Source: Candidatus Hydrogenedentota bacterium
GTDB taxonomy: Bacteria; Hydrogenedentota; Hydrogenedentia; Hydrogenedentales; JAEUWI01
NCBI GenBank assembly: GCA_016791475.1
Contig: JAEUWI010000009.1
Coordinates: 62,001-126,000, forward strand
Direction of reading: 5' to 3'
Length of the DNA stretch: 64,000 bases
Both the position numbers and the translations under genes were made by a program. The notes below the pieces were generated by a model. It was not told the origin of the DNA and searched no databases. It was given only the letters and a program-made list of their open reading frames with translations. How positions within the stretch are numbered: position 1 is the stretch's first letter; every line of letters starts with the position of its first letter. Shown piece after piece: positions 1-64,000 of the stretch.

Positions 1-5
1 CCGCC

Positions 6-1565
6 ATGCGCGCCATGTCTTTCTTGTGCTTTTTCATGCTCGTCAGTACGTCCCTCTTCGCCGATCCCACCCAGGACGCCGAGCGCAATGGCGAGCAGGC
101 GCGCAAAGCTTTTCTCGCCTGCTCCCGCTTTGTGGAGGGTTGGCTGCAGCACGCAGACCCCGCTTCTGGCCTGATTCCCCGCAACCTCACGCAGGATTTC
201 TACTGGAACGCGAAGGACGCGGCGGCGGACAACTATCCTTTCATGGTCCTCTCGACATGGTTCACCAACCGCGCCGTATTCGACGGACCCATGCACGCCA
301 TCCTGGCGACGGAGCAGCGCGTGGCGAATCGCGTGGGCGTATTGCCCGATGATTTCCTCTTCGCCACCCAGGCTTTTCGCACGGACACGCCCGACGTGGC
401 CGCCATCATCTTCGGCGCGAGCGAGTATGTGAAGGACGGCCTCCTGCCGCTCAACGAACTCCTCGGGCCGAGTCCCTGGACGGACCGCATGCTGGGCCTG
501 CTGGACGGCATCTGGGAACACGCCACGATCGACTCCGAAGTGGGCAAGCTGCCCTCTACCTCACACGAAGTGAGCGGCGATCTCATGCAGGGCTATTCGC
601 GCGCCTATTGGATGACGGGCAACTCGGCCTATCGCGACCACGCCTTTCAACTTGCGGCCTATTTCTTCGAATACCACTCGCCCGTGGATGCCCCCGAGCT
701 GCGCCTGGACGATCACGGTTGCGAGGTCATCAGCGGCCTCTCGGAAGCCTACTACATCGCCGCGCAGCAGGATCCCGAGCGCCACGCGCGGTGGAAGCCC
801 GCCATGCACCGAATCCTCGATCGCATCCTCGACGTCGGCCGCGATGAGAACGGCCTGCTTTACAACAAGATCGATCCCCGCGACGGCAAGATCCTCGACC
901 AGGACCGGACGGATAACTGGGGCTACAACTACAACGCCTTTCTCGTGGTGGACCAGATCGATAACGTGCCGCGTTATCGCGAGGCGGTGGCCTTCGCGCT
1001 GCGGAATCTCATGGCGAACAAGGACTTTCCCTGGGAGGGCGACATCGCTGATGGCATCGCCGACTCCCTGGAAGGCGGGATCAACCTCATGAACCGCCTT
1101 CCCGACCCCGCCGCCGCCGAATGGGCCGATTACATGGCCACGCGCCTCCTCGCCAAGCAGCGTGACACGGGCGTCGTCGCAGGGTGGCACGGTGATGGCA
1201 ATTTTGCGCGGACGGCCCTCATGTGGGCGCTGTGGAAAACCCAGGGCTGCTACCTCGAACCCTGGCGCAACGATCTGCGCATCGGCGCCGTGCCCGACGG
1301 AGCGGGCGGCCTCCAGATCGCCGTCTCCGCCGACTGGCCCTGGTCCGGCAAGATCCGCTTCGACGTGCCGCGACACGCGGAGTACTTCAAGATGCCCACG
1401 GACTACCCCCGCCTCAACCAGTTCCCCGAATGGTTCACCGTAAAGGAGGAGGAATCGTTCACCGTGGACGGCAACGCCATGTCCGGTGAAGCTCTCCGCG
1501 CCGGGCTGCCGGTACAGGTGGACGGCAAGACCGTGGCGCACCTGGCGCTACGTCGCGCGCCCTGA
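6..1565 (+). CDS. Secreted alpha/alpha-barrel glycosidase-like protein
   Basis: This encodes 519 residues with an N-terminal signal peptide; the hydrophobic stretch ends near SLFA followed by DPTQ. A second in-frame ATG nine bases downstream (position 15) gives a cleaner signal peptide and may be the real start. The mature part is rich in Trp, Tyr and Asp, with repeating helical segments such as DNWGYNYNAF near residue 302. This pattern is common in six-hairpin glycosidases and polysaccharide lyases. No catalytic motif could be fixed, so the enzymatic role is inferred from overall character only. The gene begins at the window edge and converges on the terminase gene, and 285 bases without a recognisable feature separate the two. 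Confidence 0.6.
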   Translation: MRAMSFLCFFMLVSTSLFADPTQDAERNGEQARKAFLACSRFVEGWLQHADPASGLIPRNLTQDFYWNAKDAAADNYPFMVLSTWFTNRAVFDGPMHAILATEQRVANRVGVLPDDFLFATQAFRTDTPDVAAIIFGASEYVKDGLLPLNELLGPSPWTDRMLGLLDGIWEHATIDSEVGKLPSTSHEVSGDLMQGYSRAYWMTGNSAYRDHAFQLAAYFFEYHSPVDAPELRLDDHGCEVISGLSEAYYIAAQQDPERHARWKPAMHRILDRILDVGRDENGLLYNKIDPRDGKILDQDRTDNWGYNYNAFLVVDQIDNVPRYREAVAFALRNLMANKDFPWEGDIADGIADSLEGGINLMNRLPDPAAAEWADYMATRLLAKQRDTGVVAGWHGDGNFARTALMWALWKTQGCYLEPWRNDLRIGAVPDGAGGLQIAVSADWPWSGKIRFDVPRHAEYFKMPTDYPRLNQFPEWFTVKEEESFTVDGNAMSGEALRAGLPVQVDGKTVAHLALRRAP

Positions 1566-1850
1566 GTGGACCGTTGTCTTTGGGCCTGACGGAGGAAGAA
1601 CTGGCGCACGTATTCCAGCAGCTTCCCGGTTCAATGGGCTTATGGAAGTTCGCCGCGCCGGGGTTGCGCACACGAGAGCGATCACGTCTCCGGTGTAGCC
1701 GGAAATGCACTCAACCCGGCGCCGACCAGTCCGCAGCGGGCCAATGGCTGATGGCGACGTGATGTGCATCCCGACCGTAAAGCGATCCAGATACGCGATT
1801 GCATAATCACCATCGCAACTCTTCCCTCTCTCACCCTTCCCGCATCCCGC

Positions 1851-3308
1851 TTAGAACCCTGCCACGCCAATTCCCAGACGAACCGGCGTGCTCTCTTCCA
1901 GTTGATCACGGTAGTGCCGCAGAAGCGCGCAGCGGTCCGCGTCGATGATGTGGTCATTGCCCTTCTCGTACACAATCTGGCCCGACGTTCCCACGCCGTA
2001 GGTGTGGGAGGCGTACTGGGATTCTCGATCCGCAATGGGTGGAAAACGAATGGTCCCTTCGTTCATGCGCCGTTGCAGCAGCTCGGTCATGAACTCTTTC
2101 ACGCGCCGCCGCACGAGGTTGCCGTCGGGCATCGGTTGCAGCTCCATGCTGCCGCCAAACTCAAAGGCTTGGATTTTCTCACACCAGTCCTCCCCCAGGG
2201 CCATGAGCTGGTGGGCCACGGCGCGACCGCTGTTGCCCGCGTCGATCCCCACGCCGCGAAAATCGTAAGCCGCGTCCAGCGACTGGATGATCTGCTGCTG
2301 CCGCGCATAATTCACGCCCTCGAGGTGGAGGCGCAGCACGTTGACAATATAGGGCGGCTCGCTGCGATACACCACGAACTCCGAGGGGTCCCGCGCATAA
2401 CCCAGATCGCAACCGAGATAATAGTCGCCCCGCGCCACGAAGCCCGGCCCGTCGAAAGGGTCGTCTTCCATCAAGCTGATGTTTTCGAAATCTATACTAT
2501 CGTCCACGCACTGAAGATATTCGTCCAGCGAGAACACGGCATGCATGGGCGCGCCGTGCTGACCCAGGACCCGGTGGATATAGCCCGGCGTGTTGCGTCC
2601 ACCGTAGAGCAGCGCCAGCTCGGCGTCTTTCGCCGCATCGAAGTTCGGATTCATTGAACTGGGCCAGTTGTATTGCTCCGCATCGGGCATCTGGCTCATG
2701 CGGTAGAAGCTGTTGCGCAGTCCATTGGGCACACCGTAGACCCAGCGCCGTCCGCCTCCATTCAGCGCCTGATAGAGTTCGCCCCACGACGCGTCGGTCA
2801 TTTCCTGGGCCTCGTCCACGATTTGCCAGTCCACGTGCATGCCCTGGAAGTTCGTGCCGCGCGGCCCGGCGATGCGCCCCCACAGCACGAATCCATTGGA
2901 GAAGCGGAAGAACCACGATGGCGAACGCTTCATTTCGACCAGCGAGGGCGCGAGCTCGGGCGTGCCCTGAAAGCGCCGTACGAGCCGGTTCATCAGCGGA
3001 AAAAGCTGGTTCTCCGTCTGGGTCGCGATGAGCATCTCGGAATCCGGGCACGCCACCATGGCCCACGCGGCGATGGCCTCGATTTCCGTGGTCTTGCCCA
3101 CGTCGCGCCCGTCGCAATGGACCTTGCGCGCCGCCTGCGAGTTGAGCGAGCCCCGCTGATAGTCCCGCACACGCCAGGGCGTGCCCGCGCGATCATGGAA
3201 GAGGTGCTCCGCAAAGGCGGCGCGATCCTGGAGAAAGAGCCAGTTCCGCGCGGACTCGGGCGAAATCCCGCGCTGGACGAGGGTATCGATATGGGGAAGG
3301 AGATGCAT
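1851..3308 (-). CDS. Phage-type terminase large subunit (orphan)
   Basis: The 485-residue protein starts at the ATG at 3308, preceded by AGGAG nine bases upstream. The open frame continues 180 codons further upstream, but that part overlaps the divergent lipoprotein gene and looks antisense. An N-terminal ATPase has a P-loop GRDVGKT at about residues 67-73 and a Walker B segment WQIVDEAQ at 161-168. A C-terminal RNase H-like nuclease shows acidic residues in CDLGYARD (about 301), GVGIDAG (about 356) and DHIIDAD (456-458). These are the two modules of a DNA-packaging motor that pumps and cuts phage genomes, and both look intact. No portal, capsid, tail or integrase genes are nearby. It may be a domesticated remnant, a gene-transfer-agent part or a satellite gene. 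A small helical protein at 4917-5321 could be its partner. Confidence 0.82.
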   Translation of the reverse strand: MHLLPHIDTLVQRGISPESARNWLFLQDRAAFAEHLFHDRAGTPWRVRDYQRGSLNSQAARKVHCDGRDVGKTTEIEAIAAWAMVACPDSEMLIATQTENQLFPLMNRLVRRFQGTPELAPSLVEMKRSPSWFFRFSNGFVLWGRIAGPRGTNFQGMHVDWQIVDEAQEMTDASWGELYQALNGGGRRWVYGVPNGLRNSFYRMSQMPDAEQYNWPSSMNPNFDAAKDAELALLYGGRNTPGYIHRVLGQHGAPMHAVFSLDEYLQCVDDSIDFENISLMEDDPFDGPGFVARGDYYLGCDLGYARDPSEFVVYRSEPPYIVNVLRLHLEGVNYARQQQIIQSLDAAYDFRGVGIDAGNSGRAVAHQLMALGEDWCEKIQAFEFGGSMELQPMPDGNLVRRRVKEFMTELLQRRMNEGTIRFPPIADRESQYASHTYGVGTSGQIVYEKGNDHIIDADRCALLRHYRDQLEESTPVRLGIGVAGF

Positions 3309-3422
3309 GGTGGATGCTCCTGATTGGTTCACAGTGCCTGTTTGCCTTCTTATGCTGTCGTTCGCCCCGGCGCGCTTCCGTGCCGTATAATCCGTGAAGG
3401 AATTTTCTTCAGGAGTATCATC

Positions 3423-4334
3423 ATGCGTCTGTCCCATTGCCTGCCGGTCGCCGTCTTGTGTCTTTCCGCCGCCCTGTTGAGCGGCTGTCCGCCCCTCCTT
3501 TCCCCCGGGGTGATCCGCACGCCCGATCTGGTCTATGGCAAAGGCAACGTGGAGAGCAACGAGGCCGGCATTTATACCCTGGCCGATCTGCGCTACGACC
3601 TGATCGAAAAGGAAGGCACGGAGGAGAATCGTCCCGCCGTCCTCATGATCCACGGCGGCAGCTTTGAGAAAGGCAGCAAGGAAGACGAAAAGCTCATCCG
3701 CCAGGCGGACGCCCTGGCCCTGGCGGGCTATGCCTGCTTTCTGATCGACTATCGCCTGAAGGGCGACAATCCCCCCGCGCCGCAGGATTGGGAGCCGGAC
3801 AGCAACTCGCCCCTGTTTGAGGCCCTGGACCTGCGCGAGGCGATGCACGCTTCTTTCGTGGATGCGAAGGTGGCGCTACGCTATATCCGCGCCAACGCGA
3901 GCGCGCTGCGGGTGGATCCGGACCGCATCGCCGTCTGGGGCGAATCGGCGGGCGCCTTCGCGGCCCTGGCCGCCGGGCTCACGACCGACGAATCTTTTGC
4001 GAATGACGGTCCCGGCTTCACGGTGCCCCCGGAGAACAACCCCGGCACCAGCGCCCGCGTTTCCGCGATTGTGGATTGCTGGGGAAGCGCCGCGCCGGTG
4101 ATCGACGCTTTCGATCCGAGCGATCCGCCCGTGATGATCTTCCACGGTGCCCAGGATTTCACCGTGGGCCTGGCGCTTGGACCCGCGCTGGATATCCGCA
4201 ATGCCTGCGTGGAGAATGGCATCCCCGTGGCCTACTACCCCATCTCCGGCGAGGCCCATGGCGCGTGGGAGGGTCTCTTCGAGGGCCAGACTCTCGCGGA
4301 GCTTACCGTGGCCTTTCTCGGGGAACATGTCTGA
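3423..4334 (+). CDS. Alpha/beta-hydrolase (esterase) lipoprotein
   Basis: This 303-residue lipoprotein has a signal peptide ending in the lipobox LLSGC, so it is probably anchored in an outer or inner membrane leaflet. The fold is alpha/beta-hydrolase of the carboxylesterase/BD-FAE type. An oxyanion segment HGGSF lies near residue 80, the nucleophile elbow GESAG near 178, an acid in FHGAQDFTV near 250 and the catalytic His in GEAHGAW near 280. All triad positions appear present. The likely reaction is hydrolysis of carboxylic esters on a carbohydrate or small lipid, but the substrate cannot be told. It is divergent from the terminase gene, with 114 bases between starts, and converges on the 3D-domain lipoprotein through an inverted repeat. 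Confidence 0.85.
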   Translation: MRLSHCLPVAVLCLSAALLSGCPPLLSPGVIRTPDLVYGKGNVESNEAGIYTLADLRYDLIEKEGTEENRPAVLMIHGGSFEKGSKEDEKLIRQADALALAGYACFLIDYRLKGDNPPAPQDWEPDSNSPLFEALDLREAMHASFVDAKVALRYIRANASALRVDPDRIAVWGESAGAFAALAAGLTTDESFANDGPGFTVPPENNPGTSARVSAIVDCWGSAAPVIDAFDPSDPPVMIFHGAQDFTVGLALGPALDIRNACVENGIPVAYYPISGEAHGAWEGLFEGQTLAELTVAFLGEHV

Positions 4335-4345
4335 ATTGAGAATTA

Positions 4346-4435
4346 TGAATTACGAATTGAGAATTGCGCATTGATGGTGGAGACAAAAAAAACGGTTGAG
4401 CAGCATTCATAATTCGTAATTCAATTCGTAATTCA
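4346..4435. repeat. AT-rich inverted repeat between convergent genes
   Basis: The arms at 4346-4360 and 4421-4435 are perfect 15-base inverted copies built on GAATTACGAATT, and further degenerate copies of the same word flank each arm. It sits between two convergent stop codons, so a transcription-ending role is plausible. The same word family recurs near 39118-39139. Confidence 0.6.
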
Positions 4436-4864
4436 CTTCAACCAAACCTGCACCTGCTTTTGCTGCTTGCCCCACTTGAGCGCGGCCTTGTGGCTCTTGA
4501 AGAAGAGATCGATATGGTCGCCCTTGATCGCGCCGCCCCGGTCTTCCACCGTGCCGTAGCCATAGCCAGGAATGTACATCTGCGTGCCCATGGGGTACTT
4601 GCTGGTGTCGGCCGCGATGGTACCCACTTTGGCCTTTTTTCCGCTCGCGGTCTTGCCCACGTCCTTCTTCTTGCCTTCGTTGGCCCCGTCTTTCACCACG
4701 GTACGGCGGAGGAACAGGGTGTGTTTCCAGTTGGTGCACTTGCCGCACTTGCAGTAGCCCGTGACGAGCATGTCGCGGGTCACCGGCTCGCCCTTCGGTT
4801 TCGGGGTGGAGGCGCAGCCTGCCAGCAACATGACAAGGATAAGGATGGCGGAGAGGTGTTTCAT
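4433..4864 (-). CDS. 3D-domain (RlpA/DPBB-like) lipoprotein
   Basis: The 143-residue protein has a lipoprotein signal with lipobox LLAGC. The mature domain carries the 3D pattern: YCKCGKC near residue 38, IAADTSKYPMGT near 85, then VEDRGGAIKG and IDLFF with the Asp residues that name the domain, and a closing ALKWGKQ. Related proteins (YuiC, the MltA/EG45-like double-psi barrel group) bind or cleave peptidoglycan, so this one probably acts in the cell wall. It lies 52 bases downstream of a small helical gene on the same strand and could be co-transcribed with it. Cell-wall hydrolases also accompany phage modules, which is relevant to the nearby terminase, although the lipobox argues for a host role. 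Confidence 0.8.
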   Translation of the reverse strand: MKHLSAILILVMLLAGCASTPKPKGEPVTRDMLVTGYCKCGKCTNWKHTLFLRRTVVKDGANEGKKKDVGKTASGKKAKVGTIAADTSKYPMGTQMYIPGYGYGTVEDRGGAIKGDHIDLFFKSHKAALKWGKQQKQVQVWLK

Positions 4865-4916
4865 ACCGCAATTTATGTCACACCGCGCCGCACGGTTGCA
4901 AGCGCCCCGACCGATT

Positions 4917-5321
4917 TCACCCCGCCTCCGCGAAGAAGGGGCTCGTTCCCTGAATCTGCTGGATGACGGGTTTCATCAGGTCGGCGATGCCCCGATCAAT
5001 GGGGGTGCCGGCGCGCTCGCAATACTCTTCCAGCTCCTTGATCGCCTTGCGCAGCCGCTCCCGGCTCTTGCCGACGGCCTCGGCCTGGGCCGAGGTGGTT
5101 TTCGGCGCCTCGCCGTCTTCTCCGGGGCCCAGCCCGTCTTCCATCCGCCGCGCCAGCAGCCACGACACCACAATGTCGCTCAGCCGCAGCACCAGCAGCG
5201 GATTCTCCGCCACGCCCCGGTCTTTCAGCAACTTACCCACGCCCCGCACGAACTGTCGGTTCAATTCCGCTTCGTCTGCGGTCATCCAGAGCTCGCCCAG
5301 GGCGAGTGTCGTCATCTTCAT
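4917..5321 (-). CDS. Small helical protein, possible terminase small subunit
   Basis: This gene encodes 134 residues. The start is well fixed by a strong AAGGAGG ribosome site about eight bases upstream. The protein is mostly helical and charged. A central acidic loop (GPGEDGEAP) is followed by a helix of the kind SRERLRKAIKELEEY that could form a coiled coil. No family is recognised with certainty. Size, helicity and proximity to an orphan terminase large subunit make a terminase small-subunit role conceivable, but this is inference only. The region just upstream contains a near-palindrome around the ribosome site, which could mask it in RNA. Confidence 0.55.
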   Translation of the reverse strand: MKMTTLALGELWMTADEAELNRQFVRGVGKLLKDRGVAENPLLVLRLSDIVVSWLLARRMEDGLGPGEDGEAPKTTSAQAEAVGKSRERLRKAIKELEEYCERAGTPIDRGIADLMKPVIQQIQGTSPFFAEAG

Positions 5322-5392
5322 GGTAAAAACCCTCCTTATATTAGGAGGGGACGTTGCACTTTTTGGGCGTGTCAGGTCAGCGAGTCAAGATA

Positions 5393-5430
5393 AATCGGGC
5401 CGATCAGATTGCGATCTGACCGGCCCGATT
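5393..5430 (-). terminator. Hairpin terminator after the sialidase gene
   Basis: A 17-base stem (5393-5409 with 5414-5430, one mismatch) encloses a TGCG loop. It lies 16 bases past the sialidase stop. The tract that follows on the minus strand is only moderately T-rich (TTTATCTT). Confidence 0.7.
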
Positions 5431-5446
5431 CGCGTGAAAATGGCGA

Positions 5447-6625
5447 TTATTCGCCTTTAATCCAGCTTTCCTCAAAGGCCACATGCTTGATGGTGGAGCC
5501 GGGCGTCTTCTCGTCTTTATAGGAGTAGGTGCAGTGAATTTTTCCGTCCTTCGCCTGCATGATGGAAAAATAGGACCCCGATCCTGCCTCCGGCGCGAAA
5601 TCTTCCAGCTTGCGCTTAACCGGCCAGGTAACTCCTTCGTCTTCCGACAGGTACACCGTGACCACGTGTCGACCATCCACATCGTTGCAAACGAGCACCC
5701 AGTGACCGTTTTCCAGCACCACCACATCCACCGATGAGCCGGGATTGGGAATGTCCATCTCGGTGACCGGTCCCCAGGTCATGCCGCTGTCTGTGGACAC
5801 CGCCTGGCGGATCTTCTTGGGGAGGCCGTTATCGCGCATGTAGGCCACGATCTCGCCGTTCTTGCGCTTTGCGAAAGCCGGCTGGATGTTGCCCAGTTGC
5901 ATGGTCATGATGGGCTCGCCGCTGGTCCAGGTCTGGCCCCAGTCTTCCGTGAAGACGGCCATGGACGAGTTCCAGATATCGGAGTAAAGCCCGAGCATGA
6001 TCCGGTTCTCGCTCGTCATGATGGGGTGGATGCGGGTCATCCAGCCGAGGCGCTGGTGAATCTTGATGGGCGCCGTCTCGCGCAGTTGCTGGAGCATCTC
6101 TTTCACCCGGGGGATTCCCTCGATCACCGGCCCCATCTCGGTGTTGATCTGGTCCAGCGTGGCTATCATCTTTGTTTCGAGGTTCAGCGGCCGTGTGTGA
6201 ATCACGTCCTGCCAGCCCCAGACCGGCGGGCCGTCGCCCTGGTAGTTGGTGGAGGTGCGATACTTCAACAGGGAGCCGCCCCACTCGTTGTCCTGCACGG
6301 CGATCCAGAAGAGCCACAGCGTGCCCCGGGGATCCATGAAGAGCACCGGGTTGCAGTCGGGCAGGTCCGGCGTGTCCGCCATGAGAAAGGGCTCGCTCCA
6401 GGTATCCGAGCCGGCCCGCTTCCGCGCGCCCTGCACCAGCACGTCGTCGGAATTGCGCTCGCCCGATCCATGGAACCAGCACGCAATCAGGTCGCCCTCC
6501 GGCGTCTGGATGATGCTGGACCCGTGGTTGTGCTTGGGATCCATGGGGAAAATAAGCTCGCTCTCCAGGGCGGGGGCGGCGAGTGCGCCAACGATGGCGC
6601 ATAGCAACAGCAGGCGGGTCAGCAT
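5447..6625 (-). CDS. Secreted exo-sialidase / BNR-repeat glycosidase
   Basis: The 392-residue protein is translated from the ATG at 6625, with AGAGGA upstream; the open frame extends another 95 codons, but that segment has no protein character. A signal peptide covers about residues 1-18. The body is a six-bladed beta-propeller of the sialidase/BNR-like family. Asp-box signatures of the form S/T-x-D-x-G-x-T-W appear in TEDWGQTW, STDSGMTW and SEDEGVTW. The family segments near residues 30-110 (HNHGSSI, then NPVLFMDPRGTLWLFW) match the large PF13088-type group found in planctomycete and Bacteroidetes polysaccharide degraders. Removal of a terminal sugar acid is plausible, but many members are not true sialidases. 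It is monocistronic and ends at a hairpin. Confidence 0.8.
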   Translation of the reverse strand: MLTRLLLLCAIVGALAAPALESELIFPMDPKHNHGSSIIQTPEGDLIACWFHGSGERNSDDVLVQGARKRAGSDTWSEPFLMADTPDLPDCNPVLFMDPRGTLWLFWIAVQDNEWGGSLLKYRTSTNYQGDGPPVWGWQDVIHTRPLNLETKMIATLDQINTEMGPVIEGIPRVKEMLQQLRETAPIKIHQRLGWMTRIHPIMTSENRIMLGLYSDIWNSSMAVFTEDWGQTWTSGEPIMTMQLGNIQPAFAKRKNGEIVAYMRDNGLPKKIRQAVSTDSGMTWGPVTEMDIPNPGSSVDVVVLENGHWVLVCNDVDGRHVVTVYLSEDEGVTWPVKRKLEDFAPEAGSGSYFSIMQAKDGKIHCTYSYKDEKTPGSTIKHVAFEESWIKGE

Positions 6626-7174
6626 GGGGGATTTCCTCTCTCGTCGTAGTGTGGCATGATAGGGTTTGTGCCCTGTCCGCAGGCGGGGCGTGCCGGAAAA
6701 AATCGTGGCACAACCCCGCCGCGCGGGGCAAGTTCGCGTGAACGCGGGCTTCCGGGTGGGTCCACCGGCGACGCAGTATGAACGGGGGATAAGCGGGCCG
6801 CCGGCGGGGATGATAGCTCGGGCAGGCTCAACCCCTGCACGCGCGGGGACCACCCCCGTGAGCGGAAGCAGACTTAGTGTAGCATGAAACGGGCGCGAGC
6901 GCAGTGGCAATCAAGTTTTCCGAGCTGTGCTGGAATTTGCAATTTCAGCCCTCCAGTGGCACGCGGACGACCTTCAAAGTTGCCCATGCCGTCTGTCCTG
7001 GAGAACGCTCGCCCAAGACTTGGTTATCAAGCAACCATCAAGCAATTTAATTCGGTTGCAACCAACTGCGATAAAACACCTTATGGACGTTTTTGTCCTC
7101 GAAAATATTGAATTATTATGGAGCATAACAAGCAATTCTTCGGCTGGCCAATTAAATACAAATAAAAACCGACA
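6626..7174. other. Gene-free stretch
   Basis: About 550 bases between two minus-strand genes. The first part (to about 6890) is GC-rich and the last 250 bases are clearly AT-rich, matching the lower GC of the Schlafen-type gene that follows. No RNA gene, repeat or convincing small frame was seen. The composition step at about 6900 could mark the edge of an acquired segment. Confidence 0.4.
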
Positions 7175-8641
7175 CTAAGACCAGAATGGGATGTACCGAA
7201 GCGCCCGCGTTCCCACTGAATCGTCGAAGGGGCGAATCAACCCACTCGAAATCGTGTCTCTGATTATTTTCGATGCTTGGGCAGCGTTCTTCTTCTCGAT
7301 TCCAAATCGCTCTCGAAGGGTTGTGTTTGTCATCTCCTCTCTCGTTACCCATTTCAGGCATGCGTGAAGGTAGCATGCCCGAACGCGATCCTCGCCATTC
7401 ATGTCGTTTAGAGAACGATGCGAAAAGAGTATCGAGCGCGTATTCTCACCCGGCGATTCAAAGACAGGAGCAGGCAATTGGTAGAGCTCCGTTTCGGAGA
7501 CTACCTTATCCACTCCGCTGCCACGTTCTTCACACACTCCGACACGCCGCATATAAGCGGCGAGCGCCTCGTTTCGAGAACGAGGCGGTGTGTCGAGAAA
7601 TCGAATGGTCTCAACAAGCGGAGCGCCAGGGTTTGTGATCTCCAGCCGGTCATCAAAAATCTCTATCATGGGACCAGCCCCGGTTATCAGAAAATCTTGA
7701 TGGATTAATGCGTTTGCCACCAGTTCACGGACCGCAATTTCTGGATACATGGTCACGTTCTTCCGCAACGCCTTCTCGACAACTTCGTTGGCGGGGAGAA
7801 GGTTGTTCACGAAACCAATAAGTCCCTCAAAACCGTTCGCATAGCCCTTGGATCCGCATTGCTCGCGAATGGCTTCCCGACGTCCTTTTCCGCGGTAAAC
7901 TATGACGCGGACCGCCTTCCGTGAAAGGGTGCCGAAGTCGCTCAGGCGACGGGCAAAGAGTATGGCCCCGAGATTCGAGATATTCCATCGCCCGGCGCCG
8001 TCACGTGCGATCATGCCGTCCGATTCGAGCGCGGCAAGAATGAGTTCCGGTGCCTTCGGTTCCGAAAGATTCAGGAGCTTGAAGTACGCTTGAAAATCCA
8101 AGAGGCGGAGCACTCCAGTGCCGGGAATGCCTCTGTTGGCGACCCTGGATTCAAAGCGAGTATTCTCAAATATCCGCCAGAGCTCACGTTCACGTTCAGG
8201 ATGGGCCCTTAACTTCTTCTTATAGCTTCCCACTCGGACAAATTCCTCACCCGAGAATTGAACGGGTTGTCGGCATGCCGCCTCGATTTCGAGAAGCACG
8301 ACGGGACATTCGTCAATGCGCAACTCGAAGAACCGGCAGTGGATCTGCGGGTTCAGCAATCGAAGCAACCAATTCTCAAGCGCCTCATTTCCGACTTTGG
8401 CCTCGAATGGGCGAAAGCTGGTGCCCAGGATAGCGTGTGAATGGTCATCCACACCCCAGAGCAAATAGGCCTTGGACTTCCCGACAAGCGCGGCTGAATT
8501 CGCCAAGGCAGAGACGTACTGGCCAATCTCCTCCGAATTGGCGTTGTTATGCTTGAACTCCACCCATTCGGTCTCGGCAGGCAGTTTTCGCAACTCCTGA
8601 AATAAACCCGCGTGGAAATCGTCTGAATTGCCGATCGGCAT
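7175..8641 (-). CDS. AlbA_2 (Schlafen) domain ATP-binding protein
   Basis: From the ATG at 8641 (GGAG nine bases upstream) this gives 488 residues; an alternative ATG at 8728 adds 29 charged residues. An N-terminal AlbA_2/Schlafen-type nucleic-acid-binding domain begins near ETEWVEFKHN and includes LLWGVDD. A central region leads to a GHKL-type ATPase segment with VRELVANALIHQDF and IEIFDDRLEITNPG, which supply the N and G1 boxes. The C-terminus looks like a winged helix. This architecture is widespread as a putative transcriptional regulator or helicase-like protein, and it is often found in defence or mobile regions. No partner gene is adjacent. The coding sequence is less GC-rich than its neighbours, suggesting acquisition. 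Confidence 0.8.
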   Translation of the reverse strand: MPIGNSDDFHAGLFQELRKLPAETEWVEFKHNNANSEEIGQYVSALANSAALVGKSKAYLLWGVDDHSHAILGTSFRPFEAKVGNEALENWLLRLLNPQIHCRFFELRIDECPVVLLEIEAACRQPVQFSGEEFVRVGSYKKKLRAHPERERELWRIFENTRFESRVANRGIPGTGVLRLLDFQAYFKLLNLSEPKAPELILAALESDGMIARDGAGRWNISNLGAILFARRLSDFGTLSRKAVRVIVYRGKGRREAIREQCGSKGYANGFEGLIGFVNNLLPANEVVEKALRKNVTMYPEIAVRELVANALIHQDFLITGAGPMIEIFDDRLEITNPGAPLVETIRFLDTPPRSRNEALAAYMRRVGVCEERGSGVDKVVSETELYQLPAPVFESPGENTRSILFSHRSLNDMNGEDRVRACYLHACLKWVTREEMTNTTLRERFGIEKKNAAQASKIIRDTISSGLIRPFDDSVGTRALRYIPFWS

Positions 8642-8964
8642 TATCTTGTGCTCCACATTCACGTTCACGCCATGCGTCGGGGCGTTGGTCTTTGGCCGCA
8701 CGCGCAGTTTGTCGTCTTTGCGCTTCATGTTTCAAGTTCAGGGAATAGGGATAGTCTACCCCCCACTGATCACCCAAGACTCGCGTTCGCCATTCATTCC
8801 AAGATCTATTTTGGCCTGTGCTATCCTTGTTGCGTCGCCTTAGAAGTGCGCACACTTCACATTGAATCGGACGACGCAATTTTTCTGCAGAATTACGGCT
8901 GGAGACCAACAGACCCATGTTTGCAAACAGAAACCAACAAGCATCCACCGGTGTGCGGGCGTCC

Positions 8965-9939
8965 ATGAACGTCGCCATCATCGGGTGTAGTGGCATGGGG
9001 CGCGTACACGCCCAGATGGCTGTCAATTGCGGCCTCAAGATTGTCCTCTGCGCCGACAAATCGAAGGAAGCGGCCGAGGCCCTCGCGGCAAAATACGGCG
9101 CCAAGGCCGTGACCGACGGCCTGAAGGCTGCCGCCAGCCCGGAAATCGACTGCGTAGCCATTGCGACGCCCACCATGACCCACCTCATGTTCATCGAGGC
9201 GGCGGCGGCGGCGGGCAAGCACATCTTCTGCGAGAAGCCTCTCTGCCGCACTACGGCGGACTGCAAGAAGGCCATTGCGGCGGCGAAGAAAGCCAAGGTG
9301 AAGCTTTTTGTCGGCCACGTGGTGCGCTACTTCCACGAATTCGAGGCCATGAAGGCCCAGGTGGAAGCCGGCGCCATCGGCGAGCCGGGCTATGTGAAGA
9401 TCTACCGCGGCGGACTCTTCCCCGGCGGCCCGAAGAGCTGGTTCGCCGACTACAAGGGCAGCGGCGGCGTGACCTTCGACTGCGCGATCCACGACATGGA
9501 CTGGGTGCGCTACGTCTTCGGCGAGCCGGAGCGGATTTTCTGTCAGGCGCTGATGAAGAACGAACCCTTGTGCATCGATTATTCCCAGAGCAATATCCGC
9601 CTGAAAAACGGCATGATCGCCACCATCCTCGGCACCTGGGCCCACCCCAGCGGCTTCCAGGTGAAGGCGGAGATCTGCGGCAGCGGCGGCATGATTCAGT
9701 ACGACAGCAAGGAGGCCCCGATCGGCTCCATGCTGCGCCAGACGGAAGCGGGACCCAGCATGGTGGTACCCAGCAGCCCGGTGGCCGAGAGCCCCTACCA
9801 GCGGGAATGGGAAGACTTCATCGCCTGGGTACAAGATGGACGTACGCCCCGCGTCACGCCGGAGGACGGCATGATGGCCGTCAAGATGGCCGAAGCCGCA
9901 TTGAAATCCAACGCCACCGGCCAGCCGGTCAAGTTATAA
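8965..9939 (+). CDS. Gfo/Idh/MocA-family oxidoreductase
   Basis: The 324-residue protein is read from the ATG at 8965, where family similarity begins (MNVAIIGCSGMG, the Rossmann dinucleotide loop). An ATG 48 bases upstream is also open. The NAD(P)-binding fold continues to the EKP motif (FCEKPLCRT near residue 94), and the C-terminal beta-sheet domain has the DxxxH element in DCAIHDMDW. These enzymes oxidise or epimerise sugars and inositols using NAD(P). The substrate is unknown. The next gene starts 15 bases after this stop and encodes a second member, so the two probably act in one sugar pathway. Multiplied Gfo/Idh genes are typical of planctomycete-like heterotrophs. Confidence 0.88.
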   Translation: MNVAIIGCSGMGRVHAQMAVNCGLKIVLCADKSKEAAEALAAKYGAKAVTDGLKAAASPEIDCVAIATPTMTHLMFIEAAAAAGKHIFCEKPLCRTTADCKKAIAAAKKAKVKLFVGHVVRYFHEFEAMKAQVEAGAIGEPGYVKIYRGGLFPGGPKSWFADYKGSGGVTFDCAIHDMDWVRYVFGEPERIFCQALMKNEPLCIDYSQSNIRLKNGMIATILGTWAHPSGFQVKAEICGSGGMIQYDSKEAPIGSMLRQTEAGPSMVVPSSPVAESPYQREWEDFIAWVQDGRTPRVTPEDGMMAVKMAEAALKSNATGQPVKL

Positions 9940-9954
9940 GAAGGACCAGAGATC

Positions 9955-10938
9955 ATGGCTAAAATTGGCATAATGAGTTTCGCCCACATGCACGCCTTCA
10001 GCTACGCGGCCTGCCTCAACGCCCTGCCCGAGGCCGAACTCGCCGGGATTTGGGACGACGACGCGAAGCGCGGCAAGGCGATGGCGAAGGAATTCAACAC
10101 GAAGTTCACCGCCAGCCTGGACAAGTTCCTGGCGGGTGATATGGACGGCGTCATCATCTGCTCGGAGAACGTGAAGCACCGCGCGATGGTGGAGGCCGCC
10201 GCGAAGGCCGGGAAGTGGATCCTTTGCGAAAAGCCCCTGGCCCCCACGGTGAAAGAGGCGAAGGAAATGGTCGCCCTGTGCAAGAAGGCCGGCGTCGGCC
10301 TCGGCACGGCCTTTCCCTGCCGCTTCGCCCCGACCCTCATCGAAGCGCGCGCCCAGATCCAGTCCGGCGCCCTTGGCAACATCCTCGCCATCGCGTGCAC
10401 CAACAATGGCCAGTGCCCCTTTGGCTGGTTTGTCGATGAAAAGCTCGCTGGCGGCGGCGCCACCATGGATCACACCGTCCACGTGGCCGACGCCCTCCGC
10501 TGGATGCTGGACAAGGAGTTCACCAAGGTCTATTGCGAGAACGGCAACCTCCTCCACAAGAAGGAGATCAAGACTGACGACCTGGGCATGCTCAACCTCG
10601 AAATGGAAGGCGGCATCCAGGTCTCCCACATCGCAAGCTGGAGCCGCTCCAAGAGTTTCCCGACCTGGGGCGACGTCACCATGGAATTCATCGGCACCAA
10701 GGGCGTGCTCAACGTGGATGCTTTCAACCAGAAGGTCAACGTCTTCAACGACGCCACCATGCGCCACACCTGGGCCTCCTATGGTGACAACCCGGACCTG
10801 GGCCTGGTGCTGGACTTCGTCAACGCCGTCGACGAAAAGATCGAGCCGAGCGTCACGGGGTTGGATGGCCTCCGCGCCACCGAAGTGACCGTTGCCGCGT
10901 GCAAGTCTGCAAAATCCAGGAAAATGGAAAAGATCTGA
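9955..10938 (+). CDS. Gfo/Idh/MocA-family oxidoreductase, second copy
   Basis: This 327-residue paralogue of the preceding gene starts with MAKIGIMSFAHMHAF, where the glycine loop is replaced by SFAHMH. This variant occurs in a subset of the family. CEKPL lies near residue 90, and TMDHTVHVADAL carries the catalytic His region. An AAGAAGG-like ribosome site is placed between the two genes. The altered dinucleotide loop may change cofactor handling. A role in the same sugar oxidation or epimerisation route as the first gene is inferred from the 15-base spacing. A GC-rich hairpin follows the stop codon. Confidence 0.87.
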   Translation: MAKIGIMSFAHMHAFSYAACLNALPEAELAGIWDDDAKRGKAMAKEFNTKFTASLDKFLAGDMDGVIICSENVKHRAMVEAAAKAGKWILCEKPLAPTVKEAKEMVALCKKAGVGLGTAFPCRFAPTLIEARAQIQSGALGNILAIACTNNGQCPFGWFVDEKLAGGGATMDHTVHVADALRWMLDKEFTKVYCENGNLLHKKEIKTDDLGMLNLEMEGGIQVSHIASWSRSKSFPTWGDVTMEFIGTKGVLNVDAFNQKVNVFNDATMRHTWASYGDNPDLGLVLDFVNAVDEKIEPSVTGLDGLRATEVTVAACKSAKSRKMEKI

Positions 10939-10948
10939 ATCCAGTCAA

Positions 10949-10980
10949 TGCCGCCAGTCTCAACGACGAGGCTGGCGGCA
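10949..10980 (+). terminator. Hairpin after the oxidoreductase operon
   Basis: A perfect nine-base stem, TGCCGCCAG with CTGGCGGCA, has a 14-base loop and begins 11 bases past the stop. No T-run follows, so it may act as a weak or factor-assisted terminator. Confidence 0.45.
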
Positions 10981-10984
10981 CACA

Positions 10985-11035
10985 CTCGTTCCCACGGTCC
11001 TCCGTGGGAATGCATACCGTTCCGCTCGGCGGAAC
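10985..11035 (+). repeat. REP-like double hairpin, left copy
   Basis: The 51-base element has two adjacent hairpins: CCCACGG/CCGTGGG with loop TCCT, and GTTCCGC/GCGGAAC with loop TCG. A nearly identical copy lies in inverted orientation at 11716-11766, on the other side of the RAYT gene. Confidence 0.85.
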
Positions 11036-11067
11036 AAGCCTGCGGGTGCCCACTTCACACACCACTG

Positions 11068-11604
11068 TCACCCCCAGTCTTTGCACACTTCGATCAACCC
11101 CGACTCCCCCAAATAATTCCGCGCACTCGAATAACGCCAGTGCTCCGGCAAGTCCACATAACCCCGCTGCTCCGGGTTGTTGTGGATATAATCCAGCTTC
11201 TGCCGCATCATGTCCCAGCTCAGAATCTCCTGCGGATGGGACCCCTCCTGCCAAACCTGGAAATCCCGATCATCCTTGCCCCGCTTCTTGCAGAACTTCA
11301 TCTGCTTCAAGATCGTGTTCGCGCGAAGCTCCCGGAGACACTTTACGATCTGCTTCGCCGTGTAGGATTTGAAGTTCGCCACGTCGTGTCCTATGTCCTC
11401 CGACGCGGCGATCATGTGCAGGTGATTCTCCAGAATGACATAGCCATAGATGTTCAATCCCCGTTCCGACTGAAGATAGCGAAAGCTATCGAGAACGATA
11501 TCGACCGTCGCGGGGCGCGTGAACACGGGAAGCCAGTTCACAATGGTGCAGGTGAAAAAGTGTGCGGCCTTCGGATCGTCAATGCCGTAACGACTTCTAC
11601 CCAT
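11068..11604 (-). CDS. REP-associated tyrosine transposase (RAYT), first
   Basis: This 178-residue Y1-type HUH protein has the metal-binding pair in ENHLHMIA (His61, His63) and the single catalytic tyrosine in SYTAKQI (Tyr81). A strong AGGAGGGG site precedes the start. RAYTs nick single-stranded hairpins at REP sequences and are thought to spread or maintain them without being classical insertion sequences. Here the gene lies between inverted REP copies at 10985-11035 and 11716-11766, with a third related copy at 11847, exactly the arrangement expected of an active or recently active RAYT. The C-terminal part (IHNNPEQRGYV, HWRYSSARNYLG) matches the family's conserved tail, so the gene looks complete. 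Confidence 0.9.
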   Translation of the reverse strand: MGRSRYGIDDPKAAHFFTCTIVNWLPVFTRPATVDIVLDSFRYLQSERGLNIYGYVILENHLHMIAASEDIGHDVANFKSYTAKQIVKCLRELRANTILKQMKFCKKRGKDDRDFQVWQEGSHPQEILSWDMMRQKLDYIHNNPEQRGYVDLPEHWRYSSARNYLGESGLIEVCKDWG

Positions 11605-11715
11605 GACATGCCCCTCCTGGCGGGTCTCTTGGATACTTCTGGGTATAGTCTAAAACGTCGGGGCGGTTTTCTACAAGAGCGCGATTAAGAATTCCGGTAC
11701 GCTTTCATACCCCCT

Positions 11716-11766
11716 GTTCCGCCGAGCGGAACGATATGCATTACCACGGAGGACCGTGGTAACGAG
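11716..11766 (-). repeat. REP-like double hairpin, right copy (inverted)
   Basis: This is the reverse complement of the left copy at 48 of 51 positions. Two of the three differences are a compensating pair in the first stem (C-G becomes A-T), so the hairpin is kept while the sequence changes. It lies upstream of the RAYT start. Confidence 0.85.
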
Positions 11767-11846
11767 ACCATTTGGGTTGGGGGTGCGTTGCTAGGGCACG
11801 CCGCCTCAAGGCCATGTGCAATCCGAAACGAGACCGAGCTTCCTGG

Positions 11847-11892
11847 CTACCACGGTCCTCCGTGGTAGTCTATACCGTTCCGCTCCGCGATA
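11847..11892 (+). repeat. REP-like element, third copy
   Basis: The hairpin CTACCACGG/CCGTGGTAG (11847-11868) is followed by a degenerate second hairpin around GTTCCGCTCCGCG. Similarity to the left copy continues about 20 bases further. It ends about 30 bases from the ogt stop codon. Confidence 0.75.
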
Positions 11893-11920
11893 CAGCCCGA
11901 GGGCAGCCACTCGTCTTCCA

Positions 11921-12457
11921 TCAGCGCCCCTCCTGTTCCCGCTGCAGCAGGGCGCCCTTGCGCTCCAGGCCCCACCGGTAGCCCGACAGCGATCCATCCG
12001 TGCGCACGATCCGGTGGCATGGAATGGCCACGGCGATCTTGTTTGCTGCGCAGGCGGTGGCCACGGCGCGGACCGATTTGGGCTGACCTAATCGATGCGC
12101 AATCTCCGTGTAGCTCGCGGTCATGCCGGGTGGCACCGCCTGGAGCGCCTCCCAGACCTGGCGCTGGAAGGCCGTGCCGCGAATGTCGAGCGGCAGATCG
12201 AGGCCACGCGCGGGATGCTCCACGAAGCCCACCACCTGGCCGACCATCACGTCGAAATCTTTGTCATCACCGGTGATTTCCGCCTTCGGAAAGGCATCCT
12301 GCAGATCTCGCGCGAGTTGCTCCGGGTCTTCGCCGAGGAAGATGGCGCAGATGCCCTTTTCCGTCGCGGCGACGAGGATCGCGCCGAGGGAGGACTGGCC
12401 GATGGCAAAATGGATTGTGTCACTTGCGCGAGATGCAGTGGGAGTCATGCCCAACAT
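11921..12457 (-). CDS. ogt: Methylated-DNA-protein cysteine methyltransferase
   Basis: The 178-residue suicide repair enzyme moves alkyl groups from O6-alkylguanine to its own cysteine. The active site IPCHRI is at residues 145-150 (Cys147). The helix-turn-helix segment SYTEIAHRLGQPKSVRAVA and the Asn hinge in CAANKIAVAI are intact. The closing SGYRWGLERKGALL resembles the C-terminal domain of Ada more than E. coli Ogt, but there is no Ada-type N-terminal regulatory domain. The start may be the ATG at 12448 rather than 12457. A REP-like element lies just past the stop. Confidence 0.93.
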   Translation of the reverse strand: MLGMTPTASRASDTIHFAIGQSSLGAILVAATEKGICAIFLGEDPEQLARDLQDAFPKAEITGDDKDFDVMVGQVVGFVEHPARGLDLPLDIRGTAFQRQVWEALQAVPPGMTASYTEIAHRLGQPKSVRAVATACAANKIAVAIPCHRIVRTDGSLSGYRWGLERKGALLQREQEGR

Positions 12458-12543
12458 GATAGCGCTTCCTCCAAGTCATCCAGCCGAAGATCGTACATTC
12501 CGTAAAATTCCGTGCCCTTCCGTAGTCAATCCTGCTCTCACCC

Positions 12544-13587
12544 TTAGGCCCAGGGCAACGCCTCGACCTTGTCGATCTTCTTGCCCGGTTCACTGGTCCA
12601 GGTGCTGCCGTCGGGCAGGATGCTCTCGGCGGTGTACTTCCCCGTCTCGGCGTTGACCGTGATGATCTTGCCGCCCTTGGGCACCTTGTCGCCGCCGTAG
12701 CCGCCGTGGCCACTGGCGCGGCCGTAGTTCAGCTCGACGCCGCCCCAGGTGCCCTTGTAGTCATTCACATGATCGTGGCCGCAGAAATAAGCGCGCACCG
12801 TGCCCAGCGCGTCGATAAGCGGCAAGGTGGTGCCATCTTCCTCCCACGAGCAGACCTCCTCCAGAAAGACGCCACCCGTTTCCGCCTTCGACCACACCTC
12901 CGAGTACTGCTTCACGGGAATGTGCACGATGGCGAAGGCGTTCTTCGCGGTCGGGCGGTAGTCCTGCGCCGGCAGGGCCTTCAGCCAGTCGCGCTGTTGT
13001 TGGAGCATCCCGCCCTCCATGGAATTCATGCAGACGAAATCCCAGCAAGGATTGCCCGCCTTGTCCTGCAGCGCCACCACATAGTTGCCGCCACTAGCGC
13101 CGCCGCGATAGAGGGATCCCTTCGCATCGTGAAAGGTGTCGTGTCCCTTCACGTAGTCGTCCAGGCGGTCGTGGTTGCCCCACACGAAGAGCCAGGGCAC
13201 GCCCCACTTCGCCAGCTTGTCCAGTGCAAAGGCCTGATACTCCGCGCCGCGCCCATCAGGATTGTCGCTCCACAAATCGCCCGACACCACCAGAAGTTCC
13301 GGCTGCGTCTTGTCGATCAAGCGGGGAATCTCCTCCAGCGTCCGCAGGTCCATGGCCGGGTCGTCGTTGCCGTAGAAGTGAATATCCGTAAGCTGGAGCA
13401 TTCGGATGCGCGACGGATCCGCGATGGTCAGCGTCGACTTGAGTTCGGGATAGGTGGCCGAGGGCGCCAGGCCCACATGCTGCTCCGGAGCATCCTCCGC
13501 ATGGGCGGAGCGGGGAAGCAGGGCGGCGGCGGAAAGCGCGGCGGCGCTCCCGAGAAACTGACGACGGTTAACGTGGAAGCGGGTCAT
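12544..13587 (-). CDS. Tat-exported calcineurin-like phosphoesterase
   Basis: The 347-residue protein starts at the ATG at 13587 with GGAG nine bases upstream. The N-terminus is a twin-arginine signal (NRRQFLG, then a hydrophobic run ending SAHA). The metallophosphoesterase motifs follow in order: LTDIHFY near residue 62, VVSGDLWSD near 95, WGNHD near 126, a His in VHIPVK, and CGHDH near 268. All metal ligands of the binuclear site appear present, so it should hydrolyse phosphoesters in the periplasm. Closest in style are the PAP29/DCR2-like phosphatases. The natural substrate is not evident. It is transcribed away from the serine hydrolase gene. Confidence 0.88.
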   Translation of the reverse strand: MTRFHVNRRQFLGSAAALSAAALLPRSAHAEDAPEQHVGLAPSATYPELKSTLTIADPSRIRMLQLTDIHFYGNDDPAMDLRTLEEIPRLIDKTQPELLVVSGDLWSDNPDGRGAEYQAFALDKLAKWGVPWLFVWGNHDRLDDYVKGHDTFHDAKGSLYRGGASGGNYVVALQDKAGNPCWDFVCMNSMEGGMLQQQRDWLKALPAQDYRPTAKNAFAIVHIPVKQYSEVWSKAETGGVFLEEVCSWEEDGTTLPLIDALGTVRAYFCGHDHVNDYKGTWGGVELNYGRASGHGGYGGDKVPKGGKIITVNAETGKYTAESILPDGSTWTSEPGKKIDKVEALPWA

Positions 13588-13980
13588 AGCGGGTACTCCA
13601 GAGGGTTGCACATGGACGGAGCTATAGTCTGACACAGTCCACCGGGAACATTGCAAGAACGTTAAGGGGGGACGGACCCGTGCCGAAACACCCCACCGAG
13701 GCACAGGCGCTCCAAGTTCCAGAGCCCACCTCAACCCGCGCCCCCGACGCCAACGCACGGGCCTGTCCCTGGGGATGTAATGGCGCGACCAGAATTGATG
13801 CAAGTCCCGACTTTACATCCACTGGGACATGCCGCCGCTCTTGCGGGCGTTTCGCTCGACCGTTACTTCGAGGAAGTGAAACGGTTGCGTTGATCTCACC
13901 CGGTACGCCTGCGGCGGTACGTCCCATCCAGTCTTGGAATCTCCCGCCCCGTCCGATACACTGACGGCCGGAGGTATTCC
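13588..13980. other. Divergent intergenic region
   Basis: About 390 bases separate two divergent genes and should hold both promoters. No clear -35/-10 pair, hairpin or repeat was recognised. A purine-rich ribosome site (CGGAGG) directly precedes the plus-strand start. Confidence 0.4.
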
Positions 13981-15102
13981 ATGTTGCGCCGCTCTTATTT
14001 GACACTTTATTGCGTTGTCTTGATTTTCCTTGCCCTTACCACTTACGCCGAGATCTGGCCCGAGGCCCACTGGGCTGAGTCCACACCGGCCGAGGCCGGT
14101 CTGGATGCTACCAGTCTCGACACCATGGCCGCCTTCGCAGGTGGGCGGGGCTGCGTGGTTCGCGGCGGGAAAATGGTCTACACCTGGGGCGATGCGACGA
14201 AGCGGGGCGATGTGGCGTCGGCGGTGAAGCCCTGGTTTTCCACCTTCCTCTTTCTCGCCGTGGAATCGGGCAAGATCGAGAGTCTGGACACGCCGCTGGT
14301 GACCTTTGAGCCGCGTCTGGCCGAGATCAATGCGGCGCTGGATCACAAGGACCGCAATATTACCTTTCGCCATGCGGCGAATCAGACTTCGTGTTATGGC
14401 GTGACGGAAGCGCCGGGCAGCGCCTTCAATTATTGCGACTGGCAGATGGCCCTCTTCGCGGACACGCTCTTCGGCAAAGTTTACAGCCACGGCTGGGACA
14501 CCGTAGACACTGCCGTGCTCGCGCCGCTGCTGACGGATCGCCTTCAATGCGAGGACAGTCCCACGTTCAGCGCTTTTGGGGAGAAGGGTCGCCGCGGACG
14601 GCTCGGGGTTTCGCCTCGGGACTTTGCGCGCTTTGGCCTGCTCTATCTGCGGCAGGGCCGGTGGCGCGATGGACAGGTTATTTCGGCGGATCACGCCCGC
14701 ATGGCCGTGACCAGCCCCCTGCCCGCCGAATTGCCCCGCACCGCCCGCGCCGTCAGCGAAATGATTCCCGAGCAGCGCAGTCTGGGCTCGGAAAAGATCC
14801 CCAACGACCAGACGGATCATTTCGGGAGTTACAGTTGGCTCTGGTGGGTTAACGGCGTGGACCGCGACGGGCTGCGCAACTGGCCCGACGCGCCGGTGGA
14901 CACCTTCTGCGCGCTCGGCCACAAGAACGGCCAGCGGGGTCTGGCGGTCATTCCGTCGCTCGATCTGATCGTTTCCTGGAACGACACGACCCTGGGCGAT
15001 CACCCGGTGAAGGAAAAACCGTTGAACACCATGTTCAAGTTGCTGATGGCGTCGCTTCTTCCGGGTTGTCCGGATGAACCATCGAGTACACCGCCGGAAT
15101 AA
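13981..15102 (+). CDS. Exported serine hydrolase, beta-lactamase/class C-like
   Basis: The 373-residue protein has a signal peptide (residues 1 to about 23) and a CGGAGG ribosome site. The fold is the serine beta-lactamase/D-Ala-D-Ala carboxypeptidase type: a candidate SxxK (SAVK, Ser80-Lys83), a Tyr motif in FNYCDWQ near residue 152 and a GHKNG segment near residue 322 in place of KTG. Middle segments ([19 protein letters not shown]) are typical of the Beta-lactamase family PF00144, most of whose members are esterases or peptidases rather than drug-resistance enzymes. The substrate is unknown. Its last 68 bases overlap, on the opposite strand, the end of the RND permease gene, an unusual tail-to-tail arrangement. 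Confidence 0.8.
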
Positions 15103-18100
15103 GCAAAAGCGTGATCAACGTGGAGCTGGAGAGCCCGCCGATCACCGCGCGCGCCAGGGGGGCCTGGGCGTCCGCGCCTTCGCCGATACCGAGCGCCAGT
15201 GGCAACAGACCCAGGATGGTGGTCAGCGTTGTCATCAGAATGGGGCGCAGGCGTCGGCGTCCCGCCTCGGCCACCGCGTCGCGGGTGGACCAGCCTTCAC
15301 CGGTGCGAAGCTGGCCCGCCTGATCGACGAGAAGGATGGCGTTGTTCACCACGATACCGCCGAGCATGATGCAGCCGATATAGGACTGGACGTTCAGCGT
15401 GGTGTTGGTGGCATAGAGCGTAAGTAGGACGCCGATGGCCGCCAGGGGCACGGAGCACATGACGATGACCGGGTCGCGCAGGGATTCGTACTGGCAGGCG
15501 AGCACCATGTAGACCAGGACCAGCGCGAGGATCATGGAGACCATCAATTCGCGGAAGGACTCCTTCTGCTCCTCGTAGTTGCCCGCCACCGCGAGATCGT
15601 AGCCGTCGGGCCGGGCGATGCCGTCCAGTACCTTTTCCACATCGGCGGCCACGGAGCCCAAGTCGCGCCCGGCGATATTGGCGGTGACGGAGGCGATGCG
15701 CTGCTGGTCCTTGCGCTCGATCTGCGTGGGGCCGCGCCCGCCCTCCGCGGAGACCAGGTTGCGCAGCGAAACCCGTTCACCCGTGGGCGAGGTGAGGGTC
15801 AGGTTCAATACTTCGTCGATCGTGAGCTGCTCCGCATCGCGAAATTGCACCAGGATTCGGTAGGAGTTTCCGCCGCTGCGAAATTCGCCGGCCTGGGTTC
15901 CCGCGAAGGCCGTTTCGATGGCCTCGGCAACGTCGCGCACGCTGAAGCCCAGGTCCGCGGCCTTGTCGCGGTCCACGCTGATCTCCTGCTGGGGCAGGCC
16001 GTCGTCCCGGCTGGAATCGATATCCGTGACGCCGGGCACATCCTTGATCGCATCCGCCACCCGGTCCGCCAGCAGATCGAGCGTCGCCAGGTCGAATCCC
16101 CGGATCTCCACCGTCACGCCGTCGGAGCCGCCGATGATCCGTTCGAGCAGGAACTGTCCCTGGGGGGCGGTGACGCGCACCTCCATGCCGGGAATTTTTC
16201 CGGCGAGGCGCTTGCGAAGGTCATCGGCAATCTCGGTGTTGGACCGGGTCCGCTCTTTGGCGGGCACCAGGGAAAGGCGCACCTCGGCCTCGCCGCTGTC
16301 GCTTGCTTCGGCGATAATCGAAATGGCCTCGGGCACCACCGGCTTCACAATTTCTTCCATTTTCCGGGCCTGTGCGTCGACGATTTCGAGCCGCGTCCCC
16401 ACTTCCATCTCGCCGGAAACCCGCACCTCGCCCTCGTCGCTTGGGGGCATGAACTCCGTGCCGATCATGGGGAGGAGGAACAGGCTCGCGCCCAGCGCGA
16501 CGAGGGCTGAAAATACGGTAAAGATACGATGGCGCAAGACGACCCGCAGCAGGTCGCGGTAGGCGCTGTCCAGGCGGTTGAACAACCCCTCGCTTGAATC
16601 GGCGAGCCAGCCAATCCAGCTCGGCTGCGATTCATACTTGCTGTGGCGTTCCTCGGGCGATTCCACCAGTTTGGAGGCCAGCATGGGCACGAGGCTCAGC
16701 GCCACCAGAAGCGAACACAACAGGGAAAAGACGATGACATAGGCCAGTTCCTGGAAGAGGATACCCGATACGCCTCGCACGAAGATCAGCGGCAGGAAAA
16801 TCACCAGGGTGGTTATGGTACTGGCCACCACCGCCGCGCCCACTTCGCCCGCGCCGTGAATTGCCGCATCCATCTTGTCTTCGTGGAGCTCGTCGCGCCG
16901 CCGGAAAATGTTTTCCAGGACGACGATCGAATTGTCCACCATCATGCCCACGCCGAGGGCGAGGCCGCCCAGGGTCATGAGGTTCAGCGTGAAGCCGCCG
17001 AAGTAAATCAGTGCAAAGGTGGCGATGATGGAGATGGGGATCGCGAGTGAAATGACGATCGTGCTGCGCAGGTTGCGCAGGAAAAACAGCAGCACGATAA
17101 CAGCGAGCGCGCCGCCGTAAAGCACGGAATTGGCCACGTTGTCGATGGAGCGCTCGATAAAGTTGCCCTGGTTGGCCACCGCGATCACTTCAATTTGCGG
17201 AAAATCGCGATTGACCGCCTCCACCTCCTTCAGGATTGCGCTGGATACCTCGACGGTGTTTGCGCCCGCCTGCTTGCGGATGCCCACGCGGATGCCCCGG
17301 TGGCCGTTGAAGCGCTCGGTCTCGGATTGCTTCTCGTAGGTGTCCACCACATTGGCAATCTGCCCGACGGTCACGGGAACGCCATCCTGAAGGGTTACCA
17401 CGGTATTGCGGATTTCATCCAGGTTGGCGAATTGCGCCGGCGCCCGAAGCATGACCTCGTGGGTGCCCTGTTCTATCTTGCCGGCGGGCAGATCGAGGTT
17501 TGCACTCCGCACCGCCTCCAGTACCTGATTCAACGGCACGTCGAGGGCGTTGATCTTTTCGGGATCGAGCTCGATGCGGAGTTCGCGATTGAAGCCGCCC
17601 CAGAGGTCCACCTGGGCCACGCCGGGCACGCGCCCGAATCGGTAGCGCAACTGGTCTTCGATCAGCGTGGTCAGCTCCACCGGGTCGAGATCGCCCTGCA
17701 CGCCAAGAATCACCACGGGGAAGCTCGCGATGTCGAATTTGCGCACGCGGGGGCGGGTAATGTCGTCGGGGAGCTCGTTGATCTCGTCTTCGATGCGCCC
17801 CTGCACGTCCAGCGTGGCCAGATCGATATCGGTGCCCCACGAAAAGGTTACCCGCACGTTGCTCCCGCCCTCGTAGGAGTTCGAGCTGAGCTCTTCCACG
17901 CCCGGTGTCGTCGCCACGATCTCTTCGATGAACTGGGTGACCCGCTGCTCCATGACCTCGGGGCTCGCGCCTTCATAGGAGGTGTTCACGGAAGCCGTGG
18001 GCATTTCGATGCTGGGGAGCAAATCGATCTGCAGGCGCTCGAGCGAGACTCCGCCGAGGATGACGACGATGAGCGTGACCATCGTGGTGAGCACCGGTCG

Positions 18101-18127
18101 CCGCACACTGAATCGGGGCAGGTTCAT
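15035..18127 (-). CDS. RND-family efflux permease (HAE1 type)
   Basis: The 1030-residue inner-membrane proton-driven pump has the expected plan. TM1 at the N-terminus ([18 protein letters not shown]) is followed by a large periplasmic porter domain, TM2-TM6 from about residue 330, a second porter domain and TM7-TM12. TM4 carries [15 protein letters not shown], with one of the usual two acidic relay residues replaced by Asn, as in SwrC-like members. The gene starts at a four-base overlap with its adaptor gene, so the two are translationally coupled. No outer-membrane channel lies beside them; the TolC-like gene at 29.7 kb may serve both pumps. Substrates could be drugs, detergents or lipids. 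Confidence 0.95.
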
Positions 18128-19347
18128 TCGGCCGGCCCCGCTTCCGAGGCCACCGTCACGGCGGAGCCGTCGTCGATCAACTGCTGGCCGAGAGTAACCA
18201 CGCGCCCGGTGAGCCCTTCACCCTCCACCTGCACGCGCCCGCCTTCACGCAGGCCGGTGGTGATGGGCCGCCAGGTCACCTTCGTGCCTGCGTCGTCCAC
18301 CAGGAAAACGCCGGCAACGTCGCCCCGCGTGGCGATGGCCGCCTCGGGGATAATCGTCGCGTCCTCCGCGCGGGCCAGTTCCAGCGTAACGCGTATGAAC
18401 ATACCTGGTTTCAGACGTTGATCGGGATTGTCGATGGCCAGCTCCACCCGCGCCTGACGGGAGGTCTGCTGGAAGATGGGGGCAATCCGCGCCACCTTTC
18501 CATGGAAGGTTTCACCGGGATAGGCGTCGGTCGCCAGGGTCGCCGTCTGGCCTTCGTGGAAGCGCGCATAGTCCGACTCGGTGACGTGGATCACGCCCGT
18601 GATCGGCGACAACTCCACGATGGCGAGGATGGGTGTATTCGCGGAGACGGTGTCTCCTTCATCCACGAATCGCTCCGCCACCACGCGGCGCTCGCTGCCC
18701 TCGGCCCATTCGGCGTTCACCTGGGTATAGGCGAGTCGTATCTTCGCGGACTCCAGCGATGATTCCGCCCGCTGCATCTGGGCGCGGGCCACTTCGAGGC
18801 GGGCCTGGCCCGCGAGCTGCTCCGTCTTGGCGGCGTCAAATTGAGATTCCGAGGCAATCCCCTGCTCCCGCAGGGTCTCCACGCGGGCCAGTTCGCGCTG
18901 GGCGATGTCCAGCGTGCTGTTGGCCTCCGCGAGCGTCGCCCGGGCCACCGCCAGATCGGCGTCGGCCTGCGCCACCGCCTGCACGTATTCGCGGTCATCC
19001 AACTCCACCACCAATTGCCCGCGGGATACCGGATCCGCCAGATCGACCGCAAGTCGTTCTATACGCCCGCTGATCTTGGGCGCCACCATGAATTCCGCCG
19101 TGGCCTCCAGCGTCCCGCTGAAGGTGCGGCGAAAAACGATGGGACCGTGCTCGATGGCGGCCACCTCCACCGGTGCGGGCAGCTCCTCGCGAGGCGCGGG
19201 CCCATTTCCCAGCGTTGCAACCCTCCCCGTATGGATGAGCCAGGCGAGACCACCGCCCGCGCCAATCAGTATGAAAAGAACGAAGAACTTTTTGAACCCC
19301 CGCCGGGCGCGGCTCCGCGAAGCTACGTTTACTGTCTGTGGGTCCAA
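18124..19347 (-). CDS. RND periplasmic adaptor (membrane fusion protein)
   Basis: The 407-residue adaptor has an N-terminal membrane anchor ([18 protein letters not shown]), a lipoyl-like domain split around a helical hairpin (about residues 95-210), then beta-barrel and membrane-proximal domains. The start codon is TTG at 19347, chosen because GGGAG lies seven bases upstream and no ATG precedes the membrane anchor. It links the RND permease to an outer-membrane channel. Overlap with the permease start is four bases. The upstream 257 bases are shared with the divergent sulfatase gene. Confidence 0.93.
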
Positions 19348-19604
19348 GGCTGTGCTCCCGTGGGATGTTCATCGAGGGTCATAATTGGATTGAATGCAAG
19401 GTGGCGCCCGCCGGAGCCCTAGTCTACACGGGTGTGGACACCCGATGTCCAGCACGAAGGGATCGGCGGCACCCGGTGGCGCAATCCGACACGCCTGCTT
19501 CATTCGTACTCCGGAGGATACGGTGTCATGGTTGATAGCGGCGCTTTACTCGGTCCTCGGGGCGGATCTACACTGGCGGCTCAGCCCCGGAAAGGACTCA
19601 TGCC

Positions 19605-20963
19605 ATGCGCGGTTATTGGACTCGATCTTTGACCCTCGGGTTTCTCTCTCTCGCCCTGCCCGCCCTCGCCGAATTGCGCGAGCGCCCCAATGTCGTTTTT
19701 GTCTTTGCCGACGAGCATCGCTACCAATCCATGGGCCACACGGAAATGCCCGCCATGAAGACCCCCACCATGGATCGCATGGCCGCCGAGGGATTTTCCT
19801 TCAGCCAGTGCGTGAGCAATTATCCCGTCTGCTCGCCCTACCGCGCCATCGTCATGACCGGTCGCTGGCCTTATCAGTCCGGCATCATCGACAACAGCAT
19901 TCCCCTCGCGCCGGAATCCGCCACCATTGGAAAGGCCTTCCAGGCGGCGGGCTATCGCACGGGCTACATCGGCAAGTGGCACCTCGGCGGTACGCGCGCC
20001 GAAGCCTATGGCTTTGACACGTCGTTGATCTGGGAACACACCACGAACCACTTCGATGCGGCCGAATTCTACCCGGCCGAGGGTGAACCCGTGAAACCCA
20101 AAGGCTATAACGCCACCCGCATGACCGATCAGGCCCTCGACTTCATCGTTGAAAACAAATCCCGCCCCTTCTTCCTCATGCTCTCCCTCGATCCGCCCCA
20201 CGCCAGGTTTACCGATGCCCCGCCGGAGAAGCTCGCCCTGTACCCCGAAGGCTCCCTGCCTTTCCGCCCGAACTATGAGGCCCCCGCGCCGGGCGGGGAG
20301 AGCATCTTCACGTCGAACGGCTCGCCACACTACGAGGGCTACCACGCCCACATCAGCGCGGTGGACGATGAATTGAAGCGGATCCTGGACCGGCTGGACG
20401 GGGAAGGATGGTCGAAGGACACCATCGTCGTTTATTCCTCCGATCACGGATCCATGCATGGCTCCCACGGCGTGGGCAGCAAGCGTCAGCCCTTTGAAGA
20501 GTCCGTGCGTATTCCCCTCATCATCTTCGGCCCGGGCCGCGTGCCCGCGGGCCATTCGAGCCCGGCCCTGTTTGGCGCGATCGACATGGCGCCCACCCTC
20601 TGCGGTCTGGCCGGTATCGATCCGCCCGAAGGGTGTATGGGCGAAGACTACAGCGGTGTGCTCCGCGGCGAGGAGGCCCCCGCGCGGGACGCCCAGTTCA
20701 TCATGCACATCGCGAAAGAAAATGCCTCGGGCGGCAATGAACACCCGGCCCCAATCTTTCGCGGCGTGCGCACCGAGCGCTACACCTACGCCGTGGGACC
20801 CGACGCCCCCATGTATCTCTTCGACAACGTGGCCGACCCGTTCCAGATGACGAATCTTATCGCTGATCCGGCATACGCCGCCCTGCGCCGAGAACTGCGC
20901 GGACGCCTCGCCCGATGGCTCGAGCGCGCCGAAGATCCCTTTGTCCCGCCGGCGGCCGAGTGA
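19605..20963 (+). CDS. Secreted sulfatase (formylglycine-dependent)
   Basis: The 452-residue type I sulfatase has a signal peptide ending near LPALA. The formylglycine signature is CSPYR at residues 76-80, with Cys76 the residue expected to be oxidised by a maturase. The N-terminal metal site is in NVVFVFADEHRY, and the C-terminal metal/active-site segment is VVYSSDHGSMHGSHG near residue 275. The gene is preceded by AAAGGAC. It probably removes sulfate esters from an algal or host polysaccharide in the periplasm or outside the cell. It converges on the next gene with only nine bases between stop codons. Confidence 0.93.
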   Translation: MRGYWTRSLTLGFLSLALPALAELRERPNVVFVFADEHRYQSMGHTEMPAMKTPTMDRMAAEGFSFSQCVSNYPVCSPYRAIVMTGRWPYQSGIIDNSIPLAPESATIGKAFQAAGYRTGYIGKWHLGGTRAEAYGFDTSLIWEHTTNHFDAAEFYPAEGEPVKPKGYNATRMTDQALDFIVENKSRPFFLMLSLDPPHARFTDAPPEKLALYPEGSLPFRPNYEAPAPGGESIFTSNGSPHYEGYHAHISAVDDELKRILDRLDGEGWSKDTIVVYSSDHGSMHGSHGVGSKRQPFEESVRIPLIIFGPGRVPAGHSSPALFGAIDMAPTLCGLAGIDPPEGCMGEDYSGVLRGEEAPARDAQFIMHIAKENASGGNEHPAPIFRGVRTERYTYAVGPDAPMYLFDNVADPFQMTNLIADPAYAALRRELRGRLARWLERAEDPFVPPAAE

Positions 20964-20972
20964 TTTCGCGCG

Positions 20973-22220
20973 CTACGATCTCTTCAAGTCGAAATGCAGC
21001 ATCGCATTGAAAAGCGGGGTGACCTGAACCAGGTCGCGCGCCAGGTCGCGCTCGTGCTTGTTCCCGATCCTGGTGTGCTGGACCAGCCCGAAGTCCTCCA
21101 TTGGCCTGAGCACTCGCGTGAAGAACGTCACCAGAGCATGCCTCGGGTACGGCCCCTCGGAAAACTCGGCGGCGACCGCCGGTGTGTAGGCCTTTGCCAT
21201 CAAATCGCCTGCGGCAACAGGTTCCTGCGCCGACTGCTGAATCGCATAGAAAATAAAAGGGATGGTGGCCTGAACGCCGGGGTAGTCGGGCAGGGTGTCC
21301 AGGTAGGCAAGATCAAACTCGTTGTATAACGATTGAAACATCAGGCGCTGGAGCGTCCCGGCGCCGTCGTCTTCCAGGGCTTGGAGCCCTTTTTTCGTGA
21401 CTACCAGCGTTCCCTTGTAGTGGCGAACGAAACCGATTTCCAGAAGCAGGAGGTGGACCATGTGCAGTGGCTGTACGTCCATTTCGTTGATGACACTGGA
21501 ATATCGAAGCATTTGCGCGACGTCAACTTCGGGGAAACAGTCCGAATCGAGCAGAAATCTCACCGACGCCCGGTTCAGTCTCTTCTTGGGCGTGAGCTTG
21601 AAACCGCCCGTGCTTTTCGCGAGCGCGAGAAAGCGGAAGGCGTTCATGCAGTAGCGGCTCCCCGCCAGTTGCTCTTTCGGGATCTCGTCATCGATCCAGA
21701 AAACCCCGCCGGGCTCGGTCCAATCTTCTCCGATGAGATTGAGCACCTCCCCCGTCGTGAGGCCAAACAGTCGTTCGTAACGCGTGTCGTCCGCCTCAAC
21801 GACCGCTTTCTTGAGGGCACCCATCAGTTCTTGGGGCGTCTCGTAGTCGCCGGAGTCAAACACTTGCTGAACCGCCTCGCGGACCGCTTCGGGCATATCG
21901 GGTGGAAAATCCAGCTCCTCCGCCGGGCCGCCGGCCTGGACATACTCTTCGTGGATCATATCCACCAGGCGAACAAAGACCGCCTCCACCTCGCGCGCGT
22001 CGGCCCGCTTCTTGATTCTGGGCAGGTGCTCCTCAATGGCCTCGGCAAGATCAATAACGTCATCGCCCGAGAGGGTCAACTCCAAGCTCTTCATCGTGCG
22101 GAGAGCAAAGCGAAGACGGGCCACAATATTGGCCGGGAGCGGTACATGATTCAAAATGGCGTCCCGCTCGGAATCGCTGATGTCGATAGTTATCAAGGGT
22201 GTTGTCAAGCTCTGTCTCAT
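20973..22220 (-). CDS. Hypothetical protein, 415 aa
   Basis: I do not recognise this protein with confidence. It has no signal peptide or membrane segment and is predominantly helical and acidic. Residues 170-290 contain SRYCMNAFRFLALAKSTGG and a KLTPKKRLNRASVRFLL stretch reminiscent of the C-terminal half of plasmid pRiA4b ORF-3-like proteins. The later part (LVVTKKGLQALEDD) looks like a winged-helix fragment. A soluble cytoplasmic, perhaps nucleic-acid-related role is possible but not shown. It is divergent from the phosphoesterase gene, with about 130 bases between starts. Confidence 0.75.
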   Translation of the reverse strand: MRQSLTTPLITIDISDSERDAILNHVPLPANIVARLRFALRTMKSLELTLSGDDVIDLAEAIEEHLPRIKKRADAREVEAVFVRLVDMIHEEYVQAGGPAEELDFPPDMPEAVREAVQQVFDSGDYETPQELMGALKKAVVEADDTRYERLFGLTTGEVLNLIGEDWTEPGGVFWIDDEIPKEQLAGSRYCMNAFRFLALAKSTGGFKLTPKKRLNRASVRFLLDSDCFPEVDVAQMLRYSSVINEMDVQPLHMVHLLLLEIGFVRHYKGTLVVTKKGLQALEDDGAGTLQRLMFQSLYNEFDLAYLDTLPDYPGVQATIPFIFYAIQQSAQEPVAAGDLMAKAYTPAVAAEFSEGPYPRHALVTFFTRVLRPMEDFGLVQHTRIGNKHERDLARDLVQVTPLFNAMLHFDLKRS

Positions 22221-22349
22221 TCCCGACGGGTTGGCGATTGGATGGGGGATGGCGCGCGAACGGCATCGGCTCCGTCGGGTATACTATCTTTTTTGGCGTC
22301 CCTGATTCGACACAACCCGGTACGCGCCCTGCGGCGCGGGGAGAATGGC

Positions 22350-23948
22350 ATGTTCCATATTCGCGGCGCGGCGATGGCCGCCATCACACTCGCCCTCTCG
22401 ACCTCCGGCCTTGCCCAGGAAATGGCCCAGGGCCGCGTCTACCTCGACACCAATCGCAACAACACCCTCGACGCGGGCGAGGCCGGAGTTCCGAACGTCT
22501 GCGTGTCCAACGGCGAAGCCGTGGTGAAAACCGACGCCGAGGGTCGCTGGTCCCTTCCCGTGCAGGCGGGCGGCGCCGTGTTTGTCATCAAACCATCGGG
22601 CTACACACTTCCCGTGGATCACGCGCAGATACCGAAGCACTACTACCTCCACAATCCCGAGGGCTCACCGCCTCTTGATGCGCCCGGCATCCTCCCCACC
22701 GGGCCACTGCCCGCCTCCATCGACTTCGCGCTCTACGAGCACCCGGAGAAGGAACCCTTCAAGGCCCTGTTCTTCGGCGATACCCAGGCCCGTGGGCTGC
22801 GCGAGGTGAACTTCGTCACCCACGACGTCGTTGAAGAATGCATCGGCACCGACGCCGTCTTCGGCGTATCGCTGGGAGATATCGTGGCGGATGATCCCGC
22901 GCTTTTTTCGGAAATCAGCGAAAGCATCGCCCAGATCGGTATCCCCTGGTACAACGTCTTCGGCAACCACGACAACAACGGCACGGCCACGGAGCACAAG
23001 TACTCCGACGACACCTTCGAGCGCTATTTCGGCCCGAGCACCTACGCCTTTGAGTATGGCGAGGTCGCCTTTATTCCCCTCAACAACATCTACTTCCCGC
23101 CGGGGGAAAAGGGCTACAAGCCTTCCTTCACCGACCAGCAGGTCGCTTTCGTGAAGAACTATCTCGCCCACGTGCCCAGAGAAAAGCTGGTCGTCCTCAT
23201 GATGCACGTGCCCATTGCCCGTTGCGGCAAGCGCGACGAAATGCTCGCCCTCCTGGCCGATCGTCCCAACACGTTAACCGTCGCCGCACACGTCCACGAG
23301 CAGTTCCACATCTTCATGGACGAATCCATGGGCTGGAAGGGCCCCGAGCCCCACCACCTCTTCATCGCCGCCACGGTGTCGGGCAGTTGGTGGTGCGGCA
23401 GTTTCGACGAACGCGGCATCCCCCACGCCACCATGAACGACGGCGCGCCCAACGGCTACTCCATCCTCACCTTCGAGGGCCCGAAGTATTCCATCGAATT
23501 CAAGGCCGCCAGCCGCCCGGCCGACTACCAGATGAACATCTACCTCGCGGACGACGTGGCCCAGCCTTCACTCGCCTCTACCGAAGTGCTCGCCAACATC
23601 TTTGCGGGCTCCAAGCGCAGCATCGTCGAAATGCGGGTGGGCGCGGATGGCCCCTGGCTCCCCATGGAATACACCGAGGTCATCGATCCCGAGTGCCTCC
23701 GTATGCACGAGCAGAGTCCCTTCCTGGACATGGAGAAGGACGGCAGGAAACTCGACACCATCTTCGGCTGGAAAATGGACTACCCCAGCAAATCCCGCCA
23801 CATGTGGAAGGCCACCCTCCCGGCCGACCTCGCCACCGGCACCCACACCCTCACCGTGCGCACCACCGACCAGTTTGGCCAGACCTACCAGGCCAAACGG
23901 GTCTTCCGCGTCCGTACCCAGGAGACCATGCCCGCGCCGGGCGCATGA
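22350..23948 (+). CDS. Secreted three-domain calcineurin-like phosphoesterase
   Basis: Translated from the ATG at 22350 (532 residues). The frame stays open 339 codons upstream, but that part overlaps the antisense hypothetical gene. After a short signal peptide (ends near GLAQ), an N-terminal beta-sandwich of SdrD-B/MetallophosN type spans about residues 25-100 (DTNRNNTLDAGEAGV). The phosphoesterase core has FFGDTQ, SLGDIV, FGNHDNN, MMHVP and AAHVHEQ, where the usual GHxH is AHxH. A C-terminal sandwich (MetallophosC type) closes the protein. The arrangement matches secreted phosphoesterases of Bacteroidetes and planctomycetes. The substrate is unknown, with phospholipid or sugar phosphate candidates. 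Confidence 0.87.
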   Translation: MFHIRGAAMAAITLALSTSGLAQEMAQGRVYLDTNRNNTLDAGEAGVPNVCVSNGEAVVKTDAEGRWSLPVQAGGAVFVIKPSGYTLPVDHAQIPKHYYLHNPEGSPPLDAPGILPTGPLPASIDFALYEHPEKEPFKALFFGDTQARGLREVNFVTHDVVEECIGTDAVFGVSLGDIVADDPALFSEISESIAQIGIPWYNVFGNHDNNGTATEHKYSDDTFERYFGPSTYAFEYGEVAFIPLNNIYFPPGEKGYKPSFTDQQVAFVKNYLAHVPREKLVVLMMHVPIARCGKRDEMLALLADRPNTLTVAAHVHEQFHIFMDESMGWKGPEPHHLFIAATVSGSWWCGSFDERGIPHATMNDGAPNGYSILTFEGPKYSIEFKAASRPADYQMNIYLADDVAQPSLASTEVLANIFAGSKRSIVEMRVGADGPWLPMEYTEVIDPECLRMHEQSPFLDMEKDGRKLDTIFGWKMDYPSKSRHMWKATLPADLATGTHTLTVRTTDQFGQTYQAKRVFRVRTQETMPAPGA

Positions 23949-24100
23949 CGCCGGCCCAGGAGATGTCACGCAAAGGCGCGAAGGCGCAAAGGGATGCCCT
24001 CCTTATTCCGTAAGCTTCCGTGCCCTTTCGCCGTAAAGAAAGCCACCTGTGTCGCCGCATTTCGCCCCTCCACCGTTGTATACTCAATCGGAGGGCTACC

Positions 24101-24976
24101 ATGATTCCGTTCACACCCCGAACCACCCGAGGCTTTTCCATCCTCGAGCTCATCGCCGTGCTCGCGGTGCTCCTCGTGCTCATGCTCCTCGCCTGGCCTT
24201 CAATTCAAGTCCGACGCAGCGCCGTACTCGGGGAGGATCTGCGTCAAGCCATGTTTAGAAAAGACCGCGACGCTGCCCTCCGCTATCTCTCGCTCGGCGC
24301 GCCGCCCGACGCCTGGTCCGGCGCTTCCCCCCATTTCTGTATCTACTGCGAGTCCGTCAAGAAGGGGGACCAGGAATTGTTGCGGGGTGCCGTAACCTCT
24401 GTCGGCATTGACAACACCAGCATCCGCTTTCACTGCCCGCCGCTGCTGGTCATAGCCCTGGAGCGGCACGACACAGCGATGGTGGACCTTCTGCTGGAAC
24501 TCGGGGCACCGGTCACCCAGCGATTACAGTGCCGGGAGGACATCTACCCGGAACGCTACGTGCGCCTTTCGCCTCTGGCCGCCGCCATCGAAGTGAATGA
24601 TAGCGCCATGGTAAATCTCCTCCTCGCACATACCACACCGCAAGACCTTCAAGAACCCGGACACCCGAGCGGCTCCCTGGACAACGATTCCACGTTACTC
24701 CACAGCGCGGTCCGCTCCGGCAACCCCGAATGGCTGAAGCTGCTCCTTGAGCGGGGCGTGCCGGTCGATGCCCTGGAGCGCCTGGGTGAAACAGCACTCC
24801 ACGAAGCCGCACGGCGTGGCAACAAGAAAATGATCGCTATTCTCCTCGCCCATGGCGCCGACCCCAGGGCCAGGGATAACAGCGGCGCAGTTCCTCTCGA
24901 TAAAGCCCCGCTCCTGCTCCGCGGTGAAATGGCAACGTTGCTGGGCGCAGCGCGCCTGCCCGAAAGGCCGGACTGA
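24101..24976 (+). CDS. Type IV prepilin-like leader fused to ankyrin repeats
   Basis: The 291-residue protein is read from the ATG at 24101 with CGGAGGG upstream. Residues 1-33 form a prepilin leader. GFSILE (Gly11, Phe12, Glu16 = mature Glu5) fits the PilD cleavage and methylation site and is followed by a hydrophobic helix. The rest is not a pilin globular domain but ankyrin repeats: about four units can be seen, for example STLLHSAVRSGNPEWLKLLL and TALHEAARRGNKKMIAILL, each with the TxLHxA and G-N/D-x patterns. The combination would place a protein-binding ankyrin domain on the periplasmic face of the membrane or at a pilus/type II secretion pseudopilus. It appears to be a single intact frame. 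It converges on the ABC permease gene. Confidence 0.85.
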   Translation: MIPFTPRTTRGFSILELIAVLAVLLVLMLLAWPSIQVRRSAVLGEDLRQAMFRKDRDAALRYLSLGAPPDAWSGASPHFCIYCESVKKGDQELLRGAVTSVGIDNTSIRFHCPPLLVIALERHDTAMVDLLLELGAPVTQRLQCREDIYPERYVRLSPLAAAIEVNDSAMVNLLLAHTTPQDLQEPGHPSGSLDNDSTLLHSAVRSGNPEWLKLLLERGVPVDALERLGETALHEAARRGNKKMIAILLAHGADPRARDNSGAVPLDKAPLLLRGEMATLLGAARLPERPD

Positions 24977-25000
24977 CAAGCCCGACTATCGCGTCAACCG

Positions 25001-26212
25001 TTATTCATACCGCAAGGCGTCGATCGGGTTCAGGCGCGCCGCGCGCTGCGCGGGATAGTATCCGAAGAAGATCCCGATTATGGCCGCCGAGGTGATGGAC
25101 ATCACGATGTTTTCCGTCTGTACCACGGGATAGATCTCGGTAAAGAGCGGCAACAGATTCGAGACACCCACCCCCAGAAACACCCCCATAATCCCGCCTA
25201 TAGTGCTCATCACGATCGCTTCGAAAAGAAACTGCCGCAGGATATCCTTTTCCCGCGCGCCGATGGCTTTTCGTATGCCGATCTCGCGCGTTCGCTCGGT
25301 CACGGTCACCAGCATGATGTTCATGATCCCGATACCGCCCACGAGCAGCGATATACTACCGATGCTCGCCAACAACACACTCAGCGTCGTGGTGATAGAG
25401 GATAGAAACTTCAGCAACTCGGTCTGATTGGACATACTGAAGTCATTCTCAGCCTGGGGCTCCAGCTTGTGTCGACGCCGTAGCAGTTCCTGTATGTTGC
25501 TTTGAATGACATTGAGATCAAATCCCGGCTCGCCCTGGACATCTATTTCGTTCAAATAATCCGTGCCCAGCAGCACCTGGACCGCCGTGGTATAGGGAAC
25601 GATCACCAGATCATCGGGGTTGTACCACCCCTGATCCCCCTTGGCCGCCGTCACACCGATCACCCGGAAGCTGATGCCGTCCACCTTGATGGTGGCCGTC
25701 AGCGGATCGTCCACGCCAATCAAATTCTCCGCCGTCGCCGGGCCGATGATCGCAACCCGCGCGAGGTTGTCCACCTCGCCGTCGGTGAACTGGCGACCCC
25801 GCTCCACCTCGTAGTTGCGCGCCTCAAAGTAGGTGTTGGCGGTGCCGACGAGATTCACGTTCGCATTCTGATCGTAGTACTTCACCTGGGACCGGCCCGT
25901 CACCACCGGCGCTACCGCGTAAATGCCGGGCACTTCCTTCAGGATTGCGTGGCCATCCGCCGCCGTCAGGCTGCGGTGGGCAATGGATCGAACACCGCCC
26001 GGGCCATTCTTCAACGCGGGCCGCACGATCAGCAGGTTGGTGCCCAGCGACTCCAGTTGCTGGATCATGGACGCCCGCGCACCCGCGCCGATGCTCAACA
26101 TCGCGATGACCGCGCCCACGCCGATGATGATGCCGAGGACCGCAAGAAAGGAGCGCAACTTGTTCCCGAGCAGACTGCGGAAGGCGATGCTGAGCAAGAC
26201 GAAAATGGGCAT
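25001..26212 (-). CDS. MacB-like ABC permease, second copy
   Basis: The 403-residue permease has the MacB/FtsX plan: TM1 near residues 20-42 (FLAVLGIIIGVGAVIAM), a large periplasmic domain (about 50-280), then three helices near the C-terminus including SISLLVGGIGIMNIMLVTV and the coupling segment ERTREIGIRKAIGA. It lies 62 bases downstream of a paralogous permease whose sequence is very similar along its whole length. Unlike E. coli MacB it has no fused ATPase; the separate ATPase at 27.5 kb should serve it. AGGAACT precedes the start. Two permeases with one ATPase suggest a heterodimeric transporter or a recent duplication. Confidence 0.93.
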   Translation of the reverse strand: MPIFVLLSIAFRSLLGNKLRSFLAVLGIIIGVGAVIAMLSIGAGARASMIQQLESLGTNLLIVRPALKNGPGGVRSIAHRSLTAADGHAILKEVPGIYAVAPVVTGRSQVKYYDQNANVNLVGTANTYFEARNYEVERGRQFTDGEVDNLARVAIIGPATAENLIGVDDPLTATIKVDGISFRVIGVTAAKGDQGWYNPDDLVIVPYTTAVQVLLGTDYLNEIDVQGEPGFDLNVIQSNIQELLRRRHKLEPQAENDFSMSNQTELLKFLSSITTTLSVLLASIGSISLLVGGIGIMNIMLVTVTERTREIGIRKAIGAREKDILRQFLFEAIVMSTIGGIMGVFLGVGVSNLLPLFTEIYPVVQTENIVMSITSAAIIGIFFGYYPAQRAARLNPIDALRYE

Positions 26213-26274
26213 GGTTAGTTCCTGAAGATGATGATTGTCCCCCCACGCTCAACTACGCTGCCGCCTTTCAGGTC

Positions 26275-27486
26275 CTACTCGTACCGCAACGCGTCGATCG
26301 GATTCAGCCGCGCCGCACGCCGCGCGGGATAGTACCCGAAAAACACTCCGATGGCCGTTGCAAAGGAGATCGACAGCAGCACGCTCTGCACCTGGACCAC
26401 CGGATAAATCTCCGCCACGAGGGGCAGAAGACTGGATACGCCTACGCCGACCATCACGCCGATGATCCCGCCGATCGTGCTCATCACGATAGACTCAAAC
26501 AAAAACTGGCGCATGATGTCGCTCTCCCGCGCGCCGATGGCCTTGCGGATACCGATCTCCCGCGTCCGCTCGGTCACCGTCACCAGCATGATGTTCATGA
26601 TGCCGATGCCGCCCACCACCAGCGAAATACCGCCGATACTCGCCAGCAGCACACTCAACGTCGTTGTGATCGCCGTCATGAAGGAGAGCATCTCCGCCTG
26701 ATTGGAAACATTGAAATCGTTCTCGGCCTCCGGCGCCAGCTTGTGCCGTCTTCGGAGCAACTCGATGATCGATGCCTGAATGGCGTTCAAATCCGAACCC
26801 GTCTCACCCTGAATGCTGATCTCGTTGAGATAGTCCGTTCCGATGAGCACCTGCATCGCCGTGGTAAAGGGAATAATCACCTGATCGTCCGGGTTGAACC
26901 AGCCCTGATCACCCTTTGGGACGGTCACGCCAATCACGCGAAAATTCAACCCGTCCACCTTGATCGTCGACGACAGCGGATCATCCGCACCCAGCAGATT
27001 TTTGACCGTGGTGGGGCCGATGATGGCCACCCGCGCAAGATTATCAAGTTCGCCGTCGGTAAACTTGCGGCCCTGCGCCAACTGATAGTTGCGCGCCTCG
27101 AAATAGGTGGTGGACGTGCCCACCACGTTGATATTCGCGTTCTCGTCGAAGTACTTCACCTGGGCGCGGCCCTGCACCACCGGCGCCACGGCGTAGATAT
27201 CCGGCACTTCTTCCAGAATTGCACGGGCGTCTTCCGGCGTCAGGGTCTGCTGCATCACCGACCGCACGCCCCCGGGGCCGCCGCGCTGGCCGGGGCGAAC
27301 CATGAGCAGGTTCGTGCCCATGCTCTCCAGTCGCGAAACCATGGATTCGCGCGCGCCCGCGCCGATGCTGAGCATGGCGATGACCGCGCCCACGCCGATG
27401 ATGATGCCCAGCACCGCCAGGAAAGAGCGGAGCTTGTTCGCCAGGAGACTACGTATGGCAACTTTCAGCAGCATGAGGGCTGTCAT
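26275..27486 (-). CDS. MacB-like ABC permease, first copy
   Basis: The 403-residue paralogue of the downstream permease has equal length. The same landmarks are present: LAVLGIIIGVGAVIAM, the periplasmic domain, LVVGGIGIMNIMLVTV and ERTREIGIRKAIGA. The start at 27486 lies five bases after the ATPase stop; an upstream extension of 32 codons is open but overlaps the ATPase gene. Both copies retain intact frames and the same domain boundaries, so both are probably functional. The system resembles mechanotransmitting MacAB-TolC exporters of peptides or lipids rather than importers. Confidence 0.94.
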   Translation of the reverse strand: MTALMLLKVAIRSLLANKLRSFLAVLGIIIGVGAVIAMLSIGAGARESMVSRLESMGTNLLMVRPGQRGGPGGVRSVMQQTLTPEDARAILEEVPDIYAVAPVVQGRAQVKYFDENANINVVGTSTTYFEARNYQLAQGRKFTDGELDNLARVAIIGPTTVKNLLGADDPLSSTIKVDGLNFRVIGVTVPKGDQGWFNPDDQVIIPFTTAMQVLIGTDYLNEISIQGETGSDLNAIQASIIELLRRRHKLAPEAENDFNVSNQAEMLSFMTAITTTLSVLLASIGGISLVVGGIGIMNIMLVTVTERTREIGIRKAIGARESDIMRQFLFESIVMSTIGGIIGVMVGVGVSSLLPLVAEIYPVVQVQSVLLSISFATAIGVFFGYYPARRAARLNPIDALRYE

Positions 27487-27491
27487 CTTCG

Positions 27492-28196
27492 TTAACTCCG
27501 CGCGGCGTAGCCCGCAACAACATCGGCCGAAGGCCCGTCGGAAAGTATCGCGCCATCGTGAATACGGATGCAGCGCGGGCATTTAATTGCAATATCGGGC
27601 TCGTGCGTCACCACCACGATCGTGCGGCCTTCACGGTTCAGCGCCGCAAACAGCTCCATGATCTCATCGCCCGTGCGGCTGTCCAGGTTGCCCGTGGGCT
27701 CGTCCGCCAGCATGAGTGTGGGATCCGTCACGATCGCCCGCGCAATCGCCACGCGTTGGCGCTGGCCGCCCGAGAGCTGGTTGGGCTCGTGGTGCATGCG
27801 ATCGGCCAGGCCAACGCGCGCCAGGGCCTCCGCCGCGCGGGCGTTCGCATCTTTCACCCCGCCGTACAGGAGCGGTAGGGCCACGTTCTCCTGCGCGGAC
27901 ATGCGCGGCAGCAGGTTGAAGGTCTGAAATACAAAGCTGATGTACTTGTTCCGTATCGCGGCCAGCTCGTCCGGCGAAAGCCCGGCGATGTTGTCGCCCC
28001 GGAGCATGTACTGACCGCCATCCGGCTGATCCAGACAGCCCAGGATGTGCATGAGCGTCGATTTGCCGCTGCCCGAGGGCCCCATGATGGCCACCATCTC
28101 GCCGGCGTCGATGCCTACGCTTACGCCGTCCAGCGCGCGAATGGTCTGGCCACCCAGCTCGTAGGTCTTGAGTAATTCTCGTGTTTCGATGATCAT
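27492..28196 (-). CDS. ABC transporter ATPase (MacB/LolD type)
   Basis: This encodes 234 residues from the ATG at 28196, which overlaps the adaptor stop by four bases. The ATPase signature set is complete: Walker [10 protein letters not shown] near residue 38, Q-loop [11 protein letters not shown] signature [14 protein letters not shown] near 142, Walker [13 protein letters not shown] and the switch His in VVVTHEPD. The short LolD-like architecture marks it as the motor for the two downstream permeases. The C-terminal tail is short ([10 protein letters not shown]). It is part of a four-gene minus-strand operon (adaptor, ATPase, permease, permease). Confidence 0.95.
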
Positions 28197-29530
28197 GTCT
28201 TCTTCTTGGGCGCGCCGAAGAGTGACGGCGGGCGCGGTCCGCCGCTGTTCGATTTCTGCCACTCCGAATCATCACCGCCCCGCACCAGCACCACTTCGTC
28301 GCCATCCTTCAGCCCGGCTTTGACTTCGATATTGATTCCGTCGCTCGCGCCCGTCTCCACCGGCACCGTCTCCGTCTCGCCGGGGCTGGTCACGCGCGTC
28401 ACAAACTTTTCCGTGCCCTTGCGCGCGAGCGCGCGAATGGGAACCGTCACCACATTCTCCGCCTCCGCCGTCACAATTTCCACATTCGCCGTCATCTCCG
28501 GCTTCAGCACGGTCTTATTCTCGCTCGTCACTTCGATCTTCACTTCAAAGGTAACGACGTTGGCCGTGTTCGTGCCCTTGTTCGCGATGCGCTGCACCGT
28601 CCCTTCAAAGGTCTCGCCCGAGTAGGCGTCCACCGTAACCAGTGTCGTCTGGCCCAGAGCCACACTGCCGATATCACTCTCGTCCACTGAAGCGAGCACA
28701 AACATGCGCGACAGATCGGAGACGGTCATGACCGCCGTGCCGCCGCCCACGTTGCTGATACCAGAAGAGATAATCTGGCCGATCTGCACGGCGCGCGTTG
28801 ACACCACGCCGTCGATCGGCGAGAGCACCTTGGTCTCGGTCAAACGCTGCTTCGCCAGCTCCAGCGCGGCCTGATCAGACTGGATTTGCACCTCCGCAAG
28901 CTGAATTTCCTGGCGCGTGGCCTCAAGCTGGGCCCGCTGCGCGTCCACCGAGGAAAGCTCTGCCTGGGCGCTGCGCAGGTTCGCCTGGCTCTCCAGCAGC
29001 GTCGTGCGCGAGGTCTCCGCCTCTTCCACGCTGATGTGCTTCTGCGCCAGCAATTGCTCGTCGCGCTGGGCCTTCGCCGCCGCGTCCTTCGCCCGGGCCT
29101 CGCCGGAAAGCACGCTGGCCTGCGCCCGGGCACCGCTGGCCGCCAGGTCCTTCTCCGCCGCCGTAAGATTGGCCCGCGCCTGGGCGAGGCGCGCCTGCGA
29201 GGCCGCATAGGCCGCTTCGGACTGCTGAAGGTTTCGGAGTTGATCCACCGGATCCAGCTCCATGAGCAGGTCACCCTTTGCAACCCGGTCACTCACATCA
29301 ACGGGTAGACCAATGATTTCACCGCTCGCTTTGCACTTGATCTCCACATCCAGATTCGACACCACCCGCCCCGTACACTCTACGCTCTGGCGTATGGAAC
29401 CCAGCGTGCTCTGAGCCGTCTCCACGGCTGCCGCGGCCTCTTCCAGCGCGGCGGAGGCGCTCATCTTCCACCAGATTCCACCGCCGCCACCGGCCGCCAC
29501 CACCAGCCCTATCAAGATCCACTTTTTCAT
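28193..29530 (-). CDS. MacA-like periplasmic adaptor
   Basis: The 445-residue membrane fusion protein begins with MKKWILIGLVVAAGGGGG (membrane anchor or uncleaved signal). The lipoyl halves flank a long coiled-coil hairpin from about residue 95 to 235, rich in Ala, Gln and Glu (for example SQARLAQARANLTAAEKDL). Beta-barrel and membrane-proximal domains follow, and the tail is basic (LFGAPKKKT). It should bridge the MacB-like permeases to the divergent TolC-like lipoprotein. It is the first gene of its operon. The 186 bases upstream are shared with the TolC-like gene, so both sides may be controlled together. Confidence 0.93.
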   Translation of the reverse strand: MKKWILIGLVVAAGGGGGIWWKMSASAALEEAAAAVETAQSTLGSIRQSVECTGRVVSNLDVEIKCKASGEIIGLPVDVSDRVAKGDLLMELDPVDQLRNLQQSEAAYAASQARLAQARANLTAAEKDLAASGARAQASVLSGEARAKDAAAKAQRDEQLLAQKHISVEEAETSRTTLLESQANLRSAQAELSSVDAQRAQLEATRQEIQLAEVQIQSDQAALELAKQRLTETKVLSPIDGVVSTRAVQIGQIISSGISNVGGGTAVMTVSDLSRMFVLASVDESDIGSVALGQTTLVTVDAYSGETFEGTVQRIANKGTNTANVVTFEVKIEVTSENKTVLKPEMTANVEIVTAEAENVVTVPIRALARKGTEKFVTRVTSPGETETVPVETGASDGINIEVKAGLKDGDEVVLVRGGDDSEWQKSNSGGPRPPSLFGAPKKKT

Positions 29531-29716
29531 GGGAAAAACACTCCAGTTCGGCTCGCCCGTTTGCCCATACTGTGTACCAGCTCCCAGCCCCCGTTACACC
29601 CCGCACCCAGCTCGCCATTCATAATGCTCCCCGCCCTGTAACGTTCCCCCCGCGGCCGTGCACAGTCCTGTCAGCCGCGCCGCACTTTGGACCCGCCCGG
29701 CAACAGGACAACAATC

Positions 29717-31432
29717 ATGAAATCCCACCCCTGCAGCATTGCTATCGCAAGCATGTTTTTCCTTTGCGCCTGCGCCACCCAGCAGACCACGTCGTGGAAC
29801 GCACAGAGCGTTGCCCCGCCTCCCTGGCCCCAGACTGAAACCACGCCCGCCGTCGAGCCCGCACCACCCGCGACACCAGTCGAACCCGAAACGGCGGCTA
29901 CCGACACCCCGCGCATTGCCCGGCCACTCTCCCTGAGCGATGCCGTGGTCATCGCCTTTGAGAACAACCGCACCATCGCTGTCGCCGACCTCGACCCGAG
30001 CATTACCTCCACCACCATACAAGAGGCCCGCGCCGAATTCGACCCGATGCTGTCCGCCTCCCTGCGCTATGGCCAGAACACCAACCGCACCACGACCAGC
30101 GGCTCCGCCACCTCCACATCGGGGGGCGCGAATATCGACACGAGCGACGGCACCTCCGTGGGCGAGATCCTTTCCGCCGCGCAAACGATTCAGGCCTTTG
30201 CCAATCGCAACAACGAAGTTACCACCACAGCGCGCTCCAACCAGACCTCGGGGGGCGCGGCCCTCTCGCAATACTTCGCCACCGGCACCACGGTCACCGC
30301 CTCGACGGACTACACCGGCGCCAGCAATGACCCCGCTAACGATCTTTACAGCGGCGGGTGGAGCGTGGAACTGCGCCAGGCCCTCCTCCAGGGCCGGGGG
30401 CGCGACATCAACCTTATCACCGTGCGCCAGGCGGAGAATGACGTGGCCAGCAGCGTCCATGGCCTCCGCCAGCAGGTCATCAGCACCGTGCGCGATGTGG
30501 AGCTGACCTACTGGGATCTCGCCCTGGCCCGGGAAGTTCTGAAAATAAACGAGGTCGCCGTGGCCCTGGCCGACGAACAGATGCGCCTCAATCAGGACCT
30601 GCTCAATGCGGGCCGCGCCGTGGAAGCGGACGTACTCTCCGCCAAAGCCGAGCGCGCCACGCGCCAGGCCGACCTCTCCGACGCCCAGGCCCAGATCGAA
30701 GATCGCAATCTCGCCCTCATCCGACTGCTCAACCCCGATCAGCCCGACCAGTGGCAACTCGTTTTCGAGCCCGAGCCCGCCCCCGAACCCGCGCCCGTCG
30801 ACGCCGATGCCGAGTCCAGTGTCGCCCTCGCCATGGACTACCGACCTGAACTCGCCCAGGCGCGACTCGGTCTGGCCAACGCGGAACTCGGCACACGCCG
30901 CGCCCGCAATGACCTCCTGCCCCGCGTGGACCTCGTGGCCACGGTCGGCGGCGGAGCCGATGGCGATCACGGCAGCGAGGCCTGGAATATGTTTGAAGCG
31001 GGTCGTGATGAATCCTACGGCATCGGCATCGAAGTGGAGACCGCCCTCTACCGCCGCGCCGAGAAGGCCCGCCTCCTCCGCAGTGAACTCCAGCAGACCC
31101 AGAGTGAACGCCAGATTGCCGACACCGAACAGGCCATTGAAACCGCCGTGCGACAGGCCGTCGTCGAACTCCGCCGCAACTGGGACCGCCTCGGATCAAC
31201 CCGCGAGGCCGTCACCGCGCGCACCAGCGAACTCGAAACCGCCCAGAGCCGCTACGCCAGCGGACGCTCCACCAACCTCGACGTCCTCCTCGTGCAGCGC
31301 GACCTCATCCAGGCCCAGATCGACGAAGTCGCCGCCCGCGTAGGCTGCGCACAGGCCCTCACGGGACTCTACGCCGCCGAAGGCACCCTGCTCGAACGGC
31401 GCGGAATTGTCGTGGAGACGGAGGAAGAGTAG
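29717..31432 (+). CDS. TolC-like outer-membrane efflux lipoprotein
   Basis: The 571-residue outer-membrane factor has a lipoprotein-like signal (FFLCAC, then a Pro-rich linker of about 45 residues). Two OEP repeats follow: the first from LSLSDAVVIAFENNRTI near residue 83, the second from about residue 370 (YRPELAQARLGLANAEL), each with long helical hairpins. Residues 350-370 hold a Glu-Pro-rich spacer. It forms the channel for tripartite export. Divergent placement against the MacA-like adaptor strongly suggests they work together, and it may also serve the RND pump at 15-19 kb. A string of short repeats lies directly after the stop codon. Confidence 0.92.
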   Translation: MKSHPCSIAIASMFFLCACATQQTTSWNAQSVAPPPWPQTETTPAVEPAPPATPVEPETAATDTPRIARPLSLSDAVVIAFENNRTIAVADLDPSITSTTIQEARAEFDPMLSASLRYGQNTNRTTTSGSATSTSGGANIDTSDGTSVGEILSAAQTIQAFANRNNEVTTTARSNQTSGGAALSQYFATGTTVTASTDYTGASNDPANDLYSGGWSVELRQALLQGRGRDINLITVRQAENDVASSVHGLRQQVISTVRDVELTYWDLALAREVLKINEVAVALADEQMRLNQDLLNAGRAVEADVLSAKAERATRQADLSDAQAQIEDRNLALIRLLNPDQPDQWQLVFEPEPAPEPAPVDADAESSVALAMDYRPELAQARLGLANAELGTRRARNDLLPRVDLVATVGGGADGDHGSEAWNMFEAGRDESYGIGIEVETALYRRAEKARLLRSELQQTQSERQIADTEQAIETAVRQAVVELRRNWDRLGSTREAVTARTSELETAQSRYASGRSTNLDVLLVQRDLIQAQIDEVAARVGCAQALTGLYAAEGTLLERRGIVVETEEE

Positions 31433-31539
31433 GCTGTAGGCTTCAGGCTTCAGGCTTCAGGTTTCAGGCTGTCGGCTGTTGAGACCCCTTCGCACGACCC
31501 ATACGACCCATACGACCCATAAGACCCATAAGACCCATC
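31432..31539. repeat. Two short tandem repeats after the TolC-like gene
   Basis: Positions 31432-31478 hold a seven-base repeat based on GGCTTCA. Positions 31498-31539 hold a nine-base repeat (two CCCATACGA, then two CCCATAAGA and a partial unit). The same nine-base word recurs at 41.6 kb and, in single or few copies, at 44.2 and 51.9 kb. Confidence 0.85.
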
Positions 31540-31544
31540 GCCCC

Positions 31545-31844
31545 CTACTTCCGGCGTTCGCTGTCCCGCTTCACCTGCCCCAGCGTACCCCGGCCCCGCT
31601 GCACCGCAGCATGATAAAACCACGGTCCAAGAATCGCCGCAAGCACGCCCGCCACGAGCGCGACATACATGTAACCCGAGATAGTCTCCCCGTCCCAGTC
31701 TCGATAGTATCGACGCGGCATATTGACCATCATCAATACAAACGTGGCCCCAAACAACCCGATGCGCACCACAACATCGGCAATAAGATGCGCCCAGAAA
31801 TCCTCCCGGCGCGAAAACTGATTTCTCAACGTACTCTCTCCCAC
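31545..31844 (-). CDS. Small two-helix membrane protein, unknown
   Basis: The frame encodes 99 residues from a GTG at 31844; no ATG lies in a sensible position and the ribosome site is weak. Two hydrophobic segments are clear: about residues 24-44 (VVVRIGLFGATFVLMMV) and 57-78 (MYVALVAGVLAAILGPWF), with a basic C-terminal tail. No family is recognised. The regular membrane pattern supports a real gene more than a chance frame. It is flanked by repeats on its downstream side. Confidence 0.5.
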   Translation of the reverse strand: MGESTLRNQFSRREDFWAHLIADVVVRIGLFGATFVLMMVNMPRRYYRDWDGETISGYMYVALVAGVLAAILGPWFYHAAVQRGRGTLGQVKRDSERRK

Positions 31845-31943
31845 CCGTCGATTGGTTCAGGTTGATTCCCCCTCCCTTACACCATTCCCCCACGCTCTAT
31901 TCACCTCCTCCATTCACTATTCCCAACTCACTATTCTCTATTC

Positions 31944-31982
31944 AAAAAAGCGCCCCCGCAACACCGAAAGCATTGCGGGGGC
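31944..31982 (-). terminator. Intrinsic terminator of the VPIPA surface protein
   Basis: A perfect ten-base stem (31952-31961 with 31973-31982) is followed on the minus strand by six T residues, 40 bases past the stop codon. Confidence 0.9.
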
Positions 31983-32021
31983 GAACAACAAACACATGAC
32001 GATGTGCCGTCAAGCGCGATA

Positions 32022-32819
32022 TCAGGAACTCTTCTTACGAAGCTTGCGGGCGAGGCCGATCAGGCCCATGCCCAGCAGACCAAGGGGTGCGGCAGCGGGA
32101 ATCGGGACGACGGCGCCGGCTTCCAAGTTGCCGTTAATTACTATGTTGCTGATTGTGTACGGACCGGTGCTGACGTAGTTGGACATCGTGTCCCCGTAGA
32201 TAAAATTGAAGCCGTACCCACCATTCTTAGGAGCACCGGTGCCGCCCCACGCAGTACCCGGATTTGGATTGTCAATCTTCCAACCTCCGGCCACCAATGA
32301 GGCATAGGAAATTTGGTTTCCGCCGAAGAGCCCTGTTAACCACGATGTGTCGCCGTTTGACTCATGAACGTAATAGCTCATATCGGAGAAATTGACTGCA
32401 ACAGTCTCTCCATTGGAAAGATAGCCTCGACCGTCCGGGTACAGAATTGGGTCGTAAGTCAGCAAATTGTTCAAGGGCGCGTTGGATGGCTCATTCGCAA
32501 TTACGGCCCAGCGACGATCTGCTGGGTTCGCGGCACCATTAGTAATCCAGATGTTCATGTAGGGCATCCACGCCCCGCCGACGTTAGTGGCCACGAACGA
32601 AACTGACTGCAAATCAGCGAAGGTCATCCCGTCGAAGTACGACGTTCCATAGCCGGCTTTGTCACCTGTGCTGGGTGTATTGAAGGAGACACCGTTCTGC
32701 CCAAGCAACTCTGTTGCCGTGCCACCACCTCGGATTCCAAACTCTTCAAAATCAATCACGGCCGCTTGCGCCGTCCCGCCGACCAACAGGGCCAACCCCA
32801 AAACTAAGCTTTTCTTCAT
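32022..32819 (-). CDS. Secreted protein with VPxPA/PEP-CTERM-type sorting tail
   Basis: The 265-residue protein has a clean signal peptide (ends near TAQA). The mature part is beta-rich with many Gly, Asn, Ser and Tyr residues and resembles other sorted extracellular proteins. The C-terminal 28 residues form a sorting signal: VPIPAAAPLGLLGMG, then a hydrophobic helix and the basic end ARKLRKKSS. This fits the VPLPA-CTERM variant handled by an exosortase-type transpeptidase. No exosortase gene is in the window. A role in extracellular matrix or flocculation is typical for the class. It ends at a strong intrinsic terminator. Confidence 0.85.
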   Translation of the reverse strand: MKKSLVLGLALLVGGTAQAAVIDFEEFGIRGGGTATELLGQNGVSFNTPSTGDKAGYGTSYFDGMTFADLQSVSFVATNVGGAWMPYMNIWITNGAANPADRRWAVIANEPSNAPLNNLLTYDPILYPDGRGYLSNGETVAVNFSDMSYYVHESNGDTSWLTGLFGGNQISYASLVAGGWKIDNPNPGTAWGGTGAPKNGGYGFNFIYGDTMSNYVSTGPYTISNIVINGNLEAGAVVPIPAAAPLGLLGMGLIGLARKLRKKSS

Positions 32820-33484
32820 TCCTCATTCCCTTTCGTTAGTGTTTGTACTTCCTCTTCACACACGACGCTCCAGGACTTGAGACCTCCTTTGGGGTTCGGA
32901 GGAACCCCGACCCGTGCACGCTTGTTGCCCGGTCGGATCTCAAGGGAATCGAGGGAGATAAAACGGGGACCTTAGCCACCATCGAGGAATGCACCGACAT
33001 GGAACTCCCCGAGCTGAGTTGGATGGGCGAGACCGACCTGGAACCCGGATAGCGCACACCCAATACAGTACTGCCTTGACTATTTCCCGCCGTCATCTCT
33101 CCCAATACACCCTCATCATCTGCAAGATTTATTCCGAAATCGTCGGTTTTGACAGATTTATGGCACCCCCAGGTGGCCCATGCCGAGAAGCAGTTGTGAT
33201 GCAACGACTTAGATTGGAAGATAATTTTCGCCCCGCTCCGCGGCGCGACGGGCCGGACCGATTTCGAATTCAAGTGTCATATATATAATACACGCACCTA
33301 AGTTTTAGTGTTTATATATTTGTCATGATTGAACAAGGATTTCGGAGCGACACCTCGGGAGCGAGGATGGAGAATTCGCTGTATTCATCGAGGGGTCAAC
33401 AGTGTACCGCCGCCAACGTATGGGCAACGTGGCAAGTTCAGGTGATCTGGAGGAAGGAAGGAGCAGGGGGCGGGAAGAGACAAA
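32820..33484. other. Gene-free stretch upstream of the VPIPA gene
   Basis: About 665 bases. The promoter of the minus-strand surface-protein gene should be at the left end. Around 33275-33325 the sequence is strongly AT-rich (TATATATAATAC). No credible coding frame or RNA was found apart from the tRNA that follows. Confidence 0.4.
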
Positions 33485-33574
33485 TGGCGGAGAGGCAGGG
33501 ATTCGAACCCTGGTTACGGTTGCCCGTAAAACGGCTTTCGAGGCCGCCGCCTTCAACCACTCGGCCACCTCTCC
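33485..33574 (-). tRNA. tRNA-Ser (CGA)
   Basis: The acceptor stem GGAGAGG/CCTCTCC closes perfectly. The D arm GTGGCCGAGTGG, anticodon loop CTCGAAA (anticodon CGA, reading UCG), long variable arm and T arm with GGTTCGAATCC are all visible. The 3' CCA is encoded. The length of 87 bases without CCA and the long variable arm fit the serine class. Confidence 0.97.
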
Positions 33575-33621
33575 GCGCTGGGAGCCGGAAGTGTAGCAAA
33601 TGCCGCCCGCGCGATGCGAAT

Positions 33622-33706
33622 TTAGGCTTTAGACTGTAGGCTGCAGGCTACGGGGAAGCCGGGCCTTTCTGGAATATCCGTCCTATCGGTCGAATCCGTC
33701 CTATTG
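33622..33706. repeat. Short degenerate repeats between tRNA and FG-GAP gene
   Basis: Positions 33622-33650 hold a degenerate TAGGCT-type repeat like that at 31.4 kb. Positions 33672-33706 hold TCCGTCCTATCGGTCGAAT-like repeats related to the GATCGGTCCG words at 35.7 and 41.0 kb. Confidence 0.6.
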
Positions 33707-33715
33707 AGCCCCACC

Positions 33716-35632
33716 CTACTCCTTCGGCTTCTCCAGGTAGTAGAAAAAGCCGTCTTCAGCACCAATCAGCAGCTCCGGCTTGCCGTCTTTGTTCCAGTCC
33801 ACGAGCGTGGGGCAGGTGTCGTGGCCCGCAAGAAGCTGGATATCGACCTCACCCTCGTTCTTGAACTGGAACTCGCCTTTCTTCTCGGCGATATTGCGCA
33901 TGAAGTCGATATTCTTGCTGTTGATCAGGATATCCACATCTCCGTCGCCATCCCAATCGCCCATGGTGAACTTGCGGCGTCCGCTGCCGCCCGCGTTCTT
34001 CTCGTTCAGGCGCAGGGGCTGACCCTTCTCATCCTTGAAGATCCGCTTTGGCGCAAGCAGCACCAGCCCCCCCTCCGTCTTCGCGCGCTCGAAAAAGGCC
34101 AGGTAGCCTTCCTGATCGAGCATGGAGAGATCGGGCAAACCGTCTCCGTTCAGATCTTTCACGATGGGGCTCGTGCGCCACTGGGTTACCAGATTCTTGC
34201 CTTCGGGGGTCCACCAGTACCAGGCGGGCTTGGGTGCGGGGCCCTCCCACTCCACCGTGATCGCCTGGGCCGCCGCCAGCACCGCTTTCTCCTGCGTGCC
34301 CGTGTTTTTCAGCCACTCCACCTTGCCCCAGATGGAGTTGTACACGATGTCCAGCAGGCCGTCCCCGTCCCAGTCGGCCACGTTCAACACGGTATAGCCC
34401 CACTTGGCCTCTGCGGGACCCTGGATCGATCCGTTGGGACCCGCCTGAATGCGAAAGAGCGCGCCACCGGCCTCCAGGTAGACCGGCTTGGCCCATTTGG
34501 GATCCGTGCCGCCGCTGAGATTTTCCACGAAGTTGATGTAGCCCGCCGTATCGCCCGCGATGATGTCCTCGTCGCCGTCGTTGTCCCAATCTACGCTGAA
34601 GGGCGTCACCAGCGCGCCCACCTTCACGTTTTCGGCCTCCTGCTGGAAATAACGCGGCGGCGTGAAGGTCGGTAGACCGTTCTTTTTCTCACCGATGCCC
34701 AGCAGCATCACCACGCGGCCGTCTTCCTTGCCCACGATGATGTCCGGGTTGCTGTCGCGGTTCCAGTCGAAGACCACCACCTGAAGCATCTCCAGATCGA
34801 GGTGGAGCGTTTCACCCTTCAGCTCGATAAAGCGCCCCTCGCCATACACGGGCGCCGTCCGCGTGCCCGTGTTCTCAAAATAGGTGAGCCGGTCCAGAAA
34901 CTCGCCACAGAGCAGATCAAGATCGCCGTCCTTGTCGAAATCCACGAAGTTCGGTGACGGCGTGCCAAAGACATCCAGCGCCTTGCCACCCGCCTGAACC
35001 TGCATCGCCTCGGCATAGGACGGGGCCTCGTTGGTGCCCGTATTCTTCATCACGTACACATGGCCGTGAAGGGGGCCCTTGGTCCACTCGCCCTTCTCGT
35101 TGAAAGCGTTGTCCCATCCATAATCCGTCCAGTCACCCACGCCCACCACGAGATCCCGGACACCGTCGCCGTCATAATCGCAAAACTTCCACTGCTTGCC
35201 GCGCGTCGCGCGAAAGGTCGGTTCGTAGGGAATCGGCACCGGCTCCTGAAAATAAGTTTTCTTGAAATTGGGATAATAAATCCCCGGCTCCGTCATGAAG
35301 ACTTCATCGCCCTCGTAGGAAGGTGTAATGTCGTGCTTCGCCCCGTCCAGCCGCACCGCCGGTTTGAAGATGGGCCAGTCGATATTCCCCTGCGTATTTT
35401 CGAAGAAGTAAATGCCGTTGTAGGGTTTGTCGGCGCTTGCGCAGAGGAGGTCGTAATCGCCGTCCCCATCGAAGTCCATGGGGAAAGGCGAGCCCCACAG
35501 GCCCACACCCAGATCGACCACCAGCCCGGGGTTGTTGTACGGGATGCGCCGCAGCTTGGAGCCCTCGGTCAGGGGAAGGGAAAAAGCGGCACCGGCGAGG
35601 ACGGCGGCGAAGAGGAACGTGGCAATGCGCAT
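33716..35632 (-). CDS. Secreted FG-GAP/VCBS beta-propeller protein
   Basis: The 638-residue protein has a signal peptide (ends near GAAFS). At least seven FG-GAP/VCBS calcium-binding loops of the DxDxDGxxD type can be read, for example DFDGDGDYDLL near residue 54, DYDGDGVRDLV near 153, DFDKDGDLDLL near 233, DWDNDGDEDII near 350 and DWDGDGDVDIL near 558, so a seven-bladed propeller is expected. Such proteins bind sugars or act as adhesins, and no catalytic site is visible. AAAGGATC precedes the start. It is divergent from the TetR-Rnk fusion gene. Confidence 0.88.
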   Translation of the reverse strand: MRIATFLFAAVLAGAAFSLPLTEGSKLRRIPYNNPGLVVDLGVGLWGSPFPMDFDGDGDYDLLCASADKPYNGIYFFENTQGNIDWPIFKPAVRLDGAKHDITPSYEGDEVFMTEPGIYYPNFKKTYFQEPVPIPYEPTFRATRGKQWKFCDYDGDGVRDLVVGVGDWTDYGWDNAFNEKGEWTKGPLHGHVYVMKNTGTNEAPSYAEAMQVQAGGKALDVFGTPSPNFVDFDKDGDLDLLCGEFLDRLTYFENTGTRTAPVYGEGRFIELKGETLHLDLEMLQVVVFDWNRDSNPDIIVGKEDGRVVMLLGIGEKKNGLPTFTPPRYFQQEAENVKVGALVTPFSVDWDNDGDEDIIAGDTAGYINFVENLSGGTDPKWAKPVYLEAGGALFRIQAGPNGSIQGPAEAKWGYTVLNVADWDGDGLLDIVYNSIWGKVEWLKNTGTQEKAVLAAAQAITVEWEGPAPKPAWYWWTPEGKNLVTQWRTSPIVKDLNGDGLPDLSMLDQEGYLAFFERAKTEGGLVLLAPKRIFKDEKGQPLRLNEKNAGGSGRRKFTMGDWDGDGDVDILINSKNIDFMRNIAEKKGEFQFKNEGEVDIQLLAGHDTCPTLVDWNKDGKPELLIGAEDGFFYYLEKPKE

Positions 35633-35716
35633 GGGGGATCCTTTCGTGAAACAGACTCGCCCTATCTTACGGGATGGCGGCCCGCGTTACCAGTGGATGA
35701 TCCGAGCGATCAGACG

Positions 35717-35746
35717 GATCGGTCCGATCGGTCCGATCGGTCTGAT
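35717..35746. repeat. GATCGGTCCG tandem repeat
   Basis: Three ten-base units of GATCGGTCCG (the last one GATCGGTCTG) lie just upstream of the TetR-Rnk promoter. A similar array lies at 40979-41008. Confidence 0.8.
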
Positions 35747-35752
35747 GCCCCC

Positions 35753-35781
35753 TTGACTTTCCCGATAGACCGACGTAGAAT
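35753..35781 (+). promoter_or_regulatory. Sigma70-type promoter of the TetR-Rnk gene
   Basis: TTGACT at 35753-35758 and TAGAAT at 35776-35781 are separated by 17 bases, close to the vegetative consensus. The start codon lies 48 bases further on. Confidence 0.7.
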
Positions 35782-35797
35782 GAACATAGACTCATTT

Positions 35798-35815
35798 AGT
35801 GAACACAAATTCACT
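35798..35815. promoter_or_regulatory. Candidate TetR operator
   Basis: The inverted repeat AGTGAA-N6-TTCACT sits between the -10 box and the start codon. Position and symmetry fit an autoregulatory TetR site. Further GAAC/GTTC words lie on both sides. Confidence 0.55.
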
Positions 35816-35829
35816 TCAGGTTCATCGCC

Positions 35830-36870
35830 ATGGCCCAACCAAGACGCATCCACGAAATCCTCGATGCCGCCGAGCATCATTTTCAGTCCAAGGGCTTCGC
35901 CCAGACCACCATGGACGATGTGGCCCGAGAGGCGGGCGTTTCCGTCGGAACGCTGTACAACAGCTTTCAGGGCAAGGAAGATCTCTATGCTCAGGTGGCG
36001 GAGCGCATCGGAGACGCGGTCATCGAGCGCCTCACCTCTTTTGTCAACGTAACCAAGCCCGAAGAGGCCGTACTGGATGTGATCCGCCTTCGGCTCTACA
36101 ACCACACCCGGGATCGCCTCTTTTTTCAGCCCTTTTCCTTCCCCAGCTACCTTGGCATCGAGCCCCGGCCGGAGCAACTGGGTCCGAAGGTCAACAAGCT
36201 CCACCGGCGCTATGTGGACTTTGTGGAGCAGCTTTTCGATCGCTACTGCAAGGGCGCGGCGCGCCCGCGAAGCTCCACCGTGAAAATGGCGGTCTACCTC
36301 GACGGCCTTGTCACGTCCTTCATGGGCTATTGGAGTGGCAACGTCCAGGCCGATTCCATCGCGAAGGCCGCCCGGGAAATGCGCGACATGCTCTTCCGCT
36401 CGCTGGAGGGCTCCGCCTCGGATCTCCACACCGGGCACACCGACGGCGTTGCGGAGTATCGCGCCACCTGCGTGAACCAGTATGACCTGGATCGCCTGAA
36501 AGAGCTGATCGCCGTTGTCCGCGTTTTCGGCCGCAAGGAGTGGCAGGACAATGCCGACGCACTGGATCGCGAATTGACGGAAGCCCGGGTCATCTCACCC
36601 CGCGAGGTGCCCGCCGACGTGGTCACCATGAACTCCCGGGTACGCATACGGGACCGTAAGAGTGGGGCCGATCAGGTCGTCGTGCTCGTGTTCCCCCGGG
36701 ATCTCCATGCCCACCCGACCAACGTCTGCATTCTCGATCCCATCGGCCTGGGTCTTTTCGGGCGCCGCACCGGCGATGTCTACGAAGTGCGCAACAAGCG
36801 CGGCGAGACCCTGTACCAGGTCGAAGAAATTCTCTACCAGCCCGAAGCCGCGGGCGACTTCCACATTTAA
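35830..36870 (+). CDS. TetR repressor fused to an Rnk (GreA/GreB-like) domain
   Basis: The 346-residue fusion is read in one intact frame. Residues 1-50 are a TetR helix-turn-helix (TTMDDVAREAGVSVGTLYNSF). Residues 50-200 are the helical ligand-binding and dimer region. After a short linker, residues 215-253 form an Rnk-like N-terminal coiled coil. Residues 254-346 match the Rnk/GreA C-terminal domain, including VPADVVTMNSRV and the closing YQPEAAGDF. Rnk and GreA-type domains bind RNA polymerase near its secondary channel, so the fusion could link ligand sensing at an operator to direct action on polymerase; that is inference. A separate rnk gene starts 37 bases downstream. A promoter and a candidate operator lie directly upstream. 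Confidence 0.88.
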   Translation: MAQPRRIHEILDAAEHHFQSKGFAQTTMDDVAREAGVSVGTLYNSFQGKEDLYAQVAERIGDAVIERLTSFVNVTKPEEAVLDVIRLRLYNHTRDRLFFQPFSFPSYLGIEPRPEQLGPKVNKLHRRYVDFVEQLFDRYCKGAARPRSSTVKMAVYLDGLVTSFMGYWSGNVQADSIAKAAREMRDMLFRSLEGSASDLHTGHTDGVAEYRATCVNQYDLDRLKELIAVVRVFGRKEWQDNADALDRELTEARVISPREVPADVVTMNSRVRIRDRKSGADQVVVLVFPRDLHAHPTNVCILDPIGLGLFGRRTGDVYEVRNKRGETLYQVEEILYQPEAAGDFHI

Positions 36871-36907
36871 CCCCGTCACGCCAATTCGCGTGCAAGGAGG
36901 TACCCCC

Positions 36908-37327
36908 ATGACCAAAAACATCTGGACCACCGCGACCGACATGGCCCGACTGCGCGCCTGCATTGAAGCCCTCGGCCCCCAGGCCGATCGTCGCGACCGC
37001 CCCCACCTCGACGAACTCGAGCAGGAACTCGATCGCGCCAGGATAATCAAGAACCCGAAAAGGACCCCCGCAGACGTCGTCACCATGCGCTCCGTAGTCG
37101 CGCTGGAAAACCTCACCACGGGCCGCGCCCTTTCCTGCGCTCTGGTCTATCCCGAAGAAGGTGAGGCGGAATCCAATCAGATTTCCGTGCTCGCGCCCCT
37201 CGGCACCGCCATGCTCGGCCAGCGCGTGGGGCGCACCTTCAAAGTGCGCCTGCCCAAAGGCACCGCCGAGTTTCGCGTCTCGGCCATCGAATACCAGCCC
37301 GAGGCCGCAGGGGATTTTGATCGCTGA
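36908..37327 (+). CDS. rnk: Rnk-family regulator (GreA/GreB-like C-domain)
   Basis: This encodes 139 residues with a strong AAGGAGG ribosome site. An N-terminal helical hairpin (residues 1-48) is shorter than that of GreA. The C-terminal domain has TPADVVTMRSVV, VLAPLGTAMLGQRVG and the ending YQPEAAGDF, diagnostic of Rnk (regulator of nucleoside diphosphate kinase). Rnk binds RNA polymerase but lacks the acidic cleavage tip of Gre factors. It shares its C-terminal motifs with the fused domain just upstream, so the pair may have arisen by duplication and then fusion to TetR. Confidence 0.9.
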   Translation: MTKNIWTTATDMARLRACIEALGPQADRRDRPHLDELEQELDRARIIKNPKRTPADVVTMRSVVALENLTTGRALSCALVYPEEGEAESNQISVLAPLGTAMLGQRVGRTFKVRLPKGTAEFRVSAIEYQPEAAGDFDR

Positions 37328-37449
37328 ACGCCCGGACCCGCCCGCCCGAGATATGCCGAGGGGGGCCGCGCCTCGCACCTGCGGGCCTGAATTCGCTATG
37401 CTTCCCGCCTGTGGTGCCGGTTCATCACCCCACACCAAGAGGAGATTCC

Positions 37450-39033
37450 ATGCGATTTGTTGCCCTGTTGCTCGTGCTCGCCGCGAACACGATTGCCGCC
37501 GATAGCCCCGTACACGTTCAGGCCCACCGCGGTGGACTTCGGGAAGTCCCGGAGAATACCCTTGCCGCCTTTCAGCACGCGTGGGCGCTGGGGGCCGCAC
37601 CCGAGATCGATATCCGCACCACGAGCGACGGCATCATCATCTGCCTCCACGACGAGACCCTGAAGCGCACCACCAGCGCCACGCTCAACGCCGACACCCC
37701 CGTCAGCCAGTTGACCCTTGCGGAGGTGCAGGAACCCGACGCGGGCGCCTGGTTCGACCCGAAATTCGCGGGCGAAAAAGTGCCTGAGCTCCGCAGCGTG
37801 CTGGAGATCCTCCGCGATCACAAGAACTATGAGGTCTACCTCGACCTGAAATCCGTCGATCTGCAGCGCCTGGCCGCCCTCATCAAGGAGTATGGTGTGG
37901 CGAAACAGATCATTTTTGCCCACAACAAAGCCGAGTCCTGCCGCGAAATCAAAGCGGCCGTGCCCGATCTCCGCGCCGGCGTCTGGATTGGCGGCACCGC
38001 CAACGATATCTACACGAAGTTTCAGAAGCTCGCCAGCGAGGACTTCGCCGGTCTCGATCTGGTCCAGCTCCACTTGAATACCGAAGCCTCGGGAGACTGG
38101 CCCTATGCCCTCTCCCGGGCCCAGCTCCATCAGGCCGTGGCCCTCACCCAGGCCGCGGGTATCGAACTGGAAGTACTGCCCGAACACTTTACCTGTGACG
38201 AACTGGGCGAACTCCTGGCCATGAACATCCGCTGGTACGCCACCGACGAACCCAGAAAATTCAAGGACTGTCTCGACGCGCTCAATGCGAAAGAATTCCT
38301 GGCCAATGGCGTCACCGCCCACCGGGGGGACTCCGGTGCATTCCCCGAAAACACCCTCCCGGCCATCGAAAGCGCCTTGAAACTCGGCGCGGACTGGATT
38401 GAAATCGATGTCCAGCGATCGAAGGACGGCGCCCTCGTGGTCATCCACGACGAAAGCACCGGACGCACCGGCAATCGCGATATCCCCGTGGCATCCACCA
38501 CCCTCCAGGAACTTCGCGCCGTGGACGTGGCCGCCGCGTTCCGCAAAGATAAAGGCCTCGATGAAACCACGTGCCCGCCCGAACCCATGCCCACGCTGCG
38601 CCAGGTGCTGATGCGCATCATCCGCCAGGAAAAAACCCGCCTCTCCATTCAGCCCAAGGCCGACGTGGTGGACGAGGCCATCGCCCTGATCAAGGAAGTG
38701 AACGCCCAGGACTGGGTGGGCTTCAACGACGGCGACCTGGCAAAGATGAAGCGCGTGAAAGAGCTCGCCCCCGAAATCCCCGTGTTCTGGGACCGCCCCG
38801 CCGACTTCCCGGCAGCACAGGACATCGCCACGGCGAAGGAACTGGGCTTCGAGTCCATCGTGGTCAATGCCGCCGGAGCCAGCCGGGAAATCATTGCCGC
38901 CATTATCGCCGCCGGCCTCGAATCCGGCGCGTGGACGGTAAACGATGAAAGCGAAATGAAGCGCCTGCGGGACCTCGGCGTCAAGAGAATCTACACCGAT
39001 TTTCCCGGCGCGCTGTTGGGAATCAAGAATTGA
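37450..39033 (+). CDS. Exported protein with two GDPD phosphodiesterase domains
   Basis: The 527-residue protein starts at the ATG at 37450 and has a signal peptide (ends near TIAA). Two tandem glycerophosphodiester phosphodiesterase barrels follow. Domain 1 (about residues 25-270) has QAHRGG, VPENT, EIDIR and LHDETLKRTT. Domain 2 (about 290-527) has TAHRGD, FPENT, EIDVQRSKDG and IHDESTGRTGN. The catalytic His pairs and metal-binding acids are visible in both, so both may be active. Such enzymes release glycerol phosphate from deacylated phospholipids in the periplasm. The double architecture is uncommon. A bidirectional hairpin follows. Confidence 0.88.
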   Translation: MRFVALLLVLAANTIAADSPVHVQAHRGGLREVPENTLAAFQHAWALGAAPEIDIRTTSDGIIICLHDETLKRTTSATLNADTPVSQLTLAEVQEPDAGAWFDPKFAGEKVPELRSVLEILRDHKNYEVYLDLKSVDLQRLAALIKEYGVAKQIIFAHNKAESCREIKAAVPDLRAGVWIGGTANDIYTKFQKLASEDFAGLDLVQLHLNTEASGDWPYALSRAQLHQAVALTQAAGIELEVLPEHFTCDELGELLAMNIRWYATDEPRKFKDCLDALNAKEFLANGVTAHRGDSGAFPENTLPAIESALKLGADWIEIDVQRSKDGALVVIHDESTGRTGNRDIPVASTTLQELRAVDVAAAFRKDKGLDETTCPPEPMPTLRQVLMRIIRQEKTRLSIQPKADVVDEAIALIKEVNAQDWVGFNDGDLAKMKRVKELAPEIPVFWDRPADFPAAQDIATAKELGFESIVVNAAGASREIIAAIIAAGLESGAWTVNDESEMKRLRDLGVKRIYTDFPGALLGIKN

Positions 39034-39082
39034 GAGTAGTGAACGACGAATGAAATCACGCACGCAACGTGGCGCGAATGGA

Positions 39083-39116
39083 AAATGGCGAGTCACCACC
39101 CGGTGACTCGCCATTT
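39083..39116. terminator. Bidirectional hairpin between convergent genes
   Basis: A perfect 15-base stem (39083-39097 with 39102-39116) closes an ACCC loop. A-rich and T-rich flanks are present on the two sides. It separates the GDPD gene from the convergent protease-like gene. Confidence 0.75.
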
Positions 39117-39130
39117 CCAATTCGTAATTC

Positions 39131-39916
39131 TCAATTCTCTTTGTACGCCGGCACCTGCTTCGCCACCTCCAGCACGTCCGCACCGGAAATCACCACGCTC
39201 GCCATATTGCTCTCGTATTCATCGGCCACGCCCATGCCATTCTGGGAGTTGGTCTTGAGCATTTTGGTCACATTGATACCGAGGCATTCGCCGGTAACTA
39301 CGAAGACGGGCGCTCCGTGGCCCGCGTACTCGCCCACGAAGTAGGTCATTCGCGGCTTGTCCAGCACGGCATCAATTCGCAGCAACTGGGCCGTGGAAAC
39401 GCGGTTGGCCACCTTGCCCAGCCGGTTCATCACGATGACCGGGTCAAAGGCCTTGGCCTGGGCGCCCGCCGCGAGATCCGTAAAGGGGCGTGGCTCCGCC
39501 GGCTTCTTCACCGGTCGGAGGAAGGCCAAATCCAGATCGCGGTCGCGAAGCACGATCTCCGCGTCTTCCTCTGCTTCGCCCCGGCGCACTTTCAGCGATG
39601 TAATCTCCGTCTTGCTGTCGAAGCCCTCTTCGCTGTTGGCATATTCTTCCATGAGCACCGAAGGATCCACGACCATGAGCGAGGTCACCATCAAGCCCTC
39701 GGGCGAGATAACGGTCGCGGTAATATCCTGCGTGTATTCGTTCACATCCGACCCGCCGTCGTACGAGTAGGTCTCTTTCAGCGCGACCTTGACCGTCACC
39801 ACCGCGGCATCGTTCTTGGCTACCGCGCCGCGCATGGCCTCGGCCAGGTCATCGGCGGGGACCGCCAGACAGAAAGGAAGAGCGAGCAGGGCAGCGACAA
39901 TGCTAATAGATTTCAT
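39131..39916 (-). CDS. Exported trypsin-fold protein lacking catalytic residues
   Basis: The 261-residue protein has a signal peptide (ends near CLAVPA) and a GAGGG-like ribosome site. The layout is that of a DegP/HtrA-type protease: TATVISPEGLMVTSLMVVD corresponds to the usual GxVISxxGYxLTNxHVV, DRDLDLAFLRP to the DxDLALL acid site, and GHGAPVFVVTGECLGI to GNSGGPxF. The catalytic His is Met81 and the catalytic Ser position is His200, so two of three triad members are lost. It may act as a scaffold or peptide-binding protein. It lies 10 bases after the RluD-like gene and is probably co-transcribed. Confidence 0.8.
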   Translation of the reverse strand: MKSISIVAALLALPFCLAVPADDLAEAMRGAVAKNDAAVVTVKVALKETYSYDGGSDVNEYTQDITATVISPEGLMVTSLMVVDPSVLMEEYANSEEGFDSKTEITSLKVRRGEAEEDAEIVLRDRDLDLAFLRPVKKPAEPRPFTDLAAGAQAKAFDPVIVMNRLGKVANRVSTAQLLRIDAVLDKPRMTYFVGEYAGHGAPVFVVTGECLGINVTKMLKTNSQNGMGVADEYESNMASVVISGADVLEVAKQVPAYKEN

Positions 39917-39926
39917 GAAATTTCCC

Positions 39927-40925
39927 TCAGGGTTCCGTTACGTTTCGGGGCGCTCCCTGCGCCGCCGCATGCGATCTCAAGGCGTCCAGCGCCCGCTGGA
40001 AATCCTGCGGGGGCGGCACACTGAAAGTCAACCGTTCGCCCGTGACCGGGTGGGTCACGCCGAGCCGCTCCGCGTGGAGCGCCTGGCCGATCAGCCCGTC
40101 GAGCGCCGCTCGGGTTTCATCGCTGATGGGCCAACTCTTGTACTCCCGCTCGCCATAGACCGGGTCGCCCAGCACGGGCCGGCCCGCAAAGCGCATGTGC
40201 ACGCGGATCTGGTGGGTACGCCCCGTCTCCAGTTGCAACCCGACGATCGACGCGATTCCGAAGCGCTCCAGCACCTCAAAATTGGTTACCGCTTCCTTCG
40301 CGCGAATACCCGTCACCGCCATGCGGCTGCGATCACTCAGGCTGCGGCCGATATTGGCGTTGATGCGGCCCCTATCCTCCTGAAACTCGCCCCGCACCAG
40401 GCACAAGTAGCGTCGGTCAAAGGTGTGGGCCGCGGCCTGCGCCGCCAGATGCCGGAAGGACCGCTCGTTCTTCGCCACCACCATGACGCCCGAAGTATCC
40501 CGGTCAAGGCGGTGCACGATGCCCGGACGGCCCATGTCGTCGCCCGCGCGCTGAAAATCCTTGCACCGAAACAGCACCGCGTTTACCAGCGTGCCGCTGT
40601 GGTGCCCTGGCGCGGGGTGGACCACCATGCCCGGCGCCTTGTTGACCATGATCAGCTCGCTGTCTTCGTAGAGAATATCCAGCGGAATATCTTCCGGCTC
40701 CGGCCACGCCGAAGGGGACGGCGGCAAGTCCACCGTTACCACTTCATCCAGCGCCATCGTCCGACTCGGCTTCGTGCAGACATGCTCGTTCACCTTGACG
40801 AGCTCGTCCTTAATTAGCTTCTTGATATAGGAGCGCGATGAGTCCTCTAGCGCCTCCGCAAGAAATACGTCAAGCCGAAGACCGACGTGCTCCTCCTCCA
40901 CTGTAATTTCTATCAACTCATTCAA
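39927..40925 (-). CDS. rluD: RluD-family 23S rRNA pseudouridine synthase
   Basis: The 332-residue enzyme has an N-terminal S4 RNA-binding domain (RLDVFLAEALEDSSRSYIKKLI, residues about 17-40) and the RluA-type catalytic domain with the active-site block GIVHRLDRDTSG near residue 138 (the catalytic Asp lies in HRLDRDTSG). Further family motifs are GRTHQIRVH near 237 and RPVLGDPVYG. It isomerises uridines in the large-subunit rRNA. The exact target (RluD positions around helix 69) is inferred from family resemblance. The gene tail (AQGAPRNVTEP) runs to a 10-base gap before the protease-like gene. Confidence 0.92.
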   Translation of the reverse strand: MNELIEITVEEEHVGLRLDVFLAEALEDSSRSYIKKLIKDELVKVNEHVCTKPSRTMALDEVVTVDLPPSPSAWPEPEDIPLDILYEDSELIMVNKAPGMVVHPAPGHHSGTLVNAVLFRCKDFQRAGDDMGRPGIVHRLDRDTSGVMVVAKNERSFRHLAAQAAAHTFDRRYLCLVRGEFQEDRGRINANIGRSLSDRSRMAVTGIRAKEAVTNFEVLERFGIASIVGLQLETGRTHQIRVHMRFAGRPVLGDPVYGEREYKSWPISDETRAALDGLIGQALHAERLGVTHPVTGERLTFSVPPPQDFQRALDALRSHAAAQGAPRNVTEP

Positions 40926-40978
40926 AGTAATCGCTGCTTTCGTAAGTTCCGTGACAAAAGTTTCGTGCGCCCCTGCAA

Positions 40979-41008
40979 GATCGGTCCGATCCGTCTGATC
41001 GGTCCGAA
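40979..41008. repeat. GATCGGTCCG-type repeat
   Basis: Degenerate ten-base units GATCGGTCCG, GATCCGTCTG and GATCGGTCCG occupy the gap between the RluD-like and CdiI-like genes. They are related to the array at 35.7 kb. Confidence 0.75.
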
Positions 41009-41026
41009 GCTACAGACTCCCCGCCT

Positions 41027-41488
41027 TCATCCTTCATGAATATCTCGAAAATGCATCACCGCCGCCATGAAATCATCGCCCAGAAACTGGGGCAGATAGT
41101 CCCCCGCTTCTTCCGCCTCCACCCGCGCGGCCACGTCTGTAATCGCCTTCGCCAGCAAATCCACCATGGCACACCACAGGTCATAATTCGCGCGCCAGAA
41201 GGACGTGTCCGCCTCCAGCAGGGCCACCAGCAGGTCGCCCTCGTGGGCGCCCGCCTTCAAGAAGGGGTCGCCCATCATCCGCGCGATGGCCGCTGGCACC
41301 GTGAAGCGCAGGCTCACCCGCCACTGGATGAGTTGCATCAGTTCTGCGGGTGTCAATCGCCGCACTGGCTTCGTCACCAGTCCATGGGCATGGCGCGGCG
41401 CGTCAAACTCCTCGGGATCAAACGACCAGCCCTCCTCCTCCAGCTCGGCCAGAGATCGGGAAGCATCAAAAGAAATGGGGGGTACCAT
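41027..41488 (-). CDS. CdiI-type immunity-like protein
   Basis: The 153-residue cytoplasmic protein starts at the ATG at 41488; the frame runs further upstream through the nine-base repeat array, but that part is an artefact. The segment VRRLTPAELMQLIQWRVSLRF followed by GDLLVALLEADTSFW resembles the contact-dependent inhibition immunity family CdiI_2, in which a long acidic helical stretch binds and neutralises a toxin. The assignment is based on pattern only. No CdiA or CdiB gene is in the window, so it would be an orphan immunity gene or a protein with another role. It is divergent from the ABC transporter ATPase gene. Confidence 0.6.
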   Translation of the reverse strand: MVPPISFDASRSLAELEEEGWSFDPEEFDAPRHAHGLVTKPVRRLTPAELMQLIQWRVSLRFTVPAAIARMMGDPFLKAGAHEGDLLVALLEADTSFWRANYDLWCAMVDLLAKAITDVAARVEAEEAGDYLPQFLGDDFMAAVMHFRDIHEG

Positions 41489-41586
41489 GGAAAAGCCTGC
41501 TCCGCTCAAGGTGGGCCGCCAGCGCAACTCCAGAGCGCCAGCGTGCCCTATCATACCACGCCGGACCCCACGAATGCCGGAATCGA

Positions 41587-41699
41587 CCCACACGGCCCAC
41601 ACGGCCCACACGACCCACACGACCCATAAGACCCATAAGACCCATAAGACCCATAAGACCCATAAGACCCATAAGACCCATAAGACCCATAAGACCCAT
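41587..41699. repeat. Nine-base minisatellite, 12 units
   Basis: Two CCCACACGG units, two CCCACACGA units and eight exact CCCATAAGA units lie in perfect nine-base phase, followed by a partial unit. The array fills much of the divergent space between the CdiI-like gene and the ABC ATPase gene and ends 76 bases before the ATPase start. Length changes here could alter promoter spacing. Confidence 0.95.
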
Positions 41700-41774
41700 T
41701 CCACCGCCCGGCCGAACTCTGCTATGATCACCCCGCATCGCGGCGGCAGCCCCATCCCGCGCAACGGAGACACG

Positions 41775-42542
41775 ATGGACTACAGCATCGAGACCTACGG
41801 CCTCAGAAAAGTCTATGAGGGCGTCACCGCCGTGCGCGGCCTCGATCTCAAAGTGGAGAAGGGCTGTTTCTTCGGCTTCCTCGGCCCCAACGGCGCGGGC
41901 AAATCCACCACCATCAAGATGCTCACCGGCATCATCGCGCCCACCGAGGGCGACGCGCGCCTCCTGGGTATTCCCCTGCGCCGCCAGCCCCTCCAGATCA
42001 AACGCCGCATCGGCGTGGTACCGGAAGACCTCTGCCTCTTCGAAAACCTCACCGCCCGGGAGTACCTCGCCTTCGTCGGCCGCATGTACAAGCTCCCCCG
42101 CGAAGTGGTGCTCCAGCGCATGGACGAGTTACTGGGCCTGCTCAACCTGGCCGAGGCCAACAAGACTCTGATCCTCGAATACTCCCACGGCATGAAGAAG
42201 AAAATCTCCCTGGCTGCCGCCCTCATCCACGATCCCGACCTCCTCTTTCTGGACGAGCCTTTCGAGGGCATCGACGCCGTCGCTTCGCGCACCATCAAGG
42301 ACGTGCTCCAGCAAATGGTGAACCAGGGCCGCACCATCTTCCTCACTTCCCACATCCTGGCCATCGTGGAACAGCTCTGCACCCATATCGGCATCATCCA
42401 CAAAGGCGAGCTGATCCTCCAGGGCTCTCTGGCCGAAGTCGCCCAAGGCGAGTCCCTCGAAAACCGCTTTGTCGAAATCGTCGGGCGCAGCCAGGCCGAG
42501 TCTGGCGGACTCTCCTGGCTCGGTGGCGGACGGAACGGCTGA
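41775..42542 (+). CDS. ABC exporter ATPase
   Basis: The 255-residue protein is read from the ATG at 41775, with GGAGA upstream; the upstream open frame is an artefact of the repeats. It has Walker A GPNGAGKST near residue 38, the signature LEYSHGMKKKISLAAAL (a degenerate LSGGM-type, as in DrrA-like exporters), Walker B LLFLDEPFEGID and the switch His in LTSHI. The one-base overlap (TGATG) with the next gene couples it to its permease. This is an ABC-2 type exporter ATPase for a drug, lipid or antibiotic. Confidence 0.93.
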   Translation: MDYSIETYGLRKVYEGVTAVRGLDLKVEKGCFFGFLGPNGAGKSTTIKMLTGIIAPTEGDARLLGIPLRRQPLQIKRRIGVVPEDLCLFENLTAREYLAFVGRMYKLPREVVLQRMDELLGLLNLAEANKTLILEYSHGMKKKISLAAALIHDPDLLFLDEPFEGIDAVASRTIKDVLQQMVNQGRTIFLTSHILAIVEQLCTHIGIIHKGELILQGSLAEVAQGESLENRFVEIVGRSQAESGGLSWLGGGRNG

Positions 42543-44206
42543 TGCGCTACCTCCAGGCCCTGGCCATACTTCAGTTTCACCTCATGCGCCATAGCGTCAC
42601 CGGCGGCAAGCTTGTGGCCTATTTCGTCATCGGTGTCCTCGGCACCGGGGCGCTTTTCTTCGCCGGAGGCCTCGCCTGGCTCTTCCACTATCTCGGAGCG
42701 ACCTGGTTCCCACGACAGCCCCCCGAGTTGGCCCTCGTCGCCCTGAACCTTCTCCTCCTGATCTATCTCGTCGGCTGGTTTTGGGGACTCGCCATGGAGG
42801 TGCAGCGCTCCGATCTCATCGATGTTCGGAAGATGCTCTACTTCCCCGTACCCATTGCTGTCATCAATGCCATCAACTTCATCCTCTCCCTTTTCGGCAT
42901 CACCTCGTTGCTCTATGTGGCCGCCGCCCTCGGCCTGTTGACCGGCGTCTATTCCAGCACCGGTGGTGGGCTGATCGCGGGCTTGGGCGCGGCCGCCGCC
43001 TTCTTCTTCACCGCCGCGGCCTGGGCCTGGTGCCTCCGCGGCCTCATGACGGTCTGGATGGAGAACAAACGTCGGCGGCGCCTGATCATGAGCATTCTCC
43101 CGCTCTTTTTCATGGCGGGCGGCTTCATGCCCATGATCCTATCCAATACCCTGGGCCAGAGCGGCGCCAGCGACTCCACCGTGCGCCGCCTCCTCGAGCC
43201 CGATCAGTTCGTGTGGGTCGAACGCTTTTCCGCCATCACCCCAACCGGATGGGCGGCCCTCGCCCTGAACCGCGTCATCACCGGCGAAGGCCCCTTCTTC
43301 CTCCCCCTGATTGCCCTCGTCGCCCTGGGCGGCATCGGCTACTACCTGGGCCACCGCCTGACGCTCCGCTATTGCTTCGCCGCCGGAAACACCGCCGGGC
43401 CCCGCACCGTCGGTGGAAAACCCCTCAAAGCCCCCTTGACGGCCCGGCGAATCCCGGGTTTAGGCGACGAGACCGCCGCCCTCGCCCTGGCCGCATTCCT
43501 CAGCTTTACACGCCACCCCCAGATGCGTACCCTCCTCCTGGCCCCCCTCGGCATGATTATCCTGCTCGCCATCGCCAATAGCCGTTCCCTCTTCTTCGGA
43601 CAGGAGCTCGGGCTGCCCGTCATCGTCATCATGTGGCCCTTCTTCATGTTCAGCGCTTTCTTCTTCAACCTGTTCGGCATGGACGCCCGCGGATTCCGCG
43701 CCATCATGATGCTCCCCATCGCGCGCCACCGCGTCCTCCTGGCCTACCACCTCGCCCTGCTGCCCCTCGCCGGTGGCATGGGCCTCCTCTTCGCCCTCCT
43801 GGCCGCATGGTACTTCTCCCTCGACCCCCAGACCGTCGCCGTATGCCTGCTGCAGGTCGCCCAGCTCTTCCTCCTCTTTACCCTCGCGGGCAGCTTCGTC
43901 TCCATCTACGCCCCCTTCGCCATGAGCCGCAACATGATGCGCGGCCAGCACTCCCGTTCCCTTCTCGTCGGCATTCTCATGCCCTTCATTGTCGCCATCC
44001 TCGTCCTCCCCTCCTCGGCCTGCCTCCTCATCGACGGCATCGCCAACCGCTGGGGCTTCGCCGACTTCCCGGCCGGACTCACCCTCTCCGTGGCCTTTAT
44101 CCTCCTCACCCTCGTCGCTTACCCCTTCGCCCTGCGGCACGCCGGCGACCTCCTCCTCCTGCGCGAACAACGCATCCTCGCCAATCTGCAGAAAACCGCC
44201 GAATAA
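42542..44206 (+). CDS. ABC exporter membrane permease, 12 or more helices
   Basis: The 554-residue membrane protein is strongly hydrophobic, with about a dozen predicted helices, for example LVAYFVIGVLGTGALFFAGG near residue 25, LLLLIYLVGWFWG near 72 and two further blocks at about 350-470 and 480-540. Such long ABC-2 permeases occur as single polypeptides with two permease halves. It is coupled to the ATPase by a one-base overlap and probably forms an exporter with it. Substrate unknown. The tail of the gene is followed by six-base CACGCC repeats. Confidence 0.88.
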   Translation: MRYLQALAILQFHLMRHSVTGGKLVAYFVIGVLGTGALFFAGGLAWLFHYLGATWFPRQPPELALVALNLLLLIYLVGWFWGLAMEVQRSDLIDVRKMLYFPVPIAVINAINFILSLFGITSLLYVAAALGLLTGVYSSTGGGLIAGLGAAAAFFFTAAAWAWCLRGLMTVWMENKRRRRLIMSILPLFFMAGGFMPMILSNTLGQSGASDSTVRRLLEPDQFVWVERFSAITPTGWAALALNRVITGEGPFFLPLIALVALGGIGYYLGHRLTLRYCFAAGNTAGPRTVGGKPLKAPLTARRIPGLGDETAALALAAFLSFTRHPQMRTLLLAPLGMIILLAIANSRSLFFGQELGLPVIVIMWPFFMFSAFFFNLFGMDARGFRAIMMLPIARHRVLLAYHLALLPLAGGMGLLFALLAAWYFSLDPQTVAVCLLQVAQLFLLFTLAGSFVSIYAPFAMSRNMMRGQHSRSLLVGILMPFIVAILVLPSSACLLIDGIANRWGFADFPAGLTLSVAFILLTLVAYPFALRHAGDLLLLREQRILANLQKTAE

Positions 44207-44213
44207 CCTCCGC

Positions 44214-44254
44214 CACGCCCACGCCCACGCCCATGCCCACGCCCATAAGACCCA
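44214..44254. repeat. Hexamer repeat CACGCC plus one CCCATAAGA unit
   Basis: CACGCC is repeated about five times (one unit CATGCC) and then joins a single CCCATAAGA unit of the nine-base family, just after the permease stop. Confidence 0.7.
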
Positions 44255-44321
44255 TGCCAAAATTCATGGTATAATTCCAGCGGACTGCACACGGCGTGCA
44301 ATTCCAGAAAGCGAGTACACC

Positions 44322-44459
44322 ATGAGCCACTCACGCGACAAAGGCAAACACGAAAACAAAAAGAAGCCCGCTCACACCCTCAAGGAAAAGCGGAAAATAA
44401 AACACGAGAAAAAGGTGCCCCACCCCCAGGAGGTCGTGGCCAACATTCAGTCGCACTGA
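44322..44459 (+). CDS. Small lysine-rich protein, 45 aa
   Basis: The 45-residue polypeptide starts MSHSRDKGKHENKKKPAHTL and continues with LKEKRKIKHEKK. It is highly basic, with no membrane segment. Small proteins of this look recur in related bacteria as hypothetical proteins. The function is not known; nucleic-acid or ribosome binding is only a guess from charge. The ribosome site is weak. Support is composition and a complete short frame in a gap between larger genes. Confidence 0.5.
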   Translation: MSHSRDKGKHENKKKPAHTLKEKRKIKHEKKVPHPQEVVANIQSH

Positions 44460-44773
44460 GCGACACACTGTCGACCCATCCCCGGCCCCGATCGATCGGA
44501 GTCCCCCTGCCTGACCTGACGTAGCAATGTCGCACAGCAGGCCTGAGGTGAGGTGGGCTTTTTTGTTTTTTCCACCCGCGCCCGATTCCTTTTCCTCGCG
44601 GTCGCTCGATAATTCAAGGCACCCTGGGGACGTACCGCCGCACGGGCACGAAACCAGGGGATGAAAAGCGAAGGGCAAAACAAGCCCCTCGAAGCCGTCA
44701 TGGGCAAGCCCTACCCAGTGCCAGTCAGTGTGGCCCACATCCCGGCCTGACGTTGTCTGAACCCGAACGAGTA
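44460..44773. other. Gene-free stretch
   Basis: A T-rich run (GGCTTTTTTGTTTTTT) near 44557 follows the small basic gene by about 100 bases and might be a terminator, but no convincing stem precedes it. Nothing else was recognised before the perfect palindrome at 44774. Confidence 0.35.
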
Positions 44774-44810
44774 CCTTGCAAATTGAATATCCAATATTCA
44801 ATTTGCAAGG
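44774..44810. repeat. Perfect 17-base inverted repeat
   Basis: CCTTGCAAATTGAATAT pairs exactly with its inverted copy across a CCA loop. Outer GTAC words flank it. It lies 14 bases past the stop codon of the displaced hemB end and is probably its old terminator, although no U-run follows. Confidence 0.85.
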
Positions 44811-44824
44811 CGGGTACCTGAACT

Positions 44825-45082
<258 letters not shown>

Positions 45083-45140
45083 CTAAGGGTAAACGTGAGT
45101 CTGAAGGTTTGCAGGGAAAGTTTCGTATGGGGATTGGTAA

Positions 45141-46337
45141 GTGCCTGGCGTAAACCCAGAAATACTCCGATGGGCAAGGGAAAGCGCGGGATTGGACGCG
45201 GAAAGCGCCGCCCGGAAGATCGCCCTGAATCCCGCAAGGGGACTGTCGGGGCAAGAGCGACTCGCGCAGCTCGAGTCCGGCGCGGAGCGCCCTTCTCGCA
45301 AGCAGCTCGTAGAGATGGCGAAGCATTACCACCGTCCGCTATTGACCTTCTACTTGCCGGCCCCGCCCCGCCGCGGGGATCGTGGCGAAGACTTTCGTTC
45401 ACTGTCGGCTGCTCAGCCCAGAACCGACGACGCTATTCTAGACGCCCTACTTCGTGACATTCGAGCGCGGCAAGGTATCGTTCGAGCCATGCTGGAAGCC
45501 GAGGAAGAGGCGGCACATCTTCCTTTTGTCGGTTCGGTGAAACTCTCGGACGGGGTCGATGCCGTCGCTTCGTCTATAGCGCGCACTATTAATTTTTCCC
45601 TCGACCGATTTCGACAGGCGCCGTCACCCCAGGCCGCTTTTTCCATATTGCGAGACGCGGCGGAAGAAGCCGGTGTTTTTGTTCTCCTCAAGAATGACCT
45701 CGGGAGCCACCATACAAGTATCGACGTCCAGGTTTTTCGAGGCTTTGCGTTGGCCGATCCAATTGCGCCAATCGTGGTGGTCAATGGTCAAGATGCAAAG
45801 ACTGCGTTGTCCTTCACGCTACTTCACGAGTTGACGCACCTTTGGCTCGGACGTAGCGGCGTCAGCGGAACCGATTCCGAAACTGCAATCGAACAATTCT
45901 CCAATGACGTTGCAAGTGAGATACTCCTGCCAAAAGGGGAGCTTGGCCACTTGCACCTCAACACACAAATTACGCTGGAAGAGTTGGCGACAATCATCAC
46001 GTCCTTCGCCAGAGGTAGAAACCTCAGCAGTTCCATGGTCGCCTATAAACTTCTGCGTACTAACGCTATTTCCACCTCCCGTTGGCGGGAGCTATCGGGC
46101 TACTTCCGTAATTGTTGGCTCGCCGAGCAACGAAAGAGACGAGAGCGCGACAAAGAAAAGGAGGGCGGCCCGGATGCCAACAGGGTCGCGCGATATCGGC
46201 TCGGAAACCGCCTAATCAGGCTAACGGGACGGATGGTGCGTTCGGGGGCGCTCTCTACTTCAAAGGCCGGAATCCTTCTCGGAGTCAAGGGCAAGCGAGT
46301 CGAAGCCATCCTGCGCGCGGGCGGCGGAGAGTCATAG
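45141..46337 (+). CDS. XRE-ImmA/IrrE metallopeptidase (antitoxin-like)
   Basis: The 398-residue protein starts at a GTG at 45141. An N-terminal Cro/XRE-type helix-turn-helix (residues about 1-60, with LSGQERLAQLESGAERPSRK) is followed by the COG2856 metallopeptidase with HELTH at 229-233 and the downstream acidic ligand in NDVASEILLP. A basic C-terminal tail (RKRRERDKEKEGG) follows. Such proteins act as antitoxins, or as proteases that destroy a repressor and so release a mobile element. The next gene, 21 bases later, encodes a PIN-type protein, a known pairing. The coding sequence is less GC-rich than the flanks. Confidence 0.9.
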   Translation: MPGVNPEILRWARESAGLDAESAARKIALNPARGLSGQERLAQLESGAERPSRKQLVEMAKHYHRPLLTFYLPAPPRRGDRGEDFRSLSAAQPRTDDAILDALLRDIRARQGIVRAMLEAEEEAAHLPFVGSVKLSDGVDAVASSIARTINFSLDRFRQAPSPQAAFSILRDAAEEAGVFVLLKNDLGSHHTSIDVQVFRGFALADPIAPIVVVNGQDAKTALSFTLLHELTHLWLGRSGVSGTDSETAIEQFSNDVASEILLPKGELGHLHLNTQITLEELATIITSFARGRNLSSSMVAYKLLRTNAISTSRWRELSGYFRNCWLAEQRKRRERDKEKEGGPDANRVARYRLGNRLIRLTGRMVRSGALSTSKAGILLGVKGKRVEAILRAGGGES

Positions 46338-46358
46338 CACGGAACCTGGGGGCGACTG

Positions 46359-46859
46359 ATGCTTTACCTTATCGATGCGAACGTCCTTATCGACGCGAAC
46401 CGAGATTACTACCCGCTCAGCCGAATACCCGAGTTTTGGGAGTGGTTGCTGTACATGGGGAGGACAGGAAACATCAAGATCCCGCGCGAAATCTTGGAAG
46501 AAGTGACGGGGGACACTGCCGGACTTCCGAATTGGCTGCGACGACCAGAATCAAAGGAAGCGCTTCTGCTCGAGGAGGAGGCCGACCCCGTTTTTGTTTC
46601 TCGCGTGGTCTACGAAGGTTACGCAACGGACCTTACGGAAGACGAGATCGAAAAACTGGGCCGCGACCCCTTCCTCATTGCGTATGGGCTCGTTGATCCA
46701 GCCTGTCGATGTGTTGTCACCACGGAAAGCTCGAAGCCTTCGAAGTTGCGCGCCAACCGTCACATACCCGATGTTTGCAGAAGTCTTGGGGTCTCTTGTT
46801 GCAACACGTTCAACATGTTGCACGAACTCGATTTCCGAACAGACTGGGGTGATCTCTAA
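46359..46859 (+). CDS. PIN-domain (DUF4411) ribonuclease-type toxin
   Basis: The 166-residue protein begins with LYLIDANVLIDANRDYY, the PIN N-terminal acid (Asp6) and Asn. IPREILEEV supplies the second acidic residue, and DPFLIAYGL near residue 104 and VTTESSK near 120 supply later active-site positions. The length and sequence fit the DUF4411 subgroup, which is usually encoded beside an ImmA/IrrE gene. It is predicted to cut RNA when freed from its partner. Its stop lies three bases before the opposing stop codon of hemB, so the module abuts hemB directly. Confidence 0.87.
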   Translation: MLYLIDANVLIDANRDYYPLSRIPEFWEWLLYMGRTGNIKIPREILEEVTGDTAGLPNWLRRPESKEALLLEEEADPVFVSRVVYEGYATDLTEDEIEKLGRDPFLIAYGLVDPACRCVVTTESSKPSKLRANRHIPDVCRSLGVSCCNTFNMLHELDFRTDWGDL

Positions 46860-46862
46860 ACC

Positions 46863-47852
46863 TCACCCCTCCGCCATCCACTTCGCGGCGTCTTTCGCCC
46901 AGTAGGTCAGGATCATCTTCGCGCCGGCCCGCTTGATCGACAGTAGCGATTCCATCGCCGCTTTGCGCTCGTCGATCCAGCCGTTTGCGCCGGCCGCCTT
47001 GATCATGGCGTACTCGCCCGAGACGTTATAGGCCGCCAGGGGCAGATCGAAGTTGTCCCCCGCCCACCGGATGACATCCAGATAGGGCAGGGCCGGCTTC
47101 ACCATGATGATGTCCGCGCCTTCTTCGATATCGAGCTCGATCTCGCGCATGGCCTCGTTCAGGTTGGCCGGATCCATCTGGTAGGATCGCCGATCGCCAA
47201 AGCTCGGTGGGGACTCCGCCGCGTCGCGGAAGGGGCCGTAGAACGCCGAGGCGAACTTCGCGCTATAGGCCATCACGGGCACATCCGTAAAATCTTCGTC
47301 GTCCAGTGCAAGCCGTATCTCGCCAACCCGGCCGTCCATCATGTCCGACGGCGCCACGATGTCCGCGCCGGCACGGGCGTGAGCCAGCGCCTCCTTTACC
47401 AGCAGGTCAAGCGTCTCGTCGTTGTTCACATCCGGTTTGCCGTCGCGGTTCGGCTGGATCGCGCCGCAGTGGCCGTGGTCCGTGTACTCGCACATGCAAA
47501 CGTCCGTAATGACGCACAATTCCGGACACGCTTTCTTCACCGCCTCTACCGCGCGGCACACAATGGCATCGGTCGCATAGGCCTGGCTGCCCAGCGCATC
47601 CTTCACTTTGGGAATGCCAAAGAGGATGATCGCCGGTATGCCCAGATCCTGAATTTCCTTCGCCTCCTCCACCAGCGTGTCCACCGACAACTGGAACTGG
47701 CCCGGCATGGACACGATCGGATTGCGCACCCCCGAACCCGGCCGCACAAACAGGGGCAGGATCAGATCGGACACGCTCAACTCCGTCTCACGCACCATGC
47801 GGCGCATGGTCTCATTCCGGCGCAGCCTGCGCATGCGGGTCATGGGAAACAT
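46863..47852 (-). CDS. hemB: Porphobilinogen synthase (ALA dehydratase)
   Basis: The 329-residue enzyme condenses two 5-aminolevulinate molecules to porphobilinogen, the second common step of haem synthesis. Zinc-type cysteines are present at residues 119, 121 and 129 ([14 protein letters not shown]). The Schiff-base lysines lie in [11 protein letters not shown] (Lys199) and [11 protein letters not shown] (Lys252). A strong AGGAGGT site precedes the start. It is the last gene of the haem operon, 66 bases after hemCD. Its final 133 bases appear to have been exchanged when the adjacent IrrE-PIN module inserted. Confidence 0.97.
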
Positions 47853-47918
47853 AGACTACCTCCTGGGAAGGGTAACGAACGATTGGAAAATCTACTACTG
47901 CATTGCGGGACGGCGCGA

Positions 47919-49640
47919 TCAGGCGGAGGTCACGGCTTGTTGCCCCGCAACATGCTGAACGATCCCATAGACCAGTGCGGGTATTTCATGCTCCTCGGGC
48001 TCGATACTCACGGCCAGCCCCAGCGTCTTTGCGGTCGCTGTCGTGATGGGACCTATCGAAGCGAATTGGGCCTTCGCCTTCAGGGACTCAAGCCGCGCAT
48101 CGCCCAGGATCGTCGCGAAGTTCCGCGCGGTGGAAGAGCTCGTAAAGACCACCAGTTCCGGCGCTGCCGCCAGCATGGCCGTCACGGTCTCTTCGGGAAC
48201 CACGGGCATCACCGTGTCATACACCACACACTCCGTCACCTCGGCGCCCGCCGCGCGCAACGCCTCGGGCAGGTCCGGTCGCGCAAGATTGCCCCGGGGC
48301 ATGAGGAAACGCTTTCCGGCCACGCCACCCTCCAGCCGCGTCAGCGCCTCCAGAATCGACTCGGCCACGTACTGCTCGGGCGTCAGGCTCACAGGCACTC
48401 CATGAGCGCGCAGCGATGAAGCCGTCGCCGGACCGATCGCGCAGACCGCCGCAGAGCGAAAGGCCGCCAGGCTTCGTCCCGCCCGGGCCAGCGCCGAAGC
48501 GAAATGGTTTACGCCATTAACGCTCGTGAAGATGAGCCAGTCCACCGCGTCGTCGCCGGGAATCGCACCGTCGGGCGCAACTTCTTGAATGGAAATCGTG
48601 GGGAATTCAATCACGCTCGCCCCCATCGCGGAGAGCTCGTCGGAAAGTATGCTGCCCTGACTCTCGGATCGCGTCACCACCACCGTCCGCCCCGCCAGCG
48701 GCTGTTTTGGCTTCAGCGCGTCCAGAGCTACCTGGCGGATAAAGACCGAAGCGCCCCCCTCGATCAGCGCCTTCGCCACCGCCTGTCCCAAGGCTTCCGG
48801 CGCGTCGACCGGTCCGCTCAGCGCCGCGCGAACGACCTGGGTGCCGTCGGGACTGCAGGCGCAGGCCTGGAGGTGCAGCTCGCCCGAGCGCACCACCGCC
48901 AGCGCACCCAGTGGCACCTGGCAACCGCCGCCGACGCCGGAAAGCAGCGCGCGCTCGGCGGTGGCCGCCGCCGCTGTGTCTTCGTCGTGTATGCGCGAAA
49001 GCAATTCTTTCAGCGCCGTGTCGTTCGCGCGAATCTCGATGCCCAGCGCACCCTGACCCACCGCCGAAAGCATCACCTCGGGCGGGAGCAGTTCCGTAAT
49101 GTGCGCCGACAGGCCGAGTCGGTTCAGGCCCGCCGCTGCGAGAATGATGGCGTCCAGGCCCTCGGTCTCCAGCTTCTTCAGCCGCGTGGGCACGTTGCCC
49201 CGCAAGTCCACCAGTTCGAGATCGGGCCGGACCGCCTTGAGTTGCACCTGCCTGCGCGTGCTCGATGTCCCCACCTTCGCGCCCTGGCGAAGGGCCATGA
49301 GCCCAAGTCCCGAAGCGCTGATCAGGGCGTCCGCCGGATTTTCCCGGCCGGGAATCGCGCCCACGGCCAGACCGCCCGGCAGCTCCGTGGGCAAATCCTT
49401 CAAGCTGTGCACCGCCAGATCGATGGATCCGTCCAGCAGGGCCACTTCCAGCTCTTTCGTGAAGAGCCCCTTTCCGCCCACCTGCGAAAGGGGCACATCC
49501 GTAATCCGGTCCCCCTTCGTGCTGATGATCAGCACCTCCACCGTCAGGCCCGGCGATACCGCCCGGAGGCGTTCCGCAATATAGTTTGACTGGGTCAGCG
49601 CCAGTTCGCTGCCCCGTGTTCCAATCACCAACCGGGTCAT
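47919..49640 (-). CDS. hemCD: HemC-HemD fusion
   Basis: The 573-residue bifunctional protein carries hydroxymethylbilane synthase in residues 1 to about 310, with IGTRGSELAL, SLKDLP, TSSTRRQVQL and the dipyrromethane-cofactor Cys240 in GGGCQVPLGA. Residues about 315-573 are uroporphyrinogen-III synthase (VVVTRSESQG, FTSVNGV, AIGPATASSL and FTSSSTARNF). The two successive activities turn porphobilinogen into uroporphyrinogen III. The fusion avoids release of the unstable hydroxymethylbilane. It overlaps hemA by four bases. Confidence 0.96.
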   Translation of the reverse strand: MTRLVIGTRGSELALTQSNYIAERLRAVSPGLTVEVLIISTKGDRITDVPLSQVGGKGLFTKELEVALLDGSIDLAVHSLKDLPTELPGGLAVGAIPGRENPADALISASGLGLMALRQGAKVGTSSTRRQVQLKAVRPDLELVDLRGNVPTRLKKLETEGLDAIILAAAGLNRLGLSAHITELLPPEVMLSAVGQGALGIEIRANDTALKELLSRIHDEDTAAAATAERALLSGVGGGCQVPLGALAVVRSGELHLQACACSPDGTQVVRAALSGPVDAPEALGQAVAKALIEGGASVFIRQVALDALKPKQPLAGRTVVVTRSESQGSILSDELSAMGASVIEFPTISIQEVAPDGAIPGDDAVDWLIFTSVNGVNHFASALARAGRSLAAFRSAAVCAIGPATASSLRAHGVPVSLTPEQYVAESILEALTRLEGGVAGKRFLMPRGNLARPDLPEALRAAGAEVTECVVYDTVMPVVPEETVTAMLAAAPELVVFTSSSTARNFATILGDARLESLKAKAQFASIGPITTATAKTLGLAVSIEPEEHEIPALVYGIVQHVAGQQAVTSA

Positions 49641-50917
49641 CCGGCACTCTCCTCCAGACCAAAAAGTCGTTTCACCAGATGCAGGACCCGGCTGGGGTCC
49701 TCGCGCACCACCTCCTGCTTGATCTGGTTCATGGGTCGTTGCAGGATGTTGTTCACGATACGCTTGGACAAATACTCCACTTCATCACGCTGGCGGTCCG
49801 TCAGGTCCGTCAGGATACTCAAGGTCTTTTCCAGCTCCCGCTCGCGAATCGCGTTCAACTCCTGCGTCATCGACACGATCATCGGCTCCGCGTAGAGGCC
49901 GCGACGCCAGTCGATGAAGCGGTCCACCTGGATCTCCACCATCTCCAGGCACTTCACCAGCTCCGCCCGGCGCGACTCCAGATTCTGCGCGGCCACGGTT
50001 TCCAGATCGTCCATGTCATAACAGTAGACGTTGTCCAGTTGCGCAACCCGGGGATCCACGTCGCGCGGCACCGCAATATCGATGACGAACATGGGCGCCT
50101 TGTTGCGCTTGCGCAGCGCGCGGGTAAAATCATCCACCCCGAGAATGGGCACCTCCGAGGCCGTGGACGTTATCACAATATCCGCCGCGTGAAGATAGTG
50201 CTCCAGCGAGGAAAGGGCCAGCGGCTCGCCCTGGTAAATCCGGGCCACCTCTTCGGCCTTCGAAAGCGTCCGGTTTGCCACCAGCACCTTGCCCACACCC
50301 TTCTCCACCAGGCACTTCAGCGTGAGTTCGCCCATCTCCCCCGAACCGATCACCAGCACCGTCTTCTCCGAAAGATTTCCGAAAATCGACGCCGCCAGAT
50401 CCACCGCCACCGACGACACCGAAACCTTGCCCACGTTGATGTTTGTCTTCGTGCGCACTTCCTTCGCCACCTTGAAGGCGCGCTGGAACAGCGCGTGCAG
50501 AATCTTGTCCGTCGCCCCCTCGCCCTGCGCCGCCAGGTAGGCATCATGCACCTGGCCAAGAATCTGGTCCTCGCCCACCACCATACTGTCCAGACTCGAT
50601 GTCACGCGAAACAGATGGGCCACGGCGTCGCGGTTGTGATGCTCGTACAGGTGCCCCGTGAACGCATCCGGTTCCATCCGGTGCCACTCGGAAAGAAACT
50701 CTCGCACCAGATTGCGCAGGTGCTCCGGGCGGGCTGCGTTGTCGTGGGTGTACACCTCCACGCGGTTGCACGTGCTGAGAATGACCGCGCCCCCGTCATC
50801 CAACCGTTGCTTGAGCTGGCGCAGCGCCTCGCCCCGTTGATCCTCCCGGAAGGACAATCGCTCCCGTAGCTCCACGGGGCAGGTATGATGGCTGAGGCCG
50901 GTGAGCGCGATCGTCAT
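49637..50917 (-). CDS. hemA: Glutamyl-tRNA reductase
   Basis: The 426-residue enzyme makes glutamate-1-semialdehyde from glutamyl-tRNA by the C5 route. It has TGLSHHTCPVELRERL at the N-terminus, the catalytic Cys in LSTCNRVEVY near residue 50, VVGEDQILGQV near 112, a nucleotide loop VLVIGSGEMGEL near 180 and a C-terminal dimer helix. The start at 50917 overlaps the membrane-protein stop by four bases, so translation is coupled. The open frame upstream is antisense to that gene. Confidence 0.97.
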   Translation of the reverse strand: MTIALTGLSHHTCPVELRERLSFREDQRGEALRQLKQRLDDGGAVILSTCNRVEVYTHDNAARPEHLRNLVREFLSEWHRMEPDAFTGHLYEHHNRDAVAHLFRVTSSLDSMVVGEDQILGQVHDAYLAAQGEGATDKILHALFQRAFKVAKEVRTKTNINVGKVSVSSVAVDLAASIFGNLSEKTVLVIGSGEMGELTLKCLVEKGVGKVLVANRTLSKAEEVARIYQGEPLALSSLEHYLHAADIVITSTASEVPILGVDDFTRALRKRNKAPMFVIDIAVPRDVDPRVAQLDNVYCYDMDDLETVAAQNLESRRAELVKCLEMVEIQVDRFIDWRRGLYAEPMIVSMTQELNAIRERELEKTLSILTDLTDRQRDEVEYLSKRIVNNILQRPMNQIKQEVVREDPSRVLHLVKRLFGLEESAG

Positions 50918-51771
50918 CCGGCAACTCCATAAAAGTTGTAGTTCAGCACGTCCAGCAGCGCCAGCACCAGATAAATCCCGATCAACGTGCCCGTCCCGTA
51001 GCACACCAGATGGGCCAGCTTCGGCCCGCGCAGGCGGCCCGCGGCCCGCGCATGGAACGTGAAGGCGTAGAAGGCGAGCATCGCCACCGCCATGAAGATC
51101 TTCGGTGACAGCCACCAGGTCGGACTGAGGTTCTGCCCTTCATACCAGACCCAGAAACCGCCCACCACCAGCGTGATGGCAAAAGCCGGGTAGCCGATTT
51201 TAATCAGCCGGAACAAATCCCGATCCAGTGACTCCAGCGACGGCAACTTCTGGAATAGGCCCGTCGTCATCCGGTGTTTGAGCCGCTGCGCCTGAAACGC
51301 ATAGGCCACGCTGTTAATACCCGCCACGAAAAACAAGGCGAAGGCCAGAAACACCAGACCCACGTGGGCCGTCAGCAACGCGCCGCTCAGGGGCCGGGGC
51401 GCCGTGCTCAGGGCCGGAATCGCCGTGTACATGCTCAACGCCCCCACCAGCGCCAGCGGCGGAAGATAAAAGCAGAGCAGAGCGCGGTGGGACGTGTCCA
51501 GGCCCAACTGGAGAAAGATCGTCAACAGCGAAAAGAAGGCCAGCAGGCACAGCGAGTCCGCCGCGGTTGTAAAGGGGACGAGATGCCACTGGATCGTGCG
51601 GAACACGATCATGGCCAGGAGCGCAAACATCGCCACCAGCGCGCTGCGATAGGCCCCTGCCAGCCACTGGGCATTGCCTTGATCCACCCGAAGGTACGCC
51701 AGCGCGGCGCCGGCACTGCCGATCAGGAGGATATTCCCGAGAAAATGCGAGATATAGACCAGAATAGACAT
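50914..51771 (-). CDS. CcsA/HemX-like membrane protein
   Basis: The 285-residue membrane protein has about eight helices. The cytochrome-c assembly domain is recognisable by WHLVPFTTAADSL near residue 63, LLTAHVGLVFLAFALFF near 135 and a WWLSPKIFMAVAM segment near 220. HemX/CcsA-like proteins handle haem or control glutamyl-tRNA reductase level, and they often precede hemA. AGGA precedes the start, and a small GC hairpin lies in the leader. It is the first gene of the hemX-hemA-hemCD-hemB operon. Confidence 0.87.
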   Translation of the reverse strand: MSILVYISHFLGNILLIGSAGAALAYLRVDQGNAQWLAGAYRSALVAMFALLAMIVFRTIQWHLVPFTTAADSLCLLAFFSLLTIFLQLGLDTSHRALLCFYLPPLALVGALSMYTAIPALSTAPRPLSGALLTAHVGLVFLAFALFFVAGINSVAYAFQAQRLKHRMTTGLFQKLPSLESLDRDLFRLIKIGYPAFAITLVVGGFWVWYEGQNLSPTWWLSPKIFMAVAMLAFYAFTFHARAAGRLRGPKLAHLVCYGTGTLIGIYLVLALLDVLNYNFYGVAG

Positions 51772-51932
51772 GGTGTTCCTATGCGACGGAGCCTGAACCC
51801 TCCGGGATTGATGCCGGAGATGGCCCTGATGGCTTCTATGCAAAGACCGTTCGGATCGACAAACCCGATTTACCCCATATCATAGCAGTTGGCGGTGGAC
51901 AGTTGACAGTGAGGAATAGTTGACAGCGGTAC

Positions 51933-51960
51933 CCCGAAGACCCGAAGACCCATAAGACCC
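51933..51960. repeat. Short CCCGAAGA/CCCATAAGA repeat
   Basis: Two CCCGAAGA units and one CCCATAAGA unit lie in the gap between the penicillin-acylase-family gene and the haem operon. This belongs to the nine-base family seen at 31.5 and 41.6 kb. Confidence 0.7.
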
Positions 51961-51985
51961 CGATCCCCCCCGAGGGGTCCGCCAA

Positions 51986-54900
51986 CTAATTGAAGTTCGT
52001 TCTCGGGGCCCTGGTGCGGGTTCCCGGCTCCTGTACTACCTTCTTCTTCGCGTTGCGGGGTTTTTCCTCCGCTTCGGGGGCCGGTGGAGCCGGGTCGGTG
52101 GCGTCTTCCACCGAGGGTTCTTTCTTCTTTCGTTTCTTTTCCTTCTTCTTTCCGTCGCCGCCATCGGACCGATGGGGATCCGGCCCTGAAAAGAGGCTGG
52201 AAACCGGCTGTGACACACCGGGTTGATCCATGAATTCCAGATCGAAAAGCGGCTTTGCCGCCGGCTGAGGCCCTGCCGCGCCGGGCTCACCCGGGACCGG
52301 CCCTTCCCCTTCTATCGCAGCCTCGGGGGGAGTCTCCGCCGATGCAACCACCCCATCCGGCGTGCCTTCGTTTTCCATCTCCGGCGAGGGCAGCGGCGCG
52401 CGCAGGAAGTCATCGGCCGGCGCCGGGGCCACGTCCGGGGCGGGGAGTTCGGGTGCTTCCGGTTTTTTCAAGACTTCCTCGGGACCCAGCACCGCGATGA
52501 TCGCCGAGCCGGTTCCCTGGCCCACGAAGGCCCCCAATGCACCGTCGAAACGCTGTTCCGGCAGGGGGCGCCAACCCGCCTCGAGGGTGTGTACGAAGAT
52601 CTGCAGGCGGTTCAACGATTCCGCCGCGCAAATCTCGTCGGGCACGCGAAGTTCCAGTGCCCACGTGTGGGCGGGGGCCCCCGCCACGAACACCGGTCGA
52701 AACGCCGGTGTGAAGCCCGCCAGGCCCACGGGCAGCGGGCCGGGTGGCGTCTGAATAGCCTCCAGTTTCACCTGTTGCGGTTGTGCCGAGAGTATGGTGC
52801 AGTGGCCTTCGAGGCCCGGAGTGCCCAGCAGGATCCTCGTGCCGAAACCGCTTGATGCCCCTCCAATGACGGTCCCATACTGGAAATTGGTGGGCTTCAT
52901 CCGCCGCGCCAGAAAGAGGTCCAACTGGTCACCGAAGTGGGGGGAATCGGTCAGCTCCGAAGCGCCGAAGGGAACGATGCTCGCCGCCTGGGTCTTCTCG
53001 CCAAACTGCACGACCATGGCGAAGCCCGTGCCGAAACTCGCCCGCCACTGCCGGTTCGTAAACGACTGGCTGTCCATGTGGAAGATCGAATCGCCCGTGT
53101 CCGTCCCCGGCGCGGCTTCATTCCGGACGCCCCGCTGGATCCGGTGGAGATTGCCCCAGGGTATGGAGAGCGCACCGAAATCGTTGCGCATGATCCGGGC
53201 CGCTTCCACCGCCGCATCCAGGGCCTGCACCTGCGCCTGGGGGGTATTGGCCAGCAGGCCCTGATAAAGCTCCTGCTCGCTCCCGAACTGGGCGCTGTGG
53301 CGCTTCTTCATGAGGGCCCACCAGATGCTGTAGTAGGCCATCGCCGTGCTCTCCCGGTCCGAGCTCAGGTTCCAGCCCTCCAGCAGGCGCAACGCGGTCA
53401 ACAGATCCGGATGGGCCGTACGGACCAATTCGGGGCGCTTCCTGGCCATCGCCAGCAGCAGGGGGACCATATCCGCCGCCGCGGGAACATGGGTGTCGAA
53501 GAGCATGGCCTGCATGTCGAAAAACGAGTATTTTCGGGCCGAAAGAATTTGATTAACCCGAAAACCCCGGTAATTTGGCCCTTCCCCCACCAGCCACCGC
53601 GGCCAGTCGGCCGCGTTGAGTCCGCTTTTCGTCGTGGCCAGCCAGGGCGGCGTGCCGCAGGCCTGCACATACCCGCTTGCCGGGCGCTCAATCTGCGGTA
53701 GCAGCCCCGGTGCAATAACCTCGCGCCAGGCGAAAACATCCCGCCCCGAATCCACCGGCATGGACCAGTTCATCGGCTGGCGATCCGACGGCGAGGCCGC
53801 CGCATCCCGGTTCCCCAACCGCGCGTTGTAGCGGTAGTAGAGTTCGCCCGACTTGTCCGCGCAGACCACCTGAAAACCCGGCAACTGATGCATCGCCAAG
53901 GCGTCTTTCATCTCGGCCACACCCGTGGACTGTCCCATCATCAGCATCTGACGCAGACCGCCAAACTGGAGGAAAGCCCCGTTGCGCCAGGAATACAGCG
54001 CGCCGTCGCCCCCCTCAAAGATGGGGCCCCGCGTCCCGATCATGGAGGGCACCGCACGCTCCACCAGCCCCGCGCTCGTGCGAACGAAATAGGGCTTGGC
54101 CGTGGACATGAATCGCAGCAGCGGCGCCGCGTCGTCAATCACCGGGGCCGCGAACGGCGCATCACTCCCGGGCGTCTGCGGCCCGCCGATCTGCTCCCGG
54201 AAAAAATCCGCCGTGTCCGCCAGGTTCGGCGTCAAGGCCCACCCTGCGTTCTCATTGTGTCCCATCATGAGCACCGGCACGCCGAAGAGCGTCGCCCCCG
54301 CCAGATTCATCTCGCCCGCCATGAGATGGGCCTCGTACCAGCGGTAGGGGCTGTCATAATATTCCTGCGGGTTCATGACCAGCAGGGTGCTCCCCTCCAG
54401 GGTGTTCCCCGGCGCCAGCGCCCACGCATTCGCACGTTCCAGCGGCGCTTTCGGGTGGTAGACCCCGGGCAGGTCAAAGGGCGTCTGCGCCACCATCAGG
54501 TAGTGCCACCACGCGAGCACATCCTTGGGCTGCACGCCCTCGGCCCAGGCCGGCACCCGATCCTGATGCTCCAGAATCCACGCGTTGACACCCAGCGCGA
54601 AACCCTCGCAAAGATCCAGCGTCACCGGGTCGGCCTGACCCAGGGCGATGGCGGACTGCTCCGCGTTGCCAATCTTGATCGCAAACGCGTCGCTCTCCGC
54701 AAAGGCCTCGCCGCCCACTTCCGCCGCACGGCCCAGCGCGATCCGATAGGCCATCAGCATGGGCTCCAGATGATCCTCCGCCTGCGCGTAGCCGAAGGCC
54801 GACGCCATCGCGCGAATCGAACCCGCCTCAATGTGGGGCGTGCCGAATTCATCGCGGTAAAGCGTGGCTTCGTTCCAGAAGGACGCACCTCCCGCCTCCG

Positions 54901-54991
54901 GCTGGGCCGGTGCCGGCGGCGCGGCACACAACAGGCCCACCACAACCGTCAGCCGGCCAGCCCAGTACCAACCTGTGCCTCTCTTCTTCAT
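51986..54991 (-). CDS. Penicillin-acylase family protein with long C-terminal tail
   Basis: The 1001-residue protein starts at the ATG at 54991 with AAGGACT upstream; it has a signal peptide (ends near PAPAQ). The Ntn-hydrolase fold is recognisable: YRDEFGTPHIEA near residue 45, GYAQAEDHLEPM near 67, GHNENAGWALTPN near 246 and a later PWGNLHRIQRG segment. At the place where family members have the autocatalytic nucleophile (the S of SNxW), this protein has RANAW, Ala187. Normal processing and acylase activity may therefore be absent. The last 150 residues are low-complexity, Pro/Ala/Glu-rich and then Lys-rich. The class covers acyl-homoserine-lactone and beta-lactam acylases. Confidence 0.82.
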   Translation of the reverse strand: MKKRGTGWYWAGRLTVVVGLLCAAPPAPAQPEAGGASFWNEATLYRDEFGTPHIEAGSIRAMASAFGYAQAEDHLEPMLMAYRIALGRAAEVGGEAFAESDAFAIKIGNAEQSAIALGQADPVTLDLCEGFALGVNAWILEHQDRVPAWAEGVQPKDVLAWWHYLMVAQTPFDLPGVYHPKAPLERANAWALAPGNTLEGSTLLVMNPQEYYDSPYRWYEAHLMAGEMNLAGATLFGVPVLMMGHNENAGWALTPNLADTADFFREQIGGPQTPGSDAPFAAPVIDDAAPLLRFMSTAKPYFVRTSAGLVERAVPSMIGTRGPIFEGGDGALYSWRNGAFLQFGGLRQMLMMGQSTGVAEMKDALAMHQLPGFQVVCADKSGELYYRYNARLGNRDAAASPSDRQPMNWSMPVDSGRDVFAWREVIAPGLLPQIERPASGYVQACGTPPWLATTKSGLNAADWPRWLVGEGPNYRGFRVNQILSARKYSFFDMQAMLFDTHVPAAADMVPLLLAMARKRPELVRTAHPDLLTALRLLEGWNLSSDRESTAMAYYSIWWALMKKRHSAQFGSEQELYQGLLANTPQAQVQALDAAVEAARIMRNDFGALSIPWGNLHRIQRGVRNEAAPGTDTGDSIFHMDSQSFTNRQWRASFGTGFAMVVQFGEKTQAASIVPFGASELTDSPHFGDQLDLFLARRMKPTNFQYGTVIGGASSGFGTRILLGTPGLEGHCTILSAQPQQVKLEAIQTPPGPLPVGLAGFTPAFRPVFVAGAPAHTWALELRVPDEICAAESLNRLQIFVHTLEAGWRPLPEQRFDGALGAFVGQGTGSAIIAVLGPEEVLKKPEAPELPAPDVAPAPADDFLRAPLPSPEMENEGTPDGVVASAETPPEAAIEGEGPVPGEPGAAGPQPAAKPLFDLEFMDQPGVSQPVSSLFSGPDPHRSDGGDGKKKEKKRKKKEPSVEDATDPAPPAPEAEEKPRNAKKKVVQEPGTRTRAPRTNFN

Positions 54992-55114
54992 AGGAGTCCT
55001 TGTTGTTCTAATTATAACGACGCTGAAGCTGCAGGGACGGCGAGAGCCGCGCGATGCGTGGACCTTGTCGTGTTGATGGGACAACCGCTGTCCCCGCCAC
55101 TTCCCGAGCCCCGG

Positions 55115-55966
55115 CTACTCCGCCTTGCGCTGCGCGTCCATGAACGCCGCCAACTGGCCCAGCGGCTCCGGCGCAATGCCCGCGCGGCGGGCCGACAGGC
55201 TTTCGCCGCCGTCTATCGTTACGATGGAACCCGTCATCCAGGAACCCGCGTCCGACGCCATGAACACCACCATATTCCCGATCTCTTCCGGCTCGCCGAC
55301 GCGCCCCAGCGGCACCGTGTCCAGGTGATCGTCAAAGCTCCCGCCGAGGGCAAAGGCCTTCTTCACTCCCTCGGTAATAATCGGACCGGGCGCAATCGCA
55401 TTGACCCGGATCCCGAATCGGCCCCACTCCTGCGCCAGGGTCTTCGTCATCGCGTCGATCCCCGCCTTCGCCGAGCAGGCCGGCACCATGCCCACCCAAC
55501 CGGTGTGGTGCAACGTCATGCTCGTGCTCACGATCGTTCCGCCCTGGGCCTGCAGGTAGGGAAAGGCCGCCCGCGAACAGAAAAAAGTCCCATACAGATC
55601 GATCTCCACCACCGCCTTCCACTGGCTGTCCCGAAGCTTCTCCGCCGGATAGTAGAAATTCCCGGCCGCGTTGTTCACCAGTATGTCGAGACGGCCCATA
55701 ATTTCAACGGCCTTGGCCATCACTTCGTTGACACGCGCCGAATCGCGCACATCCAGCGCCAGACCCACCGCGCGAACGCCGAATTCCGATACCAGCGCAG
55801 CCGCCACCGCCTCGCACTGTTCCAGCCGACGGCTGGCGACGACCACATCCGCCCCGGCCTGCGCCAGACGGCGACTGATGCCTAGACCGATGCCGGAGGC
55901 GCCGCCCGTCACGAAAGCGACCTTGCCCGAGAGAATGCCATCTCTAAAGATATAGGGGACGTCCAT
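55115..55966 (-). CDS. SDR, 2,4-dienoyl-CoA reductase-like
   Basis: The 283-residue short-chain dehydrogenase has a cofactor loop VTGGASGIG near residue 20, NNAAG near 97 and the catalytic-site region STSMTLHHTGW...ACSAKAG near 147-168. The classical YxxxK is replaced by ACSAK (Lys retained, Tyr absent). The same replacement characterises 2,4-dienoyl-CoA reductases of the DECR/PDCR type. The later GRFGIRVNAIAPGPI segment also fits that group. It would reduce unsaturated acyl-CoA during beta-oxidation with NADPH. AAGGAT precedes the start. It fits functionally with the acyl-CoA dehydrogenase at 61.5 kb. Confidence 0.88.
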   Translation of the reverse strand: MDVPYIFRDGILSGKVAFVTGGASGIGLGISRRLAQAGADVVVASRRLEQCEAVAAALVSEFGVRAVGLALDVRDSARVNEVMAKAVEIMGRLDILVNNAAGNFYYPAEKLRDSQWKAVVEIDLYGTFFCSRAAFPYLQAQGGTIVSTSMTLHHTGWVGMVPACSAKAGIDAMTKTLAQEWGRFGIRVNAIAPGPIITEGVKKAFALGGSFDDHLDTVPLGRVGEPEEIGNMVVFMASDAGSWMTGSIVTIDGGESLSARRAGIAPEPLGQLAAFMDAQRKAE

Positions 55967-56599
55967 AAAGTATCCTTGCGTTGAAAGTGAATCCCACAGG
56001 GCCCTTCATCATAGGCCATTTGGGGGCACGTGGCAAGCCGGGAATCGCGAGGTGGATGGGGTTGCCGATCCGGGCGCTAACGCGTCGGGCCTGCTGATTT
56101 TTTTTTTTGGCCCTGCCTCCTCTTGCAACGACCGGGCCGCAATGATCCTCACTTTTCGCGCACACCGCGCGGTTGCTTTGTGAGATTTGCGTTATCGCCA
56201 GCCTACCGTTTGGTTAGATACTCTGGAGGGCGATGCGATACCGACAAGCATCGACCGGGTCGACCGCCTGCGCAAGACCTTGGCATGGTTGGGTTAATGC
56301 GCCTGCGCGTCCGCGTTCACTTTACGCGCTCGGGCTTGGCCCGATACTTGCATCAAAGATCGTGGACAGCAGGTGCAGGCGCTCGAATTAGCACGGGTTT
56401 CCCCGGACCCTTGCCTGGAAGCCGCCGGATGCCGCCGGGACCTTGAGCGGTGCGCACGCCTGGCCCATGTGAAGTATGAATGGTGAGCATGAGCGCGAGC
56501 CCCGCCCGTCTACGGGTTCGCGCAGCACCATCGAAGTGGCCGGACATCCCTCTGAACGTTTTTCCGGCCTTGTTGAGCGCACAACGACAGGACACCCCA
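55967..56599. other. Gene-free stretch between divergent genes
   Basis: About 630 bases. The only notable element is a homopolymer of about ten T residues near 56099-56108. The left end holds the minus-strand SDR promoter and the right end the promoter of the PEP-CTERM gene; no consensus boxes were identified. A frame at 56123-56446 does not look like protein. Confidence 0.4.
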
Positions 56600-57160
56600 A
56601 TGAAGTTGATACCCCGATGCCTGGCTTCCGCCCTGGTATCCCTCGCCGCCCTGCACACCGCACAGGCGCTTCCACTGGATACGCAGCGGGAAGAACCGGC
56701 CAGTGAAGCTCTTTTCCCCACGCCCCCCACGCATGAAGGCAATTCGCCGCTTACCGCCGTGCTTCAACCCCGAATCGAGGCGCCCGCACTGGGAGAGACC
56801 CACCTGAGTCCCCCCGCCTTCGTGCCGCCGCGCGACACCCCGACGGGGGCAAGTCTCCTGATGGTAAGTTCTGGGGAGACCCCGCCCGCCAGGTCACCGC
56901 TGACAATCCCGGCACCTCGCGGCTACTACGTTCCGTCCCCTGCGCTGGAGGCGGTCCTGCCGCCGCCCGATATGGATCTGGGATACGTGGCCCTCGGCAC
57001 AGCCGATGAGGAGAAGGGGCTCGATTCACGCAGGATGGGCCCCGGTGACCTGCCGATGCCCATCACGATTCCCGAGCCCAGAAGCGCGAGCCTCCTCGCC
57101 ATCGGTCTGGCCGGGCTGGGACTGCGGGCCTGCTGGGGCGCGCGTCAGCGTGCGGAATAG
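56600..57160 (+). CDS. PEP-CTERM sorting-signal protein
   Basis: The 186-residue protein has a signal peptide (ends near HTAQA), a Pro-rich middle with no recognised domain and a C-terminal PEP-CTERM tail: IPEPRSASLLAIGLAGLGL, then a basic end with Arg, Cys, Trp and Arg residues. The Pro-Glu-Pro motif and hydrophobic helix are diagnostic for substrates of exosortase/EpsH systems, which export proteins to the surface or extracellular polysaccharide. The middle sequence offers no catalytic clue. No exosortase or polysaccharide cluster is in the window. Confidence 0.82.
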   Translation: MKLIPRCLASALVSLAALHTAQALPLDTQREEPASEALFPTPPTHEGNSPLTAVLQPRIEAPALGETHLSPPAFVPPRDTPTGASLLMVSSGETPPARSPLTIPAPRGYYVPSPALEAVLPPPDMDLGYVALGTADEEKGLDSRRMGPGDLPMPITIPEPRSASLLAIGLAGLGLRACWGARQRAE

Positions 57161-57174
57161 CGCTCGCCCCCGGA

Positions 57175-57678
57175 CTACACAAAGCCCTTCTTGCGCTTCC
57201 AGGGATTCTGGTGCGCAATTACACGGTCATAAATCGCCTTGCGTTGGCGCACCAGCAGACGCTCTTCGTCCGGCCAGAACATCGCCGGAAGCGTGTCGAG
57301 CGGCGCCCAGATCTGCTCGTCGTGATGCTCCGTGTCCAGGATCGTGCCGCTGACCTGCTCGGTGGCATAGAGGAAATAGTGGTTGATGGACCACTTGTCT
57401 TTCTTCTCGCTGAGGCGCTCCAGCACGGCCAACTCGCCCAGCAGATGGATCTCGGTTAGACCCGACTCCTCCTCGATTTCCCGCAGCGCGCCTGCTTCCA
57501 GCGACTCGCCGGGATCCACGCCACCTTTCGGCAGGACATACCCCGCGCAGCCCTTCTCATGCACGAGTGCCACCAAGACATTGCCCCGATCAATGCGGAC
57601 AATCACCCCGCCCGCCGAAACGCGCTCGGGAAGCCCCTCTTCGCGGACATACCAACTCTCATCAATCACCAGGGACAT
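57175..57678 (-). CDS. Nudix hydrolase
   Basis: The 167-residue enzyme has a complete Nudix box: GGVDPGESLEAGALREIEEE followed by SGL (G-x5-E-x7-REUxEExGU), near residue 52. The surrounding fold includes AGGVIVR and YVLPKGG. Family members hydrolyse nucleoside-diphosphate-linked compounds such as diadenosine polyphosphates or oxidised nucleotides. The KGG start of the box is typical of Ap4A-type or MutT-like housecleaning enzymes. The C-terminus is basic (WKRKKGFV). Confidence 0.9.
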   Translation of the reverse strand: MSLVIDESWYVREEGLPERVSAGGVIVRIDRGNVLVALVHEKGCAGYVLPKGGVDPGESLEAGALREIEEESGLTEIHLLGELAVLERLSEKKDKWSINHYFLYATEQVSGTILDTEHHDEQIWAPLDTLPAMFWPDEERLLVRQRKAIYDRVIAHQNPWKRKKGFV

Positions 57679-57693
57679 GCGTCAAACTCTCCA

Positions 57694-57718
57694 GAAAAAG
57701 AAAAGGCGCCGCAGCGCC
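57694..57718 (-). terminator. Intrinsic terminator of the zinc-ribbon gene
   Basis: The stem GGCGC/GCGCC (57705-57718), with a four-base loop, is followed on the minus strand by TTTTCTTTTTC. It lies between the zinc-ribbon and Nudix genes. Confidence 0.8.
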
Positions 57719-57780
57719 CGGAAAGCTGAAAGTATAGCACGTTACAACCTGGAGCCCCACGGGCCCCGCACCGGGCCCCC

Positions 57781-58230
57781 TCAATACATGATAAACACGA
57801 TCAGCCCGATCACCGCCACCGCCACCACCAGTCCCAGGCCCACCAGCTTTTTTCGCGCCTCCCGCTGTCGCGCCCGGAAGCGCGCCTCCACCTCCGGCGG
57901 CACCACATTGAGCACCGCATTGTCGATCTTGGCCTCATCCACCACCAGCCGCTCCACCTGCTCTTCCACCCGGGGTTCGAAAGGATCATCCCACGAAGCC
58001 GCCGCCGTGGAACGCTCCGCCGGATCCTCCCACTTTTCCTCCGCGGCCTTGCTGTAGGCCCCGAAGCGCACCGGCAGTTCCCCGTCCTGGAGATCGCTTA
58101 ACGCTGTCGACACCGGCGGCAATGGGATACGCCCCACCGACCCGCCACACATTGGACAGCGCTGATTGTGCCCCAGGTGCTCGTCCACATTGACCGACTT
58201 CCCACATGCCCCGCATTGCATCGCTATCAT
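57781..58230 (-). CDS. Zinc-ribbon protein with C-terminal membrane anchor
   Basis: The 149-residue protein is read from the ATG at 58230, with GAGG upstream; a start at 58221 is also possible. The N-terminal zinc ribbon has CGACGK and CPMCGG (four Cys). An acidic, flexible middle leads to a single C-terminal transmembrane helix (KLVGLGLVVAVAVIGLIVF), suggesting a tail-anchored membrane protein. No enzymatic domain is seen. It could be a small regulatory or assembly factor; nothing more can be said from sequence. Confidence 0.75.
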   Translation of the reverse strand: MIAMQCGACGKSVNVDEHLGHNQRCPMCGGSVGRIPLPPVSTALSDLQDGELPVRFGAYSKAAEEKWEDPAERSTAAASWDDPFEPRVEEQVERLVVDEAKIDNAVLNVVPPEVEARFRARQREARKKLVGLGLVVAVAVIGLIVFIMY

Positions 58231-58429
58231 TTTCCCATCCTCGCTCCAAAGAGCAGCACGTGAGTTCAACAGGAAACGCCACAACCCTGCAAGTATTATA
58301 GTGACTGAAAGGAAGAAGGGCAATCGAAAAAGGCGAATGACTCCACCCGCCAGGGCCACCCTTTGCCGACCCGTGCCGCGGCGCAAGATCTCCGGATCAC
58401 CAGCGGAATCCCGCACCAACACAGGCGAT

Positions 58430-58515
58430 CAACGTGGGTTAGGCGTCCCGCCTGACCATAGTAACTGCGGGACCGCCCACGACAACAGGTCAGGCAAGGT
58501 GCCCAACCCACGTTG
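58430..58515. repeat. Large hairpin H1 (30-nt loop)
   Basis: The arms at 58430-58457 and 58488-58515 pair at 22 of 28 positions, from CAACGTGGGTT inward to GCCTGACC. The loop is 30 bases and contains a smaller GC hairpin. Confidence 0.9.
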
Positions 58516-58609
58516 GCGATTCTCGATCAAAGCGCGTGGGCTTGATCGTAGCCGATCACGATACTACATCCCGCTCGATGACCCAGCGGCGTCTACCATC
58601 AAAGCGCGT

Positions 58610-58749
58610 CAAGGTGGGTTAGGCGTCCCGCCTGACCAAGGCGCCCAGCGTAACACAGTGGACTCCTAAAATTTGGTCATCTCTTGATTGGTCCGCGCCA
58701 ACAAACTCGGCATTGACATAAGGTCAGGCAAGATGCCCAACCCACGTTG
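58610..58749. repeat. Large hairpin H2 (84-nt loop)
   Basis: The arms at 58610-58637 and 58722-58749 use the same words as H1. The 84-base loop ends in AACTCGGCATTGACATAA. H1 and H2 start exactly 180 bases apart. Confidence 0.9.
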
Positions 58750-58857
58750 GCGCCCTTTTGGGACCCGATGTACAACCCGCTTGCTTCTGGCAACAACTCG
58801 CACTATTGTCAACCCGCTGCTTCTTTGCTAATCTGTTGTTCTTGGAGAACCATCTTC

Positions 58858-59547
58858 ATGGACGATATCCCGGCAGAAGTGAACGCTGAACACGATCTCG
58901 TTTCACCCTTTCTAACGCCCGGCGCGGAAGTGCGCAAAGACGCCCGCCATCTGCCGCACTGGCGGCTCGATAGCGCTTTCTATTTCCTCACGTGGCGTCT
59001 CGCCGATTCCCTGCCCCAGGAGAAGCTGCGGGCCTGGAAAGCCGAACGCGAAGCCTGGCTCGTAAAGCACCCCAGGCCATGGGATGACAAGACAATGCGG
59101 GACTACCGTGACCGCTTCCCCAAACGCCTCGAAGCCTGGCTGGATGCGGGCTATGGTGCGTGCCACTTACGCTCGCCGCGCTGCGCCAATATAGTCGCCG
59201 ATTCGCTCCACCACTTTGACGGTGATCGCTATGACCTCGCGTCATTTATAGTCATGCCCAACCACGTCCATGTCTTGTTTCAACTTCGGACTGATACTGC
59301 GCTGGAATCCGTGACGCACTCATGGAAAAGCTACTCCGCGAAGCAGATCAACAAGGCCCTGGGACGCTCGGGAACACTCTGGCAACAGGAAAGTTGGGAC
59401 CATCTTCTGCGAGGCATCCCCCACCTCGACCGATGCCTGTCCTACATCGCACTTAATCCCATGCAGGCAAAGCTGTCTCCGGGCGAGTACCTGTACTACG
59501 AAGCACCTGGATTTCGCGAAAGCACAGGACTTGACGCCCCTGAATAA
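58858..59547 (+). CDS. REP-associated tyrosine transposase (RAYT), second
   Basis: The 229-residue Y1-type HUH nuclease starts at the ATG at 58858 with GGAG nine bases upstream. It has MPNHVHVL (His136, His138) and the catalytic tyrosine in SYSAKQIN (Tyr159). An N-terminal extension of about 50 residues (HLPHWRLDSAFYFLTWRLAD) and the ending LSYIALNPMQAKL match the longer RAYT subgroup. It is distinct in length and sequence from the RAYT at 11 kb. It lies between hairpins H2 and H3 of a six-hairpin array that extends to 60374, so its likely substrates are its immediate neighbours. The frame is intact. Confidence 0.9.
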   Translation: MDDIPAEVNAEHDLVSPFLTPGAEVRKDARHLPHWRLDSAFYFLTWRLADSLPQEKLRAWKAEREAWLVKHPRPWDDKTMRDYRDRFPKRLEAWLDAGYGACHLRSPRCANIVADSLHHFDGDRYDLASFIVMPNHVHVLFQLRTDTALESVTHSWKSYSAKQINKALGRSGTLWQQESWDHLLRGIPHLDRCLSYIALNPMQAKLSPGEYLYYEAPGFRESTGLDAPE

Positions 59548-59656
59548 CCTCGTACTTACAGCGGTGTCGACCATCAAAGCGCGTGGGCTTGATCGTAGCC
59601 GATCACGACATTACATCCCGCCCGATGACCCAGCGGCGTCGACCATGAAAGCGCGT

Positions 59657-59742
59657 CAAGGTGGGTTAGGCGTCCCGCCTGACCTTGGTGACTGCGGGAC
59701 CGCCCGTGACAGCAGGTCAGGCAAGATGCCCAACCCACGTTG
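59657..59742. repeat. Large hairpin H3 (30-nt loop)
   Basis: The arms at 59657-59684 and 59715-59742 enclose a 30-base loop closely similar to that of H1. It is the first hairpin downstream of the RAYT gene. Confidence 0.9.
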
Positions 59743-59836
59743 GCGCTTCTCGATCAAAGCGCATGGGCTTGAGCGTGGCCGATTGCGACATTACATCCCG
59801 CCCGATGACCCAGCAAGGTCGACCATGAAAGCGCAT

Positions 59837-59922
59837 CAAGGTGGGTTAGGCGTCCCGCCTTACCATAGTGGCTGCGGAACCGCCCACGACAGCAGGTCAG
59901 GCAAGATGCCCAACCCACGTTG
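59837..59922. repeat. Large hairpin H4 (30-nt loop)
   Basis: The arms at 59837-59864 and 59895-59922 start exactly 180 bases after H3. The loop is 30 bases. Confidence 0.9.
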
Positions 59923-60000
59923 GCGCTTCTCGATCAAAGCGCGTGGGCTTGATCGTAGCCGATCACGATACTACAAGCGGCGTCTACCATCAAAGCGCGT

Positions 60001-60140
60001 CAAGGTGGGTTAGGCGTCCCACCTGACCAAGCCGCCCAGCGTAGCACAGTGAACTCATAAAATTTGGTCATCTCTTGATTGGTCCGCGCCAACAAACTCG
60101 GCATTGACATAAGGTCAGGCTGGAAGCCTAACCCACGTTG
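60001..60140. repeat. Large hairpin H5 (84-nt loop)
   Basis: The arms at 60001-60028 and 60113-60140 enclose an 84-base loop nearly identical to that of H2. The linker before it lacks about 16 bases compared with the H3-H4 linker. Confidence 0.9.
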
Positions 60141-60234
60141 GCGCTTCTCGATCAAAGCATGTGGGCTTGCTCGTGGCCGATTGCGATACTACATCCCGCC
60201 CGATGACCCGGCAAAGTCGACCATCAAAGCGCGT

Positions 60235-60374
60235 CAAGGTGGGTTAGGCGTCCCGCCTGACCAAGCCGCCCAGCGTAACACAGTGAACTCCTAAAATTTG
60301 GTCATCTCTTGATCGGTCCGCGCCAACAAACTCGGCATTGACATAAGGTCAGGCTGGAAGCCCAACCCACGTTG
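60235..60374. repeat. Large hairpin H6 (84-nt loop)
   Basis: The arms at 60235-60262 and 60347-60374 enclose an 84-base loop nearly identical to those of H2 and H5. It is the last member of the array, ending about 50 bases before the phosphotransferase stop codon. Confidence 0.9.
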
Positions 60375-60422
60375 GCGCATGCTGATCGGGATGGCTGGTT
60401 CCCCTCATCGCCAATCACCTGG

Positions 60423-61487
60423 CTACATCGCCCCCGTCTCAATACACCCCTCCGCCCGATGCCCCAGCGCCCCCACGACATAAATCAACGGTGCGAAACG
60501 CTCGTCTTTGGTCAGGCCCTGTTTGTATCGATAGTAAATCTGCTGCACGATCACCGCGAGCTTGAAGAGCGCGAACACATAGTAGAACAGTATGTTCTCC
60601 AGGCTGCGCCCGGTCAGTTCCGCGTATAGCGTCGCCATTTCTTTCCGGGTCATCATGCCCGGCTCCTGACTCAGGAAACATTGAATTACGCCTAGATCCG
60701 GGTCGCCCTTCTCGATCCAGTAGCCCAGTACCGTACCCAGATCCATCAGCGGATCGCCAATGGTGCACATTTCCCAGTCGAGCACGCCGATGATTTTCGT
60801 GGGGTCGTGGGGGTCCATCACCACGTTGTCGAACTTGTAATCGTTGTGCACCAGTGTCGCGCCGGAGTCTTCGGGGTGATTCGCTTCGAGCCACGCCATC
60901 ACGGTGTCGATCGCGGGGATGTCGTCGGTCTTCGATCCATGATAGCGCTTGATCCAGCCCGACACCTGCCGCGCCACGTAGGAGCCTTCTTTGCGCAGTG
61001 CGCCGAGTCCCGCGGCCTCGTAGTCCAGCCCATGGAGCGCCGCCAGGTTCTTTACGAAGGCCTCGCAGCAGCCGCGCACCGTCAACTCATCCGCGTCGAA
61101 GCCTTCGGGCTTCACCCCGCGAAATATCGAACCGCGAATGCGCTCCATCACATAGAACTGTGCGCCCATGACTTCCAAATCATCACACAGCGCCAGGGGC
61201 TTCGGCGCCGCCGGATAGATGGGGTGCAGCGCCGACAACACGGTGTATTCACGGCCCATGTCATGGGCGGACTTCACCTTGCTGCCGAAGGGCGGTCTTC
61301 GGAGCACCAGCTCCCGCTCGCCCACCTTGAGCAGATAGGTCAGGTTGGAAAAGCCGCTGGGAAACTGAGCCACTTCGAGCGTCCCCTCAAGATCGGGGAT
61401 AGCCGATTTCAGGTACGCCTCGAGACGCGAAAGGTCGAACTCTTCGCCAGGTCGGATGGGCTTGGGGGTGTCGATCATAGTAGTCAT
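60423..61487 (-). CDS. Phosphotransferase (ACAD10/11-type APH domain)
   Basis: The 354-residue protein has an aminoglycoside-phosphotransferase fold: SGFSNLTYLLKVG near residue 44, LVLRRPP near 60, LVHNDYKFDNVV near 212 (the catalytic loop with Asp) and GVLDWEMCTIGDPLMDL near 234. In eukaryotes this domain is fused to acyl-CoA dehydrogenase in ACAD10/ACAD11 and phosphorylates 4-hydroxyacyl-CoA. Here the two activities are separate adjacent genes with a one-base overlap. The start may also be the ATG nine bases inward. The same pathway is therefore likely: catabolism of 4-hydroxy fatty acids. Confidence 0.9.
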   Translation of the reverse strand: MTTMIDTPKPIRPGEEFDLSRLEAYLKSAIPDLEGTLEVAQFPSGFSNLTYLLKVGERELVLRRPPFGSKVKSAHDMGREYTVLSALHPIYPAAPKPLALCDDLEVMGAQFYVMERIRGSIFRGVKPEGFDADELTVRGCCEAFVKNLAALHGLDYEAAGLGALRKEGSYVARQVSGWIKRYHGSKTDDIPAIDTVMAWLEANHPEDSGATLVHNDYKFDNVVMDPHDPTKIIGVLDWEMCTIGDPLMDLGTVLGYWIEKGDPDLGVIQCFLSQEPGMMTRKEMATLYAELTGRSLENILFYYVFALFKLAVIVQQIYYRYKQGLTKDERFAPLIYVVGALGHRAEGCIETGAM

Positions 61488-62698
61488 TACTGATGAGATT
61501 CCGCCTGCGCCTTATACAACTCCAGAATCCGCTTGGCCGCCGACATCTTGTGTACCTCGTCCGGGCCATCGTAAATGCGGCTGGCGCGCTCATTCCGCCA
61601 GAAGGACGCGAGGGGCGTGCGGTCGGTGATGCCGAGACCGCCGTGGGCCTGAATCGCGCGGTCCAGTACTTTCATCATCACATTGGGCACGAAGAACTTG
61701 ATGAGCGAAATCTCCACCCGCGCCTCTTTCGCGCCCTTCCGGTCGATGGTATCCGCCGCCTGCAGCACCATAAGTCGCGCGGCATTAATCTCTGCGCGGC
61801 TCTCGGAAATCCAGCCTTGAACGAACTGCTGCATGCCCAGGGTGCGCTCCGGCGCCACTTCGCGGCTGAGCGCCTGGGCGCAGAGCAATTCAAAGGCGCG
61901 CTCACTTATGCCCACCCAGCGCATGCAGTGGTGAATGCGGCCCGGCCCAAGGCGCTCCTGCGCGATGAGAAAGCCGGCGCCCTCTTCGCCCAGGCGATTG
62001 GACTGGGGCACGCGGACGTTCTCATAATTCACTTCCGCGTGGCTGTCCCAGTCTTCGCCCCGATGGCCCATGCAGGAGATATTCTCCACAAGCGTAAAGC
62101 CGGGCGTGTCCAGCGGCACGATGATCTGGCTCGCCCGCAGATGCTTCGGCGCCTCGGGATTCGTCACGGCCATCACGATGGCAAAGTTCGCGCCTTCGGC
62201 GGACGAGGTGAACCACTTGCGGCCATTGATCACGTAGTCGTCGCCATCCTTCACCGCCGTCGTGCCCATCCAAGTGGGGTTCGAGCCTGGAAAGTCCGGT
62301 TCGGTCATGGAGAAGCAACTGCGGATCTCGCCCGCGAGCAGCGGCTTGAGGTATTTTTCCTTCTGCTCCGGCGTGCCGAATTTGATCAGGATTTCCATGT
62401 TGCCCGCGTCGGGCGCCTGGCAGTTGAAGCAATAGACGCCCACGGGCGACTTGGCCAGCTCGGCCTGTACGAGGCCATGCTCCAGCACACTCAGACCGAG
62501 GCCGCCGTGTTCTTTCTCGATCTGTGGCAACGCGAGTCCGAGGGACCGCACCTTCTTCCGCTTCTCTTGAAGTACGGGCAGCAGCGCGCCAAAACCTTCG
62601 CTGAGCAATTGGGGCTCCAGCGGATACAGCTCTTCGCGCACAAAGGCGCGCACGCGCCCCAGCAGGTCTTCCATCTTCGCCGATACGGTGAAATCCAT
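61487..62698 (-). CDS. Acyl-CoA dehydrogenase (ACAD10/11-like)
   Basis: The 403-residue flavoprotein has the three-domain ACAD plan: N-terminal helices, a middle beta-domain with CFSMTEPDFPGSNPTWM and RKWFTSSAEGANFAIVM, and C-terminal helices with AIQAHGGLGIT. The catalytic Glu falls in IYDGPDEVHKMS, the form found in ACAD10/11-type enzymes. FAD is expected as cofactor. The overlapping downstream phosphotransferase gene makes a split ACAD11 module likely. Upstream lies the divergent Glu-Gly-repeat protein gene, about 200 bases away. Confidence 0.93.
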   Translation of the reverse strand: MDFTVSAKMEDLLGRVRAFVREELYPLEPQLLSEGFGALLPVLQEKRKKVRSLGLALPQIEKEHGGLGLSVLEHGLVQAELAKSPVGVYCFNCQAPDAGNMEILIKFGTPEQKEKYLKPLLAGEIRSCFSMTEPDFPGSNPTWMGTTAVKDGDDYVINGRKWFTSSAEGANFAIVMAVTNPEAPKHLRASQIIVPLDTPGFTLVENISCMGHRGEDWDSHAEVNYENVRVPQSNRLGEEGAGFLIAQERLGPGRIHHCMRWVGISERAFELLCAQALSREVAPERTLGMQQFVQGWISESRAEINAARLMVLQAADTIDRKGAKEARVEISLIKFFVPNVMMKVLDRAIQAHGGLGITDRTPLASFWRNERASRIYDGPDEVHKMSAAKRILELYKAQAESHQ

Positions 62699-62902
62699 TG
62701 CACTCTCCTGCCCCGATAGCCGGGGTGATTGTCTTCAGCACAGCGGGGTACAGCCTACACGCTTTCGACGGCGGATCCAAGAACGGGCGATGGGGAAGAA
62801 ACTGGCGTGCCGGGTAGCTATACTGGTAGTCTGGCTTGGGTTGGACCAGTGTCTACACGTGGTGGCTGTCAACGACAGTTCGAACACAAAAGGGAGATAT
62901 CA

Positions 62903-63913
62903 ATGGATTCCTATCGTCTTATGAAGCCTCTGGGCCCCGCCCTGGCGGCCCTGCTCGCCATGGGCGCGCCCCTGGCCGCTCATGCGGATTTTGAGGTTAC
63001 AGGGTATAACACCTTTGTCGACGCATCGACTTCGGCGATCGACGGCATTGAGAATCGGGATCAGGATGCCCTGCAGGAAATTTCGAGTGATGTGGCGGAT
63101 GTATTCAACCCCTTTCTCGAGGTTAGCAGTGAATCTCCCGGCGGCGGTGTGAGTTCCACGCTCCTGACCGGCGGCATTTTCTCCGTCATCAATAGCGGCC
63201 TCCAATTGAACAGCCTGGCCACCCTCATCACTTCTTCCCAGTCTTGTGGAAACTGTGAAGGCACCACCAGTGTCGCAGTCGCCCAGGGCGTCGTCGAAAC
63301 GGAGATACTCTTTACCGTTTCCAACGGCGGAGAGACCTTTGAGTGGAGCGGAAGCCTCGACTCGACCCTCACAGCACCCGGAGAATTCACGGATGAAGTG
63401 AACGCATCTGTTTCCGCATCCCTGCGGGACGAAGGAACAGGTGATTTCCTTGGAAGCAGCCAATTGTTTTGCACACGCGAAGAAGGCACCTGCGAGAAGT
63501 CCGGTTCAATCTCGATTGAACTCCCGGATGGCGAGTATTCTTTTCGCGTTACTACCGGCGGGTCGACCCGCAATACGGGCGTAGCGTCACTTCCTGAACT
63601 GGAGTTGCTCGCGGAGTGGACACTGACCATTGGTACGCCGGTAATCGCTGAGGGTGAAGGCGAAGGCGAAGGGGAAGGTGAAGGTGAGGGTGAAGGTGAG
63701 GGTGAAGGCGAAGGCGAAGGGGAAGGTGAAGGCGAAGGTGAAGGCGAAGGTGAAGGTGAAGGTGAAGGCGAAGGCGAAGGTGAAGGCGAAGGATGCAATT
63801 TCTATATCGAGGGCACCATCAGCAAGGTAGGCACCAAGCTGGGCGACCTCTTCCTTTTGGGCGTGGCCATGATCACGCTGCTGGGGTGGTCGTCCCTTCG
63901 CCGCGACGCGTAG
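62903..63913 (+). CDS. Surface protein with Glu-Gly repeat and Cys/TM sorting tail
   Basis: The 336-residue protein starts at the ATG at 62903 with GGGAG upstream. A signal peptide ends near AAHA. The folded part (about residues 30-245) is beta-rich with Cys in SCGNCEG and CTREEGTC. From about residue 250, an uninterrupted Glu-Gly dipeptide repeat of more than 20 units is encoded by six-base units GARGGY at 63652-63791. The tail has CNFYIEG, a hydrophobic helix (LFLLGVAMITLLGWSSL) and RRDA. Repeat linker, Cys, helix and basic end resemble C-terminal anchoring signals. The repeat is prone to length change. A perfect hairpin follows the stop. Confidence 0.87.
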   Translation: MDSYRLMKPLGPALAALLAMGAPLAAHADFEVTGYNTFVDASTSAIDGIENRDQDALQEISSDVADVFNPFLEVSSESPGGGVSSTLLTGGIFSVINSGLQLNSLATLITSSQSCGNCEGTTSVAVAQGVVETEILFTVSNGGETFEWSGSLDSTLTAPGEFTDEVNASVSASLRDEGTGDFLGSSQLFCTREEGTCEKSGSISIELPDGEYSFRVTTGGSTRNTGVASLPELELLAEWTLTIGTPVIAEGEGEGEGEGEGEGEGEGEGEGEGEGEGEGEGEGEGEGEGEGEGEGEGCNFYIEGTISKVGTKLGDLFLLGVAMITLLGWSSLRRDA

Positions 63914-63964
63914 CCTGAATCGGCGAACTCCAGAGCGACGACTTCGCCGAAGGATAGACAATAG

Positions 63965-63998
63965 CGGGCGCGCCTTCTTGACCGAAAAGGCGCGCCCG
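63965..63998 (+). terminator. GC-rich hairpin after the surface protein gene
   Basis: A perfect 12-base stem (63965-63976 with 63987-63998) contains GGCGCGCC. The window ends before any T-run could be judged. Confidence 0.7.
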
Positions 63999-64000
63999 AT

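Follow-up and report, generated by a model that had tools for sequence, protein, structure and literature searches.

The locus at 58430-60374 of the window (the whole stretch of 64,000 nucleotides that was analysed) is very probably a REPtron, in which the RAYT (TnpAREP) gene, coding for an HUH Y1 transposase, is surrounded by clustered REPINs of its own. Each REPIN consists of two GTGG-tagged REP palindromes in inverted orientation. REPtrons with such clusters are known from Pseudomonas, Stenotrophomonas and Opitutus. By analogy with such systems, we infer that the product of the RAYT gene at 58858-59547 mobilises these REPINs.

Layout of the hairpin array around the RAYT gene

The first-pass annotation of this DNA had described six hairpins with 28-nt arms, two before and four after the RAYT gene, with loops of 30 nt (H1, H3, H4) or 84 nt (H2, H5, H6). 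All six were found where it had placed them, and both loop sizes are exact. The features are as follows.

58430-58515: H1, REP dimer (REPIN) with a 30-nt spacer; arms at 58430-58457 and 58488-58515
58516-58609: linker of type A between H1 and H2; small hairpin intact
58610-58749: H2, REP dimer with an 84-nt spacer; right arm of the 30-nt class, apparent hybrid
58858-59547, plus strand: RAYT (TnpAREP) gene, 229 aa from an ATG with GGAG upstream
59568-59656: linker copy between the RAYT gene and H3, mosaic of types A and B
59657-59742: H3, REP dimer with a 30-nt spacer
59743-59836: linker of type B between H3 and H4; small hairpin degraded
59837-59922: H4, REP dimer with a 30-nt spacer
59923-60000: linker of type A minus 16 nt, between H4 and H5
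60001-60140: H5, REP dimer with an 84-nt spacer
60141-60234: linker of type B between H5 and H6; small hairpin degraded
60235-60374: H6, REP dimer with an 84-nt spacer, last unit of the array
60423-61487, minus strand: conserved aminoglycoside-phosphotransferase-like gene, next after H6

The start-to-start spacing of 180 nt reported for H1-H2 and H3-H4 was confirmed; it is 234 nt for H5-H6 and 164 nt for H4-H5, in the latter case with a linker that lacks 16 nt. The arms are imperfect, with a complementarity of about 82-88% within each pair, and the RAYT gene is flanked by inverted REPs, namely the right arm of H2 upstream and the left arm of H3 downstream. The near-identity of the loops within each class held for the 84-nt loops of H2, H5 and H6, but the 30-nt loops of H1, H3 and H4 share only about 80-87% of their sequence. 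Likewise, the smaller hairpin said to lie in the linkers (CGATCAAAGC with GCTTGATCG) is preserved between H1 and H2 and between H4 and H5, but degraded in H3-H4 (GCTTGAGCG) and H5-H6 (GCTTGCTCG). The changes there are uncompensated, so the linkers do not maintain this structure. Elsewhere in the window, a secreted-looking protein carries a long Glu-Gly (GEGEGE) repeat near its C-terminus (63600-63800).

The arms as GTGG-tagged REPs

Each arm is itself a palindrome of the form GTGGGTTRGGC-N-TCC-N'-GCCTGACC, in which an 8-bp stem with the GTGG tag at its foot is closed by a 3-nt loop (TCC). In an alignment of 25 distinct arms from the source genome and its congeners, 99% of the stem cells are paired, and five of the eight pairs change on both sides, giving 25 double-changed cells compared to 5.6 after shuffling; sliding the partner columns against each other abolishes the signal. 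In the third pair, a T-G mismatch is almost fixed. In the non-redundant set, the tag reads GTGG at every locus except one, and GTAG occurs in copies of the congeners. The arms are evidently built like REPs of the GTAG superfamily, whose tag has been described as GT[AG]G (PMC6006769); GTGG is also the tag of most GTAG-20 elements of Opitutus terrae (PMC3733652). Since GTTAGGC conforms to the GTTRRRY core of integron attC sites, we also weighed this identity and rejected it: the dispersed elements have their cores in inside-out order, and the arms are covarying hairpins in their own right.

A dispersed REPIN family with unrelated spacers

The first-pass annotation had proposed searching the genome for the arms and for both loop classes and counting solitary against paired copies. 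Allowing up to three mismatches, we found 57 arm matches on about 20 contigs of the 7.7-Mb draft genome and none for a reversed control pattern, so the arms of the array are no chance occurrence. The usual copy number of REPs exceeds 100 and is thus higher than the 57 arms present here. Nearly all arms occur in inverted pairs with their tags pointing outward. The loop search had a different outcome: the arms alone match elsewhere in the genome, and neither the 30-nt and 84-nt spacers nor the linkers of the array do.

Pair length outside the cluster varies from 135 to 150 nt, with a mean of 143.4 and an sd of 4.3 over 22 pairs (one short pair on contig C43 was set aside from this count). Spacers at the other loci measure about 84-102 nt, with one exception. 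Spacers of different loci are unrelated apart from three weak matches; matching spacers occur in tandem REPIN pairs at the same locus, as found at five loci besides the array. Each unit folds as a long hairpin. According to a crude gene caller, 16 of 18 pairs lie outside genes, although coding sequence makes up about 81% of the stretches concerned. Bertels and Rainey likewise described REPINs as constant in length with little conserved spacers (PMC3116915). Because the dispersed copies combine near-identical arms and a near-constant length with unrelated spacers, one might suppose that REPINs are not copied as a whole, and that the RAYT (or gene conversion under its guidance) instead restores arms where they stand or sets up REP pairs at a fixed distance on either side of DNA already there, although we regard this as improbable. 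Separately, the end of contig C6 and the start of contig C53 (L023, L033) carry an identical REPIN arm and flank, and the two contigs are therefore probably adjacent and joined by the REPIN repeat.

The RAYT protein

The reading frame at 58858-59547 matches the Y1_Tnp family (PF01797). Its best family match is NCBIfam NF047646 (REP_Tyr_transpos) with 69.9 bits (E 2e-19), short of the cut-off of 80; this model appears to be tuned to other subclasses. The sole PDB match by sequence is 4ER8, a structure of E. coli TnpAREP in complex with a REP, which is also the top fold match of an AlphaFold2 model of the protein (pLDDT 86.7), followed by the ISDra2 and IS608 transposases. The HUH motif reads NHVH, the Y motif YIALNP and the guide-contact motif WQQESWDHLLR. 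The W, Q, D, H and R residues by which the E. coli enzyme contacts its GTAG guide (PMC6006769) all have counterparts here, and most catalytic and guide positions are invariant among 31 relatives.

The gene is intact and has kept its catalytic residues. Domestication has been proposed for some RAYTs, and the enzyme may for this reason no longer move REPINs. With IS200/IS605 TnpA proteins (IS608, ISDra2) it shares the HUH Y1 fold, as predicted by the model, and by analogy probably also the use of hairpin substrates. It differs from them by Y...NP instead of Y...Q and as a single divergent copy without IS ends. An IS200/IS605 element was rejected on the basis of this Y motif, a score for NF033573 of 25.6 bits (cut-off 55) and the lack of near-identical copies in the genome, where the next relative is only 56-59% identical.

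Congeners, cognate pairing and other RAYT genes

A congener contains a RAYT of 71% identity which is likewise flanked by related arms in inverted orientation, some of them GTAG-tagged; the RAYT of another congener, G001, is flanked by copies of GTAGGATAGCCGTCCCGGCTGTCC. The arm family was not found in 57 other relatives searched with up to one mismatch. Two congeners preserve the synteny of the phosphotransferase gene and an acyl-CoA dehydrogenase gene near the array but have no RAYT at this place. Where contig C26 carries a dispersed REPIN, the two flanking genes are also found in G001, but the gap between them is shorter there and contains no REPIN; this fits a gain in the source genome, though it may also reflect a loss. 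The locus L026 gives no information as an empty-site test, since its gap in the congener is longer and filled with other DNA.

Two further RAYTs of the source genome are flanked by palindromes of their own families, which are likewise dispersed, namely GGGGGTTGACCATTCCTGGTCGACA for the one on contig C89 (L016), with dimers of 158-168 nt start to start, and GTGGCTTAACCTTTCAGGTTGAG for the one on contig C50 (L018/L078). One RAYT with one REP family is a known rule (PMC2817692, PMC6006769). The gene of the array had been counted as the second RAYT of the window, and there is indeed an earlier RAYT-like gene at 11068-11604 on the minus strand, coding for 178 aa with NHLH and YIHNNP motifs. It is flanked by 52-nt inverted repeats with 94% complementarity (10985-11036 and 11715-11766), each of which holds smaller palindromes, and a third copy follows at 11843-11895; the element at 10985-11895 resembles a TIRtron. 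In G001, GTAGGATAGCCG palindromes occur in regular runs on contigs C1, C4 and C19, for example at 315026, 315222 and 315420 on C4 (about 197 nt apart) and at 65676, 65721 and 65766 on C19 (45 nt apart).

Origin of the array and alternative explanations

The regularity of the array is ascribed to a second process, in which a REPIN together with its linker was duplicated in tandem and the copies underwent unequal exchange. Type A linkers lie in H1-H2 and H4-H5, type B linkers in H3-H4 and H5-H6, and the linker copy after the RAYT gene is a mosaic of both. H2 joins an 84-nt spacer to the right-arm type of the 30-nt class and looks like a hybrid. Tandem duplication with unequal exchange accounts for the linker mosaic, for H2 as a hybrid and for the occurrence of two spacer lengths. 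The two loop classes are therefore local spacer variants within a mosaic tandem duplication and do not represent two mobile unit types. The array had been singled out as far more regular than ordinary REP scatter. This does not mark it as novel, since REPIN clusters in which near-identical units and their flanks recur in order, in some cases beside RAYT genes, have already been described (PMC3116915, PMC3733652).

The array might also be nothing but the inert record of such a local duplication by slippage or unequal recombination, with a RAYT that has no present role and arms that are relics. The confinement of its spacers and linkers to the RAYT locus fits this explanation, as do the linker mosaic and the hybrid H2, which are compatible with homologous exchange. 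We nevertheless consider it unlikely, because it accounts for the array but not for a dispersed family with conserved length and covarying arms, does not explain why arms of this family also flank the RAYT of a congener, and is at odds with the intact catalytic residues of the enzyme.

It is improbable to a still higher degree that the locus represents an RNA structural array, a role suggested by the first-pass annotation, in which transcribed hairpins would serve termination, mRNA protection or sRNA production. In other cases REPs can influence mRNA, each unit makes a long hairpin and the dispersed copies sit between genes. However, an Rfam scan with gathering and E-value thresholds yielded no credible match, only chance matches of microRNA models to the long hairpin, and promoter- and terminator-like sites were not in excess over shuffled sequences. 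No conserved structure was detected in 18 spacers (mean z 0.1), and the small linker hairpin is not maintained. Any such RNA would be a by-product and leave the dispersal of the family unexplained.

The alternation of both spacer classes around the RAYT gene had suggested two self-propagating single-strand units, with 30- and 84-nt loops, that move together with the RAYT, but this is hardly credible, because neither loop sequence exists elsewhere in the genome, the dispersed copies carry unrelated spacers, and spacer and arm types are reshuffled inside the array, as in H2.

Likeness to known systems and proposed mechanism

The REPtron reading has a close counterpart in the REPINs and RAYT-associated clusters of Pseudomonas fluorescens SBW25 (Bertels and Rainey 2011, PMC3116915). 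Both consist of inverted REP doublets with conserved ends, hairpin potential and a poorly conserved spacer of fixed length, and in both, tandem clusters are repeated with their flanks, in SBW25 with one cluster per type beside its RAYT. The present family differs by its lineage and sequence, far fewer copies, the GTGG tag and a short 30-nt spacer variant restricted to the RAYT cluster. The REPs and REPtrons of the GTAG superfamily (Di Nocera et al. 2013, PMC3733652; Nunvar et al. 2010, PMC2817692) share with it a tag at one foot, an 8-bp stem and a 3-nt loop, outward-tagged (HH) dimers, clusters with flanking DNA, a RAYT between inverted REPs and an own REP family for each RAYT. Compared by description, the arm sequences could be matched to none of the 24 published families. 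Subclasses 2.4 and 2.7 of TnpAREP (Quentin et al. 2018, PMC6006769) show the same NHVH, WQ and D100/H101/R104 pattern and long GT[AG]G REPs; our enzyme has YIALNP as Y motif, and its likeness to them is one of motifs.

We retain the view of the first-pass annotation in that it links the hairpins to the RAYT and regards them as plausible substrates for the HUH enzyme. We propose that a REPIN would fold into a long hairpin when its DNA becomes single-stranded, for example on the lagging strand, and that the RAYT would bind the single-stranded REP hairpin and its GTGG guide, cleave 3' of the stem at a dinucleotide selected by the tag, and then move or copy the REPIN. By the published guide rule, the cleavage site expected for GTGG is CC or CA. 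A Marinomonas enzyme provided with a GTGG tag cleaved at CC and, with an efficiency below that of the wild-type tag, at CA (PMC8266576), which predicts CC or CA sites for the enzyme studied here as well.

The accepted picture of RAYTs and REPINs remains unchanged by this locus, whose arrangement is well known in bacteria and ordinary in kind. It adds a well-preserved pair of a RAYT and its REPINs with a GTGG tag and coevolution visible among congeners, from a lineage separate from the well-studied cases in Pseudomonas, Stenotrophomonas and Escherichia. Because several RAYTs with separate palindrome families are present in one genome, it offers a usable comparative case for the specificity between RAYTs and REPs.
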